Shown: one piece after another, positions 1 through 64,000 of the stretch | Layout: every line of letters starts with the position of its first letter | How positions within the stretch are numbered: position 1 is the first letter of the stretch | Source: Draconibacterium sediminis | GTDB lineage: Bacteria > Bacteroidota > Bacteroidia > Bacteroidales > Prolixibacteraceae | Reading direction: 5' to 3' | Length of the DNA stretch: 64,000 nt | Assembly (NCBI RefSeq): GCF_000949475.1 | Contig: NZ_JRHC01000006.1 | Coordinates: forward strand, 248,001-312,000 | The notes under the pieces: generated by a model | Databases searched by the model: none | Told to the model about the DNA's origin: nothing | The model's input: the letters and a program-made list of their open reading frames with translations, nothing else | Program-made: the position numbers and the translations under genes

Positions 1-2
1 TA

Positions 3-92
3 CTTATCGGCTCACTGGTTGCAGGTGTTAGCGGGTATTTGGTTATTCGGTATGCGCTTAAGAGAAGTGCACTATCAGCAAATCGCCAGTGA
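3..92 (+). CDS. nhaA: C-terminus of a Na+/H+ antiporter, NhaA type (5' cut by window)
   Basis: Only the last 29 codons are present, reading in frame 3 from the window edge to a TGA at 90-92. The peptide starts LIGSLVAGVSGYLVIRYALK, one hydrophobic helix with the small-residue pattern and the short basic tail that end NhaA proteins (E. coli NhaA ends in a similar GILIGS-type helix). NhaA exchanges Na+ for H+ in the inner membrane. It converges with the next gene, whose stop lies 29 bases away. The identification rests on one helix, so it is tentative; another polytopic transporter is possible. Confidence 0.5.
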   Translation, partial: LIGSLVAGVSGYLVIRYALKRSALSANRQ

Positions 93-120
93 ATTTAGTC
101 TATTTGTTGTACAAATTGGC

Positions 121-1119
121 TTAAGCATTTTGCGCATCAACTATAACCACAACATTACCTTTTTTATGCCCTGATGCAATGTAACGATGTGCCTCAGAAA
201 TCTTTTCCAACGGATACTGCCGATCGATTACTGTTTTTAAACGGCCTTCTTTAAACATAGGCACAAGTTGAGCAAAAAGATCACGGAGCTCTGTTTCGGA
301 GCGCAGACCTGTTGCCGCAAATTTGGCTTTCTTTTTTGCAAATACTTTTGTCCATAACATTTGCAACAGCAACGAGAATTTTAATATCGGCGACACGTAT
401 TGTCCTGATTCAGTGAGAATATTTTTACTTTTTGCATACGAGCTTTTCCCAACAGTATCAAAAACAAGGTCGTATTTTATATTCCCTCGGCTGAAATCCT
501 CTTTGTTATAATCAATAACATGATCGGCTCCAAGCGATTTTACCAGCCCCACATTTCGTGTACTGCAAACACCGGTAACCCAGGCCCCCATAAACTTTGC
601 AATTTGTACTGCTGCAGTTCCCAAACTTCCCGAGGCTCCGTTAATCAATACTTTATCGTTTGGTTTAATTTGTGCAATCTCTTTGAGAAAATTCAAGGAG
701 GTTACATGCCCGTCGCCATAGGTTGCTGCTTCGGCATAGGTCATATTATCGGGCATCGGCAGAATTACACCGTCCTCAGGTACTGCAACATATTCGGCAT
801 TGGTACTCATTACTAAAGTGGTCTCACCAAACACCCGGGTTCCGAGAATAAATTTGTTGGTATTTAATCCTGTTTCAACGATATAACCGGCAAAACCTGT
901 ACCGGGGATTTGATGTTTGGGCTTTCGTAATCCGGTTATTAACCGCCCGAAGTATGGTTTTCCTGATCGCATCATTTCATCGGCTGTTGTTGCCGAAGTG
1001 GCTATTACTTTTACCAGCACCTCATTTTCTTTAGGGCTGGGTTTGGGCATACTTTTAATTTGAAGTACTTCAGGACCTCCGTAACCGCTTGCTACAATTG
1101 CTTTCATCATTTCTTTCAT
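121..1119 (-). CDS. Zinc-independent MDR oxidoreductase (NADPH:quinone reductase-like)
   Basis: A 332-residue medium-chain dehydrogenase/reductase. The GroES-like N-terminal half carries the MKAIV..GYGGPEVL opening typical of quinone reductases. The Rossmann half has the nucleotide-binding loop GASGSLGTAAVQ at about residues 161-172, followed by the VTGVCST and SLGADHVIDY elements. No cluster of structural-zinc cysteines is seen, which fits the quinone-reductase branch. It would reduce quinones or enones with NAD(P)H in the cytoplasm. Three in-frame ATGs lie at the start (MKEMMKAIV), and the family usually begins at the third. It follows an AraC regulator on the same strand, and a TACTTTTG box precedes it. 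The substrate cannot be told from sequence. Confidence 0.85.
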   Translation of the reverse strand: MKEMMKAIVASGYGGPEVLQIKSMPKPSPKENEVLVKVIATSATTADEMMRSGKPYFGRLITGLRKPKHQIPGTGFAGYIVETGLNTNKFILGTRVFGETTLVMSTNAEYVAVPEDGVILPMPDNMTYAEAATYGDGHVTSLNFLKEIAQIKPNDKVLINGASGSLGTAAVQIAKFMGAWVTGVCSTRNVGLVKSLGADHVIDYNKEDFSRGNIKYDLVFDTVGKSSYAKSKNILTESGQYVSPILKFSLLLQMLWTKVFAKKKAKFAATGLRSETELRDLFAQLVPMFKEGRLKTVIDRQYPLEKISEAHRYIASGHKKGNVVVIVDAQNA

Positions 1120-1165
1120 CTTTTCTGTTTTGTTGTTCTAATTTCTGTTTATTGAAATCATGAAA

Positions 1166-1173
1166 CAAAAGTA
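1166..1173 (-). promoter_or_regulatory. Bacteroidota -7 box (TACTTTTG) before the MDR oxidoreductase
   Basis: The minus strand reads TACTTTTG, matching the TAnnTTTG -7 consensus of Bacteroidota primary-sigma promoters, about 47 bases before the start. No convincing TTTG -33 box is seen. Confidence 0.4.
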
Positions 1174-1356
1174 GCGCAGGTAGTAATCTCAGTCGTTCGG
1201 GAAAAAAAAATAGAAGTTCGGAATTATAATTGCGGGCTAAAAAGTTAGGGGCAAACACAGCATTCAGCTTAAAAAATACAAATACGACTCATAAGAAGAA
1301 AAACACATACAGAGGTTAACTAATTACCCTCGGCATCCATTCATGCGCAGGAATTT

Positions 1357-2256
1357 TTATGTTTTTAAAACGGCCGATGCCTTATCAAAACCAACCGTTT
1401 CGCGGTAATACTGCGGAGACACTTCGGCATTTTTTTTGAAAAACCGGCTAAAATAATACTCATCGTTATAACCTAAATCGTAAGCAATTTCCTTAACGGT
1501 TTTATTGGTGAGGTACAATTCTCTTTTGGCTTCAATAATTATCCGTTCGGCAATTAGGTCGCTTAAGGTTTTGTTGAAATGCGTTTTTGTAAGCCGGGTT
1601 AATGCTTTTGGTGTTATGGCTAAAAGATCGGCATATTCGCTGGCACTGTGTTTTGTTTTGTAGTGCATTTCAATCGCATTTTTCAGGTTTTGCAAAATAA
1701 ATGGTTCTTCCTCTTTTGCTGTGGTTTGTTGGGCTTCGGTTTGCTGCTCCGTTTTTAGTCGCGATGCCGTGATCAGAAATATTTTTAGGTATGAAATAAG
1801 CAATTCATACTGCGCCAAAGCCGGGTTTTGCATTTCGGCTTTAAACTGTTCAATCACCATCTCAAAATTTGCAGCAGCTTTTTCATCGATGTAAACAAAT
1901 GGAGAATTGTAAATATTATTAAACAAAACACCATGGCATGCAACTTCTTTGTGGTGCTTATGAATACAGAAAAAATCGGGATGAAAATTGATAACCCATC
2001 CCCTGACTTCCCCTTCCAGATTGATCATAAAAGGTTGGTAAGGAGAAAAAGAAAGCAGAACATTTTCGCTGAAATTATATTCTGAAAAATCAGCTTTTAC
2101 ATTCCCCGTTCCACTTTCCAGCCAAATCATTGAATAGTGGTTCAATCGTTGAACATCATCAAACGGATTATTTTTTTCAAAGCGAAACAGTCTGAAAGCC
2201 TGGTGACCCGTTTGCGGATCAATTAGTGTGAAATCGTTATTCTGTATCATAAGCAT
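1357..2256 (-). CDS. AraC-family transcriptional regulator
   Basis: A 299-residue AraC/XylS regulator. The N-terminal ~180 residues form a cupin-like sensor (FSPYQPFMINL, WVINFHPDFF). The C-terminal ~100 residues carry the two helix-turn-helix motifs: SASEYADLLAITPKALTR, then VKEIAYDLGYNDEYYFSRFF, the classic second AraC HTH signature. It starts 4 bases after the stop of the DUF1348 gene, so the two are probably cotranscribed. It likely controls its own cluster (AhpD-like, DUF1348, oxidoreductase). ATGs at 2256 and 2250 are both possible starts. The effector is unknown. Confidence 0.9.
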   Translation of the reverse strand: MLMIQNNDFTLIDPQTGHQAFRLFRFEKNNPFDDVQRLNHYSMIWLESGTGNVKADFSEYNFSENVLLSFSPYQPFMINLEGEVRGWVINFHPDFFCIHKHHKEVACHGVLFNNIYNSPFVYIDEKAAANFEMVIEQFKAEMQNPALAQYELLISYLKIFLITASRLKTEQQTEAQQTTAKEEEPFILQNLKNAIEMHYKTKHSASEYADLLAITPKALTRLTKTHFNKTLSDLIAERIIIEAKRELYLTNKTVKEIAYDLGYNDEYYFSRFFKKNAEVSPQYYRETVGFDKASAVLKT

Positions 2257-2260
2257 GAAA

Positions 2261-2683
2261 TTAGGTCAACGTCCTATCTTTTTCATCAATCATTAAGTCG
2301 TTAATACTTGCGAAACGTTTTTGCATCAACCCGTTTTCATCGAATTCCCAGAGCTCATTTCCATAAGCGCGGTACCATTGGTTTTCCGCATCCTGAAATT
2401 CATATTCGAATTTTACTGCAATTCTGTTTTCTCTAAAACCCCAAAGCTCTTTCTTTAGTTTATAATTTTTTTCTTTTTCCCATTTTTGGGTTAAAAATTC
2501 TACAATTTCTTCCCTCCCGTTTATAAACTGAGTTCGGTTTCGCCATTCAGAATCGGCGGTATATGCCTGTGCAACTTTTACAGGGTCTTTACTATTCCAG
2601 GCATCTTCTGCTTTTTGTACTTTTTCAAGGGCAGTTTCCATTGTAAATGGTGGCAGCGGATATCTTTTCTGTTCGTTTTTCAT
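2261..2683 (-). CDS. DUF1348 / SnoaL-like (NTF2 fold) protein
   Basis: A 140-residue cytoplasmic protein with the DUF1348 pattern: [15 protein letters not shown] at the N-terminus, [16 protein letters not shown] in the middle, and [18 protein letters not shown] followed by ASINDL at the end. These proteins have the NTF2/SnoaL cone-shaped fold, and their reactions are mostly unknown. It lies between an AhpD-like protein and an AraC regulator on the same strand, in a set resembling oxidative or electrophile stress operons. The family call is firm; the role is not known. Confidence 0.8.
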
Positions 2684-2747
2684 TTTGTTTTAGTTTTGAG
2701 AAAGGAGAAAATAGATTGCGGCTATTTCTCCTTTCCTGAGGTGTAAA

Positions 2748-3293
2748 TTAAAGAACTGATGCAATGGGAAAATCCACCGGAACTTTGGTGAGATTATGTA
2801 AGTAATTCATGGCTGTTTTATCGCTGATTTGAAGAATCAGATCCACTAAATTTTCTTTGGTATAACCGTGTGCGAAAAAGTCTTCTACATTGTCGGCACT
2901 TGCTTTCCCTCTGTTTTCAGTTAAATCTGCTGCCAATTTCACCAGGGCATTAATTTTTGCATTTTCGCTTTTCGAACGACGAAAATCCAATAGCTGCTCG
3001 TCGGTAAAACCATTCATTTTACCCAATACTGTATGTGCACTCAGGCAATAAACGCAACCGTTTACCTGGCTAACAACAAGGTTTACAGCTTCTTTCTCTT
3101 TGTTTGATAATGATGTTTTGGCATTTTGAAAATCCAAATAACGCTTTAAACCATTATCTGAATAAGCGATTGTTGCATACAGGTTTGGAACAAAACCCAA
3201 GGCTTTGTTTAAAGCATCAAAAATTTCCTGGTTTGTTGCTGATACCTCTTCTCGTGTAGGGACATTAAATTCTGTTTTTACTAAGTTTTCCAT
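2748..3293 (-). CDS. AhpD-like / carboxymuconolactone decarboxylase family protein
   Basis: A 181-residue all-helical protein of the AhpD/CMD superfamily. The redox motif CxxCxxxH is at C80, C83 and H87 (GCVYCLSAH), preceded by the usual EAVNLVVSQVNG helix. AhpD-like proteins use this pair for alkylhydroperoxidase or disulfide chemistry. It heads the minus-strand set AhpD-like/DUF1348/AraC/oxidoreductase, with 64 bases before the next gene. A redox-stress role is inferred from the motif and neighbours; the physiological partner is unknown. Confidence 0.85.
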   Translation of the reverse strand: MENLVKTEFNVPTREEVSATNQEIFDALNKALGFVPNLYATIAYSDNGLKRYLDFQNAKTSLSNKEKEAVNLVVSQVNGCVYCLSAHTVLGKMNGFTDEQLLDFRRSKSENAKINALVKLAADLTENRGKASADNVEDFFAHGYTKENLVDLILQISDKTAMNYLHNLTKVPVDFPIASVL

Positions 3294-3423
3294 TTTTTTA
3301 CTGTTCTAATGTTCTGTGTCATTATCGACAGTACAAAGATGCAGGGTATTCAGCCGCTGTAAAATGGACAAACTTCGTTAGTGGATGGACAATTTTCTCC
3401 TTTGATTTTTTCGCTCGTATTAT

Positions 3424-5223
3424 TTAAGCATTCTGCTTAAGAAACTCTTTGGGTGTCATCCCTGTTTCTTTTTTGAAATAGGTATTAAACACGGTTTTCG
3501 AGTTAAAACCACTTTCGTAAGCTAAACCAATTAATGAAATGTGACTGTTTTTAGGATCGGGCGCCAGCTGCTTAAAGTATTCAATTCGGTAATAATTAAT
3601 GAACTCATTAAAGTTCTTCCCTATCCGTTCGTTTAACAGCCACGAAAGTTTGTTCGGATGAATTTCAACCTGGTCGGCCAGTAAACGTAGCGATAGATTT
3701 GGTATTAAGAACGGCTGTTCTTCCGTTACAAACTTTAATAATTTTTCGCTGTAAACTTCAACAGTTTTGGCATCAAGCAGAGGAGCTTTCTCATTTACGG
3801 TACTTATTTCAACCTTTTGAAGTCCGTAAAGCCTGTTTTTATATTCACCGTAGCGAGGATCATCTATTAGAAAACTGGCAAGCGGATCGGAATAATTCAG
3901 TAACAACACCGACGATTTTAGTTTGATCGTTTCTTTCAACCAGTTAAATGCTTTGTCGGTTTCTTTCAAATTTGCATAAGCCAGGTACAAATAGGAATGT
4001 GCCTGAAATGATTTGGGATTCTGCGCCGCTTCGTATAACTGGTTAAAATATTCTTCGGATTTTACAGTGTCTTTTTTTAGGATGTAGGCCAGACTCAATA
4101 TGCCCAAACGCTCATTTTCTATAATTATTTCATCTGGCATTTCTTGAAGAAACGAGACAACTTCGTTGTATTGTCCCAGTTTTAAAAGACAATAACTACG
4201 AACAATGTATGCCGGTATATTATGCGGATTATTCTTCAGTGCTTCATCAAATAAGGATAAGGCTTCTGCATAATTCTCTATACGGTACTGAAAATACGCG
4301 CGGAAAAACAAGGTTTCCTGCGAAAGCGGATCAATTCGGTGTGCCACTTCCAAATGTTCTTTAGCCTTTGCCGTATCACCGGATATCAGATACAAAAACG
4401 AAATAAATTGTTGCGCTTCAGGATAATTGGGCTTTAATTCAATTGATTTCACCCCATGTTTAAATGCTTCCTGGAAATTAGCTTCGTAAAAAAACGAATA
4501 ATTAGCCAGCAAATAATGCACTCCGGCATTGTCAGGATTTAAAACAAAAGCCTTATCCATGTATCTCCGCGACTTTTGCCAGGCTCCTTCAGCGGGCATC
4601 AGTTCAGTAACCGCAAAAAAACTGTAAGCATCAGCCAAACCAACATACGAATCGGTATGTTTGGGATCAAGCTTGATAGCCATTTCGTAGAATTCGATGG
4701 CTTTCCCGGCATCCTCAGGATTCCACTTGTTAAAGTGATACCTGCCTTTCAAAAAATATTCGTAAGCTTCTAAATTCGCTGTTTTTGTTTCAATCAGGTG
4801 ATCCTGAATGTCCAGGTGCCCATATTGTTCGCGTAACTTATCAGCTATCAATAAACTTATTTCATCCTGAATTTCAAAAATATTATCCAGCATACGGTCC
4901 CATGATTCCGACCAAAAATGAAAGTCTTCTTCTGCATGAATCAACTGTGCCGTAATACGAATGGTATTGGCTGCCAGCCTGACACTTCCTTCCAAAATAG
5001 TTGTCACATTCAACTCCTTGGCAATCTGTCCGATTGGAATGTTTTTATTTTTAAAGAAGAACGAAGAAGTTCGGGAGGTGACTTTTAATTGTGAAATACC
5101 AGCAAGCGCATTTATAATTTCTTCGGTAATCCCATCGCTGAAATATTCCATTTCTTCACTTCCACTCCTATTTACAAAAGGAAGTACAGCTATCGTTTTT
5201 TCCCTTGAGGGTTTTTCCTTCAT
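3424..5223 (-). CDS. TolB-like (FlgO-type) domain + TPR + AraC HTH regulator
   Basis: A 599-residue three-part protein. Residues ~8-115 match the TolB-like/FlgO N-terminal domain also found beside adenylate cyclases (IAVLPFVNRSG, YFSDGITEEIINALA, LEGSVR). Residues ~150-450 are tetratricopeptide repeats (AIKLDPKHTDSYVGLADAY; DEALKNNPHNIPAYIVRSYC). Residues ~500-599 are an AraC-type HTH pair ending SLIGLAYESGFNSKTVFNTY. No membrane segment is seen, so it is probably a cytoplasmic one-component regulator that reads protein or ligand binding through the TPRs. It stands alone with its own TATATTTG box 14 bases upstream. Target genes cannot be deduced. Confidence 0.85.
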   Translation of the reverse strand: MKEKPSREKTIAVLPFVNRSGSEEMEYFSDGITEEIINALAGISQLKVTSRTSSFFFKNKNIPIGQIAKELNVTTILEGSVRLAANTIRITAQLIHAEEDFHFWSESWDRMLDNIFEIQDEISLLIADKLREQYGHLDIQDHLIETKTANLEAYEYFLKGRYHFNKWNPEDAGKAIEFYEMAIKLDPKHTDSYVGLADAYSFFAVTELMPAEGAWQKSRRYMDKAFVLNPDNAGVHYLLANYSFFYEANFQEAFKHGVKSIELKPNYPEAQQFISFLYLISGDTAKAKEHLEVAHRIDPLSQETLFFRAYFQYRIENYAEALSLFDEALKNNPHNIPAYIVRSYCLLKLGQYNEVVSFLQEMPDEIIIENERLGILSLAYILKKDTVKSEEYFNQLYEAAQNPKSFQAHSYLYLAYANLKETDKAFNWLKETIKLKSSVLLLNYSDPLASFLIDDPRYGEYKNRLYGLQKVEISTVNEKAPLLDAKTVEVYSEKLLKFVTEEQPFLIPNLSLRLLADQVEIHPNKLSWLLNERIGKNFNEFINYYRIEYFKQLAPDPKNSHISLIGLAYESGFNSKTVFNTYFKKETGMTPKEFLKQNA

Positions 5224-5236
5224 ATGCTACAATATT

Positions 5237-5244
5237 CAAATATA
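5237..5244 (-). promoter_or_regulatory. Bacteroidota -7 box (TATATTTG) before the TPR-AraC regulator
   Basis: Exact TAnnTTTG match on the minus strand, 14 bases before the ATG, implying a short leader. Confidence 0.4.
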
Positions 5245-5423
5245 GGGCTGTCAATAAACAATACTTATGATTCAGACAACTGGCAGCCCCGGAAGTTCAT
5301 TTTTGGCTTAACCTGGCTAAAGATAAATCATTCTCGAAAAAAATTGTGTTTTGTAATAGCTGCGTGTAACCTTACTCCAAAATCTACCAATTGCTTCGTA
5401 ATTTACAGCTAAAAACTTCTCCT

Positions 5424-5465
5424 TTAGATTCGCAATTGAAGCCCCCCATCAACGATAGAAACGCC
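5424..5465 (-). pseudogene. Possible C-terminal relic of a short-chain dehydrogenase
   Basis: The minus strand reads GVSIVDGGLQLRI and then a stop. This closely resembles the VDGG-x-L end that closes many SDR enzymes. An in-frame stop lies three codons upstream (5472-5474), so only the tail survives. The match is short and could be chance. Confidence 0.3.
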
Positions 5466-5477
5466 CTTAATTCAGGC

Positions 5478-5518
5478 TATTGGGAGAATAAACGTCATTG
5501 GTTTGTAAGCTAATTTAC
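5478..5518 (+). repeat. Direct repeat copy 1 (41 bases)
   Basis: It matches 6700-6740 at 33 of 41 positions without gaps. The 3' part is nearly identical (22 of 24, core TCATTGGTTTGT). The two copies have the same orientation and flank the orphan gene at 5596-6366. Confidence 0.55.
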
Positions 5519-5521
5519 AGA

Positions 5522-5558
5522 CCATCCATCCAAATTCGCTACGAACATGGATGGATGG
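5522..5558. repeat. 10-bp perfect inverted repeat
   Basis: CCATCCATCC at 5522-5531 and GGATGGATGG at 5549-5558, separated by 17 bases. There is no T-run, so it is not a standard terminator. It lies just downstream of the orphan gene's stop and may stabilise its mRNA or be part of a repeat. Confidence 0.4.
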
Positions 5559-5595
5559 ATACTGATGTATTGTAATTTTTGAAATCCGGGATAAC

Positions 5596-6366
5596 TTAGT
5601 TTCCAGGATTATGACTTAACTCATCAAGCATTTTGTACATGTATGCCCAGATATCTGAAACTGAATCCCGAAACTTTGCCCGCATTTTATCAGTTGCATC
5701 CTTACCCTTGGCATTTTCAACCATTTTCCATACACCATCACGTTCAACATCCAATGCCGCAAAGTTTTCAAATGGCACAGTAACAAAATAATCAGGGCTT
5801 TCAGGACCTCCTCCGTTAACGCTATACCAATAACCTCTTTTATCTCCTTCTGCCTCAGCAATTATATTAGAAATCTCGTCAACCGTTTCTCTGAAAACAG
5901 AGCTATTTTCAACCTGGAAGAATGTAACCCAAATTACCCCCATTTCAGAATCGGCTGCTTTGCTTATTTCAGGAATGTTTTTGGAAAACATATCTACCGT
6001 CTTTTCTATATGAGGAATTATCTGATCATATATTATCTGCCGACATTCTTTACCTGCTTCATCATCATTATCCAGTTCCGCCCAATTAGCCATTCTTGAT
6101 GAAATGACATATACAGAACCTTCTCCATTGTATCTTCTCCACATTGTCCATGTCCATTCTCCACCATTTTCAAGATAGCATGATTTCCATGCTTTTACTC
6201 CATTTTCAAATAGTCTTTCGTGCCCTTTTTTAATCGTAAATTCAGTTGTTGAAAGAATAAAACTTTCTTGAGCTTGAACAACATTGGTAATTATTAATCC
6301 TGCGAACAGAAATACCAAGGTCATTGTCATCCGAAACATTTTTTGCTTTAATTTCATTTTGTTCAT
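5596..6366 (-). CDS. Secreted protein of unknown function
   Basis: A 256-residue protein with an N-terminal signal peptide: basic MNKMKLKQK, a hydrophobic stretch, then a cut near VVQAQE. I do not recognise the family with certainty. The mature part is acidic and aromatic-rich (GGEWTWTMWRRYNGEGSVYV) and shows two loosely similar halves, each with a strand-helix pattern (FILSTTEFTIKKGHERLFE; VIWVTFFQVENSSVFRETVD). This recalls dimeric alpha/beta-barrel proteins, but that is only an impression. It stands alone and is flanked by direct repeats at 5478-5518 and 6700-6740, which hints that it arrived as a cassette. Confidence 0.65.
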   Translation of the reverse strand: MNKMKLKQKMFRMTMTLVFLFAGLIITNVVQAQESFILSTTEFTIKKGHERLFENGVKAWKSCYLENGGEWTWTMWRRYNGEGSVYVISSRMANWAELDNDDEAGKECRQIIYDQIIPHIEKTVDMFSKNIPEISKAADSEMGVIWVTFFQVENSSVFRETVDEISNIIAEAEGDKRGYWYSVNGGGPESPDYFVTVPFENFAALDVERDGVWKMVENAKGKDATDKMRAKFRDSVSDIWAYMYKMLDELSHNPGN

Positions 6367-6699
6367 TTTTGATTAGTAAATAGAAAAATTCTAACGACTT
6401 ATGATTCTTTGTCGTTATTTAAATAGCTAGCTAAGAATAAGATATAAACATCTTATTAACCGCTAATGTTCATATTGAATAAAAACGGTAACAAACAATA
6501 TTGTAAACAGGTACCACAATACCTTGATTCACCTTTTAAATCTGTAAGAAAATAGATGTATATACTTTCCGAATAGACAACTAATGCCTACAATCCCGAT
6601 CTGATAATTTGATAGTGTTGGGATGGTGATATCGTAATGACTGGTTAAATCATACACCTAAACCCGGTGTCTGCAGTTCGTTGGTGGATTACATAAAAG

Positions 6700-6740
6700 T
6701 ATTGGGATGAACAAGATCATTGGTTTGTGAGCTGATTTAC
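6700..6740 (+). repeat. Direct repeat copy 2 (41 bases)
   Basis: Partner of 5478-5518: same orientation, 33 of 41 identical, 1,222 bases apart, flanking the orphan secreted-protein gene. Confidence 0.55.
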
Positions 6741-6743
6741 CAA

Positions 6744-6781
6744 TCAAAAACAAAAAAGGGATTAGACTTTCATCTAATCCC
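6744..6781 (-). terminator. Rho-independent terminator of the tRNA-Arg gene
   Basis: A perfect 9-bp stem, GGGATTAGA (6758-6766) with TCTAATCCC (6773-6781), and a 6-base loop. On the minus strand it is followed by a T-rich tract (CTTTTTTGTTTTTG), 11 bases beyond the tRNA 3' end. Confidence 0.8.
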
Positions 6782-6791
6782 CTATTCTTAT

Positions 6792-6868
<77 letters not shown>

Positions 6869-6979
6869 ATCCTTTTTTGCGCTGCAAAAGTATAAATCTA
6901 ATCGCAAATAACAAATACCAACTCTGAAATAATTCAAATTACATAATTTTTCAGTAGTCGGCACCGCTATTACATGCGG

Positions 6980-8014
6980 TTATAGCAGGTTAATTCCTGC
7001 AGCTTTACACTGTTCTATCATGGCATTGGGCCAAATGCTCGACTGAATTTCGCCAATGTGTGCCTTACGCAAAAAGTACATGCATAAACGCGATTGCCCG
7101 ATACCACCTCCAATGGTAAGTGGCAGTTCGCCATTTAGCAGTTTTTGGTGCCACAGCATTTCTTTGCGTTCTTCGGCATTACGTATCTTTAATTGCTCAA
7201 GCAATGCTTCCTTATCCACACGAATACCCATCGAAGAAATTTCGAAAGCTCTGTTCAGCACATTATTCCAAAGTATAATATCGCCGTTCAGTCCTTTATA
7301 ACCATTTACGGTTTCAGTATTCCAGTCATCGTAATCGGGTGCTCTTCCGTCGTGAATCTCGCCGTTTGGCATTTCGCCGCCAATTCCTATAACGAATATC
7401 GCACCGTGTTTTTGGGCTTCTTTGGTTTCGCGCTCAAAAGGCGTTAAATCCGGATATTTTGCCGCTAACTCCTCGGTATGGATAAAAGTAATCTCTTCCG
7501 GTAACTCTGCTTTAATTACAGGAAATGCTTCGCAAAGCAGGAACTCAGTACGAACAAGAGCCGAATAAATCTTACGCACAACCGATTTTAAGAATTCAAG
7601 GTTACGTTGTTCTCGAGCGATAACACGCTCCCAGTCCCACTGATCGACATATAATGAGTGAATGTTTGTGAGTTCTTCATCCGGACGAATGGCGTTCATA
7701 TCGGTATAAAGGCCAAAACCTTGTTCGATTCTCAGGTCGGCCAGGGCCATTCGTTTCCACTTGGCAAGCGATTGAACGATTTCCGCACGTTCTTCATTCA
7801 GGTCTTTCATTGGAAACGACACCGGACGCTCAATTCCATTCAAATCGTCGTTTATTCCCGTTCCCTGTTTTACAAACAATGGCGCGGTAACCCTGCGCAA
7901 ACGCAATTCGGCAGCCAGGTTCTCCTGAAAAAAATCTTTAATTAATTTAATTGCCTGCTCGGTTTGTTGAACATTTAAAACCGATTGATAGCCTTCTGGT
8001 ATTGTAAGTTTCAT
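6980..8014 (-). CDS. asnA: Aspartate--ammonia ligase
   Basis: AsnA makes asparagine from aspartate, ammonia and ATP in the cytoplasm. The 344-residue product matches the class-II-tRNA-synthetase-like family throughout: SLAKWKRMALADL, LYVDQWDWERV, FVIGIGGEMPNGEIHDGRAP followed by DYDDW, SSMGIRVD, and the ATP-binding GGGIGQSRLCM near the end. E. coli AsnA is 330 residues. I place the start at ATG 8014 (MKLTIPEGYQ), because the upstream extension to 8050 has no family similarity. It is divergent from the MFS gene, and a TATATTTG box lies at 8129-8136. Confidence 0.97.
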   Translation of the reverse strand: MKLTIPEGYQSVLNVQQTEQAIKLIKDFFQENLAAELRLRRVTAPLFVKQGTGINDDLNGIERPVSFPMKDLNEERAEIVQSLAKWKRMALADLRIEQGFGLYTDMNAIRPDEELTNIHSLYVDQWDWERVIAREQRNLEFLKSVVRKIYSALVRTEFLLCEAFPVIKAELPEEITFIHTEELAAKYPDLTPFERETKEAQKHGAIFVIGIGGEMPNGEIHDGRAPDYDDWNTETVNGYKGLNGDIILWNNVLNRAFEISSMGIRVDKEALLEQLKIRNAEERKEMLWHQKLLNGELPLTIGGGIGQSRLCMYFLRKAHIGEIQSSIWPNAMIEQCKAAGINLL

Positions 8015-8128
8015 GTCATAATTTTTTTTGAACAAACCATACAATAACACTCATAGTGTTTTTTGCATCGTCTCCTCCACACAATCTCTTGTGTTGTTAA
8101 TACTTTTAAATCATTCTGTCTGTGTAGG

Positions 8129-8136
8129 CAAATATA
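8129..8136 (-). promoter_or_regulatory. Bacteroidota -7 box (TATATTTG) for asnA
   Basis: Exact TAnnTTTG on the minus strand, in the divergent intergenic region between asnA and the MFS transporter, leaving a leader of about 110 bases. Confidence 0.4.
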
Positions 8137-8227
8137 TAAATCTGCTATTAGTTTAAAAGCTATTTTGCATTTAATCCGAAAAATTACAACAACACACTCA
8201 AAATAACCGGGAGTAAAAAGTAAACAC

Positions 8228-8235
8228 TATTTTTG
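8228..8235 (+). promoter_or_regulatory. Bacteroidota -7 box (TATTTTTG) for the MFS/HAD operon
   Basis: Exact TAnnTTTG match, 11 bases before the ATG at 8247. The TSS and start codon would nearly coincide. Confidence 0.45.
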
Positions 8236-8246
8236 CGCCTGATCAG

Positions 8247-9422
8247 ATGACAAACTTCAGTAAGAACATACCGCGCCTTTACCTGATAAAAATCTCGAAA
8301 TGGTTTAATATGGTAATGCCCATAATGTTGCTTTTTTATAAAAGTAACGGACTGGGATCGTACGAATTATTTGTGCTAAAAGCCATTTATTCGGTTGCTG
8401 TGGTTGTTATGGAAATCCCCTCGGGCTGGATGGCCGATGTTTGGGGGCGCAAAAAAACACTTATTCTTGGAAGCATTTTAGGAAGCCTTGGTTTTCTTAT
8501 TTACAGTTTCTCTTATGAATTCTGGGCTTTTGTAGCCGCTGAAATTGTGTTGGGCATAGGACTGTCGTTTATTTCGGGGGCCGACTCGGCCTTACTTTAC
8601 GATAGTTTGAAAGCCGATAACAAAGCTGACAAATATACTCGTGAAGAGGGACGAATAACATCGGCCGGAAATTTTGCAGAAGCCATAGCGGGAGTAGTTA
8701 GTGGCTTGCTGGTTTATTTTAGTTTGCGAACACCTTTTTATTTTCAGTTTGGAGTGGCGGCACTGGCAATTCCTGCGGCATTAACACTAATCGAACCCAA
8801 AGTGCATGCAGTGGAGCATGTCCATTCCATCAGGAAACTGGTTACGAATATCAAAAACTCGCTGGTTTCGAATACAAACCTTAGAGTTGCCATATTGCTT
8901 TCGGCGCTTACCGGAACTGCCACGCTCACCTTTGCCTGGTTGGTGCAACCTTTTTTTGTGGCAATTGGTTTGCCGGAAGAGTTATTTGGTATTTTTTGGA
9001 CAGCCCTGAATTTAAGTGTAGGCATTTCTTCGGTTTTCGCTTATAAAGTTGAATTATTTCTTGGAAAACGCCGGTCGGTTTTAATTGTTATTCTATTACT
9101 ATCGTTCGGTTATTTCTTTACAGGTATCTCCATCTCCTACTATGGTTTTGTGTTCCTATTCCTCTTTTACCTGGTGCGTGGTTTAGCTACCCCTATCTTC
9201 AAGAACTACATTAACCAGTACACCGACAGCGAAGTGCGGGCAACCATGCTTTCGGTCAGGAATTTTATTATTCGTATGGCTTTTGCCGGCATTGGGCCAC
9301 TGCTGGGATGGATTACTGACAATGTGAGTTTGAATAAAGCCTTTTTATTGGCAGGAATCATTTATATTGTTGCAGCAACAGCTGTTTCGCTGCCCTGGCT
9401 ACGAACAAAAAAAGAAGTGTGA
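8247..9422 (+). CDS. MFS transporter
   Basis: A 391-residue inner-membrane protein with about 12 hydrophobic segments. The major-facilitator loop motif between TM2 and TM3 is clear (PSGWMADVWGRKKTLILGS, about residues 58-76). A second, weaker half-motif appears near residue 275 (LFLGKRRSVLIV). The VRGLATPIFKNYINQ stretch recalls putative drug or tetracycline-type exporters of this phylum, but the substrate is unknown. The stop TGA overlaps the ATG of the HAD gene by one base (TGATG), so the two are translationally coupled. Confidence 0.9.
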   Translation: MTNFSKNIPRLYLIKISKWFNMVMPIMLLFYKSNGLGSYELFVLKAIYSVAVVVMEIPSGWMADVWGRKKTLILGSILGSLGFLIYSFSYEFWAFVAAEIVLGIGLSFISGADSALLYDSLKADNKADKYTREEGRITSAGNFAEAIAGVVSGLLVYFSLRTPFYFQFGVAALAIPAALTLIEPKVHAVEHVHSIRKLVTNIKNSLVSNTNLRVAILLSALTGTATLTFAWLVQPFFVAIGLPEELFGIFWTALNLSVGISSVFAYKVELFLGKRRSVLIVILLLSFGYFFTGISISYYGFVFLFLFYLVRGLATPIFKNYINQYTDSEVRATMLSVRNFIIRMAFAGIGPLLGWITDNVSLNKAFLLAGIIYIVAATAVSLPWLRTKKEV

Positions 9423-10042
9423 TGAGCAAATCGGTATTGATATTCGACCTTGATAATACTATTTATCCCGTAAGTTCAATAGCGGAAAAGTTATTTGAAA
9501 AGCTCTATGCTGTTATTGAAAAAAGCGGCGAATACAAAGGAGATTTTGAGGCCGTGAAACTGGAGATACAACGCACACCATTTCAGAAAGTAGCCGGCGC
9601 ATTTTCGTTTAGTGAGCAATTGCTGAAAGACTGTATGGAAGTACACATCAACCTGACTTACGATGATCCAATGCAGTATTTCCCCGATTATGAGCTGGTA
9701 AGGAAGCTTCCGCAAACAAAGTTTTTAGTTACTTCGGGTTTTAGCAAACTGCAGCACAGCAAAATCGACAACCTGGGCATTCGTAACGATTTTAAAGAAA
9801 TCGTTATCCTCGACCTGCAACAATCAAACGAAACAAAAAAGGATATTTTTAAACGGCTTCTGGAGAAATACAAGTTACCAAAAGACGAAATTTTGATTGT
9901 TGGCGACGATATAAAATCAGAAATTCAGGCCGGGAAAGAGCTTGGAATCGATACGGTTATTTATGATCGTTTGGAAAAATATACCGATTTGAATTTCGCT
10001 AACAAAATTGACAATTTTGAAGAGCTGACGAAGTTTCTCTAA
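9422..10042 (+). CDS. HAD-superfamily hydrolase (pyrimidine 5'-nucleotidase-like)
   Basis: A 206-residue cytoplasmic phosphatase. Motif I is FDLDNTIYP (D9 nucleophile, D11 acid), motif II VTSGFSK, and motif IV GDDIKSEIQAGKELG. The N-terminal FDLDNTIYPVSS with a helical cap resembles SDT1/PHM8-type pyrimidine 5'-nucleotidases, but the substrate is inferred only from that. ATG 9422 is preferred over the GTG at 9419 because it forms the one-base TGATG overlap with the upstream transporter. It converges with the MBL gene; the two stop codons overlap. Confidence 0.85.
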   Translation: MSKSVLIFDLDNTIYPVSSIAEKLFEKLYAVIEKSGEYKGDFEAVKLEIQRTPFQKVAGAFSFSEQLLKDCMEVHINLTYDDPMQYFPDYELVRKLPQTKFLVTSGFSKLQHSKIDNLGIRNDFKEIVILDLQQSNETKKDIFKRLLEKYKLPKDEILIVGDDIKSEIQAGKELGIDTVIYDRLEKYTDLNFANKIDNFEELTKFL

Positions 10043-10821
10043 AGCTCAAGTTTTAATCCGTCATATGCCAGATACACATTCTCCGGCAGTTCTTTCATCA
10101 CATCGTCGTATTTACCCAAAGCATGGCTAATGTGCGTCAGATAAGTTTGCTTAGGTTTTATCCGGTCAACAATTTCCAGCACCTCCGCCAAATTAAAATG
10201 CGACAAATGCTTTTCTTTTCGCAGGCAATTTATAATCAGGATTTTTGATCCCTCCATTTTTACCAACTCACTATCTTCTATAAAATTAGTGTCGGTTATA
10301 TAGGTTAAATCGCCCACCCTGTAACCATAAACCGGCAATTTATGATGCCAGCAACGGATTGGCACAAACTCAACACCGTCAATAGCGAACGGCGCGTCAT
10401 CAATCTTTTGCAATTCCATCTTCGGGATTCCCGGATATTTAAACGAGGCAAACACATAATTGAAAATCCGTTTGATCGCTTTTTGCACCCGCTCTTCGGC
10501 ATAAATTTCCATGTGGTTTTTCTGCACCCAGTTGTATGACCGTATATCATCCAATCCAAAAATATGATCGACATGCTCGTGCGTCAGCAAAATCGCCCGG
10601 AGTGTTTTTACCTTCTCGCGTAACATCTGCTGGCGGAAATCAGGCCCTGCGTCAATCACAAAATTCTTATCGTTTATGTTTAGCAATAATGAAGATCGCA
10701 GCCGCTTGTCCTTTTTGTTTGTTGAAGTACAAACGTCACAGTCGCAGGCCACAACCGGCACACCCTGCGAGGTGCCCGTTCCGAGTAAAGTTGCTTTTAT
10801 TTTTATTGAAGGATTTTCCAT
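10039..10821 (-). CDS. MBL-fold hydrolase (PhnP-like cyclic phosphodiesterase family)
   Basis: A 260-residue metallo-beta-lactamase fold enzyme. The metal motif HxHxDH is at H81, H83, D85, H86 (LLTHEHVDHIFGLDD). The opening LLGTGTSQGVPVVACDC has the cysteines seen in PhnP-type phosphoribosyl 1,2-cyclic phosphate phosphodiesterases. Later metal ligands lie in CWHHKLP, ITDTNF and LTHISHALG. It would cleave a cyclic phosphate ester in the cytoplasm; the substrate is not proven. I choose ATG 10821 (MENPSIKIKATLLG), because the upstream 15 codons are hydrophobic and not conserved in the family. Confidence 0.85.
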   Translation of the reverse strand: MENPSIKIKATLLGTGTSQGVPVVACDCDVCTSTNKKDKRLRSSLLLNINDKNFVIDAGPDFRQQMLREKVKTLRAILLTHEHVDHIFGLDDIRSYNWVQKNHMEIYAEERVQKAIKRIFNYVFASFKYPGIPKMELQKIDDAPFAIDGVEFVPIRCWHHKLPVYGYRVGDLTYITDTNFIEDSELVKMEGSKILIINCLRKEKHLSHFNLAEVLEIVDRIKPKQTYLTHISHALGKYDDVMKELPENVYLAYDGLKLEL

Positions 10822-10866
10822 TTGCGGCAAAATTAATAAAAGCAGTTGTGAAATAACTATAATCAC

Positions 10867-10874
10867 TACTTTTG
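10867..10874 (+). promoter_or_regulatory. Bacteroidota -7 box (TACTTTTG) for the RsmI-like gene
   Basis: Exact TAnnTTTG match ending 17 bases before the ATG at 10892. It supports that start over the longer upstream reading frame. Confidence 0.45.
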
Positions 10875-10891
10875 CAAAAATCTTTTCACGA

Positions 10892-11593
10892 ATGGCAACA
10901 CTTTATCTCGTACCGAACGTTTTGGCTGATGGCGACTGGCAAACAGTTTTACCTGCCCGGGTAGAACCGATTTTAAGCAACACTAAATATTTTATTGTTG
11001 AGAATATACGTACTGCGCGACGGTTCTTGAAACAGGTAAACCGCGAGATAAACATTGACGAGTGTACTTTTTTCGAAATTAACAAACGTACCAATGCTGC
11101 CGACTTGCCGCGCTTTTTAAAACCTATAAAAGATGGACATGATGTGGCAGTGCTTTCCGAAGCCGGTTGCCCCGGAGTTGCCGATCCCGGTGCCGATGTG
11201 GTAAAAATAGCCCATCAAAAAGGGATAAAAGTAGTGCCGATTGTTGGGCCTTCTTCAATTCTTTTGGCACTAATGGCCTCAGGAATGAACGGACAGAATT
11301 TTGCTTTTAAAGGTTATTTGCCGGTTAAACCGCAGGAACGAGTGAAAGAACTGCAGAACCTTGAAAAAACAATCAGAAGCAACCGGCAAACGCAGATATT
11401 TATCGAAACGCCATACCGAAACAACCAGCTGGTAAGCGACATTTTAAAATCGTGCTCACCGTCTACATTATTTTGTATAGCAGCCAATATTACCGGAGAG
11501 GATGAATTTATCCAAACCAAATCGATTCAGGAGTGGAAAAAAGCCGGTGCACCCGATTTGCACAAACAACCGGTTATCTTTTTGCTGGGGTAA
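10892..11593 (+). CDS. SAM-dependent methyltransferase, RsmI/tetrapyrrole methylase family
   Basis: A 233-residue protein of the tetrapyrrole (SAM-binding) methylase fold, short form of the RsmI family. RsmI methylates the 2'-O of C1402 in 16S rRNA. Visible hallmarks are MATLYLVPNVLADGD, the ENIRTARRFLKQV helix, the substrate/SAM loop VLSEAGCPGVADPGADVV, and VVPIVGPSSILLALMASG. RsmI itself is about 280 residues; this shorter relative lacks the extended C-terminus, so its target may differ. ATG 10892 matches the family start and follows a good -7 box. The neighbours give no hint of the substrate. Confidence 0.85.
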   Translation: MATLYLVPNVLADGDWQTVLPARVEPILSNTKYFIVENIRTARRFLKQVNREINIDECTFFEINKRTNAADLPRFLKPIKDGHDVAVLSEAGCPGVADPGADVVKIAHQKGIKVVPIVGPSSILLALMASGMNGQNFAFKGYLPVKPQERVKELQNLEKTIRSNRQTQIFIETPYRNNQLVSDILKSCSPSTLFCIAANITGEDEFIQTKSIQEWKKAGAPDLHKQPVIFLLG

Positions 11594-11600
11594 TAGTTTT

Positions 11601-12668
11601 TCAGATTAACTTGAGTTCCTGAAGCATTCGGAATTCTACCTCGAAATTTGGCGTAAAAACATTCTTGCCCAGGTTTTTCTCCACCTGATTTTTTGTCCAG
11701 AAGCGGAGTTCTTCCACTTCATCGGACTGGATGCCAAAACCTTTATAATCGTAGGTAGTGAACAGGTAAATCAATTCGGCTTCCACCTCCGACTCCCATT
11801 TATATACTTTCTGCAGCTTTGCCGAAAACTCTTTTAAACCGATTTCTTCAAAAACTTCCTTTTTAAGTGCCTGTTCCAAAGTCTCACCTACCGAAATATG
11901 ACCACCAACAGCGGTATCCCATTTTCCGGGTTGGATGATTTTATCAGCAGGGCGTTTTTGAATAAGGATACTTCCTTTATTATTCAGCACATGCAAATGT
12001 ACCACCGGATGTAACAACTTGCTTCCGTTGTGCACCTGGCTGCGTGGTGCCTGACCGGTAACCTTACCTTGTTCATCAACCAGCGGCACCCACTCTTCGT
12101 TTGTAAGCGCTTTTTGTTTCTGTTTCTGGCGCAAAAATTCATATAAAAAATAAACACCAAAAATGATGTAGAACAATCCGCCGCTAATAAAAGCCCAGGC
12201 TTCTTTGCTCATAAAAAAGGCCGAATAAAACACCAAAACAGTATGCCCCAAGAAGATAAAGAACAGACTCTTCATACTTTTGCGCATCTGCTGCATTTGG
12301 GCGGTATTAAACGCTACATCTTTCATATAGCGCTGCCCCATCAATCCAATTATATTTAGATTTGAGAATGCTGAAATGGCCAGAACAGTCACCAGTATCA
12401 ATTCGATCAGTCCGGGTTTCAGTTTAAAGAAAATATCGTTATCAAGCAGTATTGAAACGCCACCAAGCGCCACCAACAACAAGGTATCAAAAAGTACAAA
12501 CTTCTCAAATCGCTTTTCTTTAATGGCAATCCAGGCCATTTCAGCCACACCTACCCCAATAGCAACAAAAAGCCCGATTTTAGTCCCCCATATTTCATCG
12601 GCAGCGATGAAAACAAACAGAGGAATAAAACCGGGCAATAATTTTTTAAATAATTGTGCTCTGTTCAT
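11601..12668 (-). CDS. YciB/IspZ-like membrane domain fused to an IDI-like Nudix hydrolase
   Basis: A 355-residue two-domain protein. Residues ~1-182 have five or six membrane helices (LLPGFIPLFVFIAADEIWG; VLFDTLLLVALGGVSILL) and resemble the YciB/IspZ septation-protein family. Residues ~192-355 are a Nudix domain opening VPLVDEQGKVTG and HPVVHLHVLNNKG, like isopentenyl-diphosphate-isomerase-type Nudix proteins. The Nudix box GGHISVGETLEQALKKEVF continues EEIGL. Lys stands at the usual Arg (about residue 270); the metal-binding glutamates are intact. The enzyme would face the cytoplasm. I choose ATG 12668; a TTG three codons earlier is less likely. The fusion is unusual; the substrate is unknown. 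Confidence 0.8.
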   Translation of the reverse strand: MNRAQLFKKLLPGFIPLFVFIAADEIWGTKIGLFVAIGVGVAEMAWIAIKEKRFEKFVLFDTLLLVALGGVSILLDNDIFFKLKPGLIELILVTVLAISAFSNLNIIGLMGQRYMKDVAFNTAQMQQMRKSMKSLFFIFLGHTVLVFYSAFFMSKEAWAFISGGLFYIIFGVYFLYEFLRQKQKQKALTNEEWVPLVDEQGKVTGQAPRSQVHNGSKLLHPVVHLHVLNNKGSILIQKRPADKIIQPGKWDTAVGGHISVGETLEQALKKEVFEEIGLKEFSAKLQKVYKWESEVEAELIYLFTTYDYKGFGIQSDEVEELRFWTKNQVEKNLGKNVFTPNFEVEFRMLQELKLI

Positions 12669-12688
12669 AGCAAACAAAGAGCAATGGA

Positions 12689-13225
12689 TTATTCTTCGTT
12701 GGTAGGTGATTCAAAAGGAATAACCTTGTAAATTTCTACCTCCATTAAAACCGTTTGAAAAGCTCCGATCGCATAGCCCGATCCTTGCTGACCATAAGCC
12801 AACTCAGAATTGATTACTAAGTGCGATCTTGTGCCGGGCTGCATATAAAGCAAACCTTCTTCGAGCCCTTTAATTGAGCCTCCGGTACCAACGGTAACCT
12901 CATAAGGATCGTATCTGTGCCCATCCAAATAACCGTTTGTTTCGTCAACCAATAAACTATCCGGCCCTTCAACCAACGACCACGTAGCATAAAATAGCTG
13001 AACACGGTCACCAACTTTTATGGTATCGCCTTCGCCGGTACCCGGTTCATTAAAATAATAAAGACCAGACGCAGTAGATTCCGCTCCCGGGTGAGCAATT
13101 GCCAGGTAATCATCCAATAACGCCAATTCATTATCCCTCATTTTTTGGTAATCAATTCCGTCGTTACAGGCAAAAAAGGCAACGGCCCCTATCATCAATA
13201 TAATGTATGATACTATTTTCTTCAT
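12689..13225 (-). CDS. FKBP-type peptidyl-prolyl isomerase lipoprotein
   Basis: A 178-residue lipoprotein. The signal ends in the lipobox VAFFAC, so Cys19-20 would be lipidated and the protein anchored to an envelope membrane. The rest is an FKBP domain: GDTIKVGDRVQLFY, LDGHRYDPYEVTVGTGGSIK, GLEEGLLYMQPGTRSHLVI, AYGQQGSG. FKBPs catalyse proline cis-trans isomerisation during periplasmic folding. It follows a second, related FKBP lipoprotein on the same strand. Similar tandem lipoprotein FKBPs occur as gliding-associated GldI-like proteins, but no gliding genes are seen here. Confidence 0.88.
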   Translation of the reverse strand: MKKIVSYIILMIGAVAFFACNDGIDYQKMRDNELALLDDYLAIAHPGAESTASGLYYFNEPGTGEGDTIKVGDRVQLFYATWSLVEGPDSLLVDETNGYLDGHRYDPYEVTVGTGGSIKGLEEGLLYMQPGTRSHLVINSELAYGQQGSGYAIGAFQTVLMEVEIYKVIPFESPTNEE

Positions 13226-13288
13226 CTGATCTTTAATTATTTTCTATTGTTTAAAACAGTGTCGTTCAACTTATAATTTGGTGCAAAT

Positions 13289-13792
13289 TTAATTATGTGG
13301 TTTGATTTCTACCATTTCTATCCAAAAAACTGTTGTAGTATTTGGCGGAATATGGCCGGCACCTGTTGTTCCATAGCCAAGTTCCGATGGAATAATTAAA
13401 AATGCAGAACCTTCTTCATCAATTAAACGTGTTGCGTCATTCCATCCGTCAATCAAATTTTCGGATCCTAATACATACTCCCAGGTGCTATTCCCGGTTG
13501 TTTCAAATACGCTTCCATCAATAAACTGCCCTGTATATTTTACCACACAGGTATCTCCATCCTGAGGGAAAGTGCCGTTTCCGATCGAATCGATAATGTA
13601 ATAAACACCCATTGCTGTTGTATCAATATCCAGCCCTCTGTTGGTCAGGGTATCAAGATACTCTGCTAACAATGCGTCCTCTTCGGCTTTTGTTGGCGGA
13701 ATATATGGTTCTGCCTCCTCAATACACGATGCCACTGCTACTCCGATAATAATCGCCAATAAAAATTTTGTAACTAATTTCATTTTTAACAT
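13289..13792 (-). CDS. FKBP-type peptidyl-prolyl isomerase lipoprotein (second copy)
   Basis: A 167-residue lipoprotein with the lipobox GVAVASC, followed by an acidic linker (IEEAEPYIPPTKAEEDALL) and an FKBP fold: DTCVVKYTGQFIDGSVFETT, LIDGWNDATRLIDEEGSAFL, IPSELGYGTTGAGHIPPNT, VFWIEMVEIK. It keeps the YTG, VFE and IPP residues typical of an active FKBP pocket better than its downstream paralogue. It starts 3 bases after the stop of the NrnA-like gene, so NrnA-like/FKBP/FKBP form one operon. Two ATGs (13792 and 13783) are possible starts. Confidence 0.88.
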   Translation of the reverse strand: MLKMKLVTKFLLAIIIGVAVASCIEEAEPYIPPTKAEEDALLAEYLDTLTNRGLDIDTTAMGVYYIIDSIGNGTFPQDGDTCVVKYTGQFIDGSVFETTGNSTWEYVLGSENLIDGWNDATRLIDEEGSAFLIIPSELGYGTTGAGHIPPNTTTVFWIEMVEIKPHN

Positions 13793-13795
13793 TTT

Positions 13796-14836
13796 TTAAA
13801 TAGTTGTTTCCAACAACTGATGCTTATACTCAGGTAAAAGTTGCGTGAACTTTAATAAAGTTTTTTCAAAATTAAGTTCCGACTCACCTCCGGCTGCGTT
13901 CAAATGCCCGCCACCATTGAAATGGCTCGACGAAAATTTGTTGGCCGGGAAATTTCCTTTTGAGCGAAAAGATGCTTTCACATATCCATCTTTTTCGATA
14001 AACAAAGCACTGAAAACTATATTTTTAATTGATAGCGGGTAATTTACAAACCCTTCGGTATCGCCGGGCTGAAAATTAAACCGTTTTAATTCTTCTTTAC
14101 TAATACTTATTACTGCAGCGCGGTACTCGGGAAAAACCTGCATTTTTTCATTCAGGCAATAGCCGAGCAATTTCATGCGATCGGCCGAATAGTTATGAAA
14201 TACCGATGACTGAATTTTATCGGTGTTTATCTCGTAATTCAGCAATCCGGAAACCACTTTAAAAGTGTTTTTCGAGATGTTATGACTAAAACCTCCTGTG
14301 TCAGTCAAAATGCCGGTATACAAGGCTTCAGCTGCTTTTTGCGAAAGGTTTTCATTTAATCCGGTAGCTTCAAGTACATCAAAAACCAATTCGGCAGTTG
14401 AACTGTACGAAGTTTCGGAAACCATAAAATCGCAAAACTGTGTGGGGTACGGATGATGATCGATTAATACCTTCTTATGCCCGAATTCAAGAATTTTCTT
14501 TTCCAGTTTCCCGGCACGTTTCGCTTCGTTAAAATCAACACAGATCATTGCATCAGCCTGATTCAGCCAGCTTTTAGCTTTCTTTTTGTCCTTATCGTAA
14601 ATAATTACCGGAACATCTGAAGAAAACCATTTCAAAAACACGGGATAGTCGTTTGCCGACAGCACTTTAACCTCGTGCCCAAAATCGGCAAGTACCTGCC
14701 CAAGTCCCAGTGCAGAACCAATAGCATCGCCGTCCGGATTTTCATGCGGAATAATTACCAGCTTCTTTTTCGAAGTGGCGAGTAATGTCTTAATCGATGT
14801 AATAATCTCTATGTCAGTATTTTTCAAAATTCGCAA
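13796..14836 (-). CDS. nrnA: DHH/DHHA1 phosphoesterase, NrnA-like (oligoribonuclease/pAp phosphatase)
   Basis: A 346-residue enzyme. DHH motifs: PHENPDGDAIGSALGLG (H31, D35, D37), CVDFNEA (D101) and LIDHHP (D126, H127, H128), plus LTDTGGF. The C-terminal DHHA1 domain shows FNGGGHLNAAGG. NrnA degrades short RNA oligonucleotides and removes the 3'-phosphate of pAp. No in-frame ATG exists near the N-terminus: the reading frame opens with TTG 14836 just after a stop, or TTG 14827. A TATCTTTG box only 13 bases upstream makes a very short leader. It heads the operon with two FKBP lipoproteins. Confidence 0.9.
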   Translation of the reverse strand: MRILKNTDIEIITSIKTLLATSKKKLVIIPHENPDGDAIGSALGLGQVLADFGHEVKVLSANDYPVFLKWFSSDVPVIIYDKDKKKAKSWLNQADAMICVDFNEAKRAGKLEKKILEFGHKKVLIDHHPYPTQFCDFMVSETSYSSTAELVFDVLEATGLNENLSQKAAEALYTGILTDTGGFSHNISKNTFKVVSGLLNYEINTDKIQSSVFHNYSADRMKLLGYCLNEKMQVFPEYRAAVISISKEELKRFNFQPGDTEGFVNYPLSIKNIVFSALFIEKDGYVKASFRSKGNFPANKFSSSHFNGGGHLNAAGGESELNFEKTLLKFTQLLPEYKHQLLETTI

Positions 14837-14849
14837 AAATTAGAATGGG

Positions 14850-14857
14850 CAAAGATA
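14850..14857 (-). promoter_or_regulatory. Bacteroidota -7 box (TATCTTTG) for the nrnA operon
   Basis: Exact TAnnTTTG on the minus strand, 13 bases before the TTG start. The near-leaderless layout fits the absence of a ribosome-binding site. Confidence 0.4.
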
Positions 14858-14974
14858 AAAAATCTTACCTCGCCTGAAAACGCTTATAACCCAAATTTTG
14901 TTAATATTGTAAAAGACAAGCTTTTATTAATGGCTTGAACCAATAAACAGACAATAACTACTAAAACTTTTAAA

Positions 14975-15406
14975 ATGGCTGGTAACAGAACCTTTACAAT
15001 GATTAAGCCCGGTGCGGTGAGAAAAAACTACGAGGGCGCAATTTTAAAAATGATAAACGATGCCGGTTTTAAAATTCGCGCAATGAAACTCACGCGGATG
15101 TCCACAACACAAGCCGGTGCCTTTTACGAAGTTCACAAAGGAAAACCCTTTTACGATAACCTGGTTAAGTTTATGAGTTCGGGGCCAATTGTAGCCGCCA
15201 TCTTAGAAAAAGAAAATGCCATTGAAGATTTTCGCAAACTGATTGGAGCTACCAATCCTGAAAATGCAGCAGAAGGCACCGTTCGCAAGTTGTTTGCCTG
15301 CAGTGTTACCGAAAATGCGGTTCATGGTGCCGACAGCGACGAAAACGCAACCCGTGAAGCCGACTTTTTCTTTTCTACTTTCGAACGTTTTTATGATTAC
15401 GAATAA
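14975..15406 (+). CDS. ndk: Nucleoside diphosphate kinase
   Basis: Ndk moves the gamma phosphate of ATP to other NDPs through a phosphohistidine. The 143-residue product has the ATP lysine (TMIKPGAV, K11), the active histidine H117 in NAVHGADS, and GTVRKL before it. The substitution ADSDEN for the usual GSDS is mild. It is divergent from the nrnA operon and is followed by a strong terminator. Confidence 0.96.
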
Positions 15407-15418
15407 GTCACATATACG

Positions 15419-15478
15419 AATCAAGGGCTGAAACTTAATTCCTGATTAATGTCTTCAACCCTTGATTTGTTTTTTTTA
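15419..15478 (+). terminator. Terminator after ndk
   Basis: A 14-bp stem with one mismatch, AATCAAGGG..GAA (15419-15432) with TTC..CCCTTGATT (15454-15467), followed by GTTTTTTTTATT. Its T-run overlaps the stop codon of the convergent mutarotase gene. Confidence 0.8.
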
Positions 15479-16372
15479 TTCAACACTTATTACCGCTGTA
15501 GTTTCGTGTGATTCCCCCGGAGCCAGATCAATCTGATCGTTGATCTTGTTCACCGTTTCGAGACACACAAACGTTTCATATCCGTCGTTGGGCATGTCAC
15601 TCATTTGCGCGCAGGCTTCAGCACCGGGATTCCACACCGTTGAACATTTGCTGCCCTCTTTGGCAATGCGGATGTCGCGCTTAAAGTATGGGTCGTGAAT
15701 GATACAATCGGCTTCGGTATCGAAATAATGCCTTGTTATAGCTTCCGATACTTCCAGCAATTCTTCTTCCTGAACATACCGATTGCCGTCCAGCTGGTTT
15801 TCGTAATGCGTATTTTCTAACCCGGCAATTTTTATGTTTTCAATAGCCGAAAGGTTAAAATAAGTGTGCAATGCCGATGTGTAAGAAATTGCCGAGTCGG
15901 ATGGATTGGTAACTTTTAGGGTAAGCGACAATGTATCGCCAATCACAAAAATCAATTCAGCAATAAAATCATATGGCCAGTATGCTTTTGTTTCATCCGA
16001 CGATTTTAGCTGCATGGAAACGTAAGTCTCCCCTTTTCCAAAAGTATCCACCTCAGTAACTTTCCACATCGATGTGCGGGCAAAACCGTGTTGCGGCAAA
16101 GCAGAATCACTTGCATGTGGGCCAAACCACGGAAAACAAACCGGAATACCTCCACGTATTGCTTTGCCTTTTTCGAAAACGCTGTACGGGCTCATCCACA
16201 AAACATCGGTAGTTCGCATGGGCCTGAATCGGGTAATTTGCGCGCCGTAAAGGCAAATATCGGCTTCGGCATATTTATTTGTAATGGTAATAAAAGGCAA
16301 GTCGCCATCGAGTTCCATAAAACCCACTTCGCCTTCAACGCCAAATTTTTCGTTTAATTCGTCTATGTTCAT
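15476..16372 (-). CDS. D-hexose-6-phosphate mutarotase (YeaD-like aldose 1-epimerase family)
   Basis: A 298-residue protein of the galactose-mutarotase fold. The YeaD branch is marked by RGGIPVCFPWFGPH, then LPQHGFART (H95) and the second histidine in ALHTYFNLS. NPGAEACAQMSDMPNDGYET and FVCLETVN hold the usual acidic catalytic residue near the C-terminus. It interconverts alpha and beta anomers of hexose 6-phosphates in the cytoplasm. It lies downstream of the DUF721-recF pair on the same strand, separated by about 50 bases that include a low-complexity repeat. Confidence 0.9.
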   Translation of the reverse strand: MNIDELNEKFGVEGEVGFMELDGDLPFITITNKYAEADICLYGAQITRFRPMRTTDVLWMSPYSVFEKGKAIRGGIPVCFPWFGPHASDSALPQHGFARTSMWKVTEVDTFGKGETYVSMQLKSSDETKAYWPYDFIAELIFVIGDTLSLTLKVTNPSDSAISYTSALHTYFNLSAIENIKIAGLENTHYENQLDGNRYVQEEELLEVSEAITRHYFDTEADCIIHDPYFKRDIRIAKEGSKCSTVWNPGAEACAQMSDMPNDGYETFVCLETVNKINDQIDLAPGESHETTAVISVE

Positions 16373-16388
16373 TATTATTTAGTTTTTG

Positions 16389-16420
16389 AGGATCAAGAAT
16401 CCAGTATCCAGAATCAATCA
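16389..16420. repeat. Low-complexity filler repeat (GATCAAGAATCCAG type)
   Basis: GGATCAAGAATCCAG and GTATCCAGAATCAATC form a short, slipped repeat of an ATCCAGAATCAA-like unit. Such microrepeat fillers are common between genes in this phylum. No function is assigned. Confidence 0.35.
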
Positions 16421-16421
16421 C

Positions 16422-16712
16422 TTACTTGAAAACAATTCGGGTAATCATCTCATCTCCTGCATTCTCGTTAATTCGCCTGCAAATTTCTTCGCGCATTAAA
16501 AACAGTTCATTCTTTACCACCGAAGAAGTTATTTCCACATATAAAATCCGATTTTGGATATAAATATTTCGGGTATAGCGTGCTATGGTTTTTCCAAGCA
16601 GGTTTTCCCAGCCCTGAACTATATCCACTTCTTTCAGCTTCCGCTCAATACGGTTTTCTTCGATATACTGTTTTAAAACCTCGCTTAACGATTGTGTATT
16701 ACTTCGTCTCAT
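16422..16712 (-). CDS. DUF721 (DciA-like) protein
   Basis: A 96-residue small protein: LSEVLKQYIEENRIERKLKE, then VQGWENLLGKTIARYTRNI, and YVEITSSVVKNELFLMREEI. This is the DUF721 domain, found in DciA proteins that help load the replicative helicase in bacteria without DnaC. Here it is a stand-alone domain. Its ATG overlaps the recF stop codon (ATGA), so it is coupled to recF, which supports a DNA-replication role. The role is inferred from family and neighbour. Confidence 0.85.
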   Translation of the reverse strand: MRRSNTQSLSEVLKQYIEENRIERKLKEVDIVQGWENLLGKTIARYTRNIYIQNRILYVEITSSVVKNELFLMREEICRRINENAGDEMITRIVFK

Positions 16713-17815
16713 TGTGCCAGTTCTACTTTTCCGTTTTCTACTTTAAAAATCCGATGATCGGCATCCATCTTTTTAATTATGGTGTCGAGATGTTCGCGAT
16801 TGGTATCTGTCAAAAATATCTGACCAAACTGTTCGCCCGCTACAGCAGTAACTATTTGCTCCACCCGATGCTGATCCAGTTTATCAAAAATATCGTCCAG
16901 TAAAAGAATGGGATTTATGCCCGAAATCTCTTTTATGAACTCGAATTGCGCCAGTTTCAACGCTACCAGGTAGGTTTTTTTCTGTCCCTGCGATCCTAAT
17001 TTTTTTATTGGGTAGTCACCAATATTTAATAACAGATCGTCTTTATGAATTCCAACGGTGGTGTACTGTACTGCCCTATCTTTTTGAAGCGAAAATTTTA
17101 GCAGCGCTTCCAGATTCGATTCATACAAATCCGACTGATGCACCAACTCCACCACCTCGTTTCCTCCCGATATATAATTATAGTATCGTTGAAAAACAGG
17201 AATCAACTTCTCCACAAAACGTGTCCGTTCTTCATGGATTCGTGTTCCGTACTCCACCAACTGATCATCCCAGATACCCAGCAACTCTTCATCGAAATAA
17301 CGATCGCTGGCGAATTGTTTCAGCAGATTATTTCGCTGCATCAATGCCCGGTTGTATTTCAAAAGATCGTCGAGGTAAGTTTGGTTGTATTGCGAAATTA
17401 CACCGTCCATAAATTTGCGGCGCTCGTCGCTTCCACCCAAAATCAGGTTTACATCCGACGGCGTGATCATCACCAAAGGCAGCAGTCCGATATGTTCCTG
17501 CAGTTTTTTATAAACCTTTGTATTGCGTTTAAACTGCTTTTTCTGCCCTTTTTGCAAACCACAATTAATGGTTTCTTTCGATTCCATCCGACTGTAATTC
17601 CCGTTAAGCATAAAAAAGTTCTCTTCGTGATTGATATTCAGCTGATCGGTAGCATTAAAAAAACTTTTGCAAAACGACAGGTAATAAATGGCATCGAGCA
17701 TGTTGGTTTTCCCGGCACCGTTCTTACCAATAAAACAATTCAGTTTGGGCGAAAATTCAGCCTTCACCTCCAGAATATTTTTAAAATTTACAATTGAAAT
17801 CTCTTCAATGTGCAT
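16709..17815 (-). CDS. recF: DNA replication and repair protein RecF
   Basis: RecF is an SMC-like ATPase that loads RecA at single-strand gaps. The 368-residue protein opens IEEISIVNFKNILEVKAEF and has the Walker A loop GKNGAGKTN (30-38), the ABC signature LGSQGQKKT and Walker B NPILLLDDIFDKLD, followed by the D-loop and the LTDTNRE switch. Length and motif order are normal. The gene is divergent from a TPR gene, with a TAGTTTTG box at 17842-17849. Confidence 0.97.
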   Translation of the reverse strand: MHIEEISIVNFKNILEVKAEFSPKLNCFIGKNGAGKTNMLDAIYYLSFCKSFFNATDQLNINHEENFFMLNGNYSRMESKETINCGLQKGQKKQFKRNTKVYKKLQEHIGLLPLVMITPSDVNLILGGSDERRKFMDGVISQYNQTYLDDLLKYNRALMQRNNLLKQFASDRYFDEELLGIWDDQLVEYGTRIHEERTRFVEKLIPVFQRYYNYISGGNEVVELVHQSDLYESNLEALLKFSLQKDRAVQYTTVGIHKDDLLLNIGDYPIKKLGSQGQKKTYLVALKLAQFEFIKEISGINPILLLDDIFDKLDQHRVEQIVTAVAGEQFGQIFLTDTNREHLDTIIKKMDADHRIFKVENGKVELAQ

Positions 17816-17841
17816 TATCTATTTCTTTGTTTTCGTTCGTA

Positions 17842-17849
17842 CAAAACTA
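17842..17849 (-). promoter_or_regulatory. Bacteroidota -7 box (TAGTTTTG) for recF-DUF721
   Basis: Exact TAnnTTTG on the minus strand, 27 bases before the recF ATG, in a divergent intergenic region. Confidence 0.4.
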
Positions 17850-17963
17850 AATAAAAAGCCTGTACATTTCTGAAATGTTGACAAAAAGCACTTAATAACA
17901 ATGTTATGTTGATTATTCTGGAAAATAATAGATGCATTGGTTTAGCTGTTTTGAAAAAAAAGC

Positions 17964-17971
17964 TATTTTTG
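17964..17971 (+). promoter_or_regulatory. Bacteroidota -7 box (TATTTTTG) for the TPR gene
   Basis: Exact TAnnTTTG match, 26 bases before the ATG at 17997, divergent from the recF box. Confidence 0.45.
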
Positions 17972-17996
17972 CGGCACAATTTTGAAAAAGAGACAA

Positions 17997-18683
17997 ATGG
18001 CAAAGAAGAATGTAGAACAAGCCGATAATTTACAGGAACTTGAAAGTGCGTTAACAAAAACGGAACAATTTGTTGAAGATAATTCGAAGATCATCAGCTA
18101 TGTAGTTGGTGGAATTATTATTGTTGTTGCCGCTTACCTTGGGTTTAACAAGTTTTATGTACAACCACAAGAAGACGAAGCCGTATCGCAAATGTTTATG
18201 GCCGAGAATTACTTCGAAAAAGATTCGTTTAACCTGGCTATCAACGGCGACGGTAACTACCTGGGATTCCTTGATATTATTGATGATTACGGTATTACAA
18301 AATCGGCTAACCGTGCAAAATACTACACCGGTATTTCGTATCTGTACCTTGGTGAATACGAAACTGCACTGGATTATTTAAATGATTTTAAAACCGATGA
18401 TTTATTGCTGGCTCCGGTTGCCGAAGGTGCAAAAGGCGATGCTTACCTTGAATTGGGTGAGACTGATAATGCACTGAAACAATACAAAAAAGCTTATTCA
18501 GTAAGCGATAACGATTTAACAACTCCGGTTTATATGATGAAAGCTGCTAACCTGCTTGAATCGATGGACGAACTGGAAGATGCACTGGCCTTGTACGAAG
18601 ATATTAAAGCAGAATATCCGCAGAGTTCGGAAGGTACAAATGCCGACCGTTACATAGCCCGCATCAAAACAAAATTGAATTAA
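17997..18683 (+). CDS. TPR membrane protein (YfgM/BamD-like)
   Basis: A 228-residue protein: a short polar N-terminus, one membrane helix (ISYVVGGIIIVVAAYLGF, about residues 35-52), then TPR repeats facing the periplasm (AKYYTGISYLYLGEYETALD; GDAYLELGETDNALKQYKKA; NADRYIARIK). This is the single-span plus TPR layout of YfgM-like envelope chaperone partners. ATG 17997 is chosen because it follows a -7 box. The gene lies between recF and ribH, a neighbourhood common in the phylum. The exact partner is unknown. Confidence 0.85.
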   Translation: MAKKNVEQADNLQELESALTKTEQFVEDNSKIISYVVGGIIIVVAAYLGFNKFYVQPQEDEAVSQMFMAENYFEKDSFNLAINGDGNYLGFLDIIDDYGITKSANRAKYYTGISYLYLGEYETALDYLNDFKTDDLLLAPVAEGAKGDAYLELGETDNALKQYKKAYSVSDNDLTTPVYMMKAANLLESMDELEDALALYEDIKAEYPQSSEGTNADRYIARIKTKLN

Positions 18684-18703
18684 AAAGAATTCAAACGATA
18701 GTT

Positions 18704-18731
18704 AAACCCCTCTTCGGAGGGGTTTTTTGTT
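18704..18731 (+). terminator. Rho-independent terminator after the TPR gene
   Basis: AAACCCCTC-TTCG-GAGGGGTTT: a 9-bp stem with a stable UUCG tetraloop, followed by TTTTG. Confidence 0.9.
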
Positions 18732-18742
18732 TGTATAAACAT

Positions 18743-18750
18743 TACTTTTG
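18743..18750 (+). promoter_or_regulatory. Bacteroidota -7 box (TACTTTTG) for ribH
   Basis: Exact TAnnTTTG match, 30 bases before ATG 18780 and directly after the upstream terminator. Confidence 0.45.
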
Positions 18751-18779
18751 CTTTATCAGCAATACAAAAAGACAGAATT

Positions 18780-19265
18780 ATGGCAACAAAAGATTTATCA
18801 GCATACGATATTAATTCGGTACCATCAGCAGAAAACATGCGTTTTGGCGTGGTAGTAGCCGAGTGGAACTGGGAAATTACCTCGGCACTGGCAAACGGTG
18901 CTGTTGACACTTTAAAAAAACACGGTGCCACCGACGAAAACATTTCAGTAAAATATGTTCCCGGAACTTTTGAGCTTCCGCTGGGCGGTCAGTATTTTGC
19001 CGAATTGGATAACGTTGATGCGGTAATTTTGCTGGGCTGCGTTATTCAGGGCGATACCCGCCACTTCGACTACATTTGCGAAGGCGTAACACAAGGCACA
19101 AAAGATTTAAACCTGAAATACAACAAACCGTTTATTTTTGGTGTTTTAACTACCAACAACGAACAACAAGCGCTTGACCGTGCCGGAGGTAAACTGGGCA
19201 ACAAAGGCGACGAAGCTGCTGTTACGGCCATTAAAATGGTAGCGCTGCAGCAATCGTTTAAGTAA
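18780..19265 (+). CDS. ribH: 6,7-dimethyl-8-ribityllumazine synthase
   Basis: RibH joins 5-amino-6-ribitylaminouracil and 3,4-dihydroxy-2-butanone 4-phosphate, the step before riboflavin. The 161-residue product has the GTFELP substrate loop (62-67), the catalytic histidine H95 in [10 protein letters not shown], and the C-terminal [14 protein letters not shown]. Length is normal. No FMN riboswitch is visible in the 100 bases upstream. It stands between a terminator and the HMA-AraC gene. Confidence 0.96.
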
Positions 19266-19310
19266 GTGAGACTCCCCTTTCACCTCGTTTGAGCATTTAA
19301 ATGCAACTAC

Positions 19311-19880
19311 ATGAAACAGGTTCTGCACATAAAAAATATGGTTTGCAACCGCTGTATAAAAGTGGTGAAAGAGGAACTTGAAAAGCTCGACATTCAGATC
19401 GAAACCATCGAACTGGGGAAAGTTGGTATCTCCGAAAACCTGGATAAAGACCAAACCGAGGAAGTGCGCTCGGTACTAAACGAAAATGGTTTTGAGTTGA
19501 TGGATGATAAAAAAAGCCAGCTGATCGACCGCATAAAAACCATTATCATAGAAAAAACGCATTACTCAAACGATGAAAAGGAACCGGTTAACTTCTCGGA
19601 GGTGATTGCCGGAGAAGTTGGTCACGATTATTCGTATTTGAGTAAGTTGTTTTCTTCGGTTGAAGGAATCACGATTGAGAAATACATCATCAATCAAAAA
19701 ATTGAAAAAGTGAAAGAGTTGCTCGTTTACGGCGAGCTTACCCTGAACGAAATATCCTATCAGCTGGGCTACAGCAGCGTACAACACCTGTCGAACCAGT
19801 TTAAAAAGGTTACCGGATTAACACCTTCGCACTTTAAAAAACTAAAGGAAAACAAACGTAAACCGCTTGACGAGGTATAG
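19311..19880 (+). CDS. HMA-like metal-binding domain fused to an AraC HTH regulator
   Basis: A 189-residue regulator. The N-terminal ~70 residues have the ferredoxin-like fold pattern of an HMA domain with CxxC at C12 and C15 (IKNMVCNRCIKVV), replacing the usual GMTCxxC. Residues ~85-185 are an AraC HTH pair: VIAGEVGHDYSYLSKLFSS, then LNEISYQLGYSSVQHLSNQF. It most likely binds Cu(I) or another soft metal in the cytoplasm and activates the efflux genes downstream on the same strand. That link is inferred from position and the CxxC. No membrane segment is seen. Confidence 0.85.
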   Translation: MKQVLHIKNMVCNRCIKVVKEELEKLDIQIETIELGKVGISENLDKDQTEEVRSVLNENGFELMDDKKSQLIDRIKTIIIEKTHYSNDEKEPVNFSEVIAGEVGHDYSYLSKLFSSVEGITIEKYIINQKIEKVKELLVYGELTLNEISYQLGYSSVQHLSNQFKKVTGLTPSHFKKLKENKRKPLDEV

Positions 19881-19930
19881 CAAAACACAAAACTTCTTTT
19901 TCCTTCCATTTTCTCCAGAGAATTACCGTC

Positions 19931-20018
19931 TCACGCAGATGGCGCAGATTTACGCAGAAAAAATTTTCACCTATTGGATTGAAAGAAAATCAGCGATAAT
20001 CAGCGATATCTGAGTGAA
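19931..20018. repeat. Dispersed palindromic repeat (ACGCAGATGGCGCAGATT type)
   Basis: Arm 1 at 19931-19960 (CACGCAGATGGCGCAG...) and arm 2 at 19989-20018 form an imperfect ~30-bp inverted repeat around an A-rich centre. The GCAGATGGCGCAGATTTACG wording is a well-known intergenic filler repeat of Bacteroidota and other phyla. It separates the regulator from the permease. Confidence 0.6.
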
Positions 20019-20105
20019 ACCCCAAAATCTTATAAATCATTTCCAAAATCGTGTAACAAAGTCCGTTCTTCTATTGCTTTACTTTGTATTGTAATATTTA
20101 ATAGA

Positions 20106-21365
20106 ATGCAAGCAGGACAATACATACTAAAGTTTTTAGGCGATTTCGCCACCATTTTGGGAGAAATGGCTCCCTATCTTTTGCTCGGATTTTTCTTTGC
20201 AGGACTATTGTATGCGTTTATTCCACGCGAAAAAATAGACAAGTATTTTAATGGTTCACCATTTCGCTCCTCTGTTTTTTCCTCATTATTGGGAATTCCG
20301 CTGCCATTGTGTTCGTGCGGGGTAATTCCTACCGGAGCAGCTTTGTATAAAAATGGAGCCTCAAAAGGAGGAACTGTTTCATTTCTGATTTCTACACCAC
20401 AAACTGGTGTCGATTCTATTTTGGCAACGTTTTCGCTTATGGGATTACCATTTGCCATTATTCGTCCGATTGCCGCCTTGATTACCGGAATTTCAGGAGG
20501 TTTAATAACAAGCGTAATTACAAAAAATGAATCGGTACCACAGCAAACGTCAGATACGGTTTCAAAACCAAAAACACTTGGACAGAAAATTAAGGACGTT
20601 TTTCGCTACGGTTTTGTGGAGTTTATTCAGGATATATCAAAGTGGCTGATTATCGGTCTGGTTCTGGCCGCGATTATTTCGGCTTTGATACCCAACGATT
20701 TCTTTGAACTGTTGAACCTGTCGCCAATACTGCAAATGTTACTGATTTTGGCAGTATCAGTTCCCTTATATATTTGTGCAACCGGATCGATTCCGCTGGC
20801 AGCTATACTCATTTTAAAAGGAGTAAGCCCGGGAGCAGCGTTTGTATTGCTTATGGCCGGACCGGCTACCAACGTAGCTACTATTACCATGATCGGAAAA
20901 GTACTCGGAAAAAAGAGCCTGTTCACCTATCTCGGAACAATTATAATTGGTGCCCTGGGATCTGGCCTGATCATCGATTACCTGCTGCCGGTGCAGTGGT
21001 TTACAGAAATTACTCAACAACATTTGGGACACGACCACGGAACTCACTTGAATTGGTGGCAAATTGCTTCCGGGGTTTTACTGCTGGGATTGATGATAAA
21101 CGGTTACATTCAGCGATATAGGACTCCCAAAAAACAATCTGAAACTCAATTAAAGAATAATATTATGCAATTAAAAACGATTAAAGTTGAAGGGATGACT
21201 TGCAACCATTGCAAGGCAAATGTAGAGAACAACCTGCAGAAACTGGCGTTTGTAGAAAATGCGGTAGTAAACCTCGCCGAAAAAACGGTTACTTTAGAGG
21301 GCGACAACATCGACATGGATAAAGTTAAAGAAACCGTTGAATCGATTGGCTATAAGGCAGTGTAA
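20106..21365 (+). CDS. SO_0444-type Cu/Zn efflux permease with C-terminal HMA domain
   Basis: A 419-residue inner-membrane permease of the DUF318/YraQ family (SO_0444 branch). Eight to ten helices include the metal motif PLPLCSCGVIPTGAALY (about residues 62-78) and its repeat VPLYICATGSIPLAAIL in the second half; GPATNVAT is also typical. Residues 354-419 are an HMA domain with GMTCNHC. This family exports copper or zinc. An ATG inside (21165) falls exactly at the HMA boundary after an AT-rich stretch, so a separate HMA peptide might also be made. It follows the HMA-AraC regulator and begins the metal island. Confidence 0.88.
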   Translation: MQAGQYILKFLGDFATILGEMAPYLLLGFFFAGLLYAFIPREKIDKYFNGSPFRSSVFSSLLGIPLPLCSCGVIPTGAALYKNGASKGGTVSFLISTPQTGVDSILATFSLMGLPFAIIRPIAALITGISGGLITSVITKNESVPQQTSDTVSKPKTLGQKIKDVFRYGFVEFIQDISKWLIIGLVLAAIISALIPNDFFELLNLSPILQMLLILAVSVPLYICATGSIPLAAILILKGVSPGAAFVLLMAGPATNVATITMIGKVLGKKSLFTYLGTIIIGALGSGLIIDYLLPVQWFTEITQQHLGHDHGTHLNWWQIASGVLLLGLMINGYIQRYRTPKKQSETQLKNNIMQLKTIKVEGMTCNHCKANVENNLQKLAFVENAVVNLAEKTVTLEGDNIDMDKVKETVESIGYKAV

Positions 21366-21457
21366 ACATTATTTAAACAAACTTTGCCAAACACTTGGCA
21401 GGTTTGTTTAAACTTTTAGTTTTGTAGAACGTTTATTTAGTGAAGTTTAGATTATAA

Positions 21458-21829
21458 ATGATTAGAAAACTCAGCCATATTATTTTAGCAACTCTATTGT
21501 TGGCCACAACGATGGGCACGGCTGTGAGCAAACATTATTGCCACAGCTCGCTGGTTGATGTTTCTGTTTTCGCCCAGGCTGATTCATGCTGCGACGATGG
21601 CGGATGTTGTACCAACGATAATCATTTTTACCAGGTAAAAGAAGATTTTTCGGTGCCCGTAATTTCTACAATTCCGGTGCTTGCTGAAATCGATGTTTTG
21701 CATCAAACGCTACTTGATCCTGATATTTTAATTCCCAACGAATTAACCGAAGAATTCGAATTAACAAATGCCCCTCCTCCGCCAACGGTGATGGAATTTC
21801 TTGCTGAAGAGCAATTGTACCTTTTATGA
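21458..21829 (+). CDS. Small secreted Cys-rich protein (HYC_CC_PP family)
   Basis: A 123-residue protein with a signal peptide (LSHIILATLLLATTMGTAVS) followed by the marks that name the HYC_CC_PP family: KHYCHSS, the paired cysteines in DSCCDDGGCC, and the proline run NAPPPPT near the C-terminus. Members sit in copper and heavy-metal efflux clusters; the cysteines probably bind metal in the periplasm. The role is inferred from context. It lies 79 bases before the CusA-like gene, on the same strand. Confidence 0.85.
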   Translation: MIRKLSHIILATLLLATTMGTAVSKHYCHSSLVDVSVFAQADSCCDDGGCCTNDNHFYQVKEDFSVPVISTIPVLAEIDVLHQTLLDPDILIPNELTEEFELTNAPPPPTVMEFLAEEQLYLL

Positions 21830-21907
21830 AATTATTATGATAAATTATCTGATCATGATTACTCATGATCTCGATTTTCTTTGTAGTAATCTCATAGTAA
21901 AAAAGGT

Positions 21908-24900
21908 ATGCTAAATAAAATCATAAAATTTTTCCTTGAAAATAAGCTGGTTACCATGCTGGTATTGATCCTTCTGGTAAGTTGGGGAATCATTACATCT
22001 CCATTTGGTTGGGACACCAATGTACTGCCAAAAGATCCGGTGCCGGTTGATGCCATTCCCGATATTGGAGAGAACCAGCAAATTGTATTTACCCAATGGA
22101 TGGGTCGTTCTCCTCAGGATATTGAGGATCAGATTTCATATCCGTTAACGACTTATTTACTGGGTATTCCGGGAGTAAAATCCATTCGTAGTTCATCCAT
22201 TTTCGGATTCTCAAGTATCTACATCATTTTTGATGATGATGTAGAATTCTACTGGTCGCGCTCGCGGATACTGGAAAAGCTGAATTCGCTGCCATCGGGA
22301 CTTTTACCGGATGGTGTTCAGCCCGCGCTTGGTCCTGATGCTACGGCCCTCGGACAGGTTTACTGGTACACCATTGAAGGGCGCGACAAAGACGGGAATC
22401 CTACCGGAGGTTGGGATTTGCATGAAATACGTACAGTACAGGATTTTTTCGTCAAGTATTCGTTGAATGCTGCTGAAGGTGTTTCAGAAGTGGCATCTAT
22501 TGGCGGCTTTGTGCAGGAATACCAGATCGATGTGAATCCCGATGCGTTGAAAGCCTACAACATTCCGCTGCATAAAGTAATGCAGGCCGTCCAGAAATCG
22601 AACCGCGATGTGGGGGCTAAAACCATTGAAATCAACCAGGCAGAATACCTGGTTCGCGGATTGGGTTACGTAAAAAGTGTTGGCGACATTGAAAAAGCCG
22701 TGGTTGCGGTTCAGGACAATGTACCTGTTCGTGTAAAAGATATTGCAGTTGTTAGCCTCGGTCCTTCTACCCGTCGTGGTGCGCTTGACAAAGACGGCGC
22801 CGAAGTTGTGGGAGGTGTTGTGGTTGCCCGTTACGGAGCCAACCCGCTGCAAGTCATTAACAATGTAAAAGCAAAAATTGCCGATATAGCACCAGGGTTA
22901 CCATCAAAGGTTTTACCCAACGGAGTAGAAAGTCAGCTTACCATTGTGCCATTTTATGATCGTTCAGGATTGATCTACGAAACATTGGGAACGCTTGAGG
23001 AAGCGCTCTCACTGGAAGTGCTGATCGTTATCCTCGTGGTTATTATCATGGTTTATAACCTGAGGGCATCGCTCTTGATATCAAGCTTACTGCCAATCTC
23101 TGTTTTAATGGTGTTCATTGCCATGCGCTACTTTGGTGTGGATGCCAATATTGTGGCGCTCTCGGGTATTGCAATTGCTATCGGAACCATGGTCGATTTG
23201 GGGGTAATTCTTTCTGAGAATATTATAAAACACACGAAAGAAGCACCTCCCGAACAAAAACTGATTACTACAATTTATAACGGCTCGGCAGAAGTTAGTT
23301 CGGCTATTTTAACTGCCGTTTCAACAACAATTGTGAGTTTTATACCGGTATTTACCATGCAGGCAGCAGAAGGAAAACTATTTATTCCGCTTGCCTTTAC
23401 CAAAACCTTTGCACTGATTGCGGCACTGATTGTTTCGCTGTTTATAATGCCCGCGCTTGCCCACTGGTTTTTCGGCGTTCGAATTAACAGCAAAGCTATC
23501 CGGAAATGGGTAAATATCATCTTAATTCCGCTTGGAATAATTCTGCTGGTTTTTGGACAAGTATGGGGAGGAATGATGATTCTCGCATTTGGTTTGGCAG
23601 GTACACTGAAGGAAGTTAGAAGTCGGAAGACCGAAGACAGAAGTCTGGAAACTGTTAGTCATAATTGGAAAACGCGTTTGCAAAATGCTTTTAGTTTTCT
23701 GTTGGAGTATCTTGAAATCGTTATTGTACTGATTGGCGTTACCTGGTTATTGGCAAAATACTGGCTTCCTCTGGGGCCAACAAAAAGCCTGGTAATGAAT
23801 GTGGTTTTTGTAGCCATTCTGCTTATAATTATCCTGGGCGCATTTGCATTGCTTGAATATTTCTACAAAAAAATATTAACATGGTGTCTTGATCACAAAG
23901 TAGCATTTCTTTCTATTCCAACCTTTTTGATCATACTGGGGATAACAACCTGGATGGGCTTTAATACTATTTTTGGATTTGTAGCTCGCGGATTCGACAA
24001 AGTTGGATGGAACATTCGCACAACTGAAGTTTGGTCTACCCTGGCACATGGATTTCCGGGAATTGGCAAAGAATTTATGCCGTCGCTGGATGAAGGAAGC
24101 TTCTTGCTGATGCCGACTTCAATGCCGCACTCGGGCGTTGCGTATAACCGTGAGGTTTTGGGCCAGCTTGACATGCTGATTTCCAATATTCCTGAAGTGG
24201 AATTAACTGTTGGCAAACTTGGGCGTGTGGAATCTGCACTGGATCCGGCACCAATCTCAATGTATGAAAATGTGATTAACTACAAACCGGAATATATTCT
24301 CAACGAAAAAGGGCACCGCATGCGGTTTCAGGTGGATAAAGATGATCTTTTTGTTTTGACAAACGGAGAAAAACTTAGTAATGAAGATGCCTTGCAACAA
24401 GGAATTACGAGGGAAGATCTCATTCCTGATAAAAATGGAGACTATTTCCGTAACTGGAGGGAGAAAATCAAATCGCCCGACGATATTTGGGATGAGATTG
24501 TAAATGTTTCCAAAATTCCGGGCGTTACTTCGGCACCAAAACTGCAACCCATCGAAACAAGGCTGGTGATGTTACAAACAGGTATGCGCGCACCGATGGG
24601 AATTAAAGTGTACGGACCGGATTTAACAACCATCGAAGAATTTGGTCTGCAACTGGAAGACATATTGAAAACAGTTCCTTCGGTTAAAGCTCAGGCTGTT
24701 TTTGCCGACCGTATCGTTGGAAAACCATACTTGTTGTTCGACATTGACCGGGATAAAATCTCTCGTTACGGATTGAATGTGGAAGATGTACAACAGACCA
24801 TTGAAACGGCTGTTGGCGGAATGAAAATTACTTCCACGGTAGAAGGACGCGAACGTTTCCCGGTTAGAGTTCGTTATCCGCGTGAATTGCGCGACGACCC

Positions 24901-25771
24901 TGAATCGCTTGGAAAAATATTGATGCAAACACCAACAGGCGCGCAAATTCCGCTGAGCCAGCTGGTACATATAAAATACCAACGAGGTCCGCAGGCCATA
25001 AAAAGCGAGGAAACTTTTTTGGTGGGTTATGTTCTGTTCGATAAAAACGACGGATTCTCGGAAGTTACTGTAGTTGAAGATGCCCGAAAAGTCATTCAGG
25101 AACGAATTGATGCCGGAGATCTTCAAGTTCCTGCAGGCGTTAGTTATAAGTTTTCAGGAAGTTACGAAAACCAGGTACGAGCCGAAAAACGGCTTTCAAT
25201 TGTCGTTCCGCTTGTATTGGCTATCGTATTTCTGATTCTTTATTTCCAGTTTAAATCGATAACCACTTCGCTGATGGTATTCTCCGGAATTGCCATGGCA
25301 TTTAGTGGTGGTTTTATGATGCTTTGGCTATACGGTCAAAACTGGTTTGTCGATTTTGCAGTTTTTGGAACCAACATTCGTGAACTTTTCCAAATGGGTA
25401 CCATAAACCTGAGTGTGGCGGTTTGGGTAGGATTCATTGCGCTGTTTGGTATTGCAACCGACGATGGTGTGCTAATGGCAACCTATCTTGATCAGAGTTT
25501 TGCCAGAAACAAAACCGACAATCTGAAAGGAATTCGCGCTGCAGTGGTGGAAGCCGGACATCGGAGAATTAAGCCGGCGGTAATGACCTCGGCAACTACA
25601 ATCATAGCCCTGCTGCCAATCTTAACTTCAACCGGCCGTGGTGCCGATATTATGATTCCAATGGCCATCCCGGCATTTGGAGGGATGATATTTGCTGCCA
25701 TAACCTATTTCATTGTTCCGGTGCTATACAGTTACCGCGAGGAGCGAAAACTTAAAAAGACTCAGTCATGA
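21908..25771 (+). CDS. CusA/CzcA-family heavy-metal RND permease (long form)
   Basis: A 1,287-residue inner-membrane RND pump, about 240 longer than E. coli CusA. The HME proton-relay motif is GTMVDLGVILSEN in TM4. Porter-domain text such as DIEDQISYPLTTYLLGIPGV and YGLNVEDVQQTIETAVGG is CusA-like, and Met residues (LVMLQTGMRAPMGIKVYGP) fit a copper path. Extra hydrophobic segments at about residues 535-730 add roughly four helices between the two halves. A short repeat inserted in frame (residues ~568-583, EVRSRKTEDRSLE) lies inside that extension. It overlaps the TolC-like gene by 4 bases. Confidence 0.92.
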   Translation: MLNKIIKFFLENKLVTMLVLILLVSWGIITSPFGWDTNVLPKDPVPVDAIPDIGENQQIVFTQWMGRSPQDIEDQISYPLTTYLLGIPGVKSIRSSSIFGFSSIYIIFDDDVEFYWSRSRILEKLNSLPSGLLPDGVQPALGPDATALGQVYWYTIEGRDKDGNPTGGWDLHEIRTVQDFFVKYSLNAAEGVSEVASIGGFVQEYQIDVNPDALKAYNIPLHKVMQAVQKSNRDVGAKTIEINQAEYLVRGLGYVKSVGDIEKAVVAVQDNVPVRVKDIAVVSLGPSTRRGALDKDGAEVVGGVVVARYGANPLQVINNVKAKIADIAPGLPSKVLPNGVESQLTIVPFYDRSGLIYETLGTLEEALSLEVLIVILVVIIMVYNLRASLLISSLLPISVLMVFIAMRYFGVDANIVALSGIAIAIGTMVDLGVILSENIIKHTKEAPPEQKLITTIYNGSAEVSSAILTAVSTTIVSFIPVFTMQAAEGKLFIPLAFTKTFALIAALIVSLFIMPALAHWFFGVRINSKAIRKWVNIILIPLGIILLVFGQVWGGMMILAFGLAGTLKEVRSRKTEDRSLETVSHNWKTRLQNAFSFLLEYLEIVIVLIGVTWLLAKYWLPLGPTKSLVMNVVFVAILLIIILGAFALLEYFYKKILTWCLDHKVAFLSIPTFLIILGITTWMGFNTIFGFVARGFDKVGWNIRTTEVWSTLAHGFPGIGKEFMPSLDEGSFLLMPTSMPHSGVAYNREVLGQLDMLISNIPEVELTVGKLGRVESALDPAPISMYENVINYKPEYILNEKGHRMRFQVDKDDLFVLTNGEKLSNEDALQQGITREDLIPDKNGDYFRNWREKIKSPDDIWDEIVNVSKIPGVTSAPKLQPIETRLVMLQTGMRAPMGIKVYGPDLTTIEEFGLQLEDILKTVPSVKAQAVFADRIVGKPYLLFDIDRDKISRYGLNVEDVQQTIETAVGGMKITSTVEGRERFPVRVRYPRELRDDPESLGKILMQTPTGAQIPLSQLVHIKYQRGPQAIKSEETFLVGYVLFDKNDGFSEVTVVEDARKVIQERIDAGDLQVPAGVSYKFSGSYENQVRAEKRLSIVVPLVLAIVFLILYFQFKSITTSLMVFSGIAMAFSGGFMMLWLYGQNWFVDFAVFGTNIRELFQMGTINLSVAVWVGFIALFGIATDDGVLMATYLDQSFARNKTDNLKGIRAAVVEAGHRRIKPAVMTSATTIIALLPILTSTGRGADIMIPMAIPAFGGMIFAAITYFIVPVLYSYREERKLKKTQS
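23612..23652 (+). repeat. Filler repeat (GAAGTCGGAAGACCGAAGAC) inside the RND gene
   Basis: A GAAG-rich tract made of repeats of a GAAGTCGGAAGAC-like unit. The same wording is frequent as intergenic filler in this phylum. Here it is read in frame within the CusA-like gene, encoding a charged linker. Confidence 0.5.
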
Positions 25772-27120
25772 ACAAAATATTAACAATCATAATCGTATTC
25801 ATTTCAGGGTTGAATGCGTTGCATGCACAAACAAATCAAATTTCTGCATCCGCGCTACCCCTACCCCCTAATGGGGAAGGCCAGGCTGCGGAAAAAGTTC
25901 TCCCCTTGAAGGGAGTTCGAGGGGTGAGTAACGGAAATCAAGTTGCTCAAACACTGGAGAGCTACTTTGAAATGGCTGCCGAAAATAATCCGGGCTTGCA
26001 GGCCAAATACAAGGATTTTGAGGCTGCCCTGCAAAAAGTACCGCAGGTAAGTTCATTGCCTGATCCTACGTTTTCTTTCGGCTATTTTATTTCGCCGGTA
26101 GAAACGCGTGTTGGACCGCAACGGGCAAAATTCTCGTTGAGCCAGATGTTCCCATGGTTTGGAACTTTGGAAGCCCAGGCTGATGCTGCTTCTTTGATGG
26201 CTGATGCAAAATACCAGGCGTTTCTCGATGCACGCAACCGACTTTATTACAGCGTTTCAGAAGCCTATTACCCGTTGATTGAGTTGGGCCGGTTAAAAAC
26301 AATTGAACAGAGAAATATCGAAATTCTGCAATCGTATAAAACCATTGCCAACTCGAAATTTAAAAACGGAGTTTCGCCAATGACCGATGTATTACGGGTT
26401 GATATTATGCTGAAAGATGCACAAACCAATCTTGGTATTCTGAATAAAAAGGAAAAACCCTTGCTTGTTGCATTTAACAACCTGCTCAACAGAGACGAGA
26501 ACGAGGTTGTGGTTCTTCAGGATTCGCTGGCCATGGAACTGTTGCCTGAAAATTTCAGGAGAGATTCTTTACTGACCAACAATCCCATGCTTGACGCAAT
26601 CGACCTAAAACAACAGGCAAGCGAAAAGAGTGAGCTGGCTGCACAAAGACAGGGACTTCCAAAAGTGGGTGTTGGTCTGGATTATGCAATTGTTGGAAAA
26701 CGCACCGATATGGAAGTAGAAGACAATGGCAAGAACATATTCATGCCTATGGTTTCGGTTAGCATTCCAATATTCAGAAAAAAGTATAAAGCAGCTGAAA
26801 AAGAAGCGCAACTGATGCAGGAACAATATTCCTTTCAAAAAGAAGAAACCATTAATTCGCTTACATCGGGATATGAATCCATTTGGTTTCAAATTCAGCA
26901 ACAAAAAGATTTAATCGATTTGTATGAGGCGCAGATCCTTGAAACCGGACAAACGCTGAACCTCCTGTTTAGTGCTTACGGAAATTCAGGGAAAGATTTT
27001 GAAGAGGTACTACGAATGCAGCAACAACTGCTGAAATACGAAAAAATGAAAGCCATGGCTGAAACACAATACCAAACCGCTTTGGCAAAACTAAATTACA
27101 TTACCGCAAAAACATATTAA
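25768..27120 (+). CDS. TolC-family outer-membrane factor (CusC-like)
   Basis: A 450-residue outer-membrane channel subunit. A signal peptide ends near LHAQ (20-21). After an odd linker (29-54), the two TolC helical hairpin repeats follow: YFEMAAENNPGLQAKYKDFE and SLPDPTFSFGYFISPVETR, then GLPKVGVGLDYAIVG and VSIPIFRKKYKAAEKEAQ. It would form the exit duct for the CusA-like pump; its ATG overlaps that gene's stop (ATGA). The linker SALPLPPNGEGQ...LPLKGVRGV is the translation of a palindromic element, so the N-terminus differs from relatives. Confidence 0.9.
   Translation: MNKILTIIIVFISGLNALHAQTNQISASALPLPPNGEGQAAEKVLPLKGVRGVSNGNQVAQTLESYFEMAAENNPGLQAKYKDFEAALQKVPQVSSLPDPTFSFGYFISPVETRVGPQRAKFSLSQMFPWFGTLEAQADAASLMADAKYQAFLDARNRLYYSVSEAYYPLIELGRLKTIEQRNIEILQSYKTIANSKFKNGVSPMTDVLRVDIMLKDAQTNLGILNKKEKPLLVAFNNLLNRDENEVVVLQDSLAMELLPENFRRDSLLTNNPMLDAIDLKQQASEKSELAAQRQGLPKVGVGLDYAIVGKRTDMEVEDNGKNIFMPMVSVSIPIFRKKYKAAEKEAQLMQEQYSFQKEETINSLTSGYESIWFQIQQQKDLIDLYEAQILETGQTLNLLFSAYGNSGKDFEEVLRMQQQLLKYEKMKAMAETQYQTALAKLNYITAKTY
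25855..25928. repeat. ACCCCT/AGGGGT palindromic element inside the TolC-like gene
   Basis: Outer arms ACCCCT (25857-25862) and AGGGGT (25920-25925) enclose inner hairpins CCCCCTAATGGGGA and TCCCCTTGAAGGGA. Size and outer arms resemble the intergenic element at 39464-39538. It is read in frame right behind the signal peptide. Confidence 0.55.
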
Positions 27121-27122
27121 CG

Positions 27123-27209
27123 ATGAAACGAACCATAGAAATACATTTTATTGAAAAAATGATTCTGATTATGGTGAGTTCCATCGAATACAGAAGAAAT
27201 AAAAAATAA
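27123..27209 (+). CDS. Possible 28-residue small protein
   Basis: An ATG two bases after the TolC-like stop opens a 28-codon frame (MKRTIEIHFIEKMILIMVSS, then a basic tail) filling the gap to the adaptor gene. It has a weak amphipathic or membrane helix. There is no family match and no clear ribosome site; it may be chance. Confidence 0.2.
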   Translation: MKRTIEIHFIEKMILIMVSSIEYRRNKK

Positions 27210-27216
27210 TAATGAG

Positions 27217-29046
27217 ATGAATACGAATAGAAAAACAATAATCACAGTGCTGTCAACACTGGCAATTGGCTTGTTGCTGGGTTGGTTGATATTTGGTGGA
27301 TCAGAGGCTAAAGTTACCGATGAACATCAACACGAACACAGCGCAGAGGAAGTTGCAGGTGAAACAACCTGGACCTGCTCCATGCACCCGCAAATTCGTC
27401 AGCCGGAATCTGGCGACTGCCCAATTTGCGGCATGGATTTAATACCGCTGGAAGAAGAACAAAACAGTGAAATTGATCCAAATGCAATTAGTATGTCGGC
27501 CACAGCGATGCAACTGGCCAATATTCAAACAGCTGTTGTTGGCGCTGCAGAGCCACTTAAAGTTGTTAGACTCAATGGTAAGGTTCAGGAAGATGAACGC
27601 CTGATCTTTTCACAATCGTCGCATATTCCGGGAAGGATCGAGGATTTGCTGGTGAATTTTACCGGCGACTACGTAAAAAAAGGACAGGTGATCGCCTCGG
27701 TTTACTCACCCGATTTGGTAACCGCACAGGAAGAGTTGTTTGAAGCACAAAAGATTAAAGGTACCCAACCACAGCTTTTCGAGGCTTCCAAAGAAAAACT
27801 TAAAAACTGGAAACTCACCGACGAGCAGATCAACCAGGTTTTAGCATCCGGAACAGCACAACAAACATTTGATGTAATGGCTGAAGTATCGGGTTATGTA
27901 ACTCAAAAAAAAGTTAACACCGGCGACTATGTTCGCAGGGGGCAAGCGATTTACGAGATTGCCGACCTTTCAAGAGTTTGGGTACTTTTTGATGTATATG
28001 AATCAGACTTGACATGGATTAACAAAGGCGATAAAGTAAGTTATTCGATCGAGTCGCTGCCTGGAGAGACATTTGAAGGAACGATCGATTACCTCGATCC
28101 GGTTATCAATCCCAAAACAAGGGTTGCGAAAGCGCGCGTTGTTCAATCCAACAAAGGATTAAAACTGAAACCTGAAATGTTCGTATCAGGAAAAGTAGAG
28201 GCAAAATTGCCACAAACCGATGCACTTATCGTTCCAAAAACAGCAGTGATGTGGACGGGTGAACGTTCGGTGGTGTATGTAAAATCGGAATCCGAACAGG
28301 GCGTATATTTTAATATGCGTGAGGTAGATCTGGGCCCTGCCCTTGGCGAAAGTTACATTGTGCAAGGCGGCATACAGCAGGGAGAAGAAATTGCTGTTAA
28401 CGGCACATTCAGTATTGATGCGGCAGCGCAGTTGGCCGGCAAACCAAGTATGATGAGTCTTAAAAATGCCGCCAGTGAGCATGCAGTACATGCCATGTTT
28501 AAAGTTGGAGGGAACTGCGAAATGTGCAAAGACCGTATAGAAGAAGCTGCATTATCCGTTGCTGGAGTTATTTCGGCCCAATGGGATGCAGAAACAAATG
28601 ACCTGCACTTAAATTACAACGACGGACTTTCTCTTGATAAAGTTCATCATGCCATTGCACAAGCAGGTCACGACACCGAACAGGAGAAAGCTCCGGATGC
28701 TGTTTACGAAGAATTGCCGGAGTGTTGTCTTTACGACCGTTTTGAATACCGGAATACCAATAAGGAAACACAAACTTCAGCAGAACATGTAATGATAAAA
28801 GTGCGTGGAAATTGTGGTATGTGTAAAGACCGCATTGAAGAGGCCAGCTTATCGGTTGAAGGAGTGGAGTCGGCAAACTGGGACGATGAAACGGAGATGC
28901 TGCACCTGAACTTTAATGCATCAAAAACATCGTCCGAAGAAGTTCAGAAAGCAATTGCAGCGGTTGGTCATGATACAGAAAAATACAAAGCACCCGACAC
29001 TGTTTATGAAGCATTGCCGGAGTGCTGTTTATACCGGGAAAATTAA
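27217..29046 (+). CDS. RND periplasmic adaptor (CusB-like) with N-terminal metal domain and two C-terminal HMA domains
   Basis: A 609-residue adaptor linking the CusA-like pump to its outer-membrane channel. Residues 1-27 are a membrane anchor or signal. Residues 51-77 form the heavy-metal binding domain TWTCSMHPQIRQPESG..CPICGMDL. A standard lipoyl/beta-barrel adaptor core follows (VNTGDYVRRGQAIYEIADLS). The C-terminus holds two near-copies of one domain: GNCEMCKDRIEEA (C434, C437) with PECCLYDR, and GNCGMCKDRIEEA (C533, C536) with PECCLYREN. These add periplasmic metal sites beyond a normal CusB. Copper delivery to the pump is the likely job. Confidence 0.92.
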   Translation: MNTNRKTIITVLSTLAIGLLLGWLIFGGSEAKVTDEHQHEHSAEEVAGETTWTCSMHPQIRQPESGDCPICGMDLIPLEEEQNSEIDPNAISMSATAMQLANIQTAVVGAAEPLKVVRLNGKVQEDERLIFSQSSHIPGRIEDLLVNFTGDYVKKGQVIASVYSPDLVTAQEELFEAQKIKGTQPQLFEASKEKLKNWKLTDEQINQVLASGTAQQTFDVMAEVSGYVTQKKVNTGDYVRRGQAIYEIADLSRVWVLFDVYESDLTWINKGDKVSYSIESLPGETFEGTIDYLDPVINPKTRVAKARVVQSNKGLKLKPEMFVSGKVEAKLPQTDALIVPKTAVMWTGERSVVYVKSESEQGVYFNMREVDLGPALGESYIVQGGIQQGEEIAVNGTFSIDAAAQLAGKPSMMSLKNAASEHAVHAMFKVGGNCEMCKDRIEEAALSVAGVISAQWDAETNDLHLNYNDGLSLDKVHHAIAQAGHDTEQEKAPDAVYEELPECCLYDRFEYRNTNKETQTSAEHVMIKVRGNCGMCKDRIEEASLSVEGVESANWDDETEMLHLNFNASKTSSEEVQKAIAAVGHDTEKYKAPDTVYEALPECCLYREN

Positions 29047-29073
29047 TTTATTAACCAATAAAAAATTAACAAG

Positions 29074-29448
29074 ATGAAAACAAAAGTTTTAAGTTTAGTA
29101 GCCATTTTAATGATGGGAGCATTTACCGTTTTTGCAGGAAATAAAACGGAGAAAATTAAAGTTTACGGAAACTGTGGTATGTGCGAAAGCCGCATAGAAA
29201 AAGCGGTTAAAGCTGTTGACGGCGTATCGAAAGCAGATTGGGACAAAAAAACCAAAATGCTTGAAGTTACTTTCGACGATACAAAAACCAACATCCACAA
29301 AGTTCACATGGCCGTTGCTGCTGTTGGTCACGATACCGAAATGCACAAAGCAAAAGATGAAGTTTACGACAAACTTCCTGGCTGCTGCAAATACGACCGC
29401 ACCTCAGAAGCTAAAACAGAGGAAGGCCACGAGGGACATAAACATTAA
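29074..29448 (+). CDS. Secreted HMA-domain metal-binding protein
   Basis: A 124-residue periplasmic protein. A signal peptide (VLSLVAILMMGAFTVFAG) is followed by an HMA domain with GNCGMCESRIEKAV, then AAVGHDTEMHKAKDEVYDKL and PGCCKYDR, and a His-rich tail (EEGHEGHKH). The extended HMA plus GHDTE..LP.CC layout is the same as the two C-terminal domains of the adaptor 28 bases upstream, so it is a third, free copy. It probably serves as a periplasmic metal chaperone like MerP or CusF. A terminator follows. Confidence 0.9.
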   Translation: MKTKVLSLVAILMMGAFTVFAGNKTEKIKVYGNCGMCESRIEKAVKAVDGVSKADWDKKTKMLEVTFDDTKTNIHKVHMAVAAVGHDTEMHKAKDEVYDKLPGCCKYDRTSEAKTEEGHEGHKH

Positions 29449-29470
29449 TTTATAATTGATCTTAAATAAG

Positions 29471-29503
29471 AAAGGGTTTCATGCGTACTTGAAACCCTTT
29501 TTT
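29471..29503 (+). terminator. Terminator after the first efflux operon
   Basis: An 11-bp perfect stem AAAGGGTTTCA / TGAAACCCTTT with an 8-base loop, running into TTTTTT. It ends the transcript from the CusA-like operon. Confidence 0.85.
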
Positions 29504-29720
29504 GTGGTCTGAATTCACAGCTTGTCGAAAATTTTCTACAAACAAATGTCAACTATTTTACCAAATGCCTCGTAAACAAGACGCAAGCCAAACCTGTTAG
29601 GAATGGCATGGTTTTATAAGCGTATAAAGCAACACTTTAAGATTTATTTTTATGAAACGAGTCCCGAATAATCGGGCCGAGTTCCATCTTGAACCTTTAA
29701 GAACAAATAATTTTAATAAA

Positions 29721-30110
29721 ATGAAGTATTATATTGAAACAACCATTGAAACTGACTTTGATTCAGCAGTAGAAAAAGTAAAAGAAGAACTAAAAAAAGA
29801 GGGATTTGGAGTATTATCAGAGATTGATATCCACGAAAAACTAAAAGAGAAACTGGATGTGGATTTCAAAAAATATAAAATACTTGGCGCCTGTAACCCA
29901 CCAAAAGCTTTTGAAGCACTTAAAGCTGAAGATCACATTGGATTAATGCTACCCTGTAATGTTGTAGTGCAGGAATCATCACATTCCAACAATATCAATG
30001 TCTCCGCTATCGACCCTGTTGCTTCGATGATGGCTGTTAACAACGCCGCTATCGAACCAATTGCTCACGAAATAAAAGATAAACTAACACATGTAATCAG
30101 GCAATTGTAG
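29721..30110 (+). CDS. DUF302 domain protein
   Basis: A 129-residue cytoplasmic protein matching DUF302: MKYYIETTIETDFDSAVEKV, GVLSEIDIHEKLKEKL, KYKILGACNPPKAFEALKAE, IGLMLPCNVVVQE. The GACNP and LPCNVV cysteines are usual in the family. Its function is unknown, but it is common near metal and sulfur stress genes. I use ATG 29721, where similarity starts; the frame extends further upstream to 29652 without similarity. It lies alone between terminator 29471-29503 and the next -7 box. Confidence 0.88.
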   Translation: MKYYIETTIETDFDSAVEKVKEELKKEGFGVLSEIDIHEKLKEKLDVDFKKYKILGACNPPKAFEALKAEDHIGLMLPCNVVVQESSHSNNINVSAIDPVASMMAVNNAAIEPIAHEIKDKLTHVIRQL

Positions 30111-30154
30111 TTTTGTAAAAATGAGACAAAAGCCCCCTTTCTGCAACTTTTTAT

Positions 30155-30162
30155 TATTTTTG
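30155..30162 (+). promoter_or_regulatory. Bacteroidota -7 box (TATTTTTG) for the second efflux operon
   Basis: Exact TAnnTTTG match 33 bases before the TTG start of the small His/Cys-rich gene. Confidence 0.45.
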
Positions 30163-30194
30163 CTTTGGTCGGATAAGTACTGAACGATTAAAGC

Positions 30195-30632
30195 TTGAAA
30201 AAAACTATAAACCATATCGGAAGTTTTTTACTGATTATTGCAGGAGCAATTATTCTGTCGCATGCTTTTATTCCCCATCATTTGCACAATGGCGAGGCAG
30301 TAATTGAAACATCCGATTGTAAGTGTATTCATCACCATCACGAAACTGCTGCTCAAACGGCAAGTTGTACACACGACCATTCAGAAAGTGAATCAACCGA
30401 CTGTGTTCTTCATAACCTGCTGGTGCTTCCGGGAAAACAAATCAGAGCCGACCAGCCATTGATTATCACCACACTGCACGACTCCTACAGCTCGTTTCTG
30501 ATTACCGGTTTGTTTAATATCGGTTGGGATATTAAAGAAAACAACTGGCACTACCACATTGAAGGAACCATTCCCCTACCCGCAAATATTTACACTTCCA
30601 CAACAGGGCTTCGTGCTCCTCCCTTAGTTTAA
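30195..30632 (+). CDS. Small exported His/Cys-rich protein
   Basis: A 145-residue protein starting at TTG (30195), the only plausible start for its signal or anchor helix (IGSFLLIIAGAIILSHAFIP). It carries HHLHNGE, CKCIHHHHE, CTHDHSES and ends with the short motif TTGLRAPPLV. Small secreted His/Cys-rich proteins with an R(A/G)PP tail are typical at the head of CzcCBA-type clusters in this phylum. It probably binds Zn, Cd, Co or Cu in the periplasm. The family name is not certain. Confidence 0.7.
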   Translation: MKKTINHIGSFLLIIAGAIILSHAFIPHHLHNGEAVIETSDCKCIHHHHETAAQTASCTHDHSESESTDCVLHNLLVLPGKQIRADQPLIITTLHDSYSSFLITGLFNIGWDIKENNWHYHIEGTIPLPANIYTSTTGLRAPPLV

Positions 30633-30709
30633 TTTTCCCGCCCCAACACCATTCGGATTCTTTTGAATCCTTACCCTATTTATTATTTGGAAAATTAAAT
30701 AGCATTAAA

Positions 30710-32296
30710 ATGAAATTGAAATATTTATGGGTGGCTACAATAGCCTTTCTTTTGTTTTCATGCCATCAGAACGCATCTCATAATAGCGAAGCGGAACATG
30801 ACCACGAACACGAGCTTGAACATGAAATGCATACCGGCGAAGAACACGAACATGAAGCAGAAGCGACAGAAAGTGAACACGAACACGAGAAAATGCAGTA
30901 CACCGTTTACAGCAACGATTTTGAGTTGTTTGCGGAAGCCGATGCCATGATAACAGGCGAACACGCTGATATCCTGGCACATTTTACTTTTCTCAATAAT
31001 TTCAAACCACTTGAAGCGGGAAAAATAACCGCAAAACTCGTTGTAAATGGCAAAACGGTAAGCCAAACGCTAAATGAACCGCTTCGGAAAGGCATTTACA
31101 GCTTCGAACTTGAGCCTACCACTGCCGGTGAAGGCAAATTATATTTTGAAATTGAAACCGGTGGCGAACAGTTTGAGGTAATCGTTCCCGAAGTGGACGT
31201 TTTTGCCAACGATGAAGAACTCCACAACCATCACGATCACGGTGAAGAACCGTCGGCAGTAAATGCTACCGTTTTTACAAAAGAACAATCGTGGAAGATT
31301 GATTTTGCCACGGCTTTGCCACAGCGACAGGAATTTGGGCCTACAATTAAGACAGTAGCCAAAATTGAACCTGCACGCGGCGAAGAAGAGATCATCCCAG
31401 CTAAAGCTTCGGGATTGGTAATCTTCTCCAACAACAATTTGGTTGAAGGCAAACAAGTAGCGAATGGCGAAAAATTGTTTACCATTTCTTCGAGCGAAAT
31501 GGCCGAAAACAACTTTGCCGTTCAACTGGCCGAAGCCAAAAGCAATTATGAAACCAACAAAGCCAATTACGAGCGTAAGTCAGAGCTGGTAAAGGACCGT
31601 CTGGTATCGAAACAGGAATTGTTGAATGCGAAAAATGCCTACGAAACCAGTAAAGCTGTTTACGAAAATTTGTCGAAGAACTTCAACGAATCCGGCCAAA
31701 TGGTGAAAAGCAAAATGAGTGGTTTTGTAAAACAGATTTTTGTGAGCAACGGACAATATGTAGCCGCCGGGCAACCTTTGGTAAGTATCAGCCAGAACAA
31801 CAAATTGTTGCTTATCGCGCAGGTGCAACAGAAATATCTATCGTTGTTGCCATCTATAAATACGGCCAACATCACCACCATACACGACAAAAAAACATAC
31901 ACGCTGGATGAGCTAAACGGGAAGATACTCTCGTATGGAAAGTCGGCTAACGATGATTCTTACCTGTTTCCGGTAAGTATGGAAATTGCAAATCATGCAG
32001 GTTTTGCTCCGGGAACTTTTGTTGAAGTATTTCTGAAAACAATGACCAATTCAAAAGCGATTACTGTTCCGAACAGTGCATTGCTGGAAGAACAGGGGAT
32101 TTACTATGTTTTTGTACAGCTTACTCCCGAAATGTTTGAAAAACGCGAGGTAAAAATTGGTGGAACCGATGGTTTGCAAACCGAAATAACAGTGGGTTTG
32201 AATGCCGATGAGCGAATTGTGACACAAGGTGCAATGCAGGTAAAGCTGGCAAAATCAACCGGAGCTTTGGATCCGCATGCCGGACATGTTCACTAA
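30710..32296 (+). CDS. RND periplasmic adaptor lipoprotein (CzcB-like), His-rich
   Basis: A 528-residue adaptor. Lipobox LLFSC (Cys18) anchors it, followed by a His/Glu-rich tract (residues ~20-62, HDHEHELEHEM, EEHEHEAE) that likely binds Zn, Cd or Co. Residues ~65-165 form an extra Ig-like domain seen in CzcB relatives. The core is a helical hairpin (SELVKDRLVSKQELLNAKNA) between two lipoyl halves and a beta-barrel with a membrane-proximal domain. The C-terminus ends DPHAGHVH. It lies 12 bases before the CzcA-like gene. Confidence 0.92.
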   Translation: MKLKYLWVATIAFLLFSCHQNASHNSEAEHDHEHELEHEMHTGEEHEHEAEATESEHEHEKMQYTVYSNDFELFAEADAMITGEHADILAHFTFLNNFKPLEAGKITAKLVVNGKTVSQTLNEPLRKGIYSFELEPTTAGEGKLYFEIETGGEQFEVIVPEVDVFANDEELHNHHDHGEEPSAVNATVFTKEQSWKIDFATALPQRQEFGPTIKTVAKIEPARGEEEIIPAKASGLVIFSNNNLVEGKQVANGEKLFTISSSEMAENNFAVQLAEAKSNYETNKANYERKSELVKDRLVSKQELLNAKNAYETSKAVYENLSKNFNESGQMVKSKMSGFVKQIFVSNGQYVAAGQPLVSISQNNKLLLIAQVQQKYLSLLPSINTANITTIHDKKTYTLDELNGKILSYGKSANDDSYLFPVSMEIANHAGFAPGTFVEVFLKTMTNSKAITVPNSALLEEQGIYYVFVQLTPEMFEKREVKIGGTDGLQTEITVGLNADERIVTQGAMQVKLAKSTGALDPHAGHVH

Positions 32297-32308
32297 AAGA
32301 CAATCACT

Positions 32309-35300
32309 ATGATTAACAATATTATAAAGTTCTCGCTGAACAACAAATACCTTATTATTTTGTGCTCGGTGGTTCTGGTGGTGTTCGGCGTATACACGGC
32401 TAAAAATATGGATATTGACGTGTTTCCCGACCTTACGGCGCCTACCGTAATTGTAATGACCGATGCACATGGAATGGCTCCCGAAGAGGTGGAGCGCCTT
32501 GTAACCTACCCCATTGAAACAGCAGTAAATGGAGCGATGGGTGTACGTCGCGTACGTTCATCATCAGGTCTGGGATTTTCATTTGTGTGGGTCGATTTCG
32601 ATTGGGGCACCGACGTTTACAAAGCACGCCAGGTGGTTAGTGAAAAACTGATTACCGTACAGGAAGCAATGCCTGAAAATGTGGGTGAACCCATTCTGGC
32701 GCCACAGTCGAGCGTTATGGGCGAAATATTTTTTATGAGCCTGCAAGCGGATTCTACCGATTTGATGACTCTACGTTCAATCGCCGAATGGGATATCCAA
32801 CCCGTGATTCTTGCTACTGGTGGCGTTTCGCAGGTAACCATTATTGGTGGCGATTACAAACAGTACCAGGTGCTGGCCGATCCGCTGAAAATGAATTTTT
32901 ACGGTGTTTCCATCAACGAGCTGGCCAACGCTTGCCGCGAAATGAGCCAGAATTCAACAGGTAAAATCGTGCGCGAGCATGGCAACGAATATGTTGTGCG
33001 CGGAGTGGCCCGTACCTCAAATCCCGAAGAACTGGGAAATACTTTCGTAAAAACAATAAACGGGAAACCGATTCGGGTAAACGATGTTGCCGAAGTAAAA
33101 ATTGGCAGCGCCGTTAAAATGGGCTACGCTTCGCATAATGCAAAAAAGTCGATTATTATTTCCGTTTCAAAACAGCCGAATACCAATACGCTCGAGGTTA
33201 CAGAAAAAATCGAACAAAAGCTGGAGGCTATGAAAGCCACACTGCCGCCCGATGTCACCATAAATACAAAAATTTTCCGTCAGGCGGATTTTATCGAAAC
33301 TTCGGTTAATAACGTACAACGTGCGCTGTTGGAAGGTGCAGTGCTGGTTATCGTTATCCTGTTTTTGTTCTTGGGAAGTTTTAGAACAACAGTGATTTCA
33401 CTGCTTGCAATTCCGCTTTCTTTACTCGGGTCGGTGATTGTACTGAACCTGCTTGGGCTTAATATCAATACCATGAGTTTGGGTGGTATGACTATCGCCA
33501 TTGGTTCGCTGGTTGACGATGCCATTATCGATGTGGAGAACGTATACAAACGTCTTCGGCAAAATTTCCTGTTACCAAAAGGCGAACGGCAAAGTTCTTT
33601 CACAGTAGTTTACGAAGCCTCAAAAGAAATCAGGGCTTCCATTTTAAATGCAACCCTCATTATTATCGTTGCGTTTATGCCACTATTTTTCCTTTCGGGA
33701 ATGGAAGGCCGCATGCTAAAACCGCTTGGTATTGCTTACATTGTTTCGTTGTTTATGTCGCTGATTGTTGCCATGACATTAACGCCTCTGCTTTCAAAAA
33801 TGATGTTATCGGGCGACAACTATTTATCACGGAAATCAAAAGAAAGCTGGCTGGCACGAAACCTTTCGGCAGGATACGAGCGTTCGTTGGTTTGGGTGCT
33901 GAACCACAAAAAAGTAGTGATATTCCCGATTCTCGGTTTGTTTCTGGTTTCACTGTTTATTTTCTCGGGTTTCGGGCGTAGTTTCCTACCCGAATTTAAC
34001 GAAGGTGCCTTAACACTATCGGTTATAACACAACCAGGTACATCTCTGGAAGAAAGCGACAAACTGGGTTCACTTGTTGAAACCGAAATGCTATCTATTC
34101 CTGAAGTTAGCAGCACTGCCCGACGAACCGGACGTGGCGAACTGGACACACACTCGCAAAGTACCAACAGTGCCGAAATCGATGTGAATTTTACACTGAA
34201 CGACCGCGAACTGGAGACATTTTTGCAAGATGTTCGCAGCAAACTTTCCGGAATTCCGGGAATTGCCTTTACCGTTGGGCAGCCTTTGGGGCACCGCATC
34301 GACCACATGCTTTCGGGAACCCGCGCCAATATTGCCATTAAACTGTTTGGCTCCGATCTAAACCGCATGTTCCAAATGGGTAACGATATTAAAGCACACA
34401 TTGTTGATATCGATGGTCTGGTAGACGTGAACGTTGAACAGCAGGTTGAAATTCCACAGATTCAAATTCGTCCAAATCGTGATTTGCTGGCTTTTTATGG
34501 CATTTCAATTCACGAATTCAACGAATTTGTTGATATAGCACTTGGTGGTGAAAAAATGGCCGACATTTACGAGGGACAACAAACATACGATTTGCTGCTT
34601 CGTTACAAAACCGATTACACCGACCAGCTGGAAGGCATTAATAATGCACTGATCGATACTTACGATGGGAAAAAAGTACCACTTAACCAGGTAGCACAAA
34701 TTGTTTCGGCCAGCGGACCAAATTCCATCAGTCGCGAAAATGTAAAACGTAAACTGGTGATTTCAGCCAACGTTGCAGGTCGCGATTTGCACAGTGTGGT
34801 AGAAGCGATCAAACAAAGTGTAAACGAGAATATCGACTTGCCGGAAGGTTATCGTGTTGAATATGGCGGACAGTTTGAAAGTGAGGAAAAAGCTTCACGT
34901 ATGTTGCTGCTCACTTCTATTGCAGCTCTTTTTGTCATTTTCCTGCTTTTATTCCAGGAATTCAAAAACTTTAAACTGGCAGGTATCATTTTGCTGAATT
35001 TACCGCTGGCATTGATCGGTGGAATTTTTGCCATCATGCTTACTTCCGGGATGCTGAGTATTCCGGCAATTATTGGTTTTATCACACTTTTTGGTATCGC
35101 TACACGAAACGGGATTCTTTTGGTATCGCGTTATCAAAGTTTGGAGCAAGAGGGCGAAAAGCTTTACGAAACGCTGGTGCACGGTTCGAAAGACCGTTTA
35201 TTACCCATTTTAATGACGGCGCTAACAGCCGCATTGGCGCTAATTCCGTTGGCAATGAATGGCGATTTACCGGGTAACGAAATTCAAAGCCCAATGGCAC

Positions 35301-35410
35301 AGGTAATTTTAGGAGGTTTACTAACATCAACCATTCTGAATATTTATGTAGTGCCCATCGTTTACTATGCTTTAAGCAAAAATGGAAACATTAAAAAGGA
35401 TTCGAAATGA
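32309..35410 (+). CDS. CzcA/CusA-family heavy-metal RND permease
   Basis: A 1,033-residue inner-membrane pump of normal HME-RND length. Marks: DIDVFPDLTAPTVIV at the start, the TM4 relay GSLVDDAIIDVENVYKRL, SGMEGRMLKPLGIAYIVS in TM6, and GFITLFGIATRNGILLVSRY in TM10. The Asp-Asp-Glu relay suits divalent metals, as in CzcA. It is preceded by its adaptor and overlapped (ATGA) by its outer-membrane factor, so this is a full CzcCBA-type unit in the order B-A-C. The His-rich adaptor favours Zn/Cd/Co/Ni, but the metal is inferred. Confidence 0.93.
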   Translation: MINNIIKFSLNNKYLIILCSVVLVVFGVYTAKNMDIDVFPDLTAPTVIVMTDAHGMAPEEVERLVTYPIETAVNGAMGVRRVRSSSGLGFSFVWVDFDWGTDVYKARQVVSEKLITVQEAMPENVGEPILAPQSSVMGEIFFMSLQADSTDLMTLRSIAEWDIQPVILATGGVSQVTIIGGDYKQYQVLADPLKMNFYGVSINELANACREMSQNSTGKIVREHGNEYVVRGVARTSNPEELGNTFVKTINGKPIRVNDVAEVKIGSAVKMGYASHNAKKSIIISVSKQPNTNTLEVTEKIEQKLEAMKATLPPDVTINTKIFRQADFIETSVNNVQRALLEGAVLVIVILFLFLGSFRTTVISLLAIPLSLLGSVIVLNLLGLNINTMSLGGMTIAIGSLVDDAIIDVENVYKRLRQNFLLPKGERQSSFTVVYEASKEIRASILNATLIIIVAFMPLFFLSGMEGRMLKPLGIAYIVSLFMSLIVAMTLTPLLSKMMLSGDNYLSRKSKESWLARNLSAGYERSLVWVLNHKKVVIFPILGLFLVSLFIFSGFGRSFLPEFNEGALTLSVITQPGTSLEESDKLGSLVETEMLSIPEVSSTARRTGRGELDTHSQSTNSAEIDVNFTLNDRELETFLQDVRSKLSGIPGIAFTVGQPLGHRIDHMLSGTRANIAIKLFGSDLNRMFQMGNDIKAHIVDIDGLVDVNVEQQVEIPQIQIRPNRDLLAFYGISIHEFNEFVDIALGGEKMADIYEGQQTYDLLLRYKTDYTDQLEGINNALIDTYDGKKVPLNQVAQIVSASGPNSISRENVKRKLVISANVAGRDLHSVVEAIKQSVNENIDLPEGYRVEYGGQFESEEKASRMLLLTSIAALFVIFLLLFQEFKNFKLAGIILLNLPLALIGGIFAIMLTSGMLSIPAIIGFITLFGIATRNGILLVSRYQSLEQEGEKLYETLVHGSKDRLLPILMTALTAALALIPLAMNGDLPGNEIQSPMAQVILGGLLTSTILNIYVVPIVYYALSKNGNIKKDSK

Positions 35411-36585
35411 AACAACTAATATTCATAATTATATCGATTCTGACGTTCAGCCAATTTGCGTCAGCGCAAAATAGCATCGAAACATTGTTGACCGAGATTG
35501 AGAATAACAACACCACCCTTTCGACGCTTAGAAAAATGGTTGACGCTGAAAAAATGGGCAATAAAACAGGTATTCAACTGCAAAACCCTGAGGTGGAGTT
35601 CCATTATTTGTGGGGCGATCCGTCAGCCATTGGCAACCGCACAGATATCAGCGTTCAGCAGTCGTTTGATTTTCCATCGGCTTATGCCTACCGCAACCAG
35701 ATTGCAGACATGAAAAATGAACAGGCTGAGCTGGAATACAAAAAGCAAAAGATGGATATTTTCCTTCAGGTGCGTTTAATTTGTGCTGAACTCACTTACC
35801 AGAATGCACTGCGGGCAGAATACCAAAAACGACAGGAAAATGCCAGCCAGATCGCAAAGTCAGTTGAAACAAAACTGAATGCCGGAGAAGCCAATATTCT
35901 TGATCAAAACAAAGCAAAAGTTACGCTATTGAATACGGAAGCTGAACTTCGCCACATTGAAATTCAACGACAAACACTACTGCAACAGTTGGCAACTCTA
36001 AACGGTGGCAATGAAGTCAGTTTTGAGGAGACGACTTTTCAAACTGTTCCGATCGATAACGATTTTGAGCAGTGGGCAACGCAGGCGGCTGTTAACAATC
36101 CGGTGCTGGCCTGGTTAGAACAGGAGATCGCCATTTCTGACAAAAACACGCAATTGCAGAAAGCGCAAAGTCTGCCCAAACTAAATGCCGGTTATATGAG
36201 CGAAAAAGTAGTTGGCGAACATTTTCAGGGTGTTTCGGTGGGTGTTTCAATACCATTGTTTGAGAATAAAAACACGGTGAAATATGCGCAGTTAAAAAAC
36301 GAAGCGGCCCAACAACGTGAGACGGATGCAAAGCTACGTTTTTACAACGAGATGAAAACCTTACATACCAAAGCCATCGCAATACAGCAAAACATTACAC
36401 AGTTTCGTGAGCAGTTATCGTTGCAAAACGATCTTGAATTGTTGCGTAAAGCGCTGGATAAAAGTTCTATTTCGCTTACTGAGTATCTATTTGAGCTGAC
36501 CGTGTATTACGACAGCCTGGAGAAATTGCTTGATATGGAAAAAGAATTAAGCATTACCGGGGCGCAATTGCTGATATACAGCTAA
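35407..36585 (+). CDS. TolC-family outer-membrane factor (CzcC-like)
   Basis: A 392-residue outer-membrane channel subunit. A signal peptide ends near FASAQ. Two TolC repeats are seen: TLLTEIENNNTTLSTLRKMV with GIQLQNPEVEFHYLWGDPSA, and LPKLNAGYMSEKVVGEHFQG with VSIPLFENKNTVKYAQ. Shorter than TolC itself, as usual for CzcC-like proteins. The 4-base overlap with the permease gene shows translational coupling, and it completes the second efflux unit. Confidence 0.9.
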   Translation: MKQLIFIIISILTFSQFASAQNSIETLLTEIENNNTTLSTLRKMVDAEKMGNKTGIQLQNPEVEFHYLWGDPSAIGNRTDISVQQSFDFPSAYAYRNQIADMKNEQAELEYKKQKMDIFLQVRLICAELTYQNALRAEYQKRQENASQIAKSVETKLNAGEANILDQNKAKVTLLNTEAELRHIEIQRQTLLQQLATLNGGNEVSFEETTFQTVPIDNDFEQWATQAAVNNPVLAWLEQEIAISDKNTQLQKAQSLPKLNAGYMSEKVVGEHFQGVSVGVSIPLFENKNTVKYAQLKNEAAQQRETDAKLRFYNEMKTLHTKAIAIQQNITQFREQLSLQNDLELLRKALDKSSISLTEYLFELTVYYDSLEKLLDMEKELSITGAQLLIYS

Positions 36586-36610
36586 ACTCTGCTACAATAA
36601 ACTTTTTATA

Positions 36611-36642
36611 AGGATGTCATCTTTTTACAGAGATGACATCCT
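36611..36642 (+). terminator. Inverted repeat, probable terminator of the second efflux operon
   Basis: A 12-bp perfect stem AGGATGTCATCT / AGATGACATCCT with an 8-base loop, 25 bases after the gene. Only a short GTTT follows, so it is a weak intrinsic terminator or an mRNA-end stabiliser. Confidence 0.6.
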
Positions 36643-36962
36643 GTTTCCAATTCTGTACACAAATTGGAACTTCTCTCCTACTTCTAAGCCCTTCAAATTC
36701 AAACCAATTCAAGTTAACATTGAAATAATGTTCACAATTGCTATGTAATTCATCCCCTAAATCAATTTTATCGCCTCATAGAATTAATTTATCAACTCAC
36801 AGTAACTATAAGAATCAGAATACGTTACTACACTTAGCTTTTACATAAATTTTGGAATGCTAATAGTCGAACAAATCAACAACCTATTATCGTAATAGAT
36901 TTCAAAAATGATCAATCAATTATTTATATATCTATTTATATAGATAATTACATCTAATAACA

Positions 36963-36970
36963 TATATTTG
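36963..36970 (+). promoter_or_regulatory. Bacteroidota -7 box (TATATTTG) for the third efflux operon
   Basis: Exact TAnnTTTG match 32 bases before ATG 37003, after an AT-rich tract. Confidence 0.5.
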
Positions 36971-37002
36971 CGGCGAAAAAAGAATCAAAAACGATTACAA
37001 AT

Positions 37003-38334
37003 ATGTCAACACAAAAATTCAATTACCTTATTTTATTGCTGTTATTAACGCCGGCAATATTAAAGGCACAACCACGACCATTAAGTTTGAGCGAGGCCCT
37101 TACCCTTGCCGAACAAAACAATCTTAATGTAAAAAGTGCTGAAGCCCGTGTGGAAGCCGCACGTGCCCGTTACCGAATGACAAACTCTGTTTTTTTACCG
37201 GGACTGGAAGCGAGTCACACCGGAATGTCGACCAACGATCCGTTAAATTCTTTTGGTTTCAAATTAAAACAGGAGATTGTAACGCAACAGGATTTTAATC
37301 CTGATCTGTTGAATGATCCGGGAAGTATCGAGAATTTTCAGACCAAAATCGAGTTGCAGCAACCATTGCTGAACCTTGATGGAATTTACGCCCGTAAGGC
37401 AGCCAAAAACCAGTTGGATGCCATGTCGTTTCAAACCAACAGGGTTAGACTGAACATTAAATACGAAGTAAAAAAAGCTTACTACATGCTGGAGCTGGCC
37501 GAGTCGTCAGTTGAGGTACTGCAAAAATCAGTAGCCGTTGCAGAAGAAGCTTTACGACTAACAAAAAATAACGCTGAACAGGGATTAGCTAAAGAAGCAG
37601 ATGTACTGGAAGCCTCTGTTCGTGTGGAAGAACGCAAGAATCAATTACTTGAAGCACAAAACCAGCGCCAATCGGCCAACGACTTTTTGGTTTACTTGTT
37701 AGGCATGGAATTCAGCGAAGTTATTGAAACCACCGATTCGCTTATTCAGCCGCCAATGCAGGTGATTATCGACCGGAATTCAGTAAATCTGGAAAGCCGT
37801 TCGGATATGCTGGCTTACCAAAAACAAATCGAAGCCGGTGAGAATATGGTAAAATCGAATAAGATGAAATTCGTTCCCCGGTTAAATGCATTTGGAGCTT
37901 TTGAATGGAACGATGAGTCGTTGTTCGGAACTTCAGCTAACAACTACATGGTTGGTGCTTCATTAAGTTGGAGCCTGTTTAGCGGATATAAAAATGCAGG
38001 CGCTATTCAGCATGCTACTGCACAATTGGACGAAGCACGAATTAACTACGAAGATTACCTGTCGCAAAGCCAGATAGAAATCAACCGTGCAACACGCAAA
38101 ATGGAACTGAATTATAACCGAATCCAATCGAGCAAACTGGCAAAAGATCAGGCACAGGAGTCATTACGGATCCGCACAAATCGTTTTGAACAAGGATTGG
38201 AAAAAACTGCCGATCTGCTAATGTCGGAAGCCCTCACCTCACAAAAAGAATTAGAATACATTCAAGCCATTTATAATTACAAGCAAGCCATTTTTGAGAT
38301 GGAATTGCTTATCGAACAAGATATTAACGAATAA
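37003..38334 (+). CDS. TolC-family outer-membrane factor (third system)
   Basis: A 443-residue outer-membrane channel subunit. A signal peptide ends near LKAQPRP, followed by LSLSEALTLAEQNNLNVKSA, the usual TolC opening. The two repeats hold FGFKLKQEIVTQQDFNPDLL and FVPRLNAFGAFEWNDESLFG, then SLSWSLFSGYKNAGAIQHAT. It is the first gene of the operon outer-membrane factor/adaptor/permease/PII-like/membrane protein, an order different from the two upstream units. The substrate is unknown. Confidence 0.9.
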   Translation: MSTQKFNYLILLLLLTPAILKAQPRPLSLSEALTLAEQNNLNVKSAEARVEAARARYRMTNSVFLPGLEASHTGMSTNDPLNSFGFKLKQEIVTQQDFNPDLLNDPGSIENFQTKIELQQPLLNLDGIYARKAAKNQLDAMSFQTNRVRLNIKYEVKKAYYMLELAESSVEVLQKSVAVAEEALRLTKNNAEQGLAKEADVLEASVRVEERKNQLLEAQNQRQSANDFLVYLLGMEFSEVIETTDSLIQPPMQVIIDRNSVNLESRSDMLAYQKQIEAGENMVKSNKMKFVPRLNAFGAFEWNDESLFGTSANNYMVGASLSWSLFSGYKNAGAIQHATAQLDEARINYEDYLSQSQIEINRATRKMELNYNRIQSSKLAKDQAQESLRIRTNRFEQGLEKTADLLMSEALTSQKELEYIQAIYNYKQAIFEMELLIEQDINE

Positions 38335-38348
38335 ACGCCATATAAAAA

Positions 38349-39440
38349 ATGAAGACACTAGTACAAAAATCGAAACTCATAATTGCAATTGCACTGTTAT
38401 CAATAATTGCAATCTCATGTGGTAACAAAGAGAAAGAACACGCTACGGGATCACAGGAAAAAGTTGCGGCAGAAACTGCTGTTGCAAAATTGGCTGATTA
38501 CCCGGTAGTACATAGTTTTTCGGGCAAATTGGAAGCCGATAAACAAAGTAATTTAAGCACCCGTATTATGGGTCAAATTCAGCGTATTTACGTAAAACCA
38601 GGTCAGAAAGTAAACCAGGGCGATCTGTTGATCCAGATCAGAAACCAGGATATTCTGGCTAAAAAAGCACAGGTTGAAGCAAGCAAAGTTGAAGCAAGCA
38701 CTGCGTACGAAAGCGCAGAAAAGGACCTGAAGCGTTACGAAGCACTTTACGAAGCAAACAGTGCATCGGACAAAGAAATGGACGACATGCGTACCCGTTA
38801 CGACATGGCAAAAGCACGTTTGGCTGCCGTTGAACAAATGGAAAACGAGGTGGAAGAAAACATGCGTTATGCATCGATTCGTGCACCTTACAGCGGAGTT
38901 ATTACAACCAAATTCGTACAGGAAGGCGACATGGCCAATCCGGGAATGCCATTATTGAGCATGGAAAGCCCGTCGCAATGGAAAGTTATAGCACGCGTTC
39001 CTGAAGCCGACATCGCAAAAGTTCAGTTGAACGATGCCGTTAAAGTGAAATTCACTTCAGCAAATGCAGAATTGGAAGGGAAAATTATTGAAATAAATCC
39101 ATCAACAACAAATACCGGCAACCAATACAGCGCAAAAGTTTTGGTTAACGTTCCTGAAAACTGTACAGCAAAATTGTACAGCGGAATGTATGCCGAAGTG
39201 TTGTTTGAATATGGAACACAAAAACGCATCCTGGTTTCAGAATCAGCTCTGATCCACCGTGGTCAGCTGGTTGGAATTTATGCTGTTAGTCAGTCGGGAA
39301 ATGCCCTGCTGCGCTGGGTAAAAACCGGTAAAACATTTGGCGACAAAATTGAGATCATCTCAGGTTTATCGGATGGAGAACAATATGTTGTGTCGTCTGA
39401 CAGCAAACTTTTTGACGGAGCAATTATAGCTTCTAACTAA
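38349..39440 (+). CDS. RND periplasmic adaptor lipoprotein (third system)
   Basis: A 363-residue membrane-fusion protein. Lipobox IAISCG (Cys24) anchors it to the inner membrane. The lipoyl halves IQRIYVKPGQKVNQGDLLIQ and MRYASIRAPYSGVITTKFVQ surround a helical hairpin (residues ~105-165). A beta-barrel domain follows (WKVIARVPEADIAKVQLNDA). No His-rich or metal-binding extension is present, unlike the two upstream adaptors, so this unit may export organic compounds or another metal. It lies 14 bases after the TolC-like gene. Confidence 0.92.
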   Translation: MKTLVQKSKLIIAIALLSIIAISCGNKEKEHATGSQEKVAAETAVAKLADYPVVHSFSGKLEADKQSNLSTRIMGQIQRIYVKPGQKVNQGDLLIQIRNQDILAKKAQVEASKVEASTAYESAEKDLKRYEALYEANSASDKEMDDMRTRYDMAKARLAAVEQMENEVEENMRYASIRAPYSGVITTKFVQEGDMANPGMPLLSMESPSQWKVIARVPEADIAKVQLNDAVKVKFTSANAELEGKIIEINPSTTNTGNQYSAKVLVNVPENCTAKLYSGMYAEVLFEYGTQKRILVSESALIHRGQLVGIYAVSQSGNALLRWVKTGKTFGDKIEIISGLSDGEQYVVSSDSKLFDGAIIASN

Positions 39441-39463
39441 CAAAAAGGTAATTCCTAAGTGAA

Positions 39464-39538
39464 TTACCCCTTTCGCTTCAACGAAGCTCCTGTCCCCTTT
39501 TAGGGGGACAATCGGAACAAAGTGACGATAGGGGGTCT
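39464..39538. repeat. ACCCCT/AGGGGGT palindromic element between adaptor and permease
   Basis: Outer arms ACCCCT (39466-39471) and AGGGGGT (39530-39536). Inner hairpins are GCTTCAACGAAGC, TGTCCCC..GGGGACA and TCGGAACAAAGTGACGA, giving a cloverleaf-like layout of about 75 bases. It is related in size and outer arms to 25855-25928. It sits inside an operon without an obvious T-run. Confidence 0.6.
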
Positions 39539-39557
39539 ATTAAACAGAACTTAAAAA

Positions 39558-39581
39558 ATGAATTTAAGAGAAAAAAAATGA
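39558..39581 (+). other. Seven-codon leader frame overlapping the permease start
   Basis: ATG 39558 opens the frame MNLREKK and ends in TGA 39579-39581, overlapping the permease ATG (ATGA). An A8 run (39571-39578) sits at the junction. One extra A would fuse the two frames, so this is either a coupled leader peptide or a slippage site. Confidence 0.3.
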
Positions 39582-42500
39582 AAACAGGATTTGCCGGCGG
39601 AATAGCCAGACAATTTATAAATTCAAAATTAACGCCGCTGTTGATGGTCGCATTTATGGCGATCGGTATCTACAGCTCGTACCTGACTCCCCGCGAGGAG
39701 GAACCGCAAATTGACGTACCAATTGCCGATATCCTCTTTAGCTACCCGGGAGCCAGCCCGAAAGAAATTGAATCCCGCGTAATGCAACCACTCGAAAAAG
39801 TGGTAGCCAATATTCCGGGAGTTGAATACGTATACTCTACCTCAATGCCGGGTCAGGCAATGCTTATCGTTCAGTTTTACGTTGGTGAAGACATTGAACG
39901 TTCGTTGGTAAAAATGTACAACGAAATTATGAAGCACATGGACCAGATGCCGCACGGAACAAGTTTGCCTTTGGTTAAAACACGTTCGATCGACGATGTG
40001 CCGGTGTTGGGACTGACTTTCTGGAGCGAGAATTACGACGATTACCAGTTAAAACGAATCGCGCAGGAAGTAAATAACGAAATTGAACAGGTTACCGATG
40101 TTTCGGAAACAAAGGTAATTGGTGGTCGCTCACGCCAGATCCGCGTGATGCTGAACAACGGAGCAATGGCCCGCTACAACGTTGATGCATTGAGCATTGC
40201 ACAGAAAATACAGATTGCGAACCAGCAGTTCAATACCGGTGCTTTTAATAAGAATGATGTGGAATACCTGGTTGAAGCAGGTGAATTTCTGCAAACTTCA
40301 GATGATGTTTCCAACCTTGTTGTTGGTATCCACAACGGAAGTCCGGTTTACCTGAAACAAGTTGCCGAAATTCTTGACGGTCCTGAAGAGCCGATTCAAT
40401 ATGTGAATTTTGGTTACGGATCGATGGACGAAAAGAAAAAAGAATTTGCAGGCGAATACCAGGCGGTTACCATTTCGGTAGCCAAACGCCGTGGTGCTGA
40501 TGCCATGAAAGTTGCTGATCAGATTCTGGAAAAAATCAGCCATCTTGAAAAAGACCTGATTCCATCTGACGTGCATGTTGATGTTACCCGTAACTACGGA
40601 GAAACAGCGTCGCACAAAGTATCGGAACTGTTGATGCACCTTGCAGGAGCAATTATTGCCGTAACTTTTGTGGTAATGCTTGCCATGGGCTGGCGCGGTG
40701 GACTGGTTGTGTTCCTGTCGGTACCGATTACCTTCGCATTAACCATGTTCAGCTACTATTTCCTCGATTACACTTTGAACCGGATCACCCTTTTTGCGCT
40801 GGTATTTGTAACAGGTATTGTGGTCGACGACTCGATAATTATTGCCGAAAACATGCACCGGCATTTTAAAATGAAAAAATTGCCGTTCATTCAGGCTGCT
40901 TTACGCTCGATTGATGAAGTGGGTAACCCAACAATTTTGGCCACATTCACGGTAATTGCGGCTGTATTGCCAATGGTTTTCGTTTCAGGTTTAATGGGGC
41001 CATACATGAGTCCGATGCCAATTGGAGCATCCATTGCAATGATCTTTTCATTGCTGGTAGCATTAACGATTACTCCGTATCTGGCATTCCGCTTACTGAA
41101 AGTTGTTGAGAAAGACGACAAGGTAAAAAAGGCTTTTAAACTGGAAAATTCGCCGATTTACAAAATCTACTACAAAACGATGAAACCGATGTTGGAGTCG
41201 CCATGGAAACGCTGGACATTTATCGGTACCATTACATTTTTCCTGTTGGCTTCAATGACTTTGGTATATTTCAAAATGGTAGCCGTTAAAATGCTTCCTT
41301 TCGATAATAAAAATGAATTCCAGGTAATAATCGACATGCCTGAAGGAACAACATTGGAACGCACCGCAGCCGTCACTAAAGAACTGGCAGCATACATCGC
41401 TCAGCAGGAGGAAGTAATCAATTACCAATCTTATGTTGGAACTGCTTCGCCAATGAACTTCAACGGTTTGGTTCGTCATTACGATTTACGAAGAGGTTCG
41501 AATGTTGCTGATATTCAGGTAAACCTTACTGACAAAACGGAGCGAAAAGCGCAAAGTCACGACATTGCAAAAGCCATGCGTCCGGGTATCCAGCAACTGG
41601 CGAAAAAATTCAATGCCAATGCAAAAGTGGTTGAGGTTCCACCGGGGCCACCGGTACTTTCAACTTTGGTGGCTGAAATTTACGGTCCGGATTACGACGA
41701 ACAAATTGAGGTTGCCCGCCAGGTAAAAGACCTGTTTGCCAATACTGCCGATGTGGTAGATATCGACTGGCAAGTGGAAGACGACCAGGTAGAATACAAA
41801 TTTAATGTATTGAAAGAAAAGGCGGCTTTGGCCGGCATTTCAACACAACAGGTGGTAAACAGTGTTGCCATGGCTCTTGGCGGTCAGGAAGTTGCTCAAT
41901 TATATGCCGAGAAAGAACACGAGCAAGTTGGAATTGCATTGCGTTTTTCAGAAAATGAGCGTTCGAGCATTGAAGACCTGAAGAAAATAAATATCATGAG
42001 CATGACCGGCCAGAAAGTGGCGCTTGGCGATGTTGTTGAGATAAAAGAAGAAATTCAGGACAAAAGTATTTACCGTAAAAATCAGAAACGAGTGGTTTAT
42101 GTAACTGCCGATATTGCAGGAGCACTGGAAAGCCCGGTTTATGGAATTCTGGATATGAGCGACAACCTCGATAAAATCCAGCTACCTGAAGGTTACACGC
42201 TGAACGAAGAGTTCACACAACAGCCATTTGTTCAAGATAATTACAGCCTGAAATGGGACGGTGAGTGGCAAATTACATACGAAGTATTCCGCGATTTGGG
42301 CGCTGCATTTGCAGTGGTTCTGTTGGTAATTTACTTGTTAATCATTGGATGGTTCCAGAACTTTACGGTTCCGTTTGTAATGATGGTTGCCATTCCACTT
42401 TCATTGGTTGGTATTTTAATCGGCCACTGGCTGATGGGAGCTTTCTTTACAGCAACTTCAATGATCGGATTGATTGCGCTGGCGGGAATTATGGTCCGAA

Positions 42501-42835
42501 ACTCCATACTGCTCATCGACTTTATAAATCTCCGGCTTAAAGATGGAGCGCCGCTAAAAGACGCAGTAATCGAGGCCGGTGCAGTGCGAACCACTCCTAT
42601 CCTGCTTACTGCCGGAACAGTTGTAATTGGTGCAGTAGTGATTTTATTCGATCCTATTTTCCAGGGTTTGGCAATTTCGCTGATGGGTGGAACAATTGCA
42701 TCTACATTCTTAACGTTGGTTATTGTTCCGCTGATTTATTACATGACAGAGAAGAAAAAATACCCGGTAGAAGAAGCTCCGGTAGCTGAAACTCCGAAAA
42801 CTGAAAATAACTTATCTAACGAGGAGGAAAATTAA
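39578..42835 (+). CDS. RND-family efflux permease (third system)
   Basis: A 1,085-residue RND pump. Marks: YLTPREEEPQIDVPIADILF, DIERSLVKMYNEIMKHMDQM, the TM4 motif VTGIVVDDSIIIAENMHRHF, and the C-terminal LIALAGIMVRNSILLIDFIN. It differs from the two HME pumps of this window: the porter text (PPGPPVLSTLVAEIYGPDYD) matches a separate RND branch often accompanied by a PII-like protein. The substrate may be a metal or an organic compound; sequence alone does not decide. It starts within an ATGA overlap with a 7-codon leader frame. Confidence 0.92.
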   Translation: MKTGFAGGIARQFINSKLTPLLMVAFMAIGIYSSYLTPREEEPQIDVPIADILFSYPGASPKEIESRVMQPLEKVVANIPGVEYVYSTSMPGQAMLIVQFYVGEDIERSLVKMYNEIMKHMDQMPHGTSLPLVKTRSIDDVPVLGLTFWSENYDDYQLKRIAQEVNNEIEQVTDVSETKVIGGRSRQIRVMLNNGAMARYNVDALSIAQKIQIANQQFNTGAFNKNDVEYLVEAGEFLQTSDDVSNLVVGIHNGSPVYLKQVAEILDGPEEPIQYVNFGYGSMDEKKKEFAGEYQAVTISVAKRRGADAMKVADQILEKISHLEKDLIPSDVHVDVTRNYGETASHKVSELLMHLAGAIIAVTFVVMLAMGWRGGLVVFLSVPITFALTMFSYYFLDYTLNRITLFALVFVTGIVVDDSIIIAENMHRHFKMKKLPFIQAALRSIDEVGNPTILATFTVIAAVLPMVFVSGLMGPYMSPMPIGASIAMIFSLLVALTITPYLAFRLLKVVEKDDKVKKAFKLENSPIYKIYYKTMKPMLESPWKRWTFIGTITFFLLASMTLVYFKMVAVKMLPFDNKNEFQVIIDMPEGTTLERTAAVTKELAAYIAQQEEVINYQSYVGTASPMNFNGLVRHYDLRRGSNVADIQVNLTDKTERKAQSHDIAKAMRPGIQQLAKKFNANAKVVEVPPGPPVLSTLVAEIYGPDYDEQIEVARQVKDLFANTADVVDIDWQVEDDQVEYKFNVLKEKAALAGISTQQVVNSVAMALGGQEVAQLYAEKEHEQVGIALRFSENERSSIEDLKKINIMSMTGQKVALGDVVEIKEEIQDKSIYRKNQKRVVYVTADIAGALESPVYGILDMSDNLDKIQLPEGYTLNEEFTQQPFVQDNYSLKWDGEWQITYEVFRDLGAAFAVVLLVIYLLIIGWFQNFTVPFVMMVAIPLSLVGILIGHWLMGAFFTATSMIGLIALAGIMVRNSILLIDFINLRLKDGAPLKDAVIEAGAVRTTPILLTAGTVVIGAVVILFDPIFQGLAISLMGGTIASTFLTLVIVPLIYYMTEKKKYPVEEAPVAETPKTENNLSNEEEN

Positions 42836-42836
42836 A

Positions 42837-43148
42837 ATGATGAAATTTATAATTATTCAGAGCGCCGAAGCTTATCATCATGAGCTGGAGCAGATCTTTC
42901 GCGACATCCACATCAATTCGTACAGCGAATTACCGGTTGACGGTTTTATGGAAAGCGCCGATGGACACTCAGATATTTCCAACTGGTTTGGATCGTCAAA
43001 AAATCCGTACCGCTACTTCATTTCATTTACCTTTTTGGAGGAGGATAAAGCAAATGAACTCCTTGAACGAATCAAAAAATTTAATGAAGAAGCCGAAGGA
43101 ATCAGCCCGATAAGTGCCTATATATCAGCTATTGAGAAATTTGTATAA
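42837..43148 (+). CDS. PII-like small protein next to an RND pump
   Basis: A 103-residue protein (MMKFIIIQSAEAYHHELEQI; WFGSSKNPYRYFISFTFLEE; ANELLERIKKFNEEAEGISP) with the beta-alpha-beta ferredoxin-like pattern of PII/CutA/DUF3240 proteins. Such proteins accompany RND metal pumps and are thought to regulate them or bind metal. The T-loop region has no PII uridylylation tyrosine pattern that I can recognise. ATG follows one base after the permease stop. Family assignment is by pattern and context. Confidence 0.65.
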   Translation: MMKFIIIQSAEAYHHELEQIFRDIHINSYSELPVDGFMESADGHSDISNWFGSSKNPYRYFISFTFLEEDKANELLERIKKFNEEAEGISPISAYISAIEKFV

Positions 43149-43185
43149 TCACCATTTTAATATAAATATCAATAAAAACAATAAT

Positions 43186-43371
43186 ATGATGAAAGAGAGA
43201 ATAGTACGCGCAGTTGCAGGAATATTTGTGTTGACAAGCATTCTATTGGCCATATTCGTTAATATATACTGGCTTGGCCTGGCAGGTTTTGTTGGATTGA
43301 ATTTATTTCAATCATCAATCACCAAATTCTGCCCGCTGGAACTTATCCTTGAAAAGGCCGGAATAGAATAA
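43186..43371 (+). CDS. DUF2892-type small membrane protein
   Basis: A 61-residue inner-membrane protein starting MMKERIVRAVAGIFVLTSIL. It has two helices and the ending FVGLNLFQSSITKFCPLELI. This is the DUF2892/YgaP-type two-helix domain with the conserved FQS..T.FCP cysteine. In rhodanese fusions this unit anchors sulfur-transfer domains; free copies often sit by metal or sulfur genes. It is the last gene of the third efflux operon. Confidence 0.85.
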   Translation: MMKERIVRAVAGIFVLTSILLAIFVNIYWLGLAGFVGLNLFQSSITKFCPLELILEKAGIE

Positions 43372-43394
43372 CCCTGTACTAAAATGCGCATAAT

Positions 43395-43426
43395 GAAAGG
43401 TTGTCTGTAAGGGGCAACCTTTTTTT
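43395..43426 (+). terminator. Terminator after the third efflux operon
   Basis: Stem AAAGGTTG..C / G..CAACCTTT (about 10 bp with one G-U) followed by a run of seven T. Confidence 0.85.
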
Positions 43427-43433
43427 GTTCCTT

Positions 43434-43520
43434 CATTCAATATTCAATAATCAATGCTTAATTAGCAATTTCCAATCAATTCTATATTTGCATATTTTTC
43501 ATTGGACATTGGCAATTCTA
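43434..43520. repeat. Low-complexity CAAT filler repeat
   Basis: Slipped repeats of TTCAATATTCAATAATCAAT, then TTTCCAATCAATT and CATTGGACATTGGCAATT. The CAAT/ATTG words recur on both strands, so it could fold back. It is similar to fillers common in genomes of this phylum. Confidence 0.45.
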
Positions 43521-43749
43521 TATTTTCTCAGCTTATAAAAAGACTCAGTTTGTTTTTTGCTAAATATCCAATAACCTCTATTGCTCAGTAATTTCCAACA
43601 AATATTGAATTTGCAATTTTATCATTTACCATTAACAAGGCACTTCTCAAACTCGAAACAACTTCGCTGTAAAACATTTCGTATTGCTTGGTATATCTCA
43701 CGTTTTTACCCTAACTTGTAACTCAAACGAACACAAATAAAACTTAGAA

Positions 43750-44328
43750 ATGACAGACAACACAAACAAAAAAGTTGCCGAAAGCTTATGGAAACTTATC
43801 ATGGCCCGAGGCATAGTCCTAGTAGTAGTAGGATTAGTTTTACTCCTATTCCCTCAGGCAACGCTTACAACCCTGATTTTTATTCTCGGTATTTACTGGC
43901 TAATTGACGGTGTGGTTACCCTTTACAACACCTACAAACAAAAAGATGTGAGAAGAAACTGGTGGTGGGGATTAATTACTGGTGGCCTAAGCATAATTGC
44001 GGGACTAATCGTAGTATTAAAACCCTTTTCGAGCTCAGTACTCACAACCTCCTTTTTAATGTGGTTTTTAGGATTGGTTGCGTTAATTAACGGAATTACC
44101 GGAGTTGTTACCGGTATTCGAATAAAGAAATACCACACCGGCGAACGCTCTATGATTTGGGGCGGAATATTTTCAATAGTGCTCGGTATTATTCTTATTT
44201 CCTCCCCGTATACATCTGCACTGGTGGTTGTTAAAGTAATGGGCTCTTTCGCCATTTTTGCAGGAATAATTACCATACTGCTTGCAAACCGGGTTAAAAA
44301 GAAAGCACAGGAAATGGAGAATAATTAA
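43750..44328 (+). CDS. HdeD/DUF308 family membrane protein
   Basis: A 192-residue inner-membrane protein with six helices in three similar pairs. The DUF308 repeat unit is visible as LVVVGLVLLLFPQATLTTLI, WWGLITGGLSIIAGLIVVLK and WGGIFSIVLGIILISSPYTS. E. coli HdeD helps acid resistance at high cell density; here the role is unknown. It stands alone between fillers and a terminator. Confidence 0.9.
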   Translation: MTDNTNKKVAESLWKLIMARGIVLVVVGLVLLLFPQATLTTLIFILGIYWLIDGVVTLYNTYKQKDVRRNWWWGLITGGLSIIAGLIVVLKPFSSSVLTTSFLMWFLGLVALINGITGVVTGIRIKKYHTGERSMIWGGIFSIVLGIILISSPYTSALVVVKVMGSFAIFAGIITILLANRVKKKAQEMENN

Positions 44329-44352
44329 ATATTCTATATTTCAATTTATTAG

Positions 44353-44396
44353 AAATTGCAAGGTCATGATCAACAATGGCTTTGCAATTTTTTTTG
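44353..44396 (+). terminator. Terminator after the HdeD-like gene
   Basis: Stem AAATTGCAA (44353-44361) with TTGCAATTT (44382-44390), extended inward to about 15 bp with wobble pairs, followed by TTTTTTTTG. Confidence 0.85.
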
Positions 44397-44504
44397 TGCC
44401 CAATTCTAATAATCACCAAACCTTATTAATAAACATTTGATCGATTTATTTCTTGTTTATTTCAACTATTTCACTTATTTTCGTAAGGCACATATGTTTA
44501 TTAT

Positions 44505-44825
44505 ATGAAAACAATAATTACGTCATCCGGAGACAATGCAGATTCTAAATTTGATTTACGATTTGGACGTGCGGCATGGTTTTGTGTGTACGACAAAGAA
44601 ACCCACACAACTAACTTCATCGAAAACAGTTTTAAAAACTCAAATGGCGGAGCCGGTACAAAATCTTCGGAAATGGCAGCAGAATTAGGTGCGGAACAGA
44701 TCATCTCGGGTCATTTTGGACCAAAAGCCAAGGATATGCTGGAGAAATTTGAAATTCAAATGATAGAGTTAGATGATGAAGAGCTGAAAGTAAGAGATGT
44801 GATTTCGAGAATTGAAAACAATTAG
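44505..44825 (+). CDS. NifX/NifB-type Fe-Mo cofactor-binding domain protein (first)
   Basis: A 106-residue stand-alone 'dinitrogenase iron-molybdenum cofactor' domain: TIITSSGDNADSKFDLRFGR, AAWFCVYDKETH, GAGTKSSEMAAELGAEQIIS, HFGPKAKDMLEKFEIQM. No nitrogenase genes are present. Single-domain members bind Mo-, Fe- or Mo-Cu-sulfur clusters in orange-protein (ORP) systems of anaerobes. It heads the operon with DUF5320, a second such domain, two MinD-ferredoxin ATPases and an MBL protein. ORP membership is inferred. Confidence 0.88.
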   Translation: MKTIITSSGDNADSKFDLRFGRAAWFCVYDKETHTTNFIENSFKNSNGGAGTKSSEMAAELGAEQIISGHFGPKAKDMLEKFEIQMIELDDEELKVRDVISRIENN

Positions 44826-44830
44826 AAACA

Positions 44831-45058
44831 ATGCCAGGATTAAACAAAACCGGACCAATGGGACAAGGTTCCCAAACCGGCAGAAAACAAGGAAGATGCA
44901 ACCCCGCATTAAATGAAGAACAGTTTGCCAACGTTGGAAGACGAGGTGGAAGAGGTTTCAGATTTAGAAATCACGCAACCGACGAAAACTTACCAATTGA
45001 TTGGGGACGTGGAAAAGGGAGAGGTCGTGGCCGGGGATTTGGCCCTTTAGAAAATTAA
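44831..45058 (+). CDS. DUF5320 small Gly/Arg-rich protein
   Basis: A 75-residue protein with the DUF5320 signature MPGLNKTGPMGQGSQTGR, a GRCNP cysteine, and a Gly/Arg-rich tail (GRGKGRGRGRGFGP). Its function is unknown. It is regularly found beside NifX-type single domains and MinD-ferredoxin ATPases in anaerobes, exactly as here. The basic tail could bind nucleic acid or an acidic partner, but that is a guess. Confidence 0.85.
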   Translation: MPGLNKTGPMGQGSQTGRKQGRCNPALNEEQFANVGRRGGRGFRFRNHATDENLPIDWGRGKGRGRGRGFGPLEN

Positions 45059-45073
45059 TAATTTGAAATAAGC

Positions 45074-45415
45074 ATGAGAAAAAAAATTGCTGTTCCTGTT
45101 GACGAAAGCGGGATTTTAGACGGACATTTCGGACACTGCAAGTACTTTGCACTGTTAGATGTTGAAAAGACAACGATTGTAAACGAAGAACGGGTAACTC
45201 CCCCGCCTCACGAGCCGGGAGTGTTGCCTAAGTGGTTAGCCGAAAATGGCGTTACCGATGTGCTGGCAGGAGGAATGGGCCATAAAGCCATTCAAATTTT
45301 CACCTACAACAATGTAAATGTTTTTGTGGGTGCACCGCAACTTTCGGCATCCGAACTGGCACAAGGTTTCCTTAACGATACCATTGAGTTTTCGGCCAAT
45401 TACTGCGACCATTAG
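45074..45415 (+). CDS. NifX/NifB-type Fe-Mo cofactor-binding domain protein (second)
   Basis: A 113-residue relative of the 44505 gene: KIAVPVDESGILDGHFGHCK (GHFG with an extra Cys), ALLDVEKTTIVNEERVTPPP, HEPGVLPKWLAENGVTDVLA, GGMGHKAIQIFTYNNVNVFV. The HEPG..L and GGMG.KA words mark the cofactor-binding branch. The two domain proteins are not identical and may bind the cluster at different steps. A strong terminator follows before the ATPase genes. Confidence 0.9.
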   Translation: MRKKIAVPVDESGILDGHFGHCKYFALLDVEKTTIVNEERVTPPPHEPGVLPKWLAENGVTDVLAGGMGHKAIQIFTYNNVNVFVGAPQLSASELAQGFLNDTIEFSANYCDH

Positions 45416-45524
45416 GAAATATCTGGCGGTTATATGCTGTCTGACAATAGTCCAAAACATGCTAAGTTTAGTGCATTTCTGAGATTTCATAGTCACTCAG
45501 AGTTAGGTTAGCTACTAATTCGGT

Positions 45525-45556
45525 ATTCCCCGGGGCAACACTCCGGGGAATTTTTT
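45525..45556 (+). terminator. Terminator between the NifX-like genes and the ATPases
   Basis: A 9-bp stem ATTCCCCGG / CCGGGGAAT followed by TTTTTT. It may be an attenuator, since the ATPase ATG lies 15 bases beyond it and no new -7 box is seen. Confidence 0.85.
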
Positions 45557-45570
45557 AAACACAATTGAAT

Positions 45571-46434
45571 ATGCAAATTGCCATAGCAAGCGGTAAAGGA
45601 GGTACCGGCAAAACAACCGTTTCGGTTAACCTGTACTATTTCTTATCTGAAAAATATAACAACCGCGTACAATTAATCGATTGCGATGTGGAAGAACCAA
45701 ACGACATGCTTTTTTTTCCTCAAGCGAAAAAAGAAGCAGAAAAAGAGGTTTTTATCATCGTTCCTGAAATTGATAAAGAAAGGTGTATCTATTGCAAAAA
45801 ATGCGTTGAATGGTGCGAATTCAATGCAATTAGCATTGTTCAAAGACTAAAATTTGCGGAAGTAAATTACGAACTTTGCCACTCGTGCGGAGCATGTTTT
45901 GAGGCTTGTTCGTTTGAGGCGCTCACACCGGTTCAGAATTCGCTGGGCAGCATTTCCGATTACCGGACAACCTTTGGCGCCGGAATAGTTGAAGGACGGC
46001 TCAAAATTGGTTCCGCCATGCAAACTACATTGATTAAAAGTGTAAAAAAGCTAGCTGATTCAAATCAACATCTTACGTTGCTTGATGCACCTCCCGGCAC
46101 AAGTTGCCCAGTTGTTGAAACCGTTGCAACAGCTAATTACGTCATTCTGGTGACTGAACCCACTCCCTTTGGCTTGCACGATTTAAAAATAACAGTTGAG
46201 TTGCTAAATAAAATTCATAAACCATTTGGCGTAATTGTAAACAAAGCAGGTTTGGGGAACAACACTATTTATCAATTTTTAGAGGAAAACAACATCATGT
46301 TGCTGGGTAAAATACCATTTTCAAAAGTGTATGCGGAGAATTATTCGCGGGGAGAATTATTTGAAAATATACCGGTGGATGTAGAAAAAGCTTATCATTC
46401 TATCCTTGGAAATCTGGCTACCATTATCAACTAA
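45571..46434 (+). CDS. MinD/Mrp-type ATPase with inserted 2[4Fe-4S] ferredoxin domain (first)
   Basis: A 287-residue cytoplasmic ATPase. The deviant Walker A loop SGKGGTGKTTVSVN (8-21) is typical of MinD/Mrp. A ferredoxin insert carries two CxxCxxCxxxC motifs: C72, C75, C78, C82 and C103, C106, C109, C113. The switch text LLDAPPGTSCPVVE follows. Such ATPases assemble or deliver metal-sulfur clusters in ORP systems. ATG 45571 is preferred over the TTG six bases earlier. The second ATPase begins one base after its stop. Confidence 0.93.
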   Translation: MQIAIASGKGGTGKTTVSVNLYYFLSEKYNNRVQLIDCDVEEPNDMLFFPQAKKEAEKEVFIIVPEIDKERCIYCKKCVEWCEFNAISIVQRLKFAEVNYELCHSCGACFEACSFEALTPVQNSLGSISDYRTTFGAGIVEGRLKIGSAMQTTLIKSVKKLADSNQHLTLLDAPPGTSCPVVETVATANYVILVTEPTPFGLHDLKITVELLNKIHKPFGVIVNKAGLGNNTIYQFLEENNIMLLGKIPFSKVYAENYSRGELFENIPVDVEKAYHSILGNLATIIN

Positions 46435-46435
46435 A

Positions 46436-47314
46436 ATGAAGGAAATTACCATACTTAGCGGAAAAGGTGGTGCCGGTAAAACCAGCATTGCTGCTGCCTT
46501 GGCTTCGCTCGCCCGAAACGCTGTATTTTGCGACAACGATGTTGATGCTGCCGATTTGCATTTAATTTTAAAGCCAAAGATAAAAGAAACGCATCCATTC
46601 GATAGCGGTTCGCTGGCATTCATCAATCAGGAAGAGTGTACAAACTGTGGAACCTGCCTGGAAGCATGCCGGTTCGAAGCCATCTTTACCAACAGCGATG
46701 GTTTCCCTGAAATCAATCCCTATCAGTGCGAAGGCTGTCTTTTATGCGAACGACTTTGCCCGGTCGGCACCATTCAAACTACTCAAAACCGGAACAACCA
46801 GTGGTTTATTTCCGACACACGTTTTGGATTGATGGTACACGCAAAAATGGGTCCCGGCGAAGAGAATTCAGGAAAACTGGTAACACGAATACGAGAAAAG
46901 GCAAAAGAACTGGCCAGGGAAAATAAAGCACAATTTATAATAAACGATGGGCCTCCGGGAATTGGCTGCACTGCCATTTCATCTATAACCGGAACAAATG
47001 CCGTTCTGCTGGTGATAGAACCAACTGTTTCAGGATTGCACGATGCCAAACGGCTTGTGGAACTGGTTAATTCTTTTAAAGTATCCATTTATGCCATCAT
47101 TAACAAACACGACATAAACCTTGAATTTACGGCAACTGTTGCGCGCTATTTAATCGACAACAATATTCCGCTTGTTGGAAAAATACCTTTTTCTGAAATG
47201 TTTGTTGAGTGTATGTTAAGCGAAAAATCGTTGGTTGAATATGCGCCGAATCATCCAATAAGTTTAAATTTAAAAACCATTTGGGAAAAGATCAGCAAGA
47301 ATTCGATTCATTAA
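46436..47314 (+). CDS. MinD/Mrp-type ATPase with inserted 2[4Fe-4S] ferredoxin domain (second)
   Basis: A 292-residue paralogue of its neighbour: Walker A LSGKGGAGKTSIAAAL, ferredoxin cysteines C68, C71, C74, C78 and C98, C101, C104, C108, and NDGPPGIGCTAISS. Pairs of such ATPases are the core of orange-protein operons; they may work as a heterodimer. The start ATG 46436 follows one base after the previous stop, and the MBL gene begins two bases after this one ends. These spacings show a single transcript. Confidence 0.93.
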   Translation: MKEITILSGKGGAGKTSIAAALASLARNAVFCDNDVDAADLHLILKPKIKETHPFDSGSLAFINQEECTNCGTCLEACRFEAIFTNSDGFPEINPYQCEGCLLCERLCPVGTIQTTQNRNNQWFISDTRFGLMVHAKMGPGEENSGKLVTRIREKAKELARENKAQFIINDGPPGIGCTAISSITGTNAVLLVIEPTVSGLHDAKRLVELVNSFKVSIYAIINKHDINLEFTATVARYLIDNNIPLVGKIPFSEMFVECMLSEKSLVEYAPNHPISLNLKTIWEKISKNSIH

Positions 47315-47316
47315 AC

Positions 47317-48102
47317 ATGTTAACAGTCTCTATTTTAACAGATAACACAGCCAGAGGACAATTTCTCGCAGAGCATGGACTCTCCTACCTCGTTGAGATT
47401 AATAATGAAAAAATTCTATTCGATGCCGGTCATTCTGATGTTTTTTTGAAAAATGCTGAAAAGCTAAAAGTTGACATTGAAAACGAAATAAAAACAGTTG
47501 TTTTAAGTCACGGACACTGGGACCATGGGAACGGATTAAAATACCTGAAAAACAAAACGCTGATAACTCATCCGGACAGTTTTTCAAAACGATACCGAAA
47601 AACAGACCACACTATAGTAGGATTGGAACTAACCAAAAATGAGATTGAAAAACAGTTTACATTAATGGAAAGCAGAGACTCGCTACAACTTACCGGGAAC
47701 CTGTTCTTTTTGGGCGAAATACCACGAAATAATGATTTTGAAAGCCAATCAACCAGCTTTGAATTTGCAAATGGCTCTGATGATTTCATACCTGACGATT
47801 CTGCCTTGGCAACCATAGTAAATAACGAGTTGGTAGTGATTACCGGCTGCTCACATTCCGGTATATGTAATATTTGTGAACATGCGAAAAAGGTTACCGG
47901 AGTTGATAAAATTAAAGCTGTAATCGGCGGTTTTCATTTGAAAGAACAAGACAAACAATCGCTAAAAACCGTTGAATATTTTAAGAAAAGTAAAGTCGAG
48001 AAACTTTTACCATCGCACTGTACAGCACTTCCGGCCCTGGCATTATTTCACTCAAGTTTTACAACAGAGCAGGTAAAAACAGGAATGGTCTTTAGATTTT
48101 AG
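47317..48102 (+). CDS. MBL-fold hydrolase of the RFA-P synthase-like (arylamine) group
   Basis: A 261-residue metallo-beta-lactamase-fold protein with LSHGHWDHGNGLKYL (HxHxDH) and the metal ligands in TGCSHSGICNI and GGFHL. The text LTDNTARGQFLAEHGLSYLV and the HSGI block match the group annotated as 7,8-dihydropterin-6-methyl-4-(ribofuranosyl)aminobenzene-phosphate synthase-like. It closes the NifX/ATPase operon; similar MBL genes occur in other ORP clusters. Its reaction there is unknown. It converges with the malectin-like gene, overlapping by 4 bases. Confidence 0.88.
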   Translation: MLTVSILTDNTARGQFLAEHGLSYLVEINNEKILFDAGHSDVFLKNAEKLKVDIENEIKTVVLSHGHWDHGNGLKYLKNKTLITHPDSFSKRYRKTDHTIVGLELTKNEIEKQFTLMESRDSLQLTGNLFFLGEIPRNNDFESQSTSFEFANGSDDFIPDDSALATIVNNELVVITGCSHSGICNICEHAKKVTGVDKIKAVIGGFHLKEQDKQSLKTVEYFKKSKVEKLLPSHCTALPALALFHSSFTTEQVKTGMVFRF

Positions 48103-49478
48103 TACGCTTGCTGAAATACAATCTCGCTGATTCCGGCAACTTTTCTATTTTCAGGATCAACATATATACGAACCGTTAACCGCCGGTCGTTTACTCTAAT
48201 AACTTTTTCCGATGTCCATTTTAGCTCTCCTGCGTCCAGGTCGTAGGTAGAGGCTTCAACACCTTCGTATTCAATTTTTTGCCACGAATCCTGTTCCACA
48301 TCTCCTACCTGTGCCCGCACCCGGTAAACACCGTTTCGCACATTAATTTCGTATTCAAAATAATTTTTCGGATTCCGACATTCCGCATCAGAGCCCCCGA
48401 ACAGCACTTTCTTTAATCGGGCATTCCCTCGTTCGCTCTTTGTGCAAAACATTACTTTATCGGTTGTGTTCCAGGCTCCCATATCCCATCCCATACCGGC
48501 ATATTCCTCAAAGGCAAGCAGGTTTTTCCGGTTGCCGTTACTTTGCGGTGGCCGCGCAAAATCCACTTTTCCCCGGGTAAACGATTTCGTAAAATTAAAG
48601 GTGTTTTTAAAATACAGCTCGTACAACTGCGGGAAAAAATTTATGCAGTTGGCATACCGGTTTTCGTAATCAGGAATGGTATCACTTTTTACCACTGCCA
48701 GTTGCAGATAAGCCCATTTTTCGTCTCCCCATACCGTTCCTAAAAGCTCTCCGGTTCTCACATCCTGTCCATCCTTTACCTGAATAGTGTTGGCGTATAA
48801 ACGATCGTACACATAAAAAACAGATGGATTTGAATTACTTTGCAAAAGCATGCACGCTTCTTTACTATTGCGTCCATCCTTTTGCTCTTCTACCCAAACA
48901 ACTTTACTATCTTCAATGGCCAGCAACCAGTGTTTTTCGATGCCCCGCGCATCGGTTAAAGCAATTCCGATTCCCTCGTTCGATTTCACTTCATCATTGC
49001 CCCCGTTGCAAGCTTTTCCCTGGAACGAAAACATATGGTTATCTTCGTTCATATTCCAATTAAAACCATCGTTATAACTCACCGGAAAACTAAACGAATC
49101 AGGAGCCAGCATCAAATCCTGGTTATCCGACAAACAAATCAGTGCGTCCTTTTTTAATAATCCGTGCGGCGCTTTATTGGAAGCCAGCTTTTTTACATTT
49201 TGATTATCGGCAACAAAAGCACGCACCCGATTTAAACTCGTCGGCAAACTGCGCCGGCTTACCTTAATTTCAATGGTATCATTATCAATACTCAATATGT
49301 TGTAGTGGTTCTTTATGCCAAGCAAAACTATATCTTCCCCCTTAAACTTTATGGTATCTCCAACACTGGCATTGTAATAGTGGCAATTTCCCCAACTAAA
49401 ATCGGGTTCGGTTACCAGCTGTGCACTACCCAAAAAGCTAAGCCAAACAAGAATATATATGGTGATTAGTCGTTTCAC
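48099..49478 (-). CDS. Secreted protein with M23-like middle and malectin-like C-terminus
   Basis: A 459-residue protein with a signal peptide (ITIYILVWLSFLGSAQL), starting at GTG. The middle (residues ~225-300) reads IQVKDGQDVRTGELLGTVWG, a lysostaphin-like (M23/LytM) strand pattern without the zinc histidines, so probably inactive. The last ~150 residues form a malectin-like carbohydrate-binding domain: RPPQSNGNRKNLLAFE, NGVYRVRAQVGDVEQDSWQK, VNDRRLTVRIYVDPENRKVA. It likely binds a polysaccharide outside the cell. It is not clearly linked to its neighbours. Domain calls are by pattern only. Confidence 0.65.
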   Translation of the reverse strand: MKRLITIYILVWLSFLGSAQLVTEPDFSWGNCHYYNASVGDTIKFKGEDIVLLGIKNHYNILSIDNDTIEIKVSRRSLPTSLNRVRAFVADNQNVKKLASNKAPHGLLKKDALICLSDNQDLMLAPDSFSFPVSYNDGFNWNMNEDNHMFSFQGKACNGGNDEVKSNEGIGIALTDARGIEKHWLLAIEDSKVVWVEEQKDGRNSKEACMLLQSNSNPSVFYVYDRLYANTIQVKDGQDVRTGELLGTVWGDEKWAYLQLAVVKSDTIPDYENRYANCINFFPQLYELYFKNTFNFTKSFTRGKVDFARPPQSNGNRKNLLAFEEYAGMGWDMGAWNTTDKVMFCTKSERGNARLKKVLFGGSDAECRNPKNYFEYEINVRNGVYRVRAQVGDVEQDSWQKIEYEGVEASTYDLDAGELKWTSEKVIRVNDRRLTVRIYVDPENRKVAGISEIVFQQAY

Positions 49479-49741
49479 TCGTTATCTTTTAATTCGAACC
49501 TGTTGTCAATTGTATATCCAAAACACTTTAAAGCTGTTTTACCCTGAAGATAAAACTAAAATCAGGCACTAAAACTGCTCTCTTTAACAAAACTATCAAT
49601 AAAAGTAGTGTTTAGAAAATTATGATACATGAAAGCAACCTCTTCTTGTATTTTTCTGTCTGTATAAATGATACAAATGAATTTAATCAGTTTTTAGTAA
49701 GATTTACTGATAAGCGTATTTAACATACTCTCCTTTTTTAG

Positions 49742-49749
49742 TAATTTTG
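49742..49749 (+). promoter_or_regulatory. Bacteroidota -7 box (TAATTTTG) for the patatin gene
   Basis: Exact TAnnTTTG match, 26 bases before ATG 49776. Confidence 0.45.
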
Positions 49750-49775
49750 ATAGCGTTCAGAAAACAATTGACCCA

Positions 49776-52064
49776 ATGATTAGATCACTCCTTGTTATTC
49801 CGTTATTTATTTTTGCCGTTTTGCATGGCAATGCTCAGTCGGTTGGGCTTGTGCTTAGTGGTGGTGGCGCCAAAGGAATGGCGCATATTGGGGTGATACG
49901 GGTTCTGGAAGAAAACAACATTCCAATCGACTATATATCAGGAACTTCAATTGGAGCAATTGTTGGTGGACTTTATGCCGCAGGTTATTCTACCGAAGAA
50001 ATGGAAGAACTTTTTAAGTCGGATGATTTTTATTTCTGGTCGACCGGAAAGATACAACGCGAATACCGCTATTATTTTAAACGTCAGGAAGATGACCCCA
50101 CCTGGGTACAACTTCGTGTGGCAAAAAAAGATGAAAAAGTAAAAATTCTGCCACCAACCAATATTATTCCGGGTGAACAAATGGATTTTGCCTTTATGGA
50201 ACTAACGGCTGCAACCAGTGCGGCCTGTAACTATGATTTTAACCAGCTGATGGTACCTTACTTTTGTATTGCCGCCGATGTAAACAATAGTAAACCACTG
50301 GTTTTACGCAATGGAGATTTGGGCAATGCCATGCGGGCATCGATGACGGTTCCACTTTATTTTAAACCTATCGAGATTGACGGGAAATTACTCTTCGACG
50401 GTGGTTTGCTGAATAACTTCCCTACCGACCATATGAAAGAGATTTTTAACCCGGATATTATTATCGGGCATAAGGTGGCTGATGATGTAAGAGCTGCCGA
50501 CGCCGATGATGTTATGCGGCAAATTTCGAACATGGTGATGCGGCCTACTAATTTTGAGATTAAACCATCGGATGGAATTCTTCTGGAAACTAAATTCGAC
50601 AATATTGGTTTGCTCGATTTTCATAAAATAGATACCGTTCTGGCCCGCGGAGAACAAACTACACTGGCCCAAATAGATAGTATAAAACAACTGATTCAAC
50701 GTCGTATTCCAAAAGAAGTGGTTCAGTCAAAACGCGACAGTTTTAATGCACGAAAACCTGAACTCAACTTTCAAAATATTCAGGTTGAAGGTGTTACCGA
50801 CCCCATGCAACGACAGTTCATCATACAAAGTATAAAACACCGGAATAACATTGTCTCGCTTTCTGCATTAAAAACCGAATATTTTAAATTGGTTGCCGAT
50901 GAACAGCTAAAGTCGATCCAACCCATTACGCGCTACAATCCCGGTACGGGTTATTTCGATCTGCATTTAAAAGTAGAACCCGAAAAACGTTTGGATTTGA
51001 GTATTGGTGGAAATATTTCTACCAAGCCGATTAACCAAGGTTTTGCTGCAATAAATTTCAGAAGCTATAACAGCAGAGCCTACTCGCTTCATTCCAACAT
51101 CTATTTTGGGCGGTTTTACAGTTCATTTAAGTTGGGTGGCCGCATTGATTATCCAACGGCGTTGCCCTTCTACCTCGAGTCGTATTTAACTTTTAATCGC
51201 TGGGATTATTTTTCGTCGAGTACAGAGCTGATTTTCGAAGATGTTCGCTCGCCTTTCATTATAAAAGATGAAACCAACTTCAGATTAGAAACCGGATTAC
51301 CGCTGGGCCTGCACAGTAAAATTTATGCGGGTATTGCCTATTCATCGGCAAGTAATGATTTTTATCAAACCGATGAAACGGACGAAGGAGGTACACCCAA
51401 CAATTCAAAATTCAACGCATTCGTTTCGAAGTTGGCATTCGAAAATAACTCACTGAATTACAAGCAGTATGCAACAGAAGGCGCTCATCGTGTAATTGAC
51501 GGTAGATTTGTGATTGGCGAAGAAAAGTACATAGCAGGAAATAATGCAAAGTCTGCAACACAACTTTCAAATCATAATTATTTTCAACTTCATGCCCAAT
51601 CTTTACGCTATTTTTCGTTGGGAGAGAGATTTGTGTTGGGTACCCATCTCGAATCATTTTTAAGTACAAAAAAATTGTTTCAAACATACCGGTCGACAAA
51701 ACTTTCAGCCCAGGGATTTTCGCCAACACCACACAGTAAATCGCTGTTTATAAACGAATTTAATTCGAATAATTTCCTGGCCGGAGGATTAAAAGCCATA
51801 TTCAAATTCTCGCCCGACTGGCATCTTCGTGTTGAAGGTTATGGTTTTTGCCCTATTCATGAAGAGTTGGAACAAGCAGACCTAACGGCAGTTAAAAGCG
51901 ACGATTTTATCAATAATTATTATCTGCAGGGATTGGCTGCATTGGTTTATCAAACCGGAATCGGACCGGTAAGTCTGTCGTTCAACTACTACGAAAAAAG
52001 TAATACCAACCTTTATGTTACGCTGAATTTTGGATATATCTTATTTAACAAACGAGGTTTGTAA
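49776..52064 (+). CDS. Patatin-like phospholipase with POTRA and outer-membrane barrel (PlpD-like)
   Basis: A 762-residue surface lipase. After a signal peptide (LLVIPLFIFAVLHGNA) the patatin domain shows the oxyanion loop LSGGGAKGMAHIGV, the GTSIG nucleophile Ser58 and the catalytic Asp208 in DGGLLNNFP. A POTRA-like linker (~335-400) and a C-terminal barrel of the bacterial surface antigen/Omp85 type follow, ending LYVTLNFGYILFNKRGL. PlpD-type proteins are single-chain type V secretion lipases; the barrel keeps the domain at the cell surface. It is a single gene with its own -7 box. Confidence 0.93.
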   Translation: MIRSLLVIPLFIFAVLHGNAQSVGLVLSGGGAKGMAHIGVIRVLEENNIPIDYISGTSIGAIVGGLYAAGYSTEEMEELFKSDDFYFWSTGKIQREYRYYFKRQEDDPTWVQLRVAKKDEKVKILPPTNIIPGEQMDFAFMELTAATSAACNYDFNQLMVPYFCIAADVNNSKPLVLRNGDLGNAMRASMTVPLYFKPIEIDGKLLFDGGLLNNFPTDHMKEIFNPDIIIGHKVADDVRAADADDVMRQISNMVMRPTNFEIKPSDGILLETKFDNIGLLDFHKIDTVLARGEQTTLAQIDSIKQLIQRRIPKEVVQSKRDSFNARKPELNFQNIQVEGVTDPMQRQFIIQSIKHRNNIVSLSALKTEYFKLVADEQLKSIQPITRYNPGTGYFDLHLKVEPEKRLDLSIGGNISTKPINQGFAAINFRSYNSRAYSLHSNIYFGRFYSSFKLGGRIDYPTALPFYLESYLTFNRWDYFSSSTELIFEDVRSPFIIKDETNFRLETGLPLGLHSKIYAGIAYSSASNDFYQTDETDEGGTPNNSKFNAFVSKLAFENNSLNYKQYATEGAHRVIDGRFVIGEEKYIAGNNAKSATQLSNHNYFQLHAQSLRYFSLGERFVLGTHLESFLSTKKLFQTYRSTKLSAQGFSPTPHSKSLFINEFNSNNFLAGGLKAIFKFSPDWHLRVEGYGFCPIHEELEQADLTAVKSDDFINNYYLQGLAALVYQTGIGPVSLSFNYYEKSNTNLYVTLNFGYILFNKRGL

Positions 52065-52078
52065 AACAAGTAGCCAAA

Positions 52079-52431
52079 TTAACTACGAATATGATTTTCG
52101 ATCGCTGAAGGAAGTTCAAACGACAGTTCCACTACCCCGCAGAATTTCCCGTTTTCCATCCATGGTTTTTGGGTAACTACCTTTGTTACACCGTCCTTTT
52201 CTGTGTATAGGTATTCTCGGTTGGTGTTGCCAGCATTTCACGAAGTTTGGTTTTCGATGGCTCGGGATGACAATCCAGAAGGTTTGTACCCAACAATTTT
52301 TCGCCACCATACTTTTCAAACTGCCGAATGGAAAAATCATTCATATAAACAATAATACCCTCTGTATTGCAAACAGTAATGGCTCCACCAAATGCGTCCA
52401 TCCAGTTTACGTCGCTACCTTTCAATATCAT
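52079..52431 (-). pseudogene. Small PAS-domain protein, frameshifted
   Basis: Two frames on the minus strand form one PAS protein of about 117 residues. The first (52431-52198) reads MDAFGGAITVCNTEGIIVYM and ends abruptly after NTYTQK. Past an A4 run (52197-52200) the other frame continues DGVTKVVTQKPWMENGKFCG, then VVELSFELPSAIENHI and a stop at 52079. One extra A restores the whole fold, including the VELS.E.P ending of this family. Its ATG overlaps the upstream gene's stop (ATGA). It is either a recent mutation or a one-base sequencing error. Confidence 0.8.
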
Positions 52432-54245
52432 TTTTTACGACAGCATTTCACCCATTCAACATCGAAACTGGCTGATGATCCGGGTAATTTATCAATTACA
52501 AGACTTGAAGCATTTAACTCCAAAGGTTTATTTAAATCGTTGTTGTTCAGCTGTAAAACTTCCTGTTCATTAATTTTCCAGGTGAAAGTTGCTCCCGATT
52601 TTTCGAGCGAGAAGATATAAGCTCCCTTTTTCAGGTTATTAATTTCCAATCCTTCTGAAGCTATTTTTCCGCTTCCGTTCATGGTGTAAATTCCCAGAAT
52701 ATTTTTTGCGCCCATTTCAACCAGGTTAACACGCGGAACGTTGCTGCCATTGGCCAGGTAAAATGAACTGGCCACCTGTTTTACGGGATTAAAGAAAATT
52801 TTTGCTTCAACAATTCCATCCCCGAACTGGAAATTCTCGCCCGAACTGATCATTCCCGACGTATAGTCGAAATCAGCAGGAACAAAACCGGCTGGCATTT
52901 GCCAAACCATGCCTTCTTTGTTTTCACGTTTAACCTGAATACTTAGTTTATTACCGGTTTGTATGTTGGCACCGTTAGTGAAAACACTTAAGTCGCCCGG
53001 CATTGCATAGTTTTGCCCCAATGTTTTTGAAGCGGTTAACGAACTGGTCATCCATTTCGCGTCATCCAGTTTTTTATCGGCAAACGAATCCTCAAAAACT
53101 ACATCCCAGTTTTTGAAAAAGTCAAATTCACTGCTGTCTTTGTATTTAAAGTATTTTACAAATTCCGGTTTCTTCTTATCGGTTTCGTATTGGTTCAACT
53201 TCTGCGCATCTTCTGTTTTATCCCAGCGTTTTTTGTCTTCCAACCACGCTTTTTTCTTTTTGTAACCTTCTGATTCAATCAACTCTTTAAGTTCATTATG
53301 TCGCTTTAAATCAAACGATTCTTTAACATCAAGGTAGTTTTTGTAAAGTTTCGATTTTTCGTATTTCAATACAAAAGTCACTACAGGATCAGCCGCCAGT
53401 TTTTTATAATCCGTGTATTTTTTGTAGGCTTCGCTTTTTTCAAATTTCTTCTTGTCTTTTAAATAAGCAACCTTCTTTTTAAATTCTTCGGTGTTTACCT
53501 GCTCTTTTAATTCTTTGTAGCGAACCAGGTTATGACTTCCGCTGATTTCGTGATACAACTTCAGGTTTTTCGATTTCTCGAACTTGAAATAGTTTACAAC
53601 TGCCGAATCCTTGCTCAAACGATTAAACTCCTTCTTCTTTTCGCTATCGTTTACAGCTGCCGTTTTTAACTCCTTATATTGCTTCATTTTATCTGAAGCT
53701 TCAAATGCCTTGTGTTGTTTCAGTTTTTCCGAACCTTCCAGCTCATTATACGCTTTAATTCCGGCCGATTTTTCAAGCTTCTTTAATTCCTTTAAATGCT
53801 TCTCTTCAGCCGAACCTTTAAAAACCTGTCCTTTAATTTCCTTTTTATCTTTTTCAAAATCGCCGTCTTTCACGTATTCTTCAAGCGCATAAAAATCTGC
53901 CAGTTTCTGCGATTCTTTTTCTTTCTCATACCGAACCAGGTCTGCAGAACCTTCAACTTTAAAATAGTTCTTTATACGTGCAGCCTTTTGCAAACGCTGA
54001 AATTCCTTTAATTGCTTTTCCTCTTCGCTTCCTTTAAAACTATGTCCTTCAACCTCCTTCTTCCTTGCAGCAAATTCACTGGAAGTAACATATTTTTCCA
54101 ACTCTAAAAATGCTTTCAGCTCTTCTGAATTTTGCGTTTTTAAAAATTCAGCGTAATCGTCGGCTAATTGTTTGCGCTTTTTCTCGATTACCTCAACCGA
54201 CTTGATCTTACCTGTAAGTTGAAGTGAAAAAATTTTAAATGACAT
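52428..54245 (-). CDS. Lys/Glu repeat protein with C-terminal concanavalin-like domain
   Basis: A 605-residue protein I do not recognise as a named family. There is no signal peptide or membrane helix. Residues ~40-378 are charged helical repeats. Two long units match each other at a 73-residue offset (LEKYVTSSEFAARKKEVEGH at 49-68, LEEYVKDGDFEKDKKEIKGQ at 121-140, each followed by FKGS). A second pair is YKELKEQVNTEEFKKKVAYL and HNELKELIESEGYKKKKAWL. Residues ~380-601 look like a GH16-type concanavalin sandwich (VFEDSFADKKLDDAKWMTSS; FGDGIVEAKIFF), but the ExDxxE site is degenerate (RVNLVEM). The PAS gene is coupled to it. Confidence 0.8.
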   Translation of the reverse strand: MSFKIFSLQLTGKIKSVEVIEKKRKQLADDYAEFLKTQNSEELKAFLELEKYVTSSEFAARKKEVEGHSFKGSEEEKQLKEFQRLQKAARIKNYFKVEGSADLVRYEKEKESQKLADFYALEEYVKDGDFEKDKKEIKGQVFKGSAEEKHLKELKKLEKSAGIKAYNELEGSEKLKQHKAFEASDKMKQYKELKTAAVNDSEKKKEFNRLSKDSAVVNYFKFEKSKNLKLYHEISGSHNLVRYKELKEQVNTEEFKKKVAYLKDKKKFEKSEAYKKYTDYKKLAADPVVTFVLKYEKSKLYKNYLDVKESFDLKRHNELKELIESEGYKKKKAWLEDKKRWDKTEDAQKLNQYETDKKKPEFVKYFKYKDSSEFDFFKNWDVVFEDSFADKKLDDAKWMTSSLTASKTLGQNYAMPGDLSVFTNGANIQTGNKLSIQVKRENKEGMVWQMPAGFVPADFDYTSGMISSGENFQFGDGIVEAKIFFNPVKQVASSFYLANGSNVPRVNLVEMGAKNILGIYTMNGSGKIASEGLEINNLKKGAYIFSLEKSGATFTWKINEQEVLQLNNNDLNKPLELNASSLVIDKLPGSSASFDVEWVKCCRKK

Positions 54246-54274
54246 CTGGTTTGCTATTAGATTCGTATTTGTAT

Positions 54275-54282
54275 CAAAAATA
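54275..54282 (-). promoter_or_regulatory. Bacteroidota -7 box (TATTTTTG) for the repeat/PAS pair
   Basis: Exact TAnnTTTG on the minus strand, 30 bases before the ATG at 54245, divergent from the phosphorylase promoter. Confidence 0.4.
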
Positions 54283-54460
54283 AAAATTTAATGGGTTTTT
54301 TAGTATTAAAACGTAATAATCTGGGCAATTCTCCAAAATTTAACCTTTCTATTTAACATATGTTGGGTTTTTAACAAAATCACACAATAAAAACTGAAAC
54401 TTCGTTCTTAGCTGTTTATATGTTTTCCGCACCGTCATTGGTGTTCAACGTTATTTTAAA

Positions 54461-54468
54461 TAGATTTG
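54461..54468 (+). promoter_or_regulatory. Bacteroidota -7 box (TAGATTTG) for the phosphorylase
   Basis: Exact TAnnTTTG match, 21 bases before ATG 54490. Confidence 0.4.
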
Positions 54469-54489
54469 GTCGGACTATAAAAGCAAACA

Positions 54490-55359
54490 ATGATTAAACA
54501 CTCAGAACTAATCTTAAATAGCGATGGAAGTATATTCCATTTACATTTAAAACCTGAAAACATTGGCAGGCAAATTATTCTTGTTGGCGATCCTGCCCGC
54601 GTTGATACCATTGCCGGCTTTTTCGACAAAATAGATTTTACGGTGCAAAACCGTGAATTTAAAACGATTACCGGATTTTACAAGGAAGAGAAAATATCGG
54701 TTATTTCAACAGGAATTGGCACCGATAATATTGATATTGTATTGAATGAGCTGGATGCTCTGGTAAATATTGACCTGGAAACACGCAGTGTAAAAAAAGA
54801 ACTGAGCTCGCTTGATATTGTTCGTATAGGCACATCGGGCGGATTACAGACTGATCTTCCGGTAAACAGCTTTGTGGTTTCTGAAAAATCGATTGGGTTC
54901 GATGGTTTGCTGAATTATTACGCCAACCGCGAGCAGGTTTCCGACATGGAGTTTGAAGCGGCCTTTCGGAATCATACCCAATGGAGCAATTCGCTGGCAG
55001 CTCCTTACACCGTTGATGCCGGACAAAAGCTACTGGATAAATTTTCGGATGAGCGCTTTAAAAAAGGTGTTACCATTTCGGCACCGGGCTTTTATGCTCC
55101 GCAAGGCCGGGAATTGCGTTTGCCTTTGGCTTTCCCTCAACTGAATGAGCTGATTGAAACATTTTCATACAAACATTTGCGGATTACCAATTTCGAAATG
55201 GAAAGTTCGGCCATATATGGTTTGTCGAAACTAATGGGGCACAACGCACTTACGGTATGTTTAATTATTGCCAACCGCGTTACGCTTACCGCTAACGAAA
55301 ACTACCGCAATGAGATGAAAAAACTAATTAAAGCAGTACTCGATAATTTAAGTAATTAG
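54490..55359 (+). CDS. Nucleoside phosphorylase (uridine phosphorylase-like)
   Basis: A 289-residue enzyme of the NP-I phosphorylase fold: ILVGDPARVDTIAGFFDKI (phosphate loop), ISTGIGTDNIDIVLNELDAL, IVRIGTSGGLQTDLPVNSFV, and the ribose/base site NFEMESSAIYGLSKLMG. It cleaves nucleosides to base and ribose 1-phosphate in salvage. The text fits the uridine/hexameric branch, but base preference is not certain. It is followed 2 bases later by the SirB1-like gene. Confidence 0.9.
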   Translation: MIKHSELILNSDGSIFHLHLKPENIGRQIILVGDPARVDTIAGFFDKIDFTVQNREFKTITGFYKEEKISVISTGIGTDNIDIVLNELDALVNIDLETRSVKKELSSLDIVRIGTSGGLQTDLPVNSFVVSEKSIGFDGLLNYYANREQVSDMEFEAAFRNHTQWSNSLAAPYTVDAGQKLLDKFSDERFKKGVTISAPGFYAPQGRELRLPLAFPQLNELIETFSYKHLRITNFEMESSAIYGLSKLMGHNALTVCLIIANRVTLTANENYRNEMKKLIKAVLDNLSN

Positions 55360-55361
55360 GC

Positions 55362-56234
55362 ATGAACCAGGAAAAATTTGATGCACTAATCACCCTCCTT
55401 GATGATCCTGATGTAACCGTTTTTCAGATGGTTCAGCAGGAATTACTAAAAGAAGATGAAGAGATTATTCCGGCTTTGGAGAAAAAGTGGGAACAAAGTT
55501 TTGATGAGAACAGTCAGAACCGCATTGAAAATATCATACAAAGTCTTCAGTTTAAAAGAACTTTTAGCGGGCTGAAAAACTGGATCAATCAAGTGCAGGG
55601 AACTCAGGATCTTTTTGAAGGTTTTTGTGCAGTTGATAAATTTCAGTACCCGGATTTAAATCCGTTAAACCTGACCTTAAAGATCGAGAATCTGCGAAAA
55701 TCGATCTGGCTGGAGCTGAATAATTCTCTGACATTGCTTGAAAAGACAACCATCTTAAACCACTTTATTTTTAATTTGAATGGTTATTCGGTGAATTTAA
55801 GTAATCCCAATTCGCCACAAAACTGCTTTTTAAACCAGATACTGGACACCAAACGCGGTAATCCGGTTTCGATGAGTATTTTTTATACCATTATTGCCCG
55901 AGTCATTGAGCTTCCGGCATTCCTGGTTGATTTTCCTAAAAATCCGCTGGTAGCCATTGTTGATGCCGAACTGGCACAAAAAGTACACGGATCAACCCGC
56001 GACACCGAGGTACTTTTTTATATCAACCCTTCGAATAAAGGCTCGATTACCAGCCGTAAAGAAATTGACTACCACCTGAAAAGAAACGAATACCGGCCCA
56101 TAAGAGAATATGCCGAGCCAAAACCCGATGTTTTATTTATACAACGTTTGGTAGAATCGATGCTTGAGGCATATAATGCGGTTGGATATACCGAAAAGGA
56201 AGAAAAAATAAAACAATTGCTTAGTTTGTTTTAA
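55362..56234 (+). CDS. SirB1/transglutaminase-like protein
   Basis: A 290-residue cytoplasmic protein of the SirB1 family (transglutaminase-like, once annotated as TPR): NHFIFNLNGYSVNLSNPNSP, FLNQILDTKRGNPVSMSIFY (the typical LxxVLxxRxGxPxxLxxLY block), IARVIELPAFLVDFPKNPLV. The catalytic Cys is not obvious, as in many family members. The N-terminal ~130 residues form an HEAT-like helical part (TVFQMVQQELLKEDEEIIPA). It is cotranscribed with the phosphorylase. Function unknown. Confidence 0.82.
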   Translation: MNQEKFDALITLLDDPDVTVFQMVQQELLKEDEEIIPALEKKWEQSFDENSQNRIENIIQSLQFKRTFSGLKNWINQVQGTQDLFEGFCAVDKFQYPDLNPLNLTLKIENLRKSIWLELNNSLTLLEKTTILNHFIFNLNGYSVNLSNPNSPQNCFLNQILDTKRGNPVSMSIFYTIIARVIELPAFLVDFPKNPLVAIVDAELAQKVHGSTRDTEVLFYINPSNKGSITSRKEIDYHLKRNEYRPIREYAEPKPDVLFIQRLVESMLEAYNAVGYTEKEEKIKQLLSLF

Positions 56235-56254
56235 GGACAGCAAATTTTAGGCAT

Positions 56255-56290
56255 AAAAAAACTTCGACCGTATGGTCGAAGTTTTTTTTG
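56255..56290. terminator. Bidirectional terminator
   Basis: A 15-bp stem AAAAAAACTTCGACC / GGTCGAAGTTTTTTT with a GTAT loop. The A- and T-runs make it work in both directions, ending the SirB1-like gene on the plus strand and rny on the minus strand. Confidence 0.92.
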
Positions 56291-56310
56291 TATCTATGAA
56301 GTTGAACTTC

Positions 56311-57864
56311 TTACTTCGCGTAACTTACTGCACGGGTTTCCCGGATTACAGTAATCTTAATCTGTCCCGGATAAGTCATTTCATCCTGAATACGTTTCGA
56401 GATATCGTATGAAAGTTGTTCGGTATCCTGATCGGTTAATTTCTCCGAACCAACAATTACACGTAATTCTCTACCCGCCTGAATAGCGTATGTCTTCAAT
56501 ACTCCAGGATAAGAAAGTGCCAAATCTTCAAGGTCTTTCAATCGTTTAATGTACGATTCAACCACCTCGCGACGGGCACCCGGACGAGCACCAGAAATAG
56601 CATCACAAACCTGAACGATTGGTGCAAATAATGATTGCATTTCCACTTCGTCGTGGTGAGCACCGATGGCGTTGCAAATATCCGGTTTCTCTTTGTATTT
56701 CTCGGCCAGCTTCATACCCAGTACTGCGTGTGGCAATTCCGGCTCGTCATCCGGTACTTTACCAATATCGTGTAACAATCCGGCGCGTTTTGCTTTTTTA
56801 GGATTTAATCCCAGCTCCGATGCCATTGTAGCACATAGGTTAGCTACCTCACGCGAGTGCTGCAGCAGGTTTTGTCCGTATGATGAACGGTATTTCATTT
56901 TACCAACCAAACGAATCAATTCAGGGTGTAAACCATGAATTCCGAGGTCGATGGCAGTACGTTTACCGGTTTCAATAACTTCTTCGTCAACCTGTTTTTT
57001 CACTTTCTGCACCACTTCTTCAATACGTGCAGGGTGAATACGTCCGTCGGTTACCAGCTGGTGCAAAGCCAGGCGGGCAATCTCGCGTCGTACAGGATCG
57101 AAAGCTGAAAGCACAATTGCTTCCGGAGTATCGTCAACAACAATTTCAACACCGGTAGCTGCTTCAAGTGCACGAATGTTTCGGCCTTCACGACCAATAA
57201 TTCGTCCTTTAATTTCGTCACTTTCAATGTGGAAAATAGTAACAGCGTTTTCAATAGCCGTTTCGGTAGCCACACGTTGAATCGATTTTACAACGATCTT
57301 TTTAGCTTCCTTGTTGGCAGTCTGTTTCGCCTCTTCCATTATTTCGTTAATGTATGCAACGGCTTCTGTTTTGGCTTCTTCCTGTAACGATTCTACCAAC
57401 TGCTCTTTTGCATCATCAGCCGAAAGTCCTGAAATTTGCTCCAGTTTTTCAAGGTGTTGTCTGTGTACTTTATCAAGCTCTTCGCTTTTGTGCTCAACAC
57501 GCTGCAATTGTGTATTCAAATTCTCGCGAATAGCTTCCACTTCCCGGCGTGTAGTTTCAAATTCTTTTGTTTTGCGATTTAACTCATCGCGACGTTGATT
57601 TAAAGTTGTCTCACGTTGTTTGTACTTGTTCTCCTCCTTCGCTAACTGCGAAGTCCTTTCATTAATGTACTTTTCGTGTTCCGATTTTAACTGCAGAAAT
57701 TTTTCTTTGGCCTGCAATATTTTATCTTTTTTAATCACTTCGGCCTCGGCTTTTCCTTCGCCGATAATCCGATTCTTTTTCGCCTTCAGGGCCTTATCCC
57801 ACACCAGATAAGCTAAAGCGCCTCCCACAATAAACCCTGCGGCTACTCCTATTATTATATCCAT
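56311..57864 (-). CDS. rny: Ribonuclease Y
   Basis: A 517-residue membrane-bound endoribonuclease that starts mRNA decay. One N-terminal helix ([20 protein letters not shown]) is followed by a long coiled coil (~30-190), a KH domain ([20 protein letters not shown], ~215-275) and an HD domain with the metal motif [14 protein letters not shown] and [10 protein letters not shown]. Length and layout are standard. It is downstream of zapA, separated by a stem-loop that could limit its expression. Confidence 0.97.
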
Positions 57865-57883
57865 ATTTCAAATAATTAGTTAC

Positions 57884-57933
57884 TAAAAAACCCGTAATAA
57901 ACCTGGTCCTCGTTCGAACCGGCCTAATACGGG
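57884..57933 (-). terminator. Stem-loop between zapA and rny
   Basis: On the minus strand CCCGTA pairs with TACGGG around an inner hairpin (GGTTC/GGACC), followed by TTTTTT. It resembles a terminator or attenuator lying inside a likely operon. The size is too small for a 6S RNA. Confidence 0.6.
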
Positions 57934-57958
57934 CTTTGATTATTTATGTATTCAGACT

Positions 57959-58261
57959 TTATTTCTTTTCCTTTTCCTTAAGAAAATCAGAAATATCATC
58001 CTTTATATCCTTTATATCATCAACGAATTGAGAGTAATCGCGGCTTTGTTGCTCTTCGGTGTAACGCAGTGCCACCTGAAATGCAGTCATTGCCAAAATA
58101 TCCTGATTGTCGTTATCCTGAAACATCTTCCGAAATGACGAAATCGTTTCTTCAACAATCTTTGCAGCTTTTCGGTATCTCTCTTCCTCGTCGCGATTGA
58201 TGTTTAGAGGGTAAACCCGTCCATCAATCTTAATATGTATTCTAAAGTCTTTATCTTTCAA
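57959..58261 (-). CDS. zapA: Cell division protein ZapA
   Basis: A 100-residue protein that binds FtsZ filaments and bundles them. The opening FRIHIKIDGRVYPLNINRDE, EERYRKAAKIVEETISSFRK and DILAMTAFQVALRYTEEQQS match ZapA, with a C-terminal coiled coil. No ATG is available; it starts at TTG 58261. It follows a small coiled-coil gene by 4 bases, and rny lies downstream. Confidence 0.88.
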   Translation of the reverse strand: MKDKDFRIHIKIDGRVYPLNINRDEEERYRKAAKIVEETISSFRKMFQDNDNQDILAMTAFQVALRYTEEQQSRDYSQFVDDIKDIKDDISDFLKEKEKK

Positions 58262-58265
58262 AACA

Positions 58266-58559
58266 TTACCTGTTTAGTAATGCGATACATTTATCAATCT
58301 CCCGTATCAAAAAGTCAATTCTCTGTTTAGCTTCTCCGTTTTCATCCCGTTCAGATAAAATTCGGTTGGCTACTTTTAGTTGCTCATAACTCCGACCTAA
58401 TTCAACCTTTTCATGCTCCATTAATTCAATTTCCTGCTTCAGGTTCTCTACCTGTTCACTCAGCATTTTATTTTTCTGTTCCAATTCATTGTATTTTTCG
58501 AACAGTTGCTGTGTATTGCGCTTTAAATCATTAAGTAGCAAGTGATCCTCTTCGGTCAT
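58266..58559 (-). CDS. Small coiled-coil protein next to zapA
   Basis: A 97-residue protein that is nearly all heptad coiled coil (LFEKYNELEQKNKMLSEQVE; EIELMEHEKVELGRSYEQLK), ending IDFLIREIDKCIALLNR. It precedes zapA in this phylum and is coexpressed with it. By size and position it may act like ZapB as a ZapA/FtsZ partner, but the sequence alone does not prove that. Confidence 0.8.
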   Translation of the reverse strand: MTEEDHLLLNDLKRNTQQLFEKYNELEQKNKMLSEQVENLKQEIELMEHEKVELGRSYEQLKVANRILSERDENGEAKQRIDFLIREIDKCIALLNR

Positions 58560-58902
58560 TTTAGCTGCATTTCGCGAACAAAGTTAACTTTTTTTCCTGA
58601 TTGTAAAAGGAAATCAAATCGATTGCATTCTTTTTATGCTAACAAACCTATGTTAGTAGTTTGCATATGAAGAATGAAGATTACAGGACAAAGTTAAAAA
58701 CAAGACTTGCAGCCGTTATAAATTAATTAAATTTGGTGCTTCCAATTAAGCCGGATAATTCATTTGATTCGAGCAATAAACATGTTTTTCCGGGTTAATC
58801 CCGACTTTGTTGAGTTCATTTTTGACTATCGAAAATGGGAACGAAACTTTGTCGCATTGAACTGTTTGCTAAGTGGAGATAAATAATACGGATTAAACAA
58901 CG
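58560..58902. other. Intergenic stretch between zapA operon and M23 gene
   Basis: These 343 bases contain the zapA -7 box and the untraced promoter of the M23 gene. Both strands lack a supportable gene. Confidence 0.5.
58579..58586 (-). promoter_or_regulatory. Bacteroidota -7 box (TAACTTTG) for the zapA operon
   Basis: Exact TAnnTTTG on the minus strand, 20 bases before the start at 58559. Confidence 0.45.
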
Positions 58903-60600
58903 ATGAGAACATTTTTTACAACTCTTTTTCTTTTTTTGGCCTTGTTTGGGATGGCGCAACTACGCTATTACACCGATCCGATGAAGATTCCCTTACTGCT
59001 AAGTGGAAGTTTTGCAGAGCTGCGAAGCAACCATTTTCATTCGGGCATCGATATAAAAACACAGGGTACAACAGGCTTGCCGGTTTATGCTGTTGCCGAT
59101 GGAACCATTTCGCGTATTGTGGTATCGCCAACTGGTTATGGCAACGCTTTATATATCGATCATCCTAACGGAACCACCTCGGTTTACGGGCATTTAAAAG
59201 CTTTTAGTCTTGAAATTGCCAGGTATGTAAAAGATCAGCAATACAAAAAACAATCTTTTCGGGTCGACCTCCAAATTCCGTCGTATCTGTTCCCGGTTAA
59301 ACAGGACGAAGAGATTGCCAAAAGCGGGAACAGCGGAAGTTCGGGCGGGCCACACCTGCATTTCGAAATTCGTGATACCAGAACGGAAGAGCCACTAAAC
59401 CCTTTGAATTTTGGATTTCCGGTGAAAGATGATATTGCCCCAAAGATATTCTCAGTGTTGCTGGTTCCGCTCTCCGACAGTTCGCATGTGGCTTATTCGC
59501 GCACGCCAAAAAGTTACCCCGTGGTTTTTTACGAGGGCAAATACCACTTAAAAAACAATCCAATCATTCCGGCTTGGGGAGAGCTTGGTGTTGCCATACA
59601 AACCAATGACTATTTTAACGATTCCTACAACAAGTGCGGCATTAACCTGTTGCGGATGTCTTTGAATAACGAAGATCAGTTCTCGTTTACCCTCAACCGT
59701 TTTTCGTTTAACGATACGCGTTATCTGAACAGTCATATTGTATACAGCGCGTATAAAACGGAACAACGCCGTTATATAAAAACATGGATCGACCCGGGAA
59801 ACAAACTCCCAATATACACGCACAACGGTTTAGAAGGACACATAATTCCAAAGAACGAGCAAAACGGAAAAATTGAAATAGAACTGCAGGACACATACGG
59901 AAATACCTCGTTGATTGACTTTACAATTGTGGGTAAAAATGCAAGCCTTAAACCAGATTCAATAAAAGGAGAAATTTTTGACTATAACCATTTTAATCGT
60001 TTTGCAAACGATTCGGTTCGGTTGGAGATCCCGGCAGGTGCTTTGTATTCCGATTTTCGTTTTGAATACCGCACCGAAAAGGCTTCTGACTCCTTTTTCT
60101 CCGATTATCATTTCCTCCACAACAATACCGTTCCCTTACACAAAAATGCAACAATTACCATTCGCACCGACAGCCTGCCTGCACATCTGGAATCTAAAGT
60201 AGTTATGGCTTATGTTCACCCGGTAACGGGTGAATTCAGCGCTGCCGGTGGCCGTTACCAAAATGGCTGGGTTACAACAGAAACGACTAATTTAGGCGTT
60301 TATGCAGTTACGGTTGACACCATTCCGCCGGAAATAACGCCCTTAAGCATTGCCGACAATAAACTAACTGAGGCGAACCGGATTCGTTTTAAAATCAAGG
60401 ATGACCTTGCCGGCATAAATACCATTGAAGGTTTGCTCGACGAAAAATGGGCACTTTTTGAATACGATCCGAAAACAGCAACAATAACTCATTATTTCGA
60501 TAAGGAGCGATTTGAAATGGGAAAAAACCATACCTTCAAATTAACAATTACCGACTATCGAAATAACAATACAGTTTATGAAACTCAATTTTGGAAGTGA
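58903..60600 (+). CDS. M23 (LytM) family metallopeptidase
   Basis: A 565-residue secreted cell-wall peptidase. Signal peptide ends near FGMAQ. The catalytic domain comes first: HSGID with zinc ligands H46 and D50, YGHLKAF (H97), and the third-ligand motif HLHFEIRD (H151, H153). Residues ~180-565 are beta-sandwich repeats probably holding substrate or partners. The complete H/D/HxH set suggests an active endopeptidase, unlike many regulatory LytM proteins. Its stop overlaps the anmK frame region. Confidence 0.92.
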   Translation: MRTFFTTLFLFLALFGMAQLRYYTDPMKIPLLLSGSFAELRSNHFHSGIDIKTQGTTGLPVYAVADGTISRIVVSPTGYGNALYIDHPNGTTSVYGHLKAFSLEIARYVKDQQYKKQSFRVDLQIPSYLFPVKQDEEIAKSGNSGSSGGPHLHFEIRDTRTEEPLNPLNFGFPVKDDIAPKIFSVLLVPLSDSSHVAYSRTPKSYPVVFYEGKYHLKNNPIIPAWGELGVAIQTNDYFNDSYNKCGINLLRMSLNNEDQFSFTLNRFSFNDTRYLNSHIVYSAYKTEQRRYIKTWIDPGNKLPIYTHNGLEGHIIPKNEQNGKIEIELQDTYGNTSLIDFTIVGKNASLKPDSIKGEIFDYNHFNRFANDSVRLEIPAGALYSDFRFEYRTEKASDSFFSDYHFLHNNTVPLHKNATITIRTDSLPAHLESKVVMAYVHPVTGEFSAAGGRYQNGWVTTETTNLGVYAVTVDTIPPEITPLSIADNKLTEANRIRFKIKDDLAGINTIEGLLDEKWALFEYDPKTATITHYFDKERFEMGKNHTFKLTITDYRNNNTVYETQFWK

Positions 60601-60617
60601 TTAAAATTGTGAAAAAG

Positions 60618-61691
60618 ATGAAAAATTCCCGGGAAAGTAAAAATACGATTAAGGCCATTGGAATGATGTCGGGCACCTCACTCGACGGATTAGACATTGC
60701 GGCTGTTGAATTTACGGAGCACAACAATAAATGGGCGTTCAAATTGCAGGAAGCCGAAACCATTTCGTACACTCCTGAATGGAAAAAACGCCTTGAAAAA
60801 GCACATACACTTTCGGGAACAGAACTTACCCGGATAAATGCAGAATACGGGATATTCCTGAGCGAACAAGCAAACAGGTTTATTAATAAAACAAAATTCG
60901 CAGCTGATTTAATTGCATCGCACGGCCACACTGTTTTTCATCAACCCGAAAATGGTTTTACCCTGCAAATTGGCAGTGGAGCACATCTTGCAACAAAAAG
61001 CAATTGCCTTACAATTTGTGATTTCAGAACCGGGGATGTGGTACTCGGTGGCCAGGGAGCACCGCTTGTACCTATTGGCGACAGCCTGCTTTTTTCGGAA
61101 TACGATTACTGCCTTAACCTGGGTGGTTTTGCGAATATTTCGTACGATGAAAAAGGCGTTCGTTTAGCTTTTGACAACTGCCCGGTGAACATTGTTTTAA
61201 ACCCGCTGGCGGAAGAATTTGGTTTGCCCTATGATAAAAACGGCAATTTGGGCAGGAAAGGAAAAGTTGATGAAACGCTGCTGAAAAAATTAAATGCACT
61301 CTCCTACTATCACCAGCAGCCTCCAAAATCGCTGGGACGCGAATGGATCGAAGCTGATTTTCTCCCCATTCTGAATGAAACAAATTTGAATACGCAAGAC
61401 AAGATGCGCACCATTTACGAGCATATTGCCGTGCAAATAACAAAAGATTTGTCGGGTAAAGGAAAAATGCTGGTAACCGGCGGCGGTGCATTCAACTCCT
61501 TTTTAATTGAACGGATGCAGGCCTTAACCACAACCGAAATCATTCTTCCTGAACCGGATTTGATCAATTACAAAGAAGCTATCGTTTTTGCATTTATGGG
61601 CGTGCTTCGTCTTAAAGAACAGGTAAACTGTCTGTCATCGGTAACCGGGGCGCAAAAGGACAGTTGCGGCGGTGTGATCTTTTTGCCCTAA
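60618..61691 (+). CDS. anmK: Anhydro-N-acetylmuramic acid kinase
   Basis: AnmK phosphorylates and opens 1,6-anhydro-MurNAc during peptidoglycan recycling. Marks: AIGMMSGTSLDGLDIAAVEF, ASHGHTVFHQPENGFTLQIG, CDFRTGDVVLGGQGAPLVPI, NLGGFANISY, FDNCPVNIVLNPLAEEFG and VTGGGAFNSFLIERMQAL. Length is about 357, normal. ATG 60618 is preferred; TTG 60591 and GTG 60609 also fit. It follows the M23 peptidase directly, a sensible pair for wall turnover. Confidence 0.95.
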   Translation: MKNSRESKNTIKAIGMMSGTSLDGLDIAAVEFTEHNNKWAFKLQEAETISYTPEWKKRLEKAHTLSGTELTRINAEYGIFLSEQANRFINKTKFAADLIASHGHTVFHQPENGFTLQIGSGAHLATKSNCLTICDFRTGDVVLGGQGAPLVPIGDSLLFSEYDYCLNLGGFANISYDEKGVRLAFDNCPVNIVLNPLAEEFGLPYDKNGNLGRKGKVDETLLKKLNALSYYHQQPPKSLGREWIEADFLPILNETNLNTQDKMRTIYEHIAVQITKDLSGKGKMLVTGGGAFNSFLIERMQALTTTEIILPEPDLINYKEAIVFAFMGVLRLKEQVNCLSSVTGAQKDSCGGVIFLP

Positions 61692-61807
61692 ATTCGGTTT
61701 AACCCCACACAAAAGATATTCTACAGCAGGGAAATTCATTTGCAGACAAAAATCATTCTCTTGTATTTTCATTCCCTCTACCTTGCCCTCAAACTAAAAC
61801 TTTGAAT

Positions 61808-62989
61808 ATGAACTCAGATCCTGCAAAAAGAATTTTCGATATCCAGCAATTTGGTGAATTTGGCGGCGTAAACCCATCGATAACCGATTCTTCAACTTAC
61901 ACTTTTCTGGAAGGCGAAACCATGGAAGAAACATTCCTCGGCCATATGGAAGGATGTTTTTTATACTCGCGCCACTGGAATCCGAGTAATAAATTCCTTG
62001 CCGACGCACTGGCAGCCATGGAAGGAACCGAATCGGCCTGGATAACATCATCAGGAATGGCTGCCATTACCTGTTCCATATTGCAACTTTGCAAATCGGG
62101 CGACCACATAATAACCAGTGTAACCACCTATGGCGGCACCTATGCCTTTCTAAAAAACTGGCTCCCGAAATACAATATTGAGGTTTCGTTTGTTGATATC
62201 ACCGATTTGGAACAGGTGAAAAATGCTTTGCGCCCCAATACAAAAATCATTTACACCGAAATGGTTACCAATCCGTTGCTTCAGGTTTCTGATATTCCCG
62301 GGTTGGCAAAAATTGCCCACGACCACCAGGCAAAAATTATGGTCGACAATACTTTTACGCCCATGATATTTTCGCCGGCCGAACTGGGTGCCGATTTTGT
62401 GGTGTACAGCATGACCAAATTTATAAACGGTAAAAACGATTGTGTTGCCGGTGCTATTTGCGGTTCTAACGAGTTTATCTCTCAGCTGTCGAATGTAAAC
62501 GACGGCACGGCCATGTTGCTGGGTCCTGTTCTCGATCCTTTACGCTCGTCGAGCATACTGAAGAATCTGCACACACTGCATCTGCGTATAAAACAGCACA
62601 GCAAGAATGCCCTATTTATCGCTCAAAAACTGGAAGAAATGGACGTTTCAATAAAATACACCGGTCTGCCTAGCCATCCGCAACATGAATTGCACACACA
62701 ACTCATGAACAAACAATACGGTTACGGCGGAATGCTGGCAATTGACCTGGAAACTGAAAAACGCGCCAACGAAGTGATGTTTAAAATGCAACAGGCCAAT
62801 ATCGGTTACCTGGCCGTTTCGCTGGGCTATTTCCGTACGCTGTTTAGCTGCTCGGGACACAGCACATCATCAGAAATTCCTGCTGAAGTTCAGAAAGAAA
62901 TGGGATTATCTGATGGACTGGTGCGGTTTTCTGTTGGTTTGGACAACGATATTGAGGAAATTTTTAACCGCATAAAAAGCTGCCTGTAA
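61808..62989 (+). CDS. Cys/Met-metabolism PLP-dependent enzyme (gamma-lyase/synthase type)
   Basis: A 393-residue fold-type I PLP enzyme of the cystathionine family. The PLP lysine is K204 in SMTKFINGKND. Other marks are SSGMAAITCSILQLCKSGDH, SVTTYGGTYAFLKNW, EMVTNPLLQVSDIPGLAKIA and VDNTFTPMIFSPAELGADFV. It could be a methionine gamma-lyase or cystathionine gamma-synthase/lyase; the sequence does not separate them. ATG 61808 is used. No S-box riboswitch is evident upstream. Confidence 0.9.
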   Translation: MNSDPAKRIFDIQQFGEFGGVNPSITDSSTYTFLEGETMEETFLGHMEGCFLYSRHWNPSNKFLADALAAMEGTESAWITSSGMAAITCSILQLCKSGDHIITSVTTYGGTYAFLKNWLPKYNIEVSFVDITDLEQVKNALRPNTKIIYTEMVTNPLLQVSDIPGLAKIAHDHQAKIMVDNTFTPMIFSPAELGADFVVYSMTKFINGKNDCVAGAICGSNEFISQLSNVNDGTAMLLGPVLDPLRSSSILKNLHTLHLRIKQHSKNALFIAQKLEEMDVSIKYTGLPSHPQHELHTQLMNKQYGYGGMLAIDLETEKRANEVMFKMQQANIGYLAVSLGYFRTLFSCSGHSTSSEIPAEVQKEMGLSDGLVRFSVGLDNDIEEIFNRIKSCL

Positions 62990-63027
62990 TACGAAATAAA
63001 AATCATTAGCCAGTTTTTTCATTTCAT

Positions 63028-63035
63028 TATCTTTG
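63028..63035 (+). promoter_or_regulatory. Bacteroidota -7 box (TATCTTTG) for the C69 dipeptidase
   Basis: Exact TAnnTTTG match, 30 bases before ATG 63066. Confidence 0.45.
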
Positions 63036-63065
63036 CCCCATTGATTGAAATAAAACAGACTTAAA

Positions 63066-64000
63066 ATGAGGAAGATTAGGGTTATAGGAATGCTCGTTCT
63101 GGCATTCATTCTTTTAAATCAGCAGCTATCGAATGCTTGTACCAATTTTTTAATTTCAAAAGGCGCTTCTATCGACGGGTCAACGATGATCACGTACGCG
63201 GCCGATTCGCACACGCTTTACGGCGAATTATATTATCAGCCGGCAGCCGATCACCCCGAAGGTGCCATGCGTAAGATTTACGAATGGGACACCGGTATTT
63301 ATTTAGGTGAAATTCCGCAACCGGCACACACCTACAGTGTAATTGGCAATATGAACGAGTTTCAGTTAGCCATTTCGGAAACCACTTTTGGCGGCCGCAG
63401 CGAATTATCGAGCCAGCCGGGTGCAATTATGGACTACGGCAGTTTGATTTATGTAACACTTCAACGTGCCAAAACTGCCCGCGAAGCCATCGAGGTAATG
63501 ACCGGTTTGGTTGAAGAATATGGTTATTACAGCTCGGGTGAATCATTTTCAATTGCCGATCCTGAAGAAGTTTGGATTTTAGAGATGATTGGCAAAGGAC
63601 AGGGCGAAAAAGGTGCTGTTTGGGTTGCACAACGTATTCCCGATGGTTATATAAGCGGACACGCCAACCAGGCGCGTATTACAACTTTTCCTTTAAACGA
63701 CTCGAAAAACTGCCTGTATTCAAAAGATGTAATTTCGTTTGCCCGCGAAAAAGGCTGGTTTATGGGCACCAATAAAGATTTTAGTTTTTCTGATGTATAT
63801 GCTCCAGTTGATTTTGGTGCCGCACGTTTTTGCGATGCGCGCGTTTGGGCCGGTTTTAACAAAGTGGCCGGCGGAATGGAAGAATACACCGAGTATGCAA
63901 AAGGAATTGTGCTGCAAGGTGGCGAAAACAATTATGCAACCAACCGTTTGCCCTTGTGGGTAAAACCCGATAAACAACTTAGCGTTCAGGATGTGATGGA
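63066..64000 (+). CDS. C69 family dipeptidase, secreted (3' cut by window)
   Basis: The first 311 codons are present. A signal peptide (IRVIGMLVLAFILLNQQLS) is followed by the N-terminal nucleophile Cys25 in NACTNFLISKGAS, exposed after processing as in other Ntn-hydrolases. Then come STMITYAADSHTLYGELYYQ, EFQLAISETTFGGRSEL, and VWILEMIGKGQGEKGAVWVA. C69 peptidases cleave dipeptides; this one would work in the periplasm or at the cell surface. The frame is open at the window end, so the C-terminus is unseen. Confidence 0.9.
   Translation, partial: MRKIRVIGMLVLAFILLNQQLSNACTNFLISKGASIDGSTMITYAADSHTLYGELYYQPAADHPEGAMRKIYEWDTGIYLGEIPQPAHTYSVIGNMNEFQLAISETTFGGRSELSSQPGAIMDYGSLIYVTLQRAKTAREAIEVMTGLVEEYGYYSSGESFSIADPEEVWILEMIGKGQGEKGAVWVAQRIPDGYISGHANQARITTFPLNDSKNCLYSKDVISFAREKGWFMGTNKDFSFSDVYAPVDFGAARFCDARVWAGFNKVAGGMEEYTEYAKGIVLQGGENNYATNRLPLWVKPDKQLSVQDVM

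Follow-up and report, generated by a model that had tools for sequence, protein, structure and literature searches.

Introduction

GH16 enzymes usually carry a secretion signal, and our impression, limited to what we know of the field, is that catalytically dead GH16 folds have rarely been considered inside bacterial cells. The GH16 laminarinases and beta-1,3-glucanases (PDB 4dfs, 3azx, 6jhj, 4crq) have their jelly-roll fold in common with residues 379-605 of a protein from Draconibacterium sediminis, hereafter called the scaffold. Unlike these enzymes, the scaffold family has repeats in front of the domain, no evident secretion signal and no ExDxxE motif. A precedent for an inactive protein of this fold is Rv0315 of Mycobacterium tuberculosis (PMC4606783). 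Its structure (PDB 4wzf) is among the structure matches of the scaffold GH16-fold domain.

The scaffold gene adjoins a gene for a small PAS protein. Free single-domain PAS proteins of Bacteroidales belong to the same sequence family as the linked PAS, but have no scaffold nearby in the 29 loci examined. The sigma-54 regulator PrdR (NF041552) has only its PAS part in common with the small PAS, matching at 23 bits against an equivalog cut-off of 795. A search of the PMC full-text literature, covering titles and the starts of abstracts with subscription journals mostly outside, found no description of a scaffold/PAS system. Here we describe the pair in the window (the whole 64,000-nt stretch of DNA analysed) and its relatives in other genomes.

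Results

Organization of the locus

As the initial annotation had read, the window carries a 605-residue ORF whose TGA stop overlaps the ATG of the PAS ORF (ATGA; Table 1). Convergent to the PAS gene lies a gene whose product looks, by eye, like a patatin-like protein with a barrel-like C-terminus (window 49776-52064). Of 66 compared loci, a set in which several genomes are counted twice and the flanks are of unequal length, 35 have a homologue close to the scaffold. At window 45565-47314 there are two adjacent, related MinD-type ATPases, both bearing ferredoxin-like cysteine clusters, and after them a metallo-beta-lactamase-fold-like protein (all named by eye). The promoter pattern used, of the Bacteroidetes type, matched the window no more often than by chance, five times against 4.0 expected, and nowhere at the scaffold/PAS locus. 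A defence or phage origin was rejected, three proteins searched against each of the PADLOC and PHROGs libraries having given no match at E <= 0.01.

Table 1. Coordinates of the scaffold/PAS features in the 64,000-nt window and of two minimal scaffold members in their own loci
Feature	Position	Strand	Basis
Scaffold protein gene, 605 aa: N-terminal motif, helical repeats, GH16-fold domain without catalytic motif	52428..54245	(-)	ORF, family matches, low dN vs dS
Scaffold N-terminus, residues 1-40, MSFKIFSLQLTGKIK..., helix 3-10 then helix 17-38	54126..54245	(-)	Alignment, model, minimal members L186 and L187
Scaffold repeat 1, residues 41-112, five helices	53910..54125	(-)	Unit HMM, DSSP of models
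Scaffold repeat 2, residues 113-184	53694..53909	(-)	Unit HMM, DSSP of models
Scaffold repeat 3, residues 185-237, short, without second helix	53535..53693	(-)	Unit HMM, DSSP of models
Scaffold repeat 4, residues 238-310	53316..53534	(-)	Unit HMM, DSSP of models
Scaffold repeat 5, residues 311-378	53112..53315	(-)	Unit HMM, DSSP of models
GH16-fold domain, scaffold residues 379-605, without catalytic motif	52431..53111	(-)	
RVNLVE, scaffold residues 505-510, at the place of ExDxxE in GH16 enzymes	52716..52733	(-)	
Small PAS gene, in-frame part, 81 codons, ATGA overlap with scaffold stop, frameshifted	52186..52431	(-)	
PAS gene 3' remainder, other frame, profile positions 72-114	52085..52213	(-)	Second PAS-profile match in window genome
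Minimal member L186	1302-2286 of locus L186		
Minimal member L187	Frame stretch 1425-2424, reverse-complement coordinates of locus L187	minus	

The PAS gene of the window is disrupted

The PAS ORF in the window stops after 81 codons and straight read-through meets stops; the rest of the gene, its 3' part, gives a second PAS-profile match in a different frame. Among named records the closest relative is Draconibacterium mangrovi, whose scaffold is 97% identical and whose PAS is intact, with 117 residues. The alignment of the two PAS genes has 354 columns and a single gap of one base, in contrast to the gap-free alignments of the scaffold gene and of three flanking genes. Either a mutation or an assembly error has therefore disrupted the PAS gene in the assembled genome. 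Thus, the initial annotation was right to place a PAS gene at the scaffold stop, but overlooked its frameshift. The close relatives examined keep the PAS intact, unlike the window genome. In one other genome (G046; L009 / L041) the PAS behind the scaffold lacks its N-terminal part in frame and is perhaps a second broken copy.

A single repeat unit of variable copy number separates two constant ends

Structure prediction of both scaffold parts, suggested by the initial annotation, was carried out with AlphaFold2 for the whole protein (mean pLDDT 89.9, pTM 0.57) and for residues 1-380 alone (mean pLDDT 90.4, pTM 0.61). The model is helical over residues 1-379 and consists mainly of beta strands over residues 380-605. 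Self-alignment of the N-terminal part resolves a single unit of about 72 residues and five helices, present in five copies of which the third lacks one helix. An HMM built from the five copies matches 47 of 48 relatives and none of 240 shuffled N-terminal parts. The helical repeats of the initial annotation are thus borne out, but its two unit types, each duplicated, were rejected in favour of the one 72-residue unit.

Of the 48 relatives, 38 have either five or three copies, and detected copies range from 0 to 9 across 98 scaffold proteins (a set from which rows with identical last 200 residues were dropped, and which includes two pieces of frameshifted genes, L005 and L033, and one protein cut at a contig end, L020). 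In two minimal members, L186 and L187 (328 and 333 residues), the N-terminal motif is followed almost at once by the GH16-fold domain. What stays constant is therefore the pair of ends, and the repeats resemble a spacer whose length can be adjusted.

The repeats matched no known family in Pfam, NCBIfam or PDB sequences. The 48 members together match 22 Pfam families (E <= 0.1), but TPR, HEAT, Sel1 and the like are not among them; beyond GH16 and PAS, neither the repeats nor the architecture could be assigned to a family in Pfam, NCBIfam, PADLOC, PHROGs or PDB sequences. Structure searches of the PDB and viral libraries with the repeats gave nothing above noise, which is no proof of a new fold.

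The C-terminal domain has a GH16 fold without the catalytic motif

Profile and structure both match residues 379-605 to the GH16 jelly-roll fold over nearly the whole domain. Neither ExDxxE nor ExDxE occurs at the aligned catalytic site in any of the 98 scaffold proteins, one of which is gapped there; in contrast, the motif is present in 24/24 control GH16 proteins. A similar string in L091, at residue 247, falls outside the aligned site. The GH16-like fold with a lost ExDxxE, part of the initial reading, is in agreement with these data, and loss of the motif makes an active GH16 enzyme seem unlikely. Seven positions in the GH16-fold part (W398, N427, W448, G453, W556, N559 and W598) are invariant in all 48 aligned members. 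To our knowledge Rv0315 has neither repeats nor a PAS neighbour, unlike the scaffold.

A simple scan found no lipobox in 98/98 scaffold proteins and no hydrophobic 19-mer above 1.6 in 97/98; the scan is not a signal-peptide predictor. Thus, a cytoplasmic location is likely, consistent with the absence of a signal peptide from the initial annotation.

The scaffold is widespread in its family and appears restricted to the order

Scaffold matches were found in 123/140 genomes of the window's family, and in 96 of the 103 of good quality; several of the family genomes belong to Draconibacterium, Maribellus, Mariniphaga and Tangfeifania, genera placed in Prolixibacteraceae. The order sample gave matches in 99/295 genomes at E 1e-6 and in 76/295 at 1e-45 or better (hand count); weaker matches, among those listed with positions, cover the GH16 part only. 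The phylum sample of 296 gave matches in the window's own genome and in 24 others. Among the matches listed for these 24, all fall within the GH16 part; the catalytic motif is intact in each of the 24 proteins from the phylum loci, so that they look like ordinary GH16 enzymes. As far as sampled, the repeat protein thus seems confined to the order.

Nine of 28 pairs within the genus were computed for dN and dS. For both scaffold and PAS, dN is 0.03-0.26 and dS, where computable, 0.27 to 3.1, which suggests purifying selection on either gene wherever it is intact. The scaffold gene is frameshifted in two single-contig genomes, Draconibacterium orientale FH5T (L005, about 6482-6485) and G037 (L087). 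In G037 the neighbouring nucleoside phosphorylase is split too, which points to sequencing errors in that genome.

Within the family the PAS gene is found only behind the scaffold

The PAS profile matches 70/140 family genomes (56/103 of good quality; 10 of 23 genera). In 69 of the 70, PAS shares contig and strand with the scaffold and follows directly downstream, at a distance of -1 to 350 nt by match edges (<=150 nt in 66); in the 70th (G007) the last residues of the scaffold form the start of the contig. All 70 PAS-bearing genomes are thereby linked, and no unlinked copy was found at E 1e-10 in the 140 family genomes. Hand counting in 40 distinct genomes gave the four-base gene overlap in 20 and spacings of 1 to 98 nt in 19 others; in the remaining one, D. 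orientale, the scaffold frameshift blurs the distance.

As a control, we used the nucleoside phosphorylase on the other flank, comparing by hand and taking its distance as proven only where the scaffold is off the contig edge. In 24/24 PAS-bearing genomes of the window's genus some 250 nt separate this gene from the scaffold. Outside the genus, 42 PAS-bearing genomes have a phosphorylase match (G011, G018, G019 and G078, without one, are not among them); in these the match is on a different contig from the scaffold or at a distance above 11 kb. The phosphorylase is missing from all 17 PAS-bearing loci outside the genus whose upstream flank was read. Some genera without PAS have the phosphorylase beside the scaffold (e.g. 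G107, G132). Therefore, PAS stayed where the other neighbour did not. With all 70 PAS-bearing genomes linked, the coupling of scaffold and PAS goes beyond chance within the window's family.

The PAS gene is an optional accessory

A PAS match is present in 69 of the 123 scaffold-matching family genomes and absent from 54. Incomplete genomes, and genomes whose scaffold is at a contig end, make up some of these 54. Across all genomes, separate contigs are no proof of distance where the scaffold is at a contig edge, as in at least G007 and G081. Among scaffold loci in other families of the order, PAS is adjacent in 0/25 (a further locus, L118, is ended by the contig and stands beside the 25; in L020, L051 and L118 the downstream sequence is too short for a PAS call). 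PAS is therefore an optional, lineage-specific accessory, and an obligate pair was rejected on the 54 genomes. The notion of a PAS gene always adjacent to the scaffold thus holds for every PAS-bearing family genome but fails for the scaffold family as a whole; the opposite expectation, that most homologues lack PAS, applies outside the family and not within it.

On a scaffold tree of 95 proteins (omitting L005, L033 and L020) the presence of PAS changes at least 15 times, the window's broken copy being scored as present. Scattered losses are the simpler reading of this count, which cannot separate gain from loss.

The small PAS family has members without a scaffold

We know of no role for the small PAS family of the order. 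It matches 51/198 sampled order genomes, once in each; two of these belong to the window's family. The 29 free PAS loci outside the family (L121-L149) have varied neighbours and no scaffold homologue within about 1.5 kb. His55, Tyr75, Lys79, Gln88, Gly99 and Glu102 are found in 24/24 linked and 29/29 free PAS proteins, and Cys54 in 24/24 and 28/29, respectively. These residues in common make an older role of its own probable for PAS, and its solitary life in other Bacteroidales implies a role without the scaffold. PAS thus probably came to adjoin the scaffold later, perhaps only once judging from the protein trees: linked PAS as one clade is not rejected (p-AU 0.733), although the free tree needed 2 changes.

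By profile the small proteins belong to the PAS domain family: at the PAS_4 cut-off of 23.1 bits, two of five relatives pass (L083, 34.4; L080, 25.1) and three fall below, as does the window's PAS part (20.2). The only named NCBIfam relative of three scanned PAS proteins is NF041552 (best E 1.8e-5, profile positions 140-228), and the PAS profile matched no PDB chain at E 0.01.

Discussion

Altogether, we tentatively favour, at somewhat less than even confidence, a model in which the scaffold is a cytoplasmic, non-catalytic recognition protein with an adjustable rod and an optional PAS subunit. The GH16-type jelly roll without its cutting residues would bind a glycan or a protein and form the head of a run of 72-residue five-helix repeats, of which different lineages have different numbers. 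The conserved N-terminal segment, the other constant end, may be the docking end. In Prolixibacteraceae, PAS is encoded right behind the scaffold and is probably cotranscribed with it; it may bind the scaffold and tune it to a metabolic or redox signal, as a dispensable regulatory subunit. The pair might act in sensing or scaffolding. Several points weigh against the model: 54 of the 123 scaffold-matching family genomes lack a PAS match, the small PAS has a solitary life in other Bacteroidales, adjacency in one family can persist through cotranscription without any contact between PAS and scaffold, and the lysine-rich repeats could equally bind polyanions. A more specific version, which we consider unlikely, is a Bacteroidales-specific intracellular lectin-like system, with an anchor, a length-adjustable rod built from a new kind of five-helix repeat, a dead GH16 head reading a cytoplasmic glycan or glycolipid precursor, and tuning by a cotranslated PAS in Prolixibacteraceae.

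The scaffold might instead be a structural element of the cell interior, its repeats forming a rod or polymer that the GH16 fold caps or assembles, with PAS merely positional. We find this rather doubtful, as the seven invariant positions of the GH16 fold may mean more than capping and PAS-bearing genomes retain the pair despite changed neighbourhoods. If, on the other hand, the repeats bound nucleic acid, polyphosphate or membrane lipid heads, the GH16-fold domain would be accessory. Residues 1-378 are indeed 22% lysine with a pI of 9.3, and the median pI of the 48 members is 9.1; but glutamate also reaches 14%, the whole-protein pI of members goes down to 5.7, and the repeats common to most members matched no nucleic-acid-binding family, so that polyanion binding as the main function seems improbable. 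A genuine signal module, with PAS as sensor and the scaffold as effector and PAS lost only where another input replaces it, would account for the linkage in 70/70 PAS-bearing family genomes, and for the conservation of Cys54 and His55 even in unlinked PAS relatives; that a single clade of linked PAS is not rejected also speaks for it. We think such a module quite unlikely; in particular, the many changes of PAS presence on the tree and the broken copy in the window make an obligate sensor unlikely.

To return to the recognition model, the head fold and PAS are of known kinds; what appears to be new is a GH16-fold family without the catalytic motif and with new repeats. A protein present in 96/103 good-quality genomes of a family, for which we found no assigned role, leaves an evident gap. 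Should the head bind a cytoplasmic glycan, this would suggest a new way for Bacteroidales to organise precursors of envelope or storage polysaccharides, and the repeat, if the model is true, would be a new building block for a rod of variable length.
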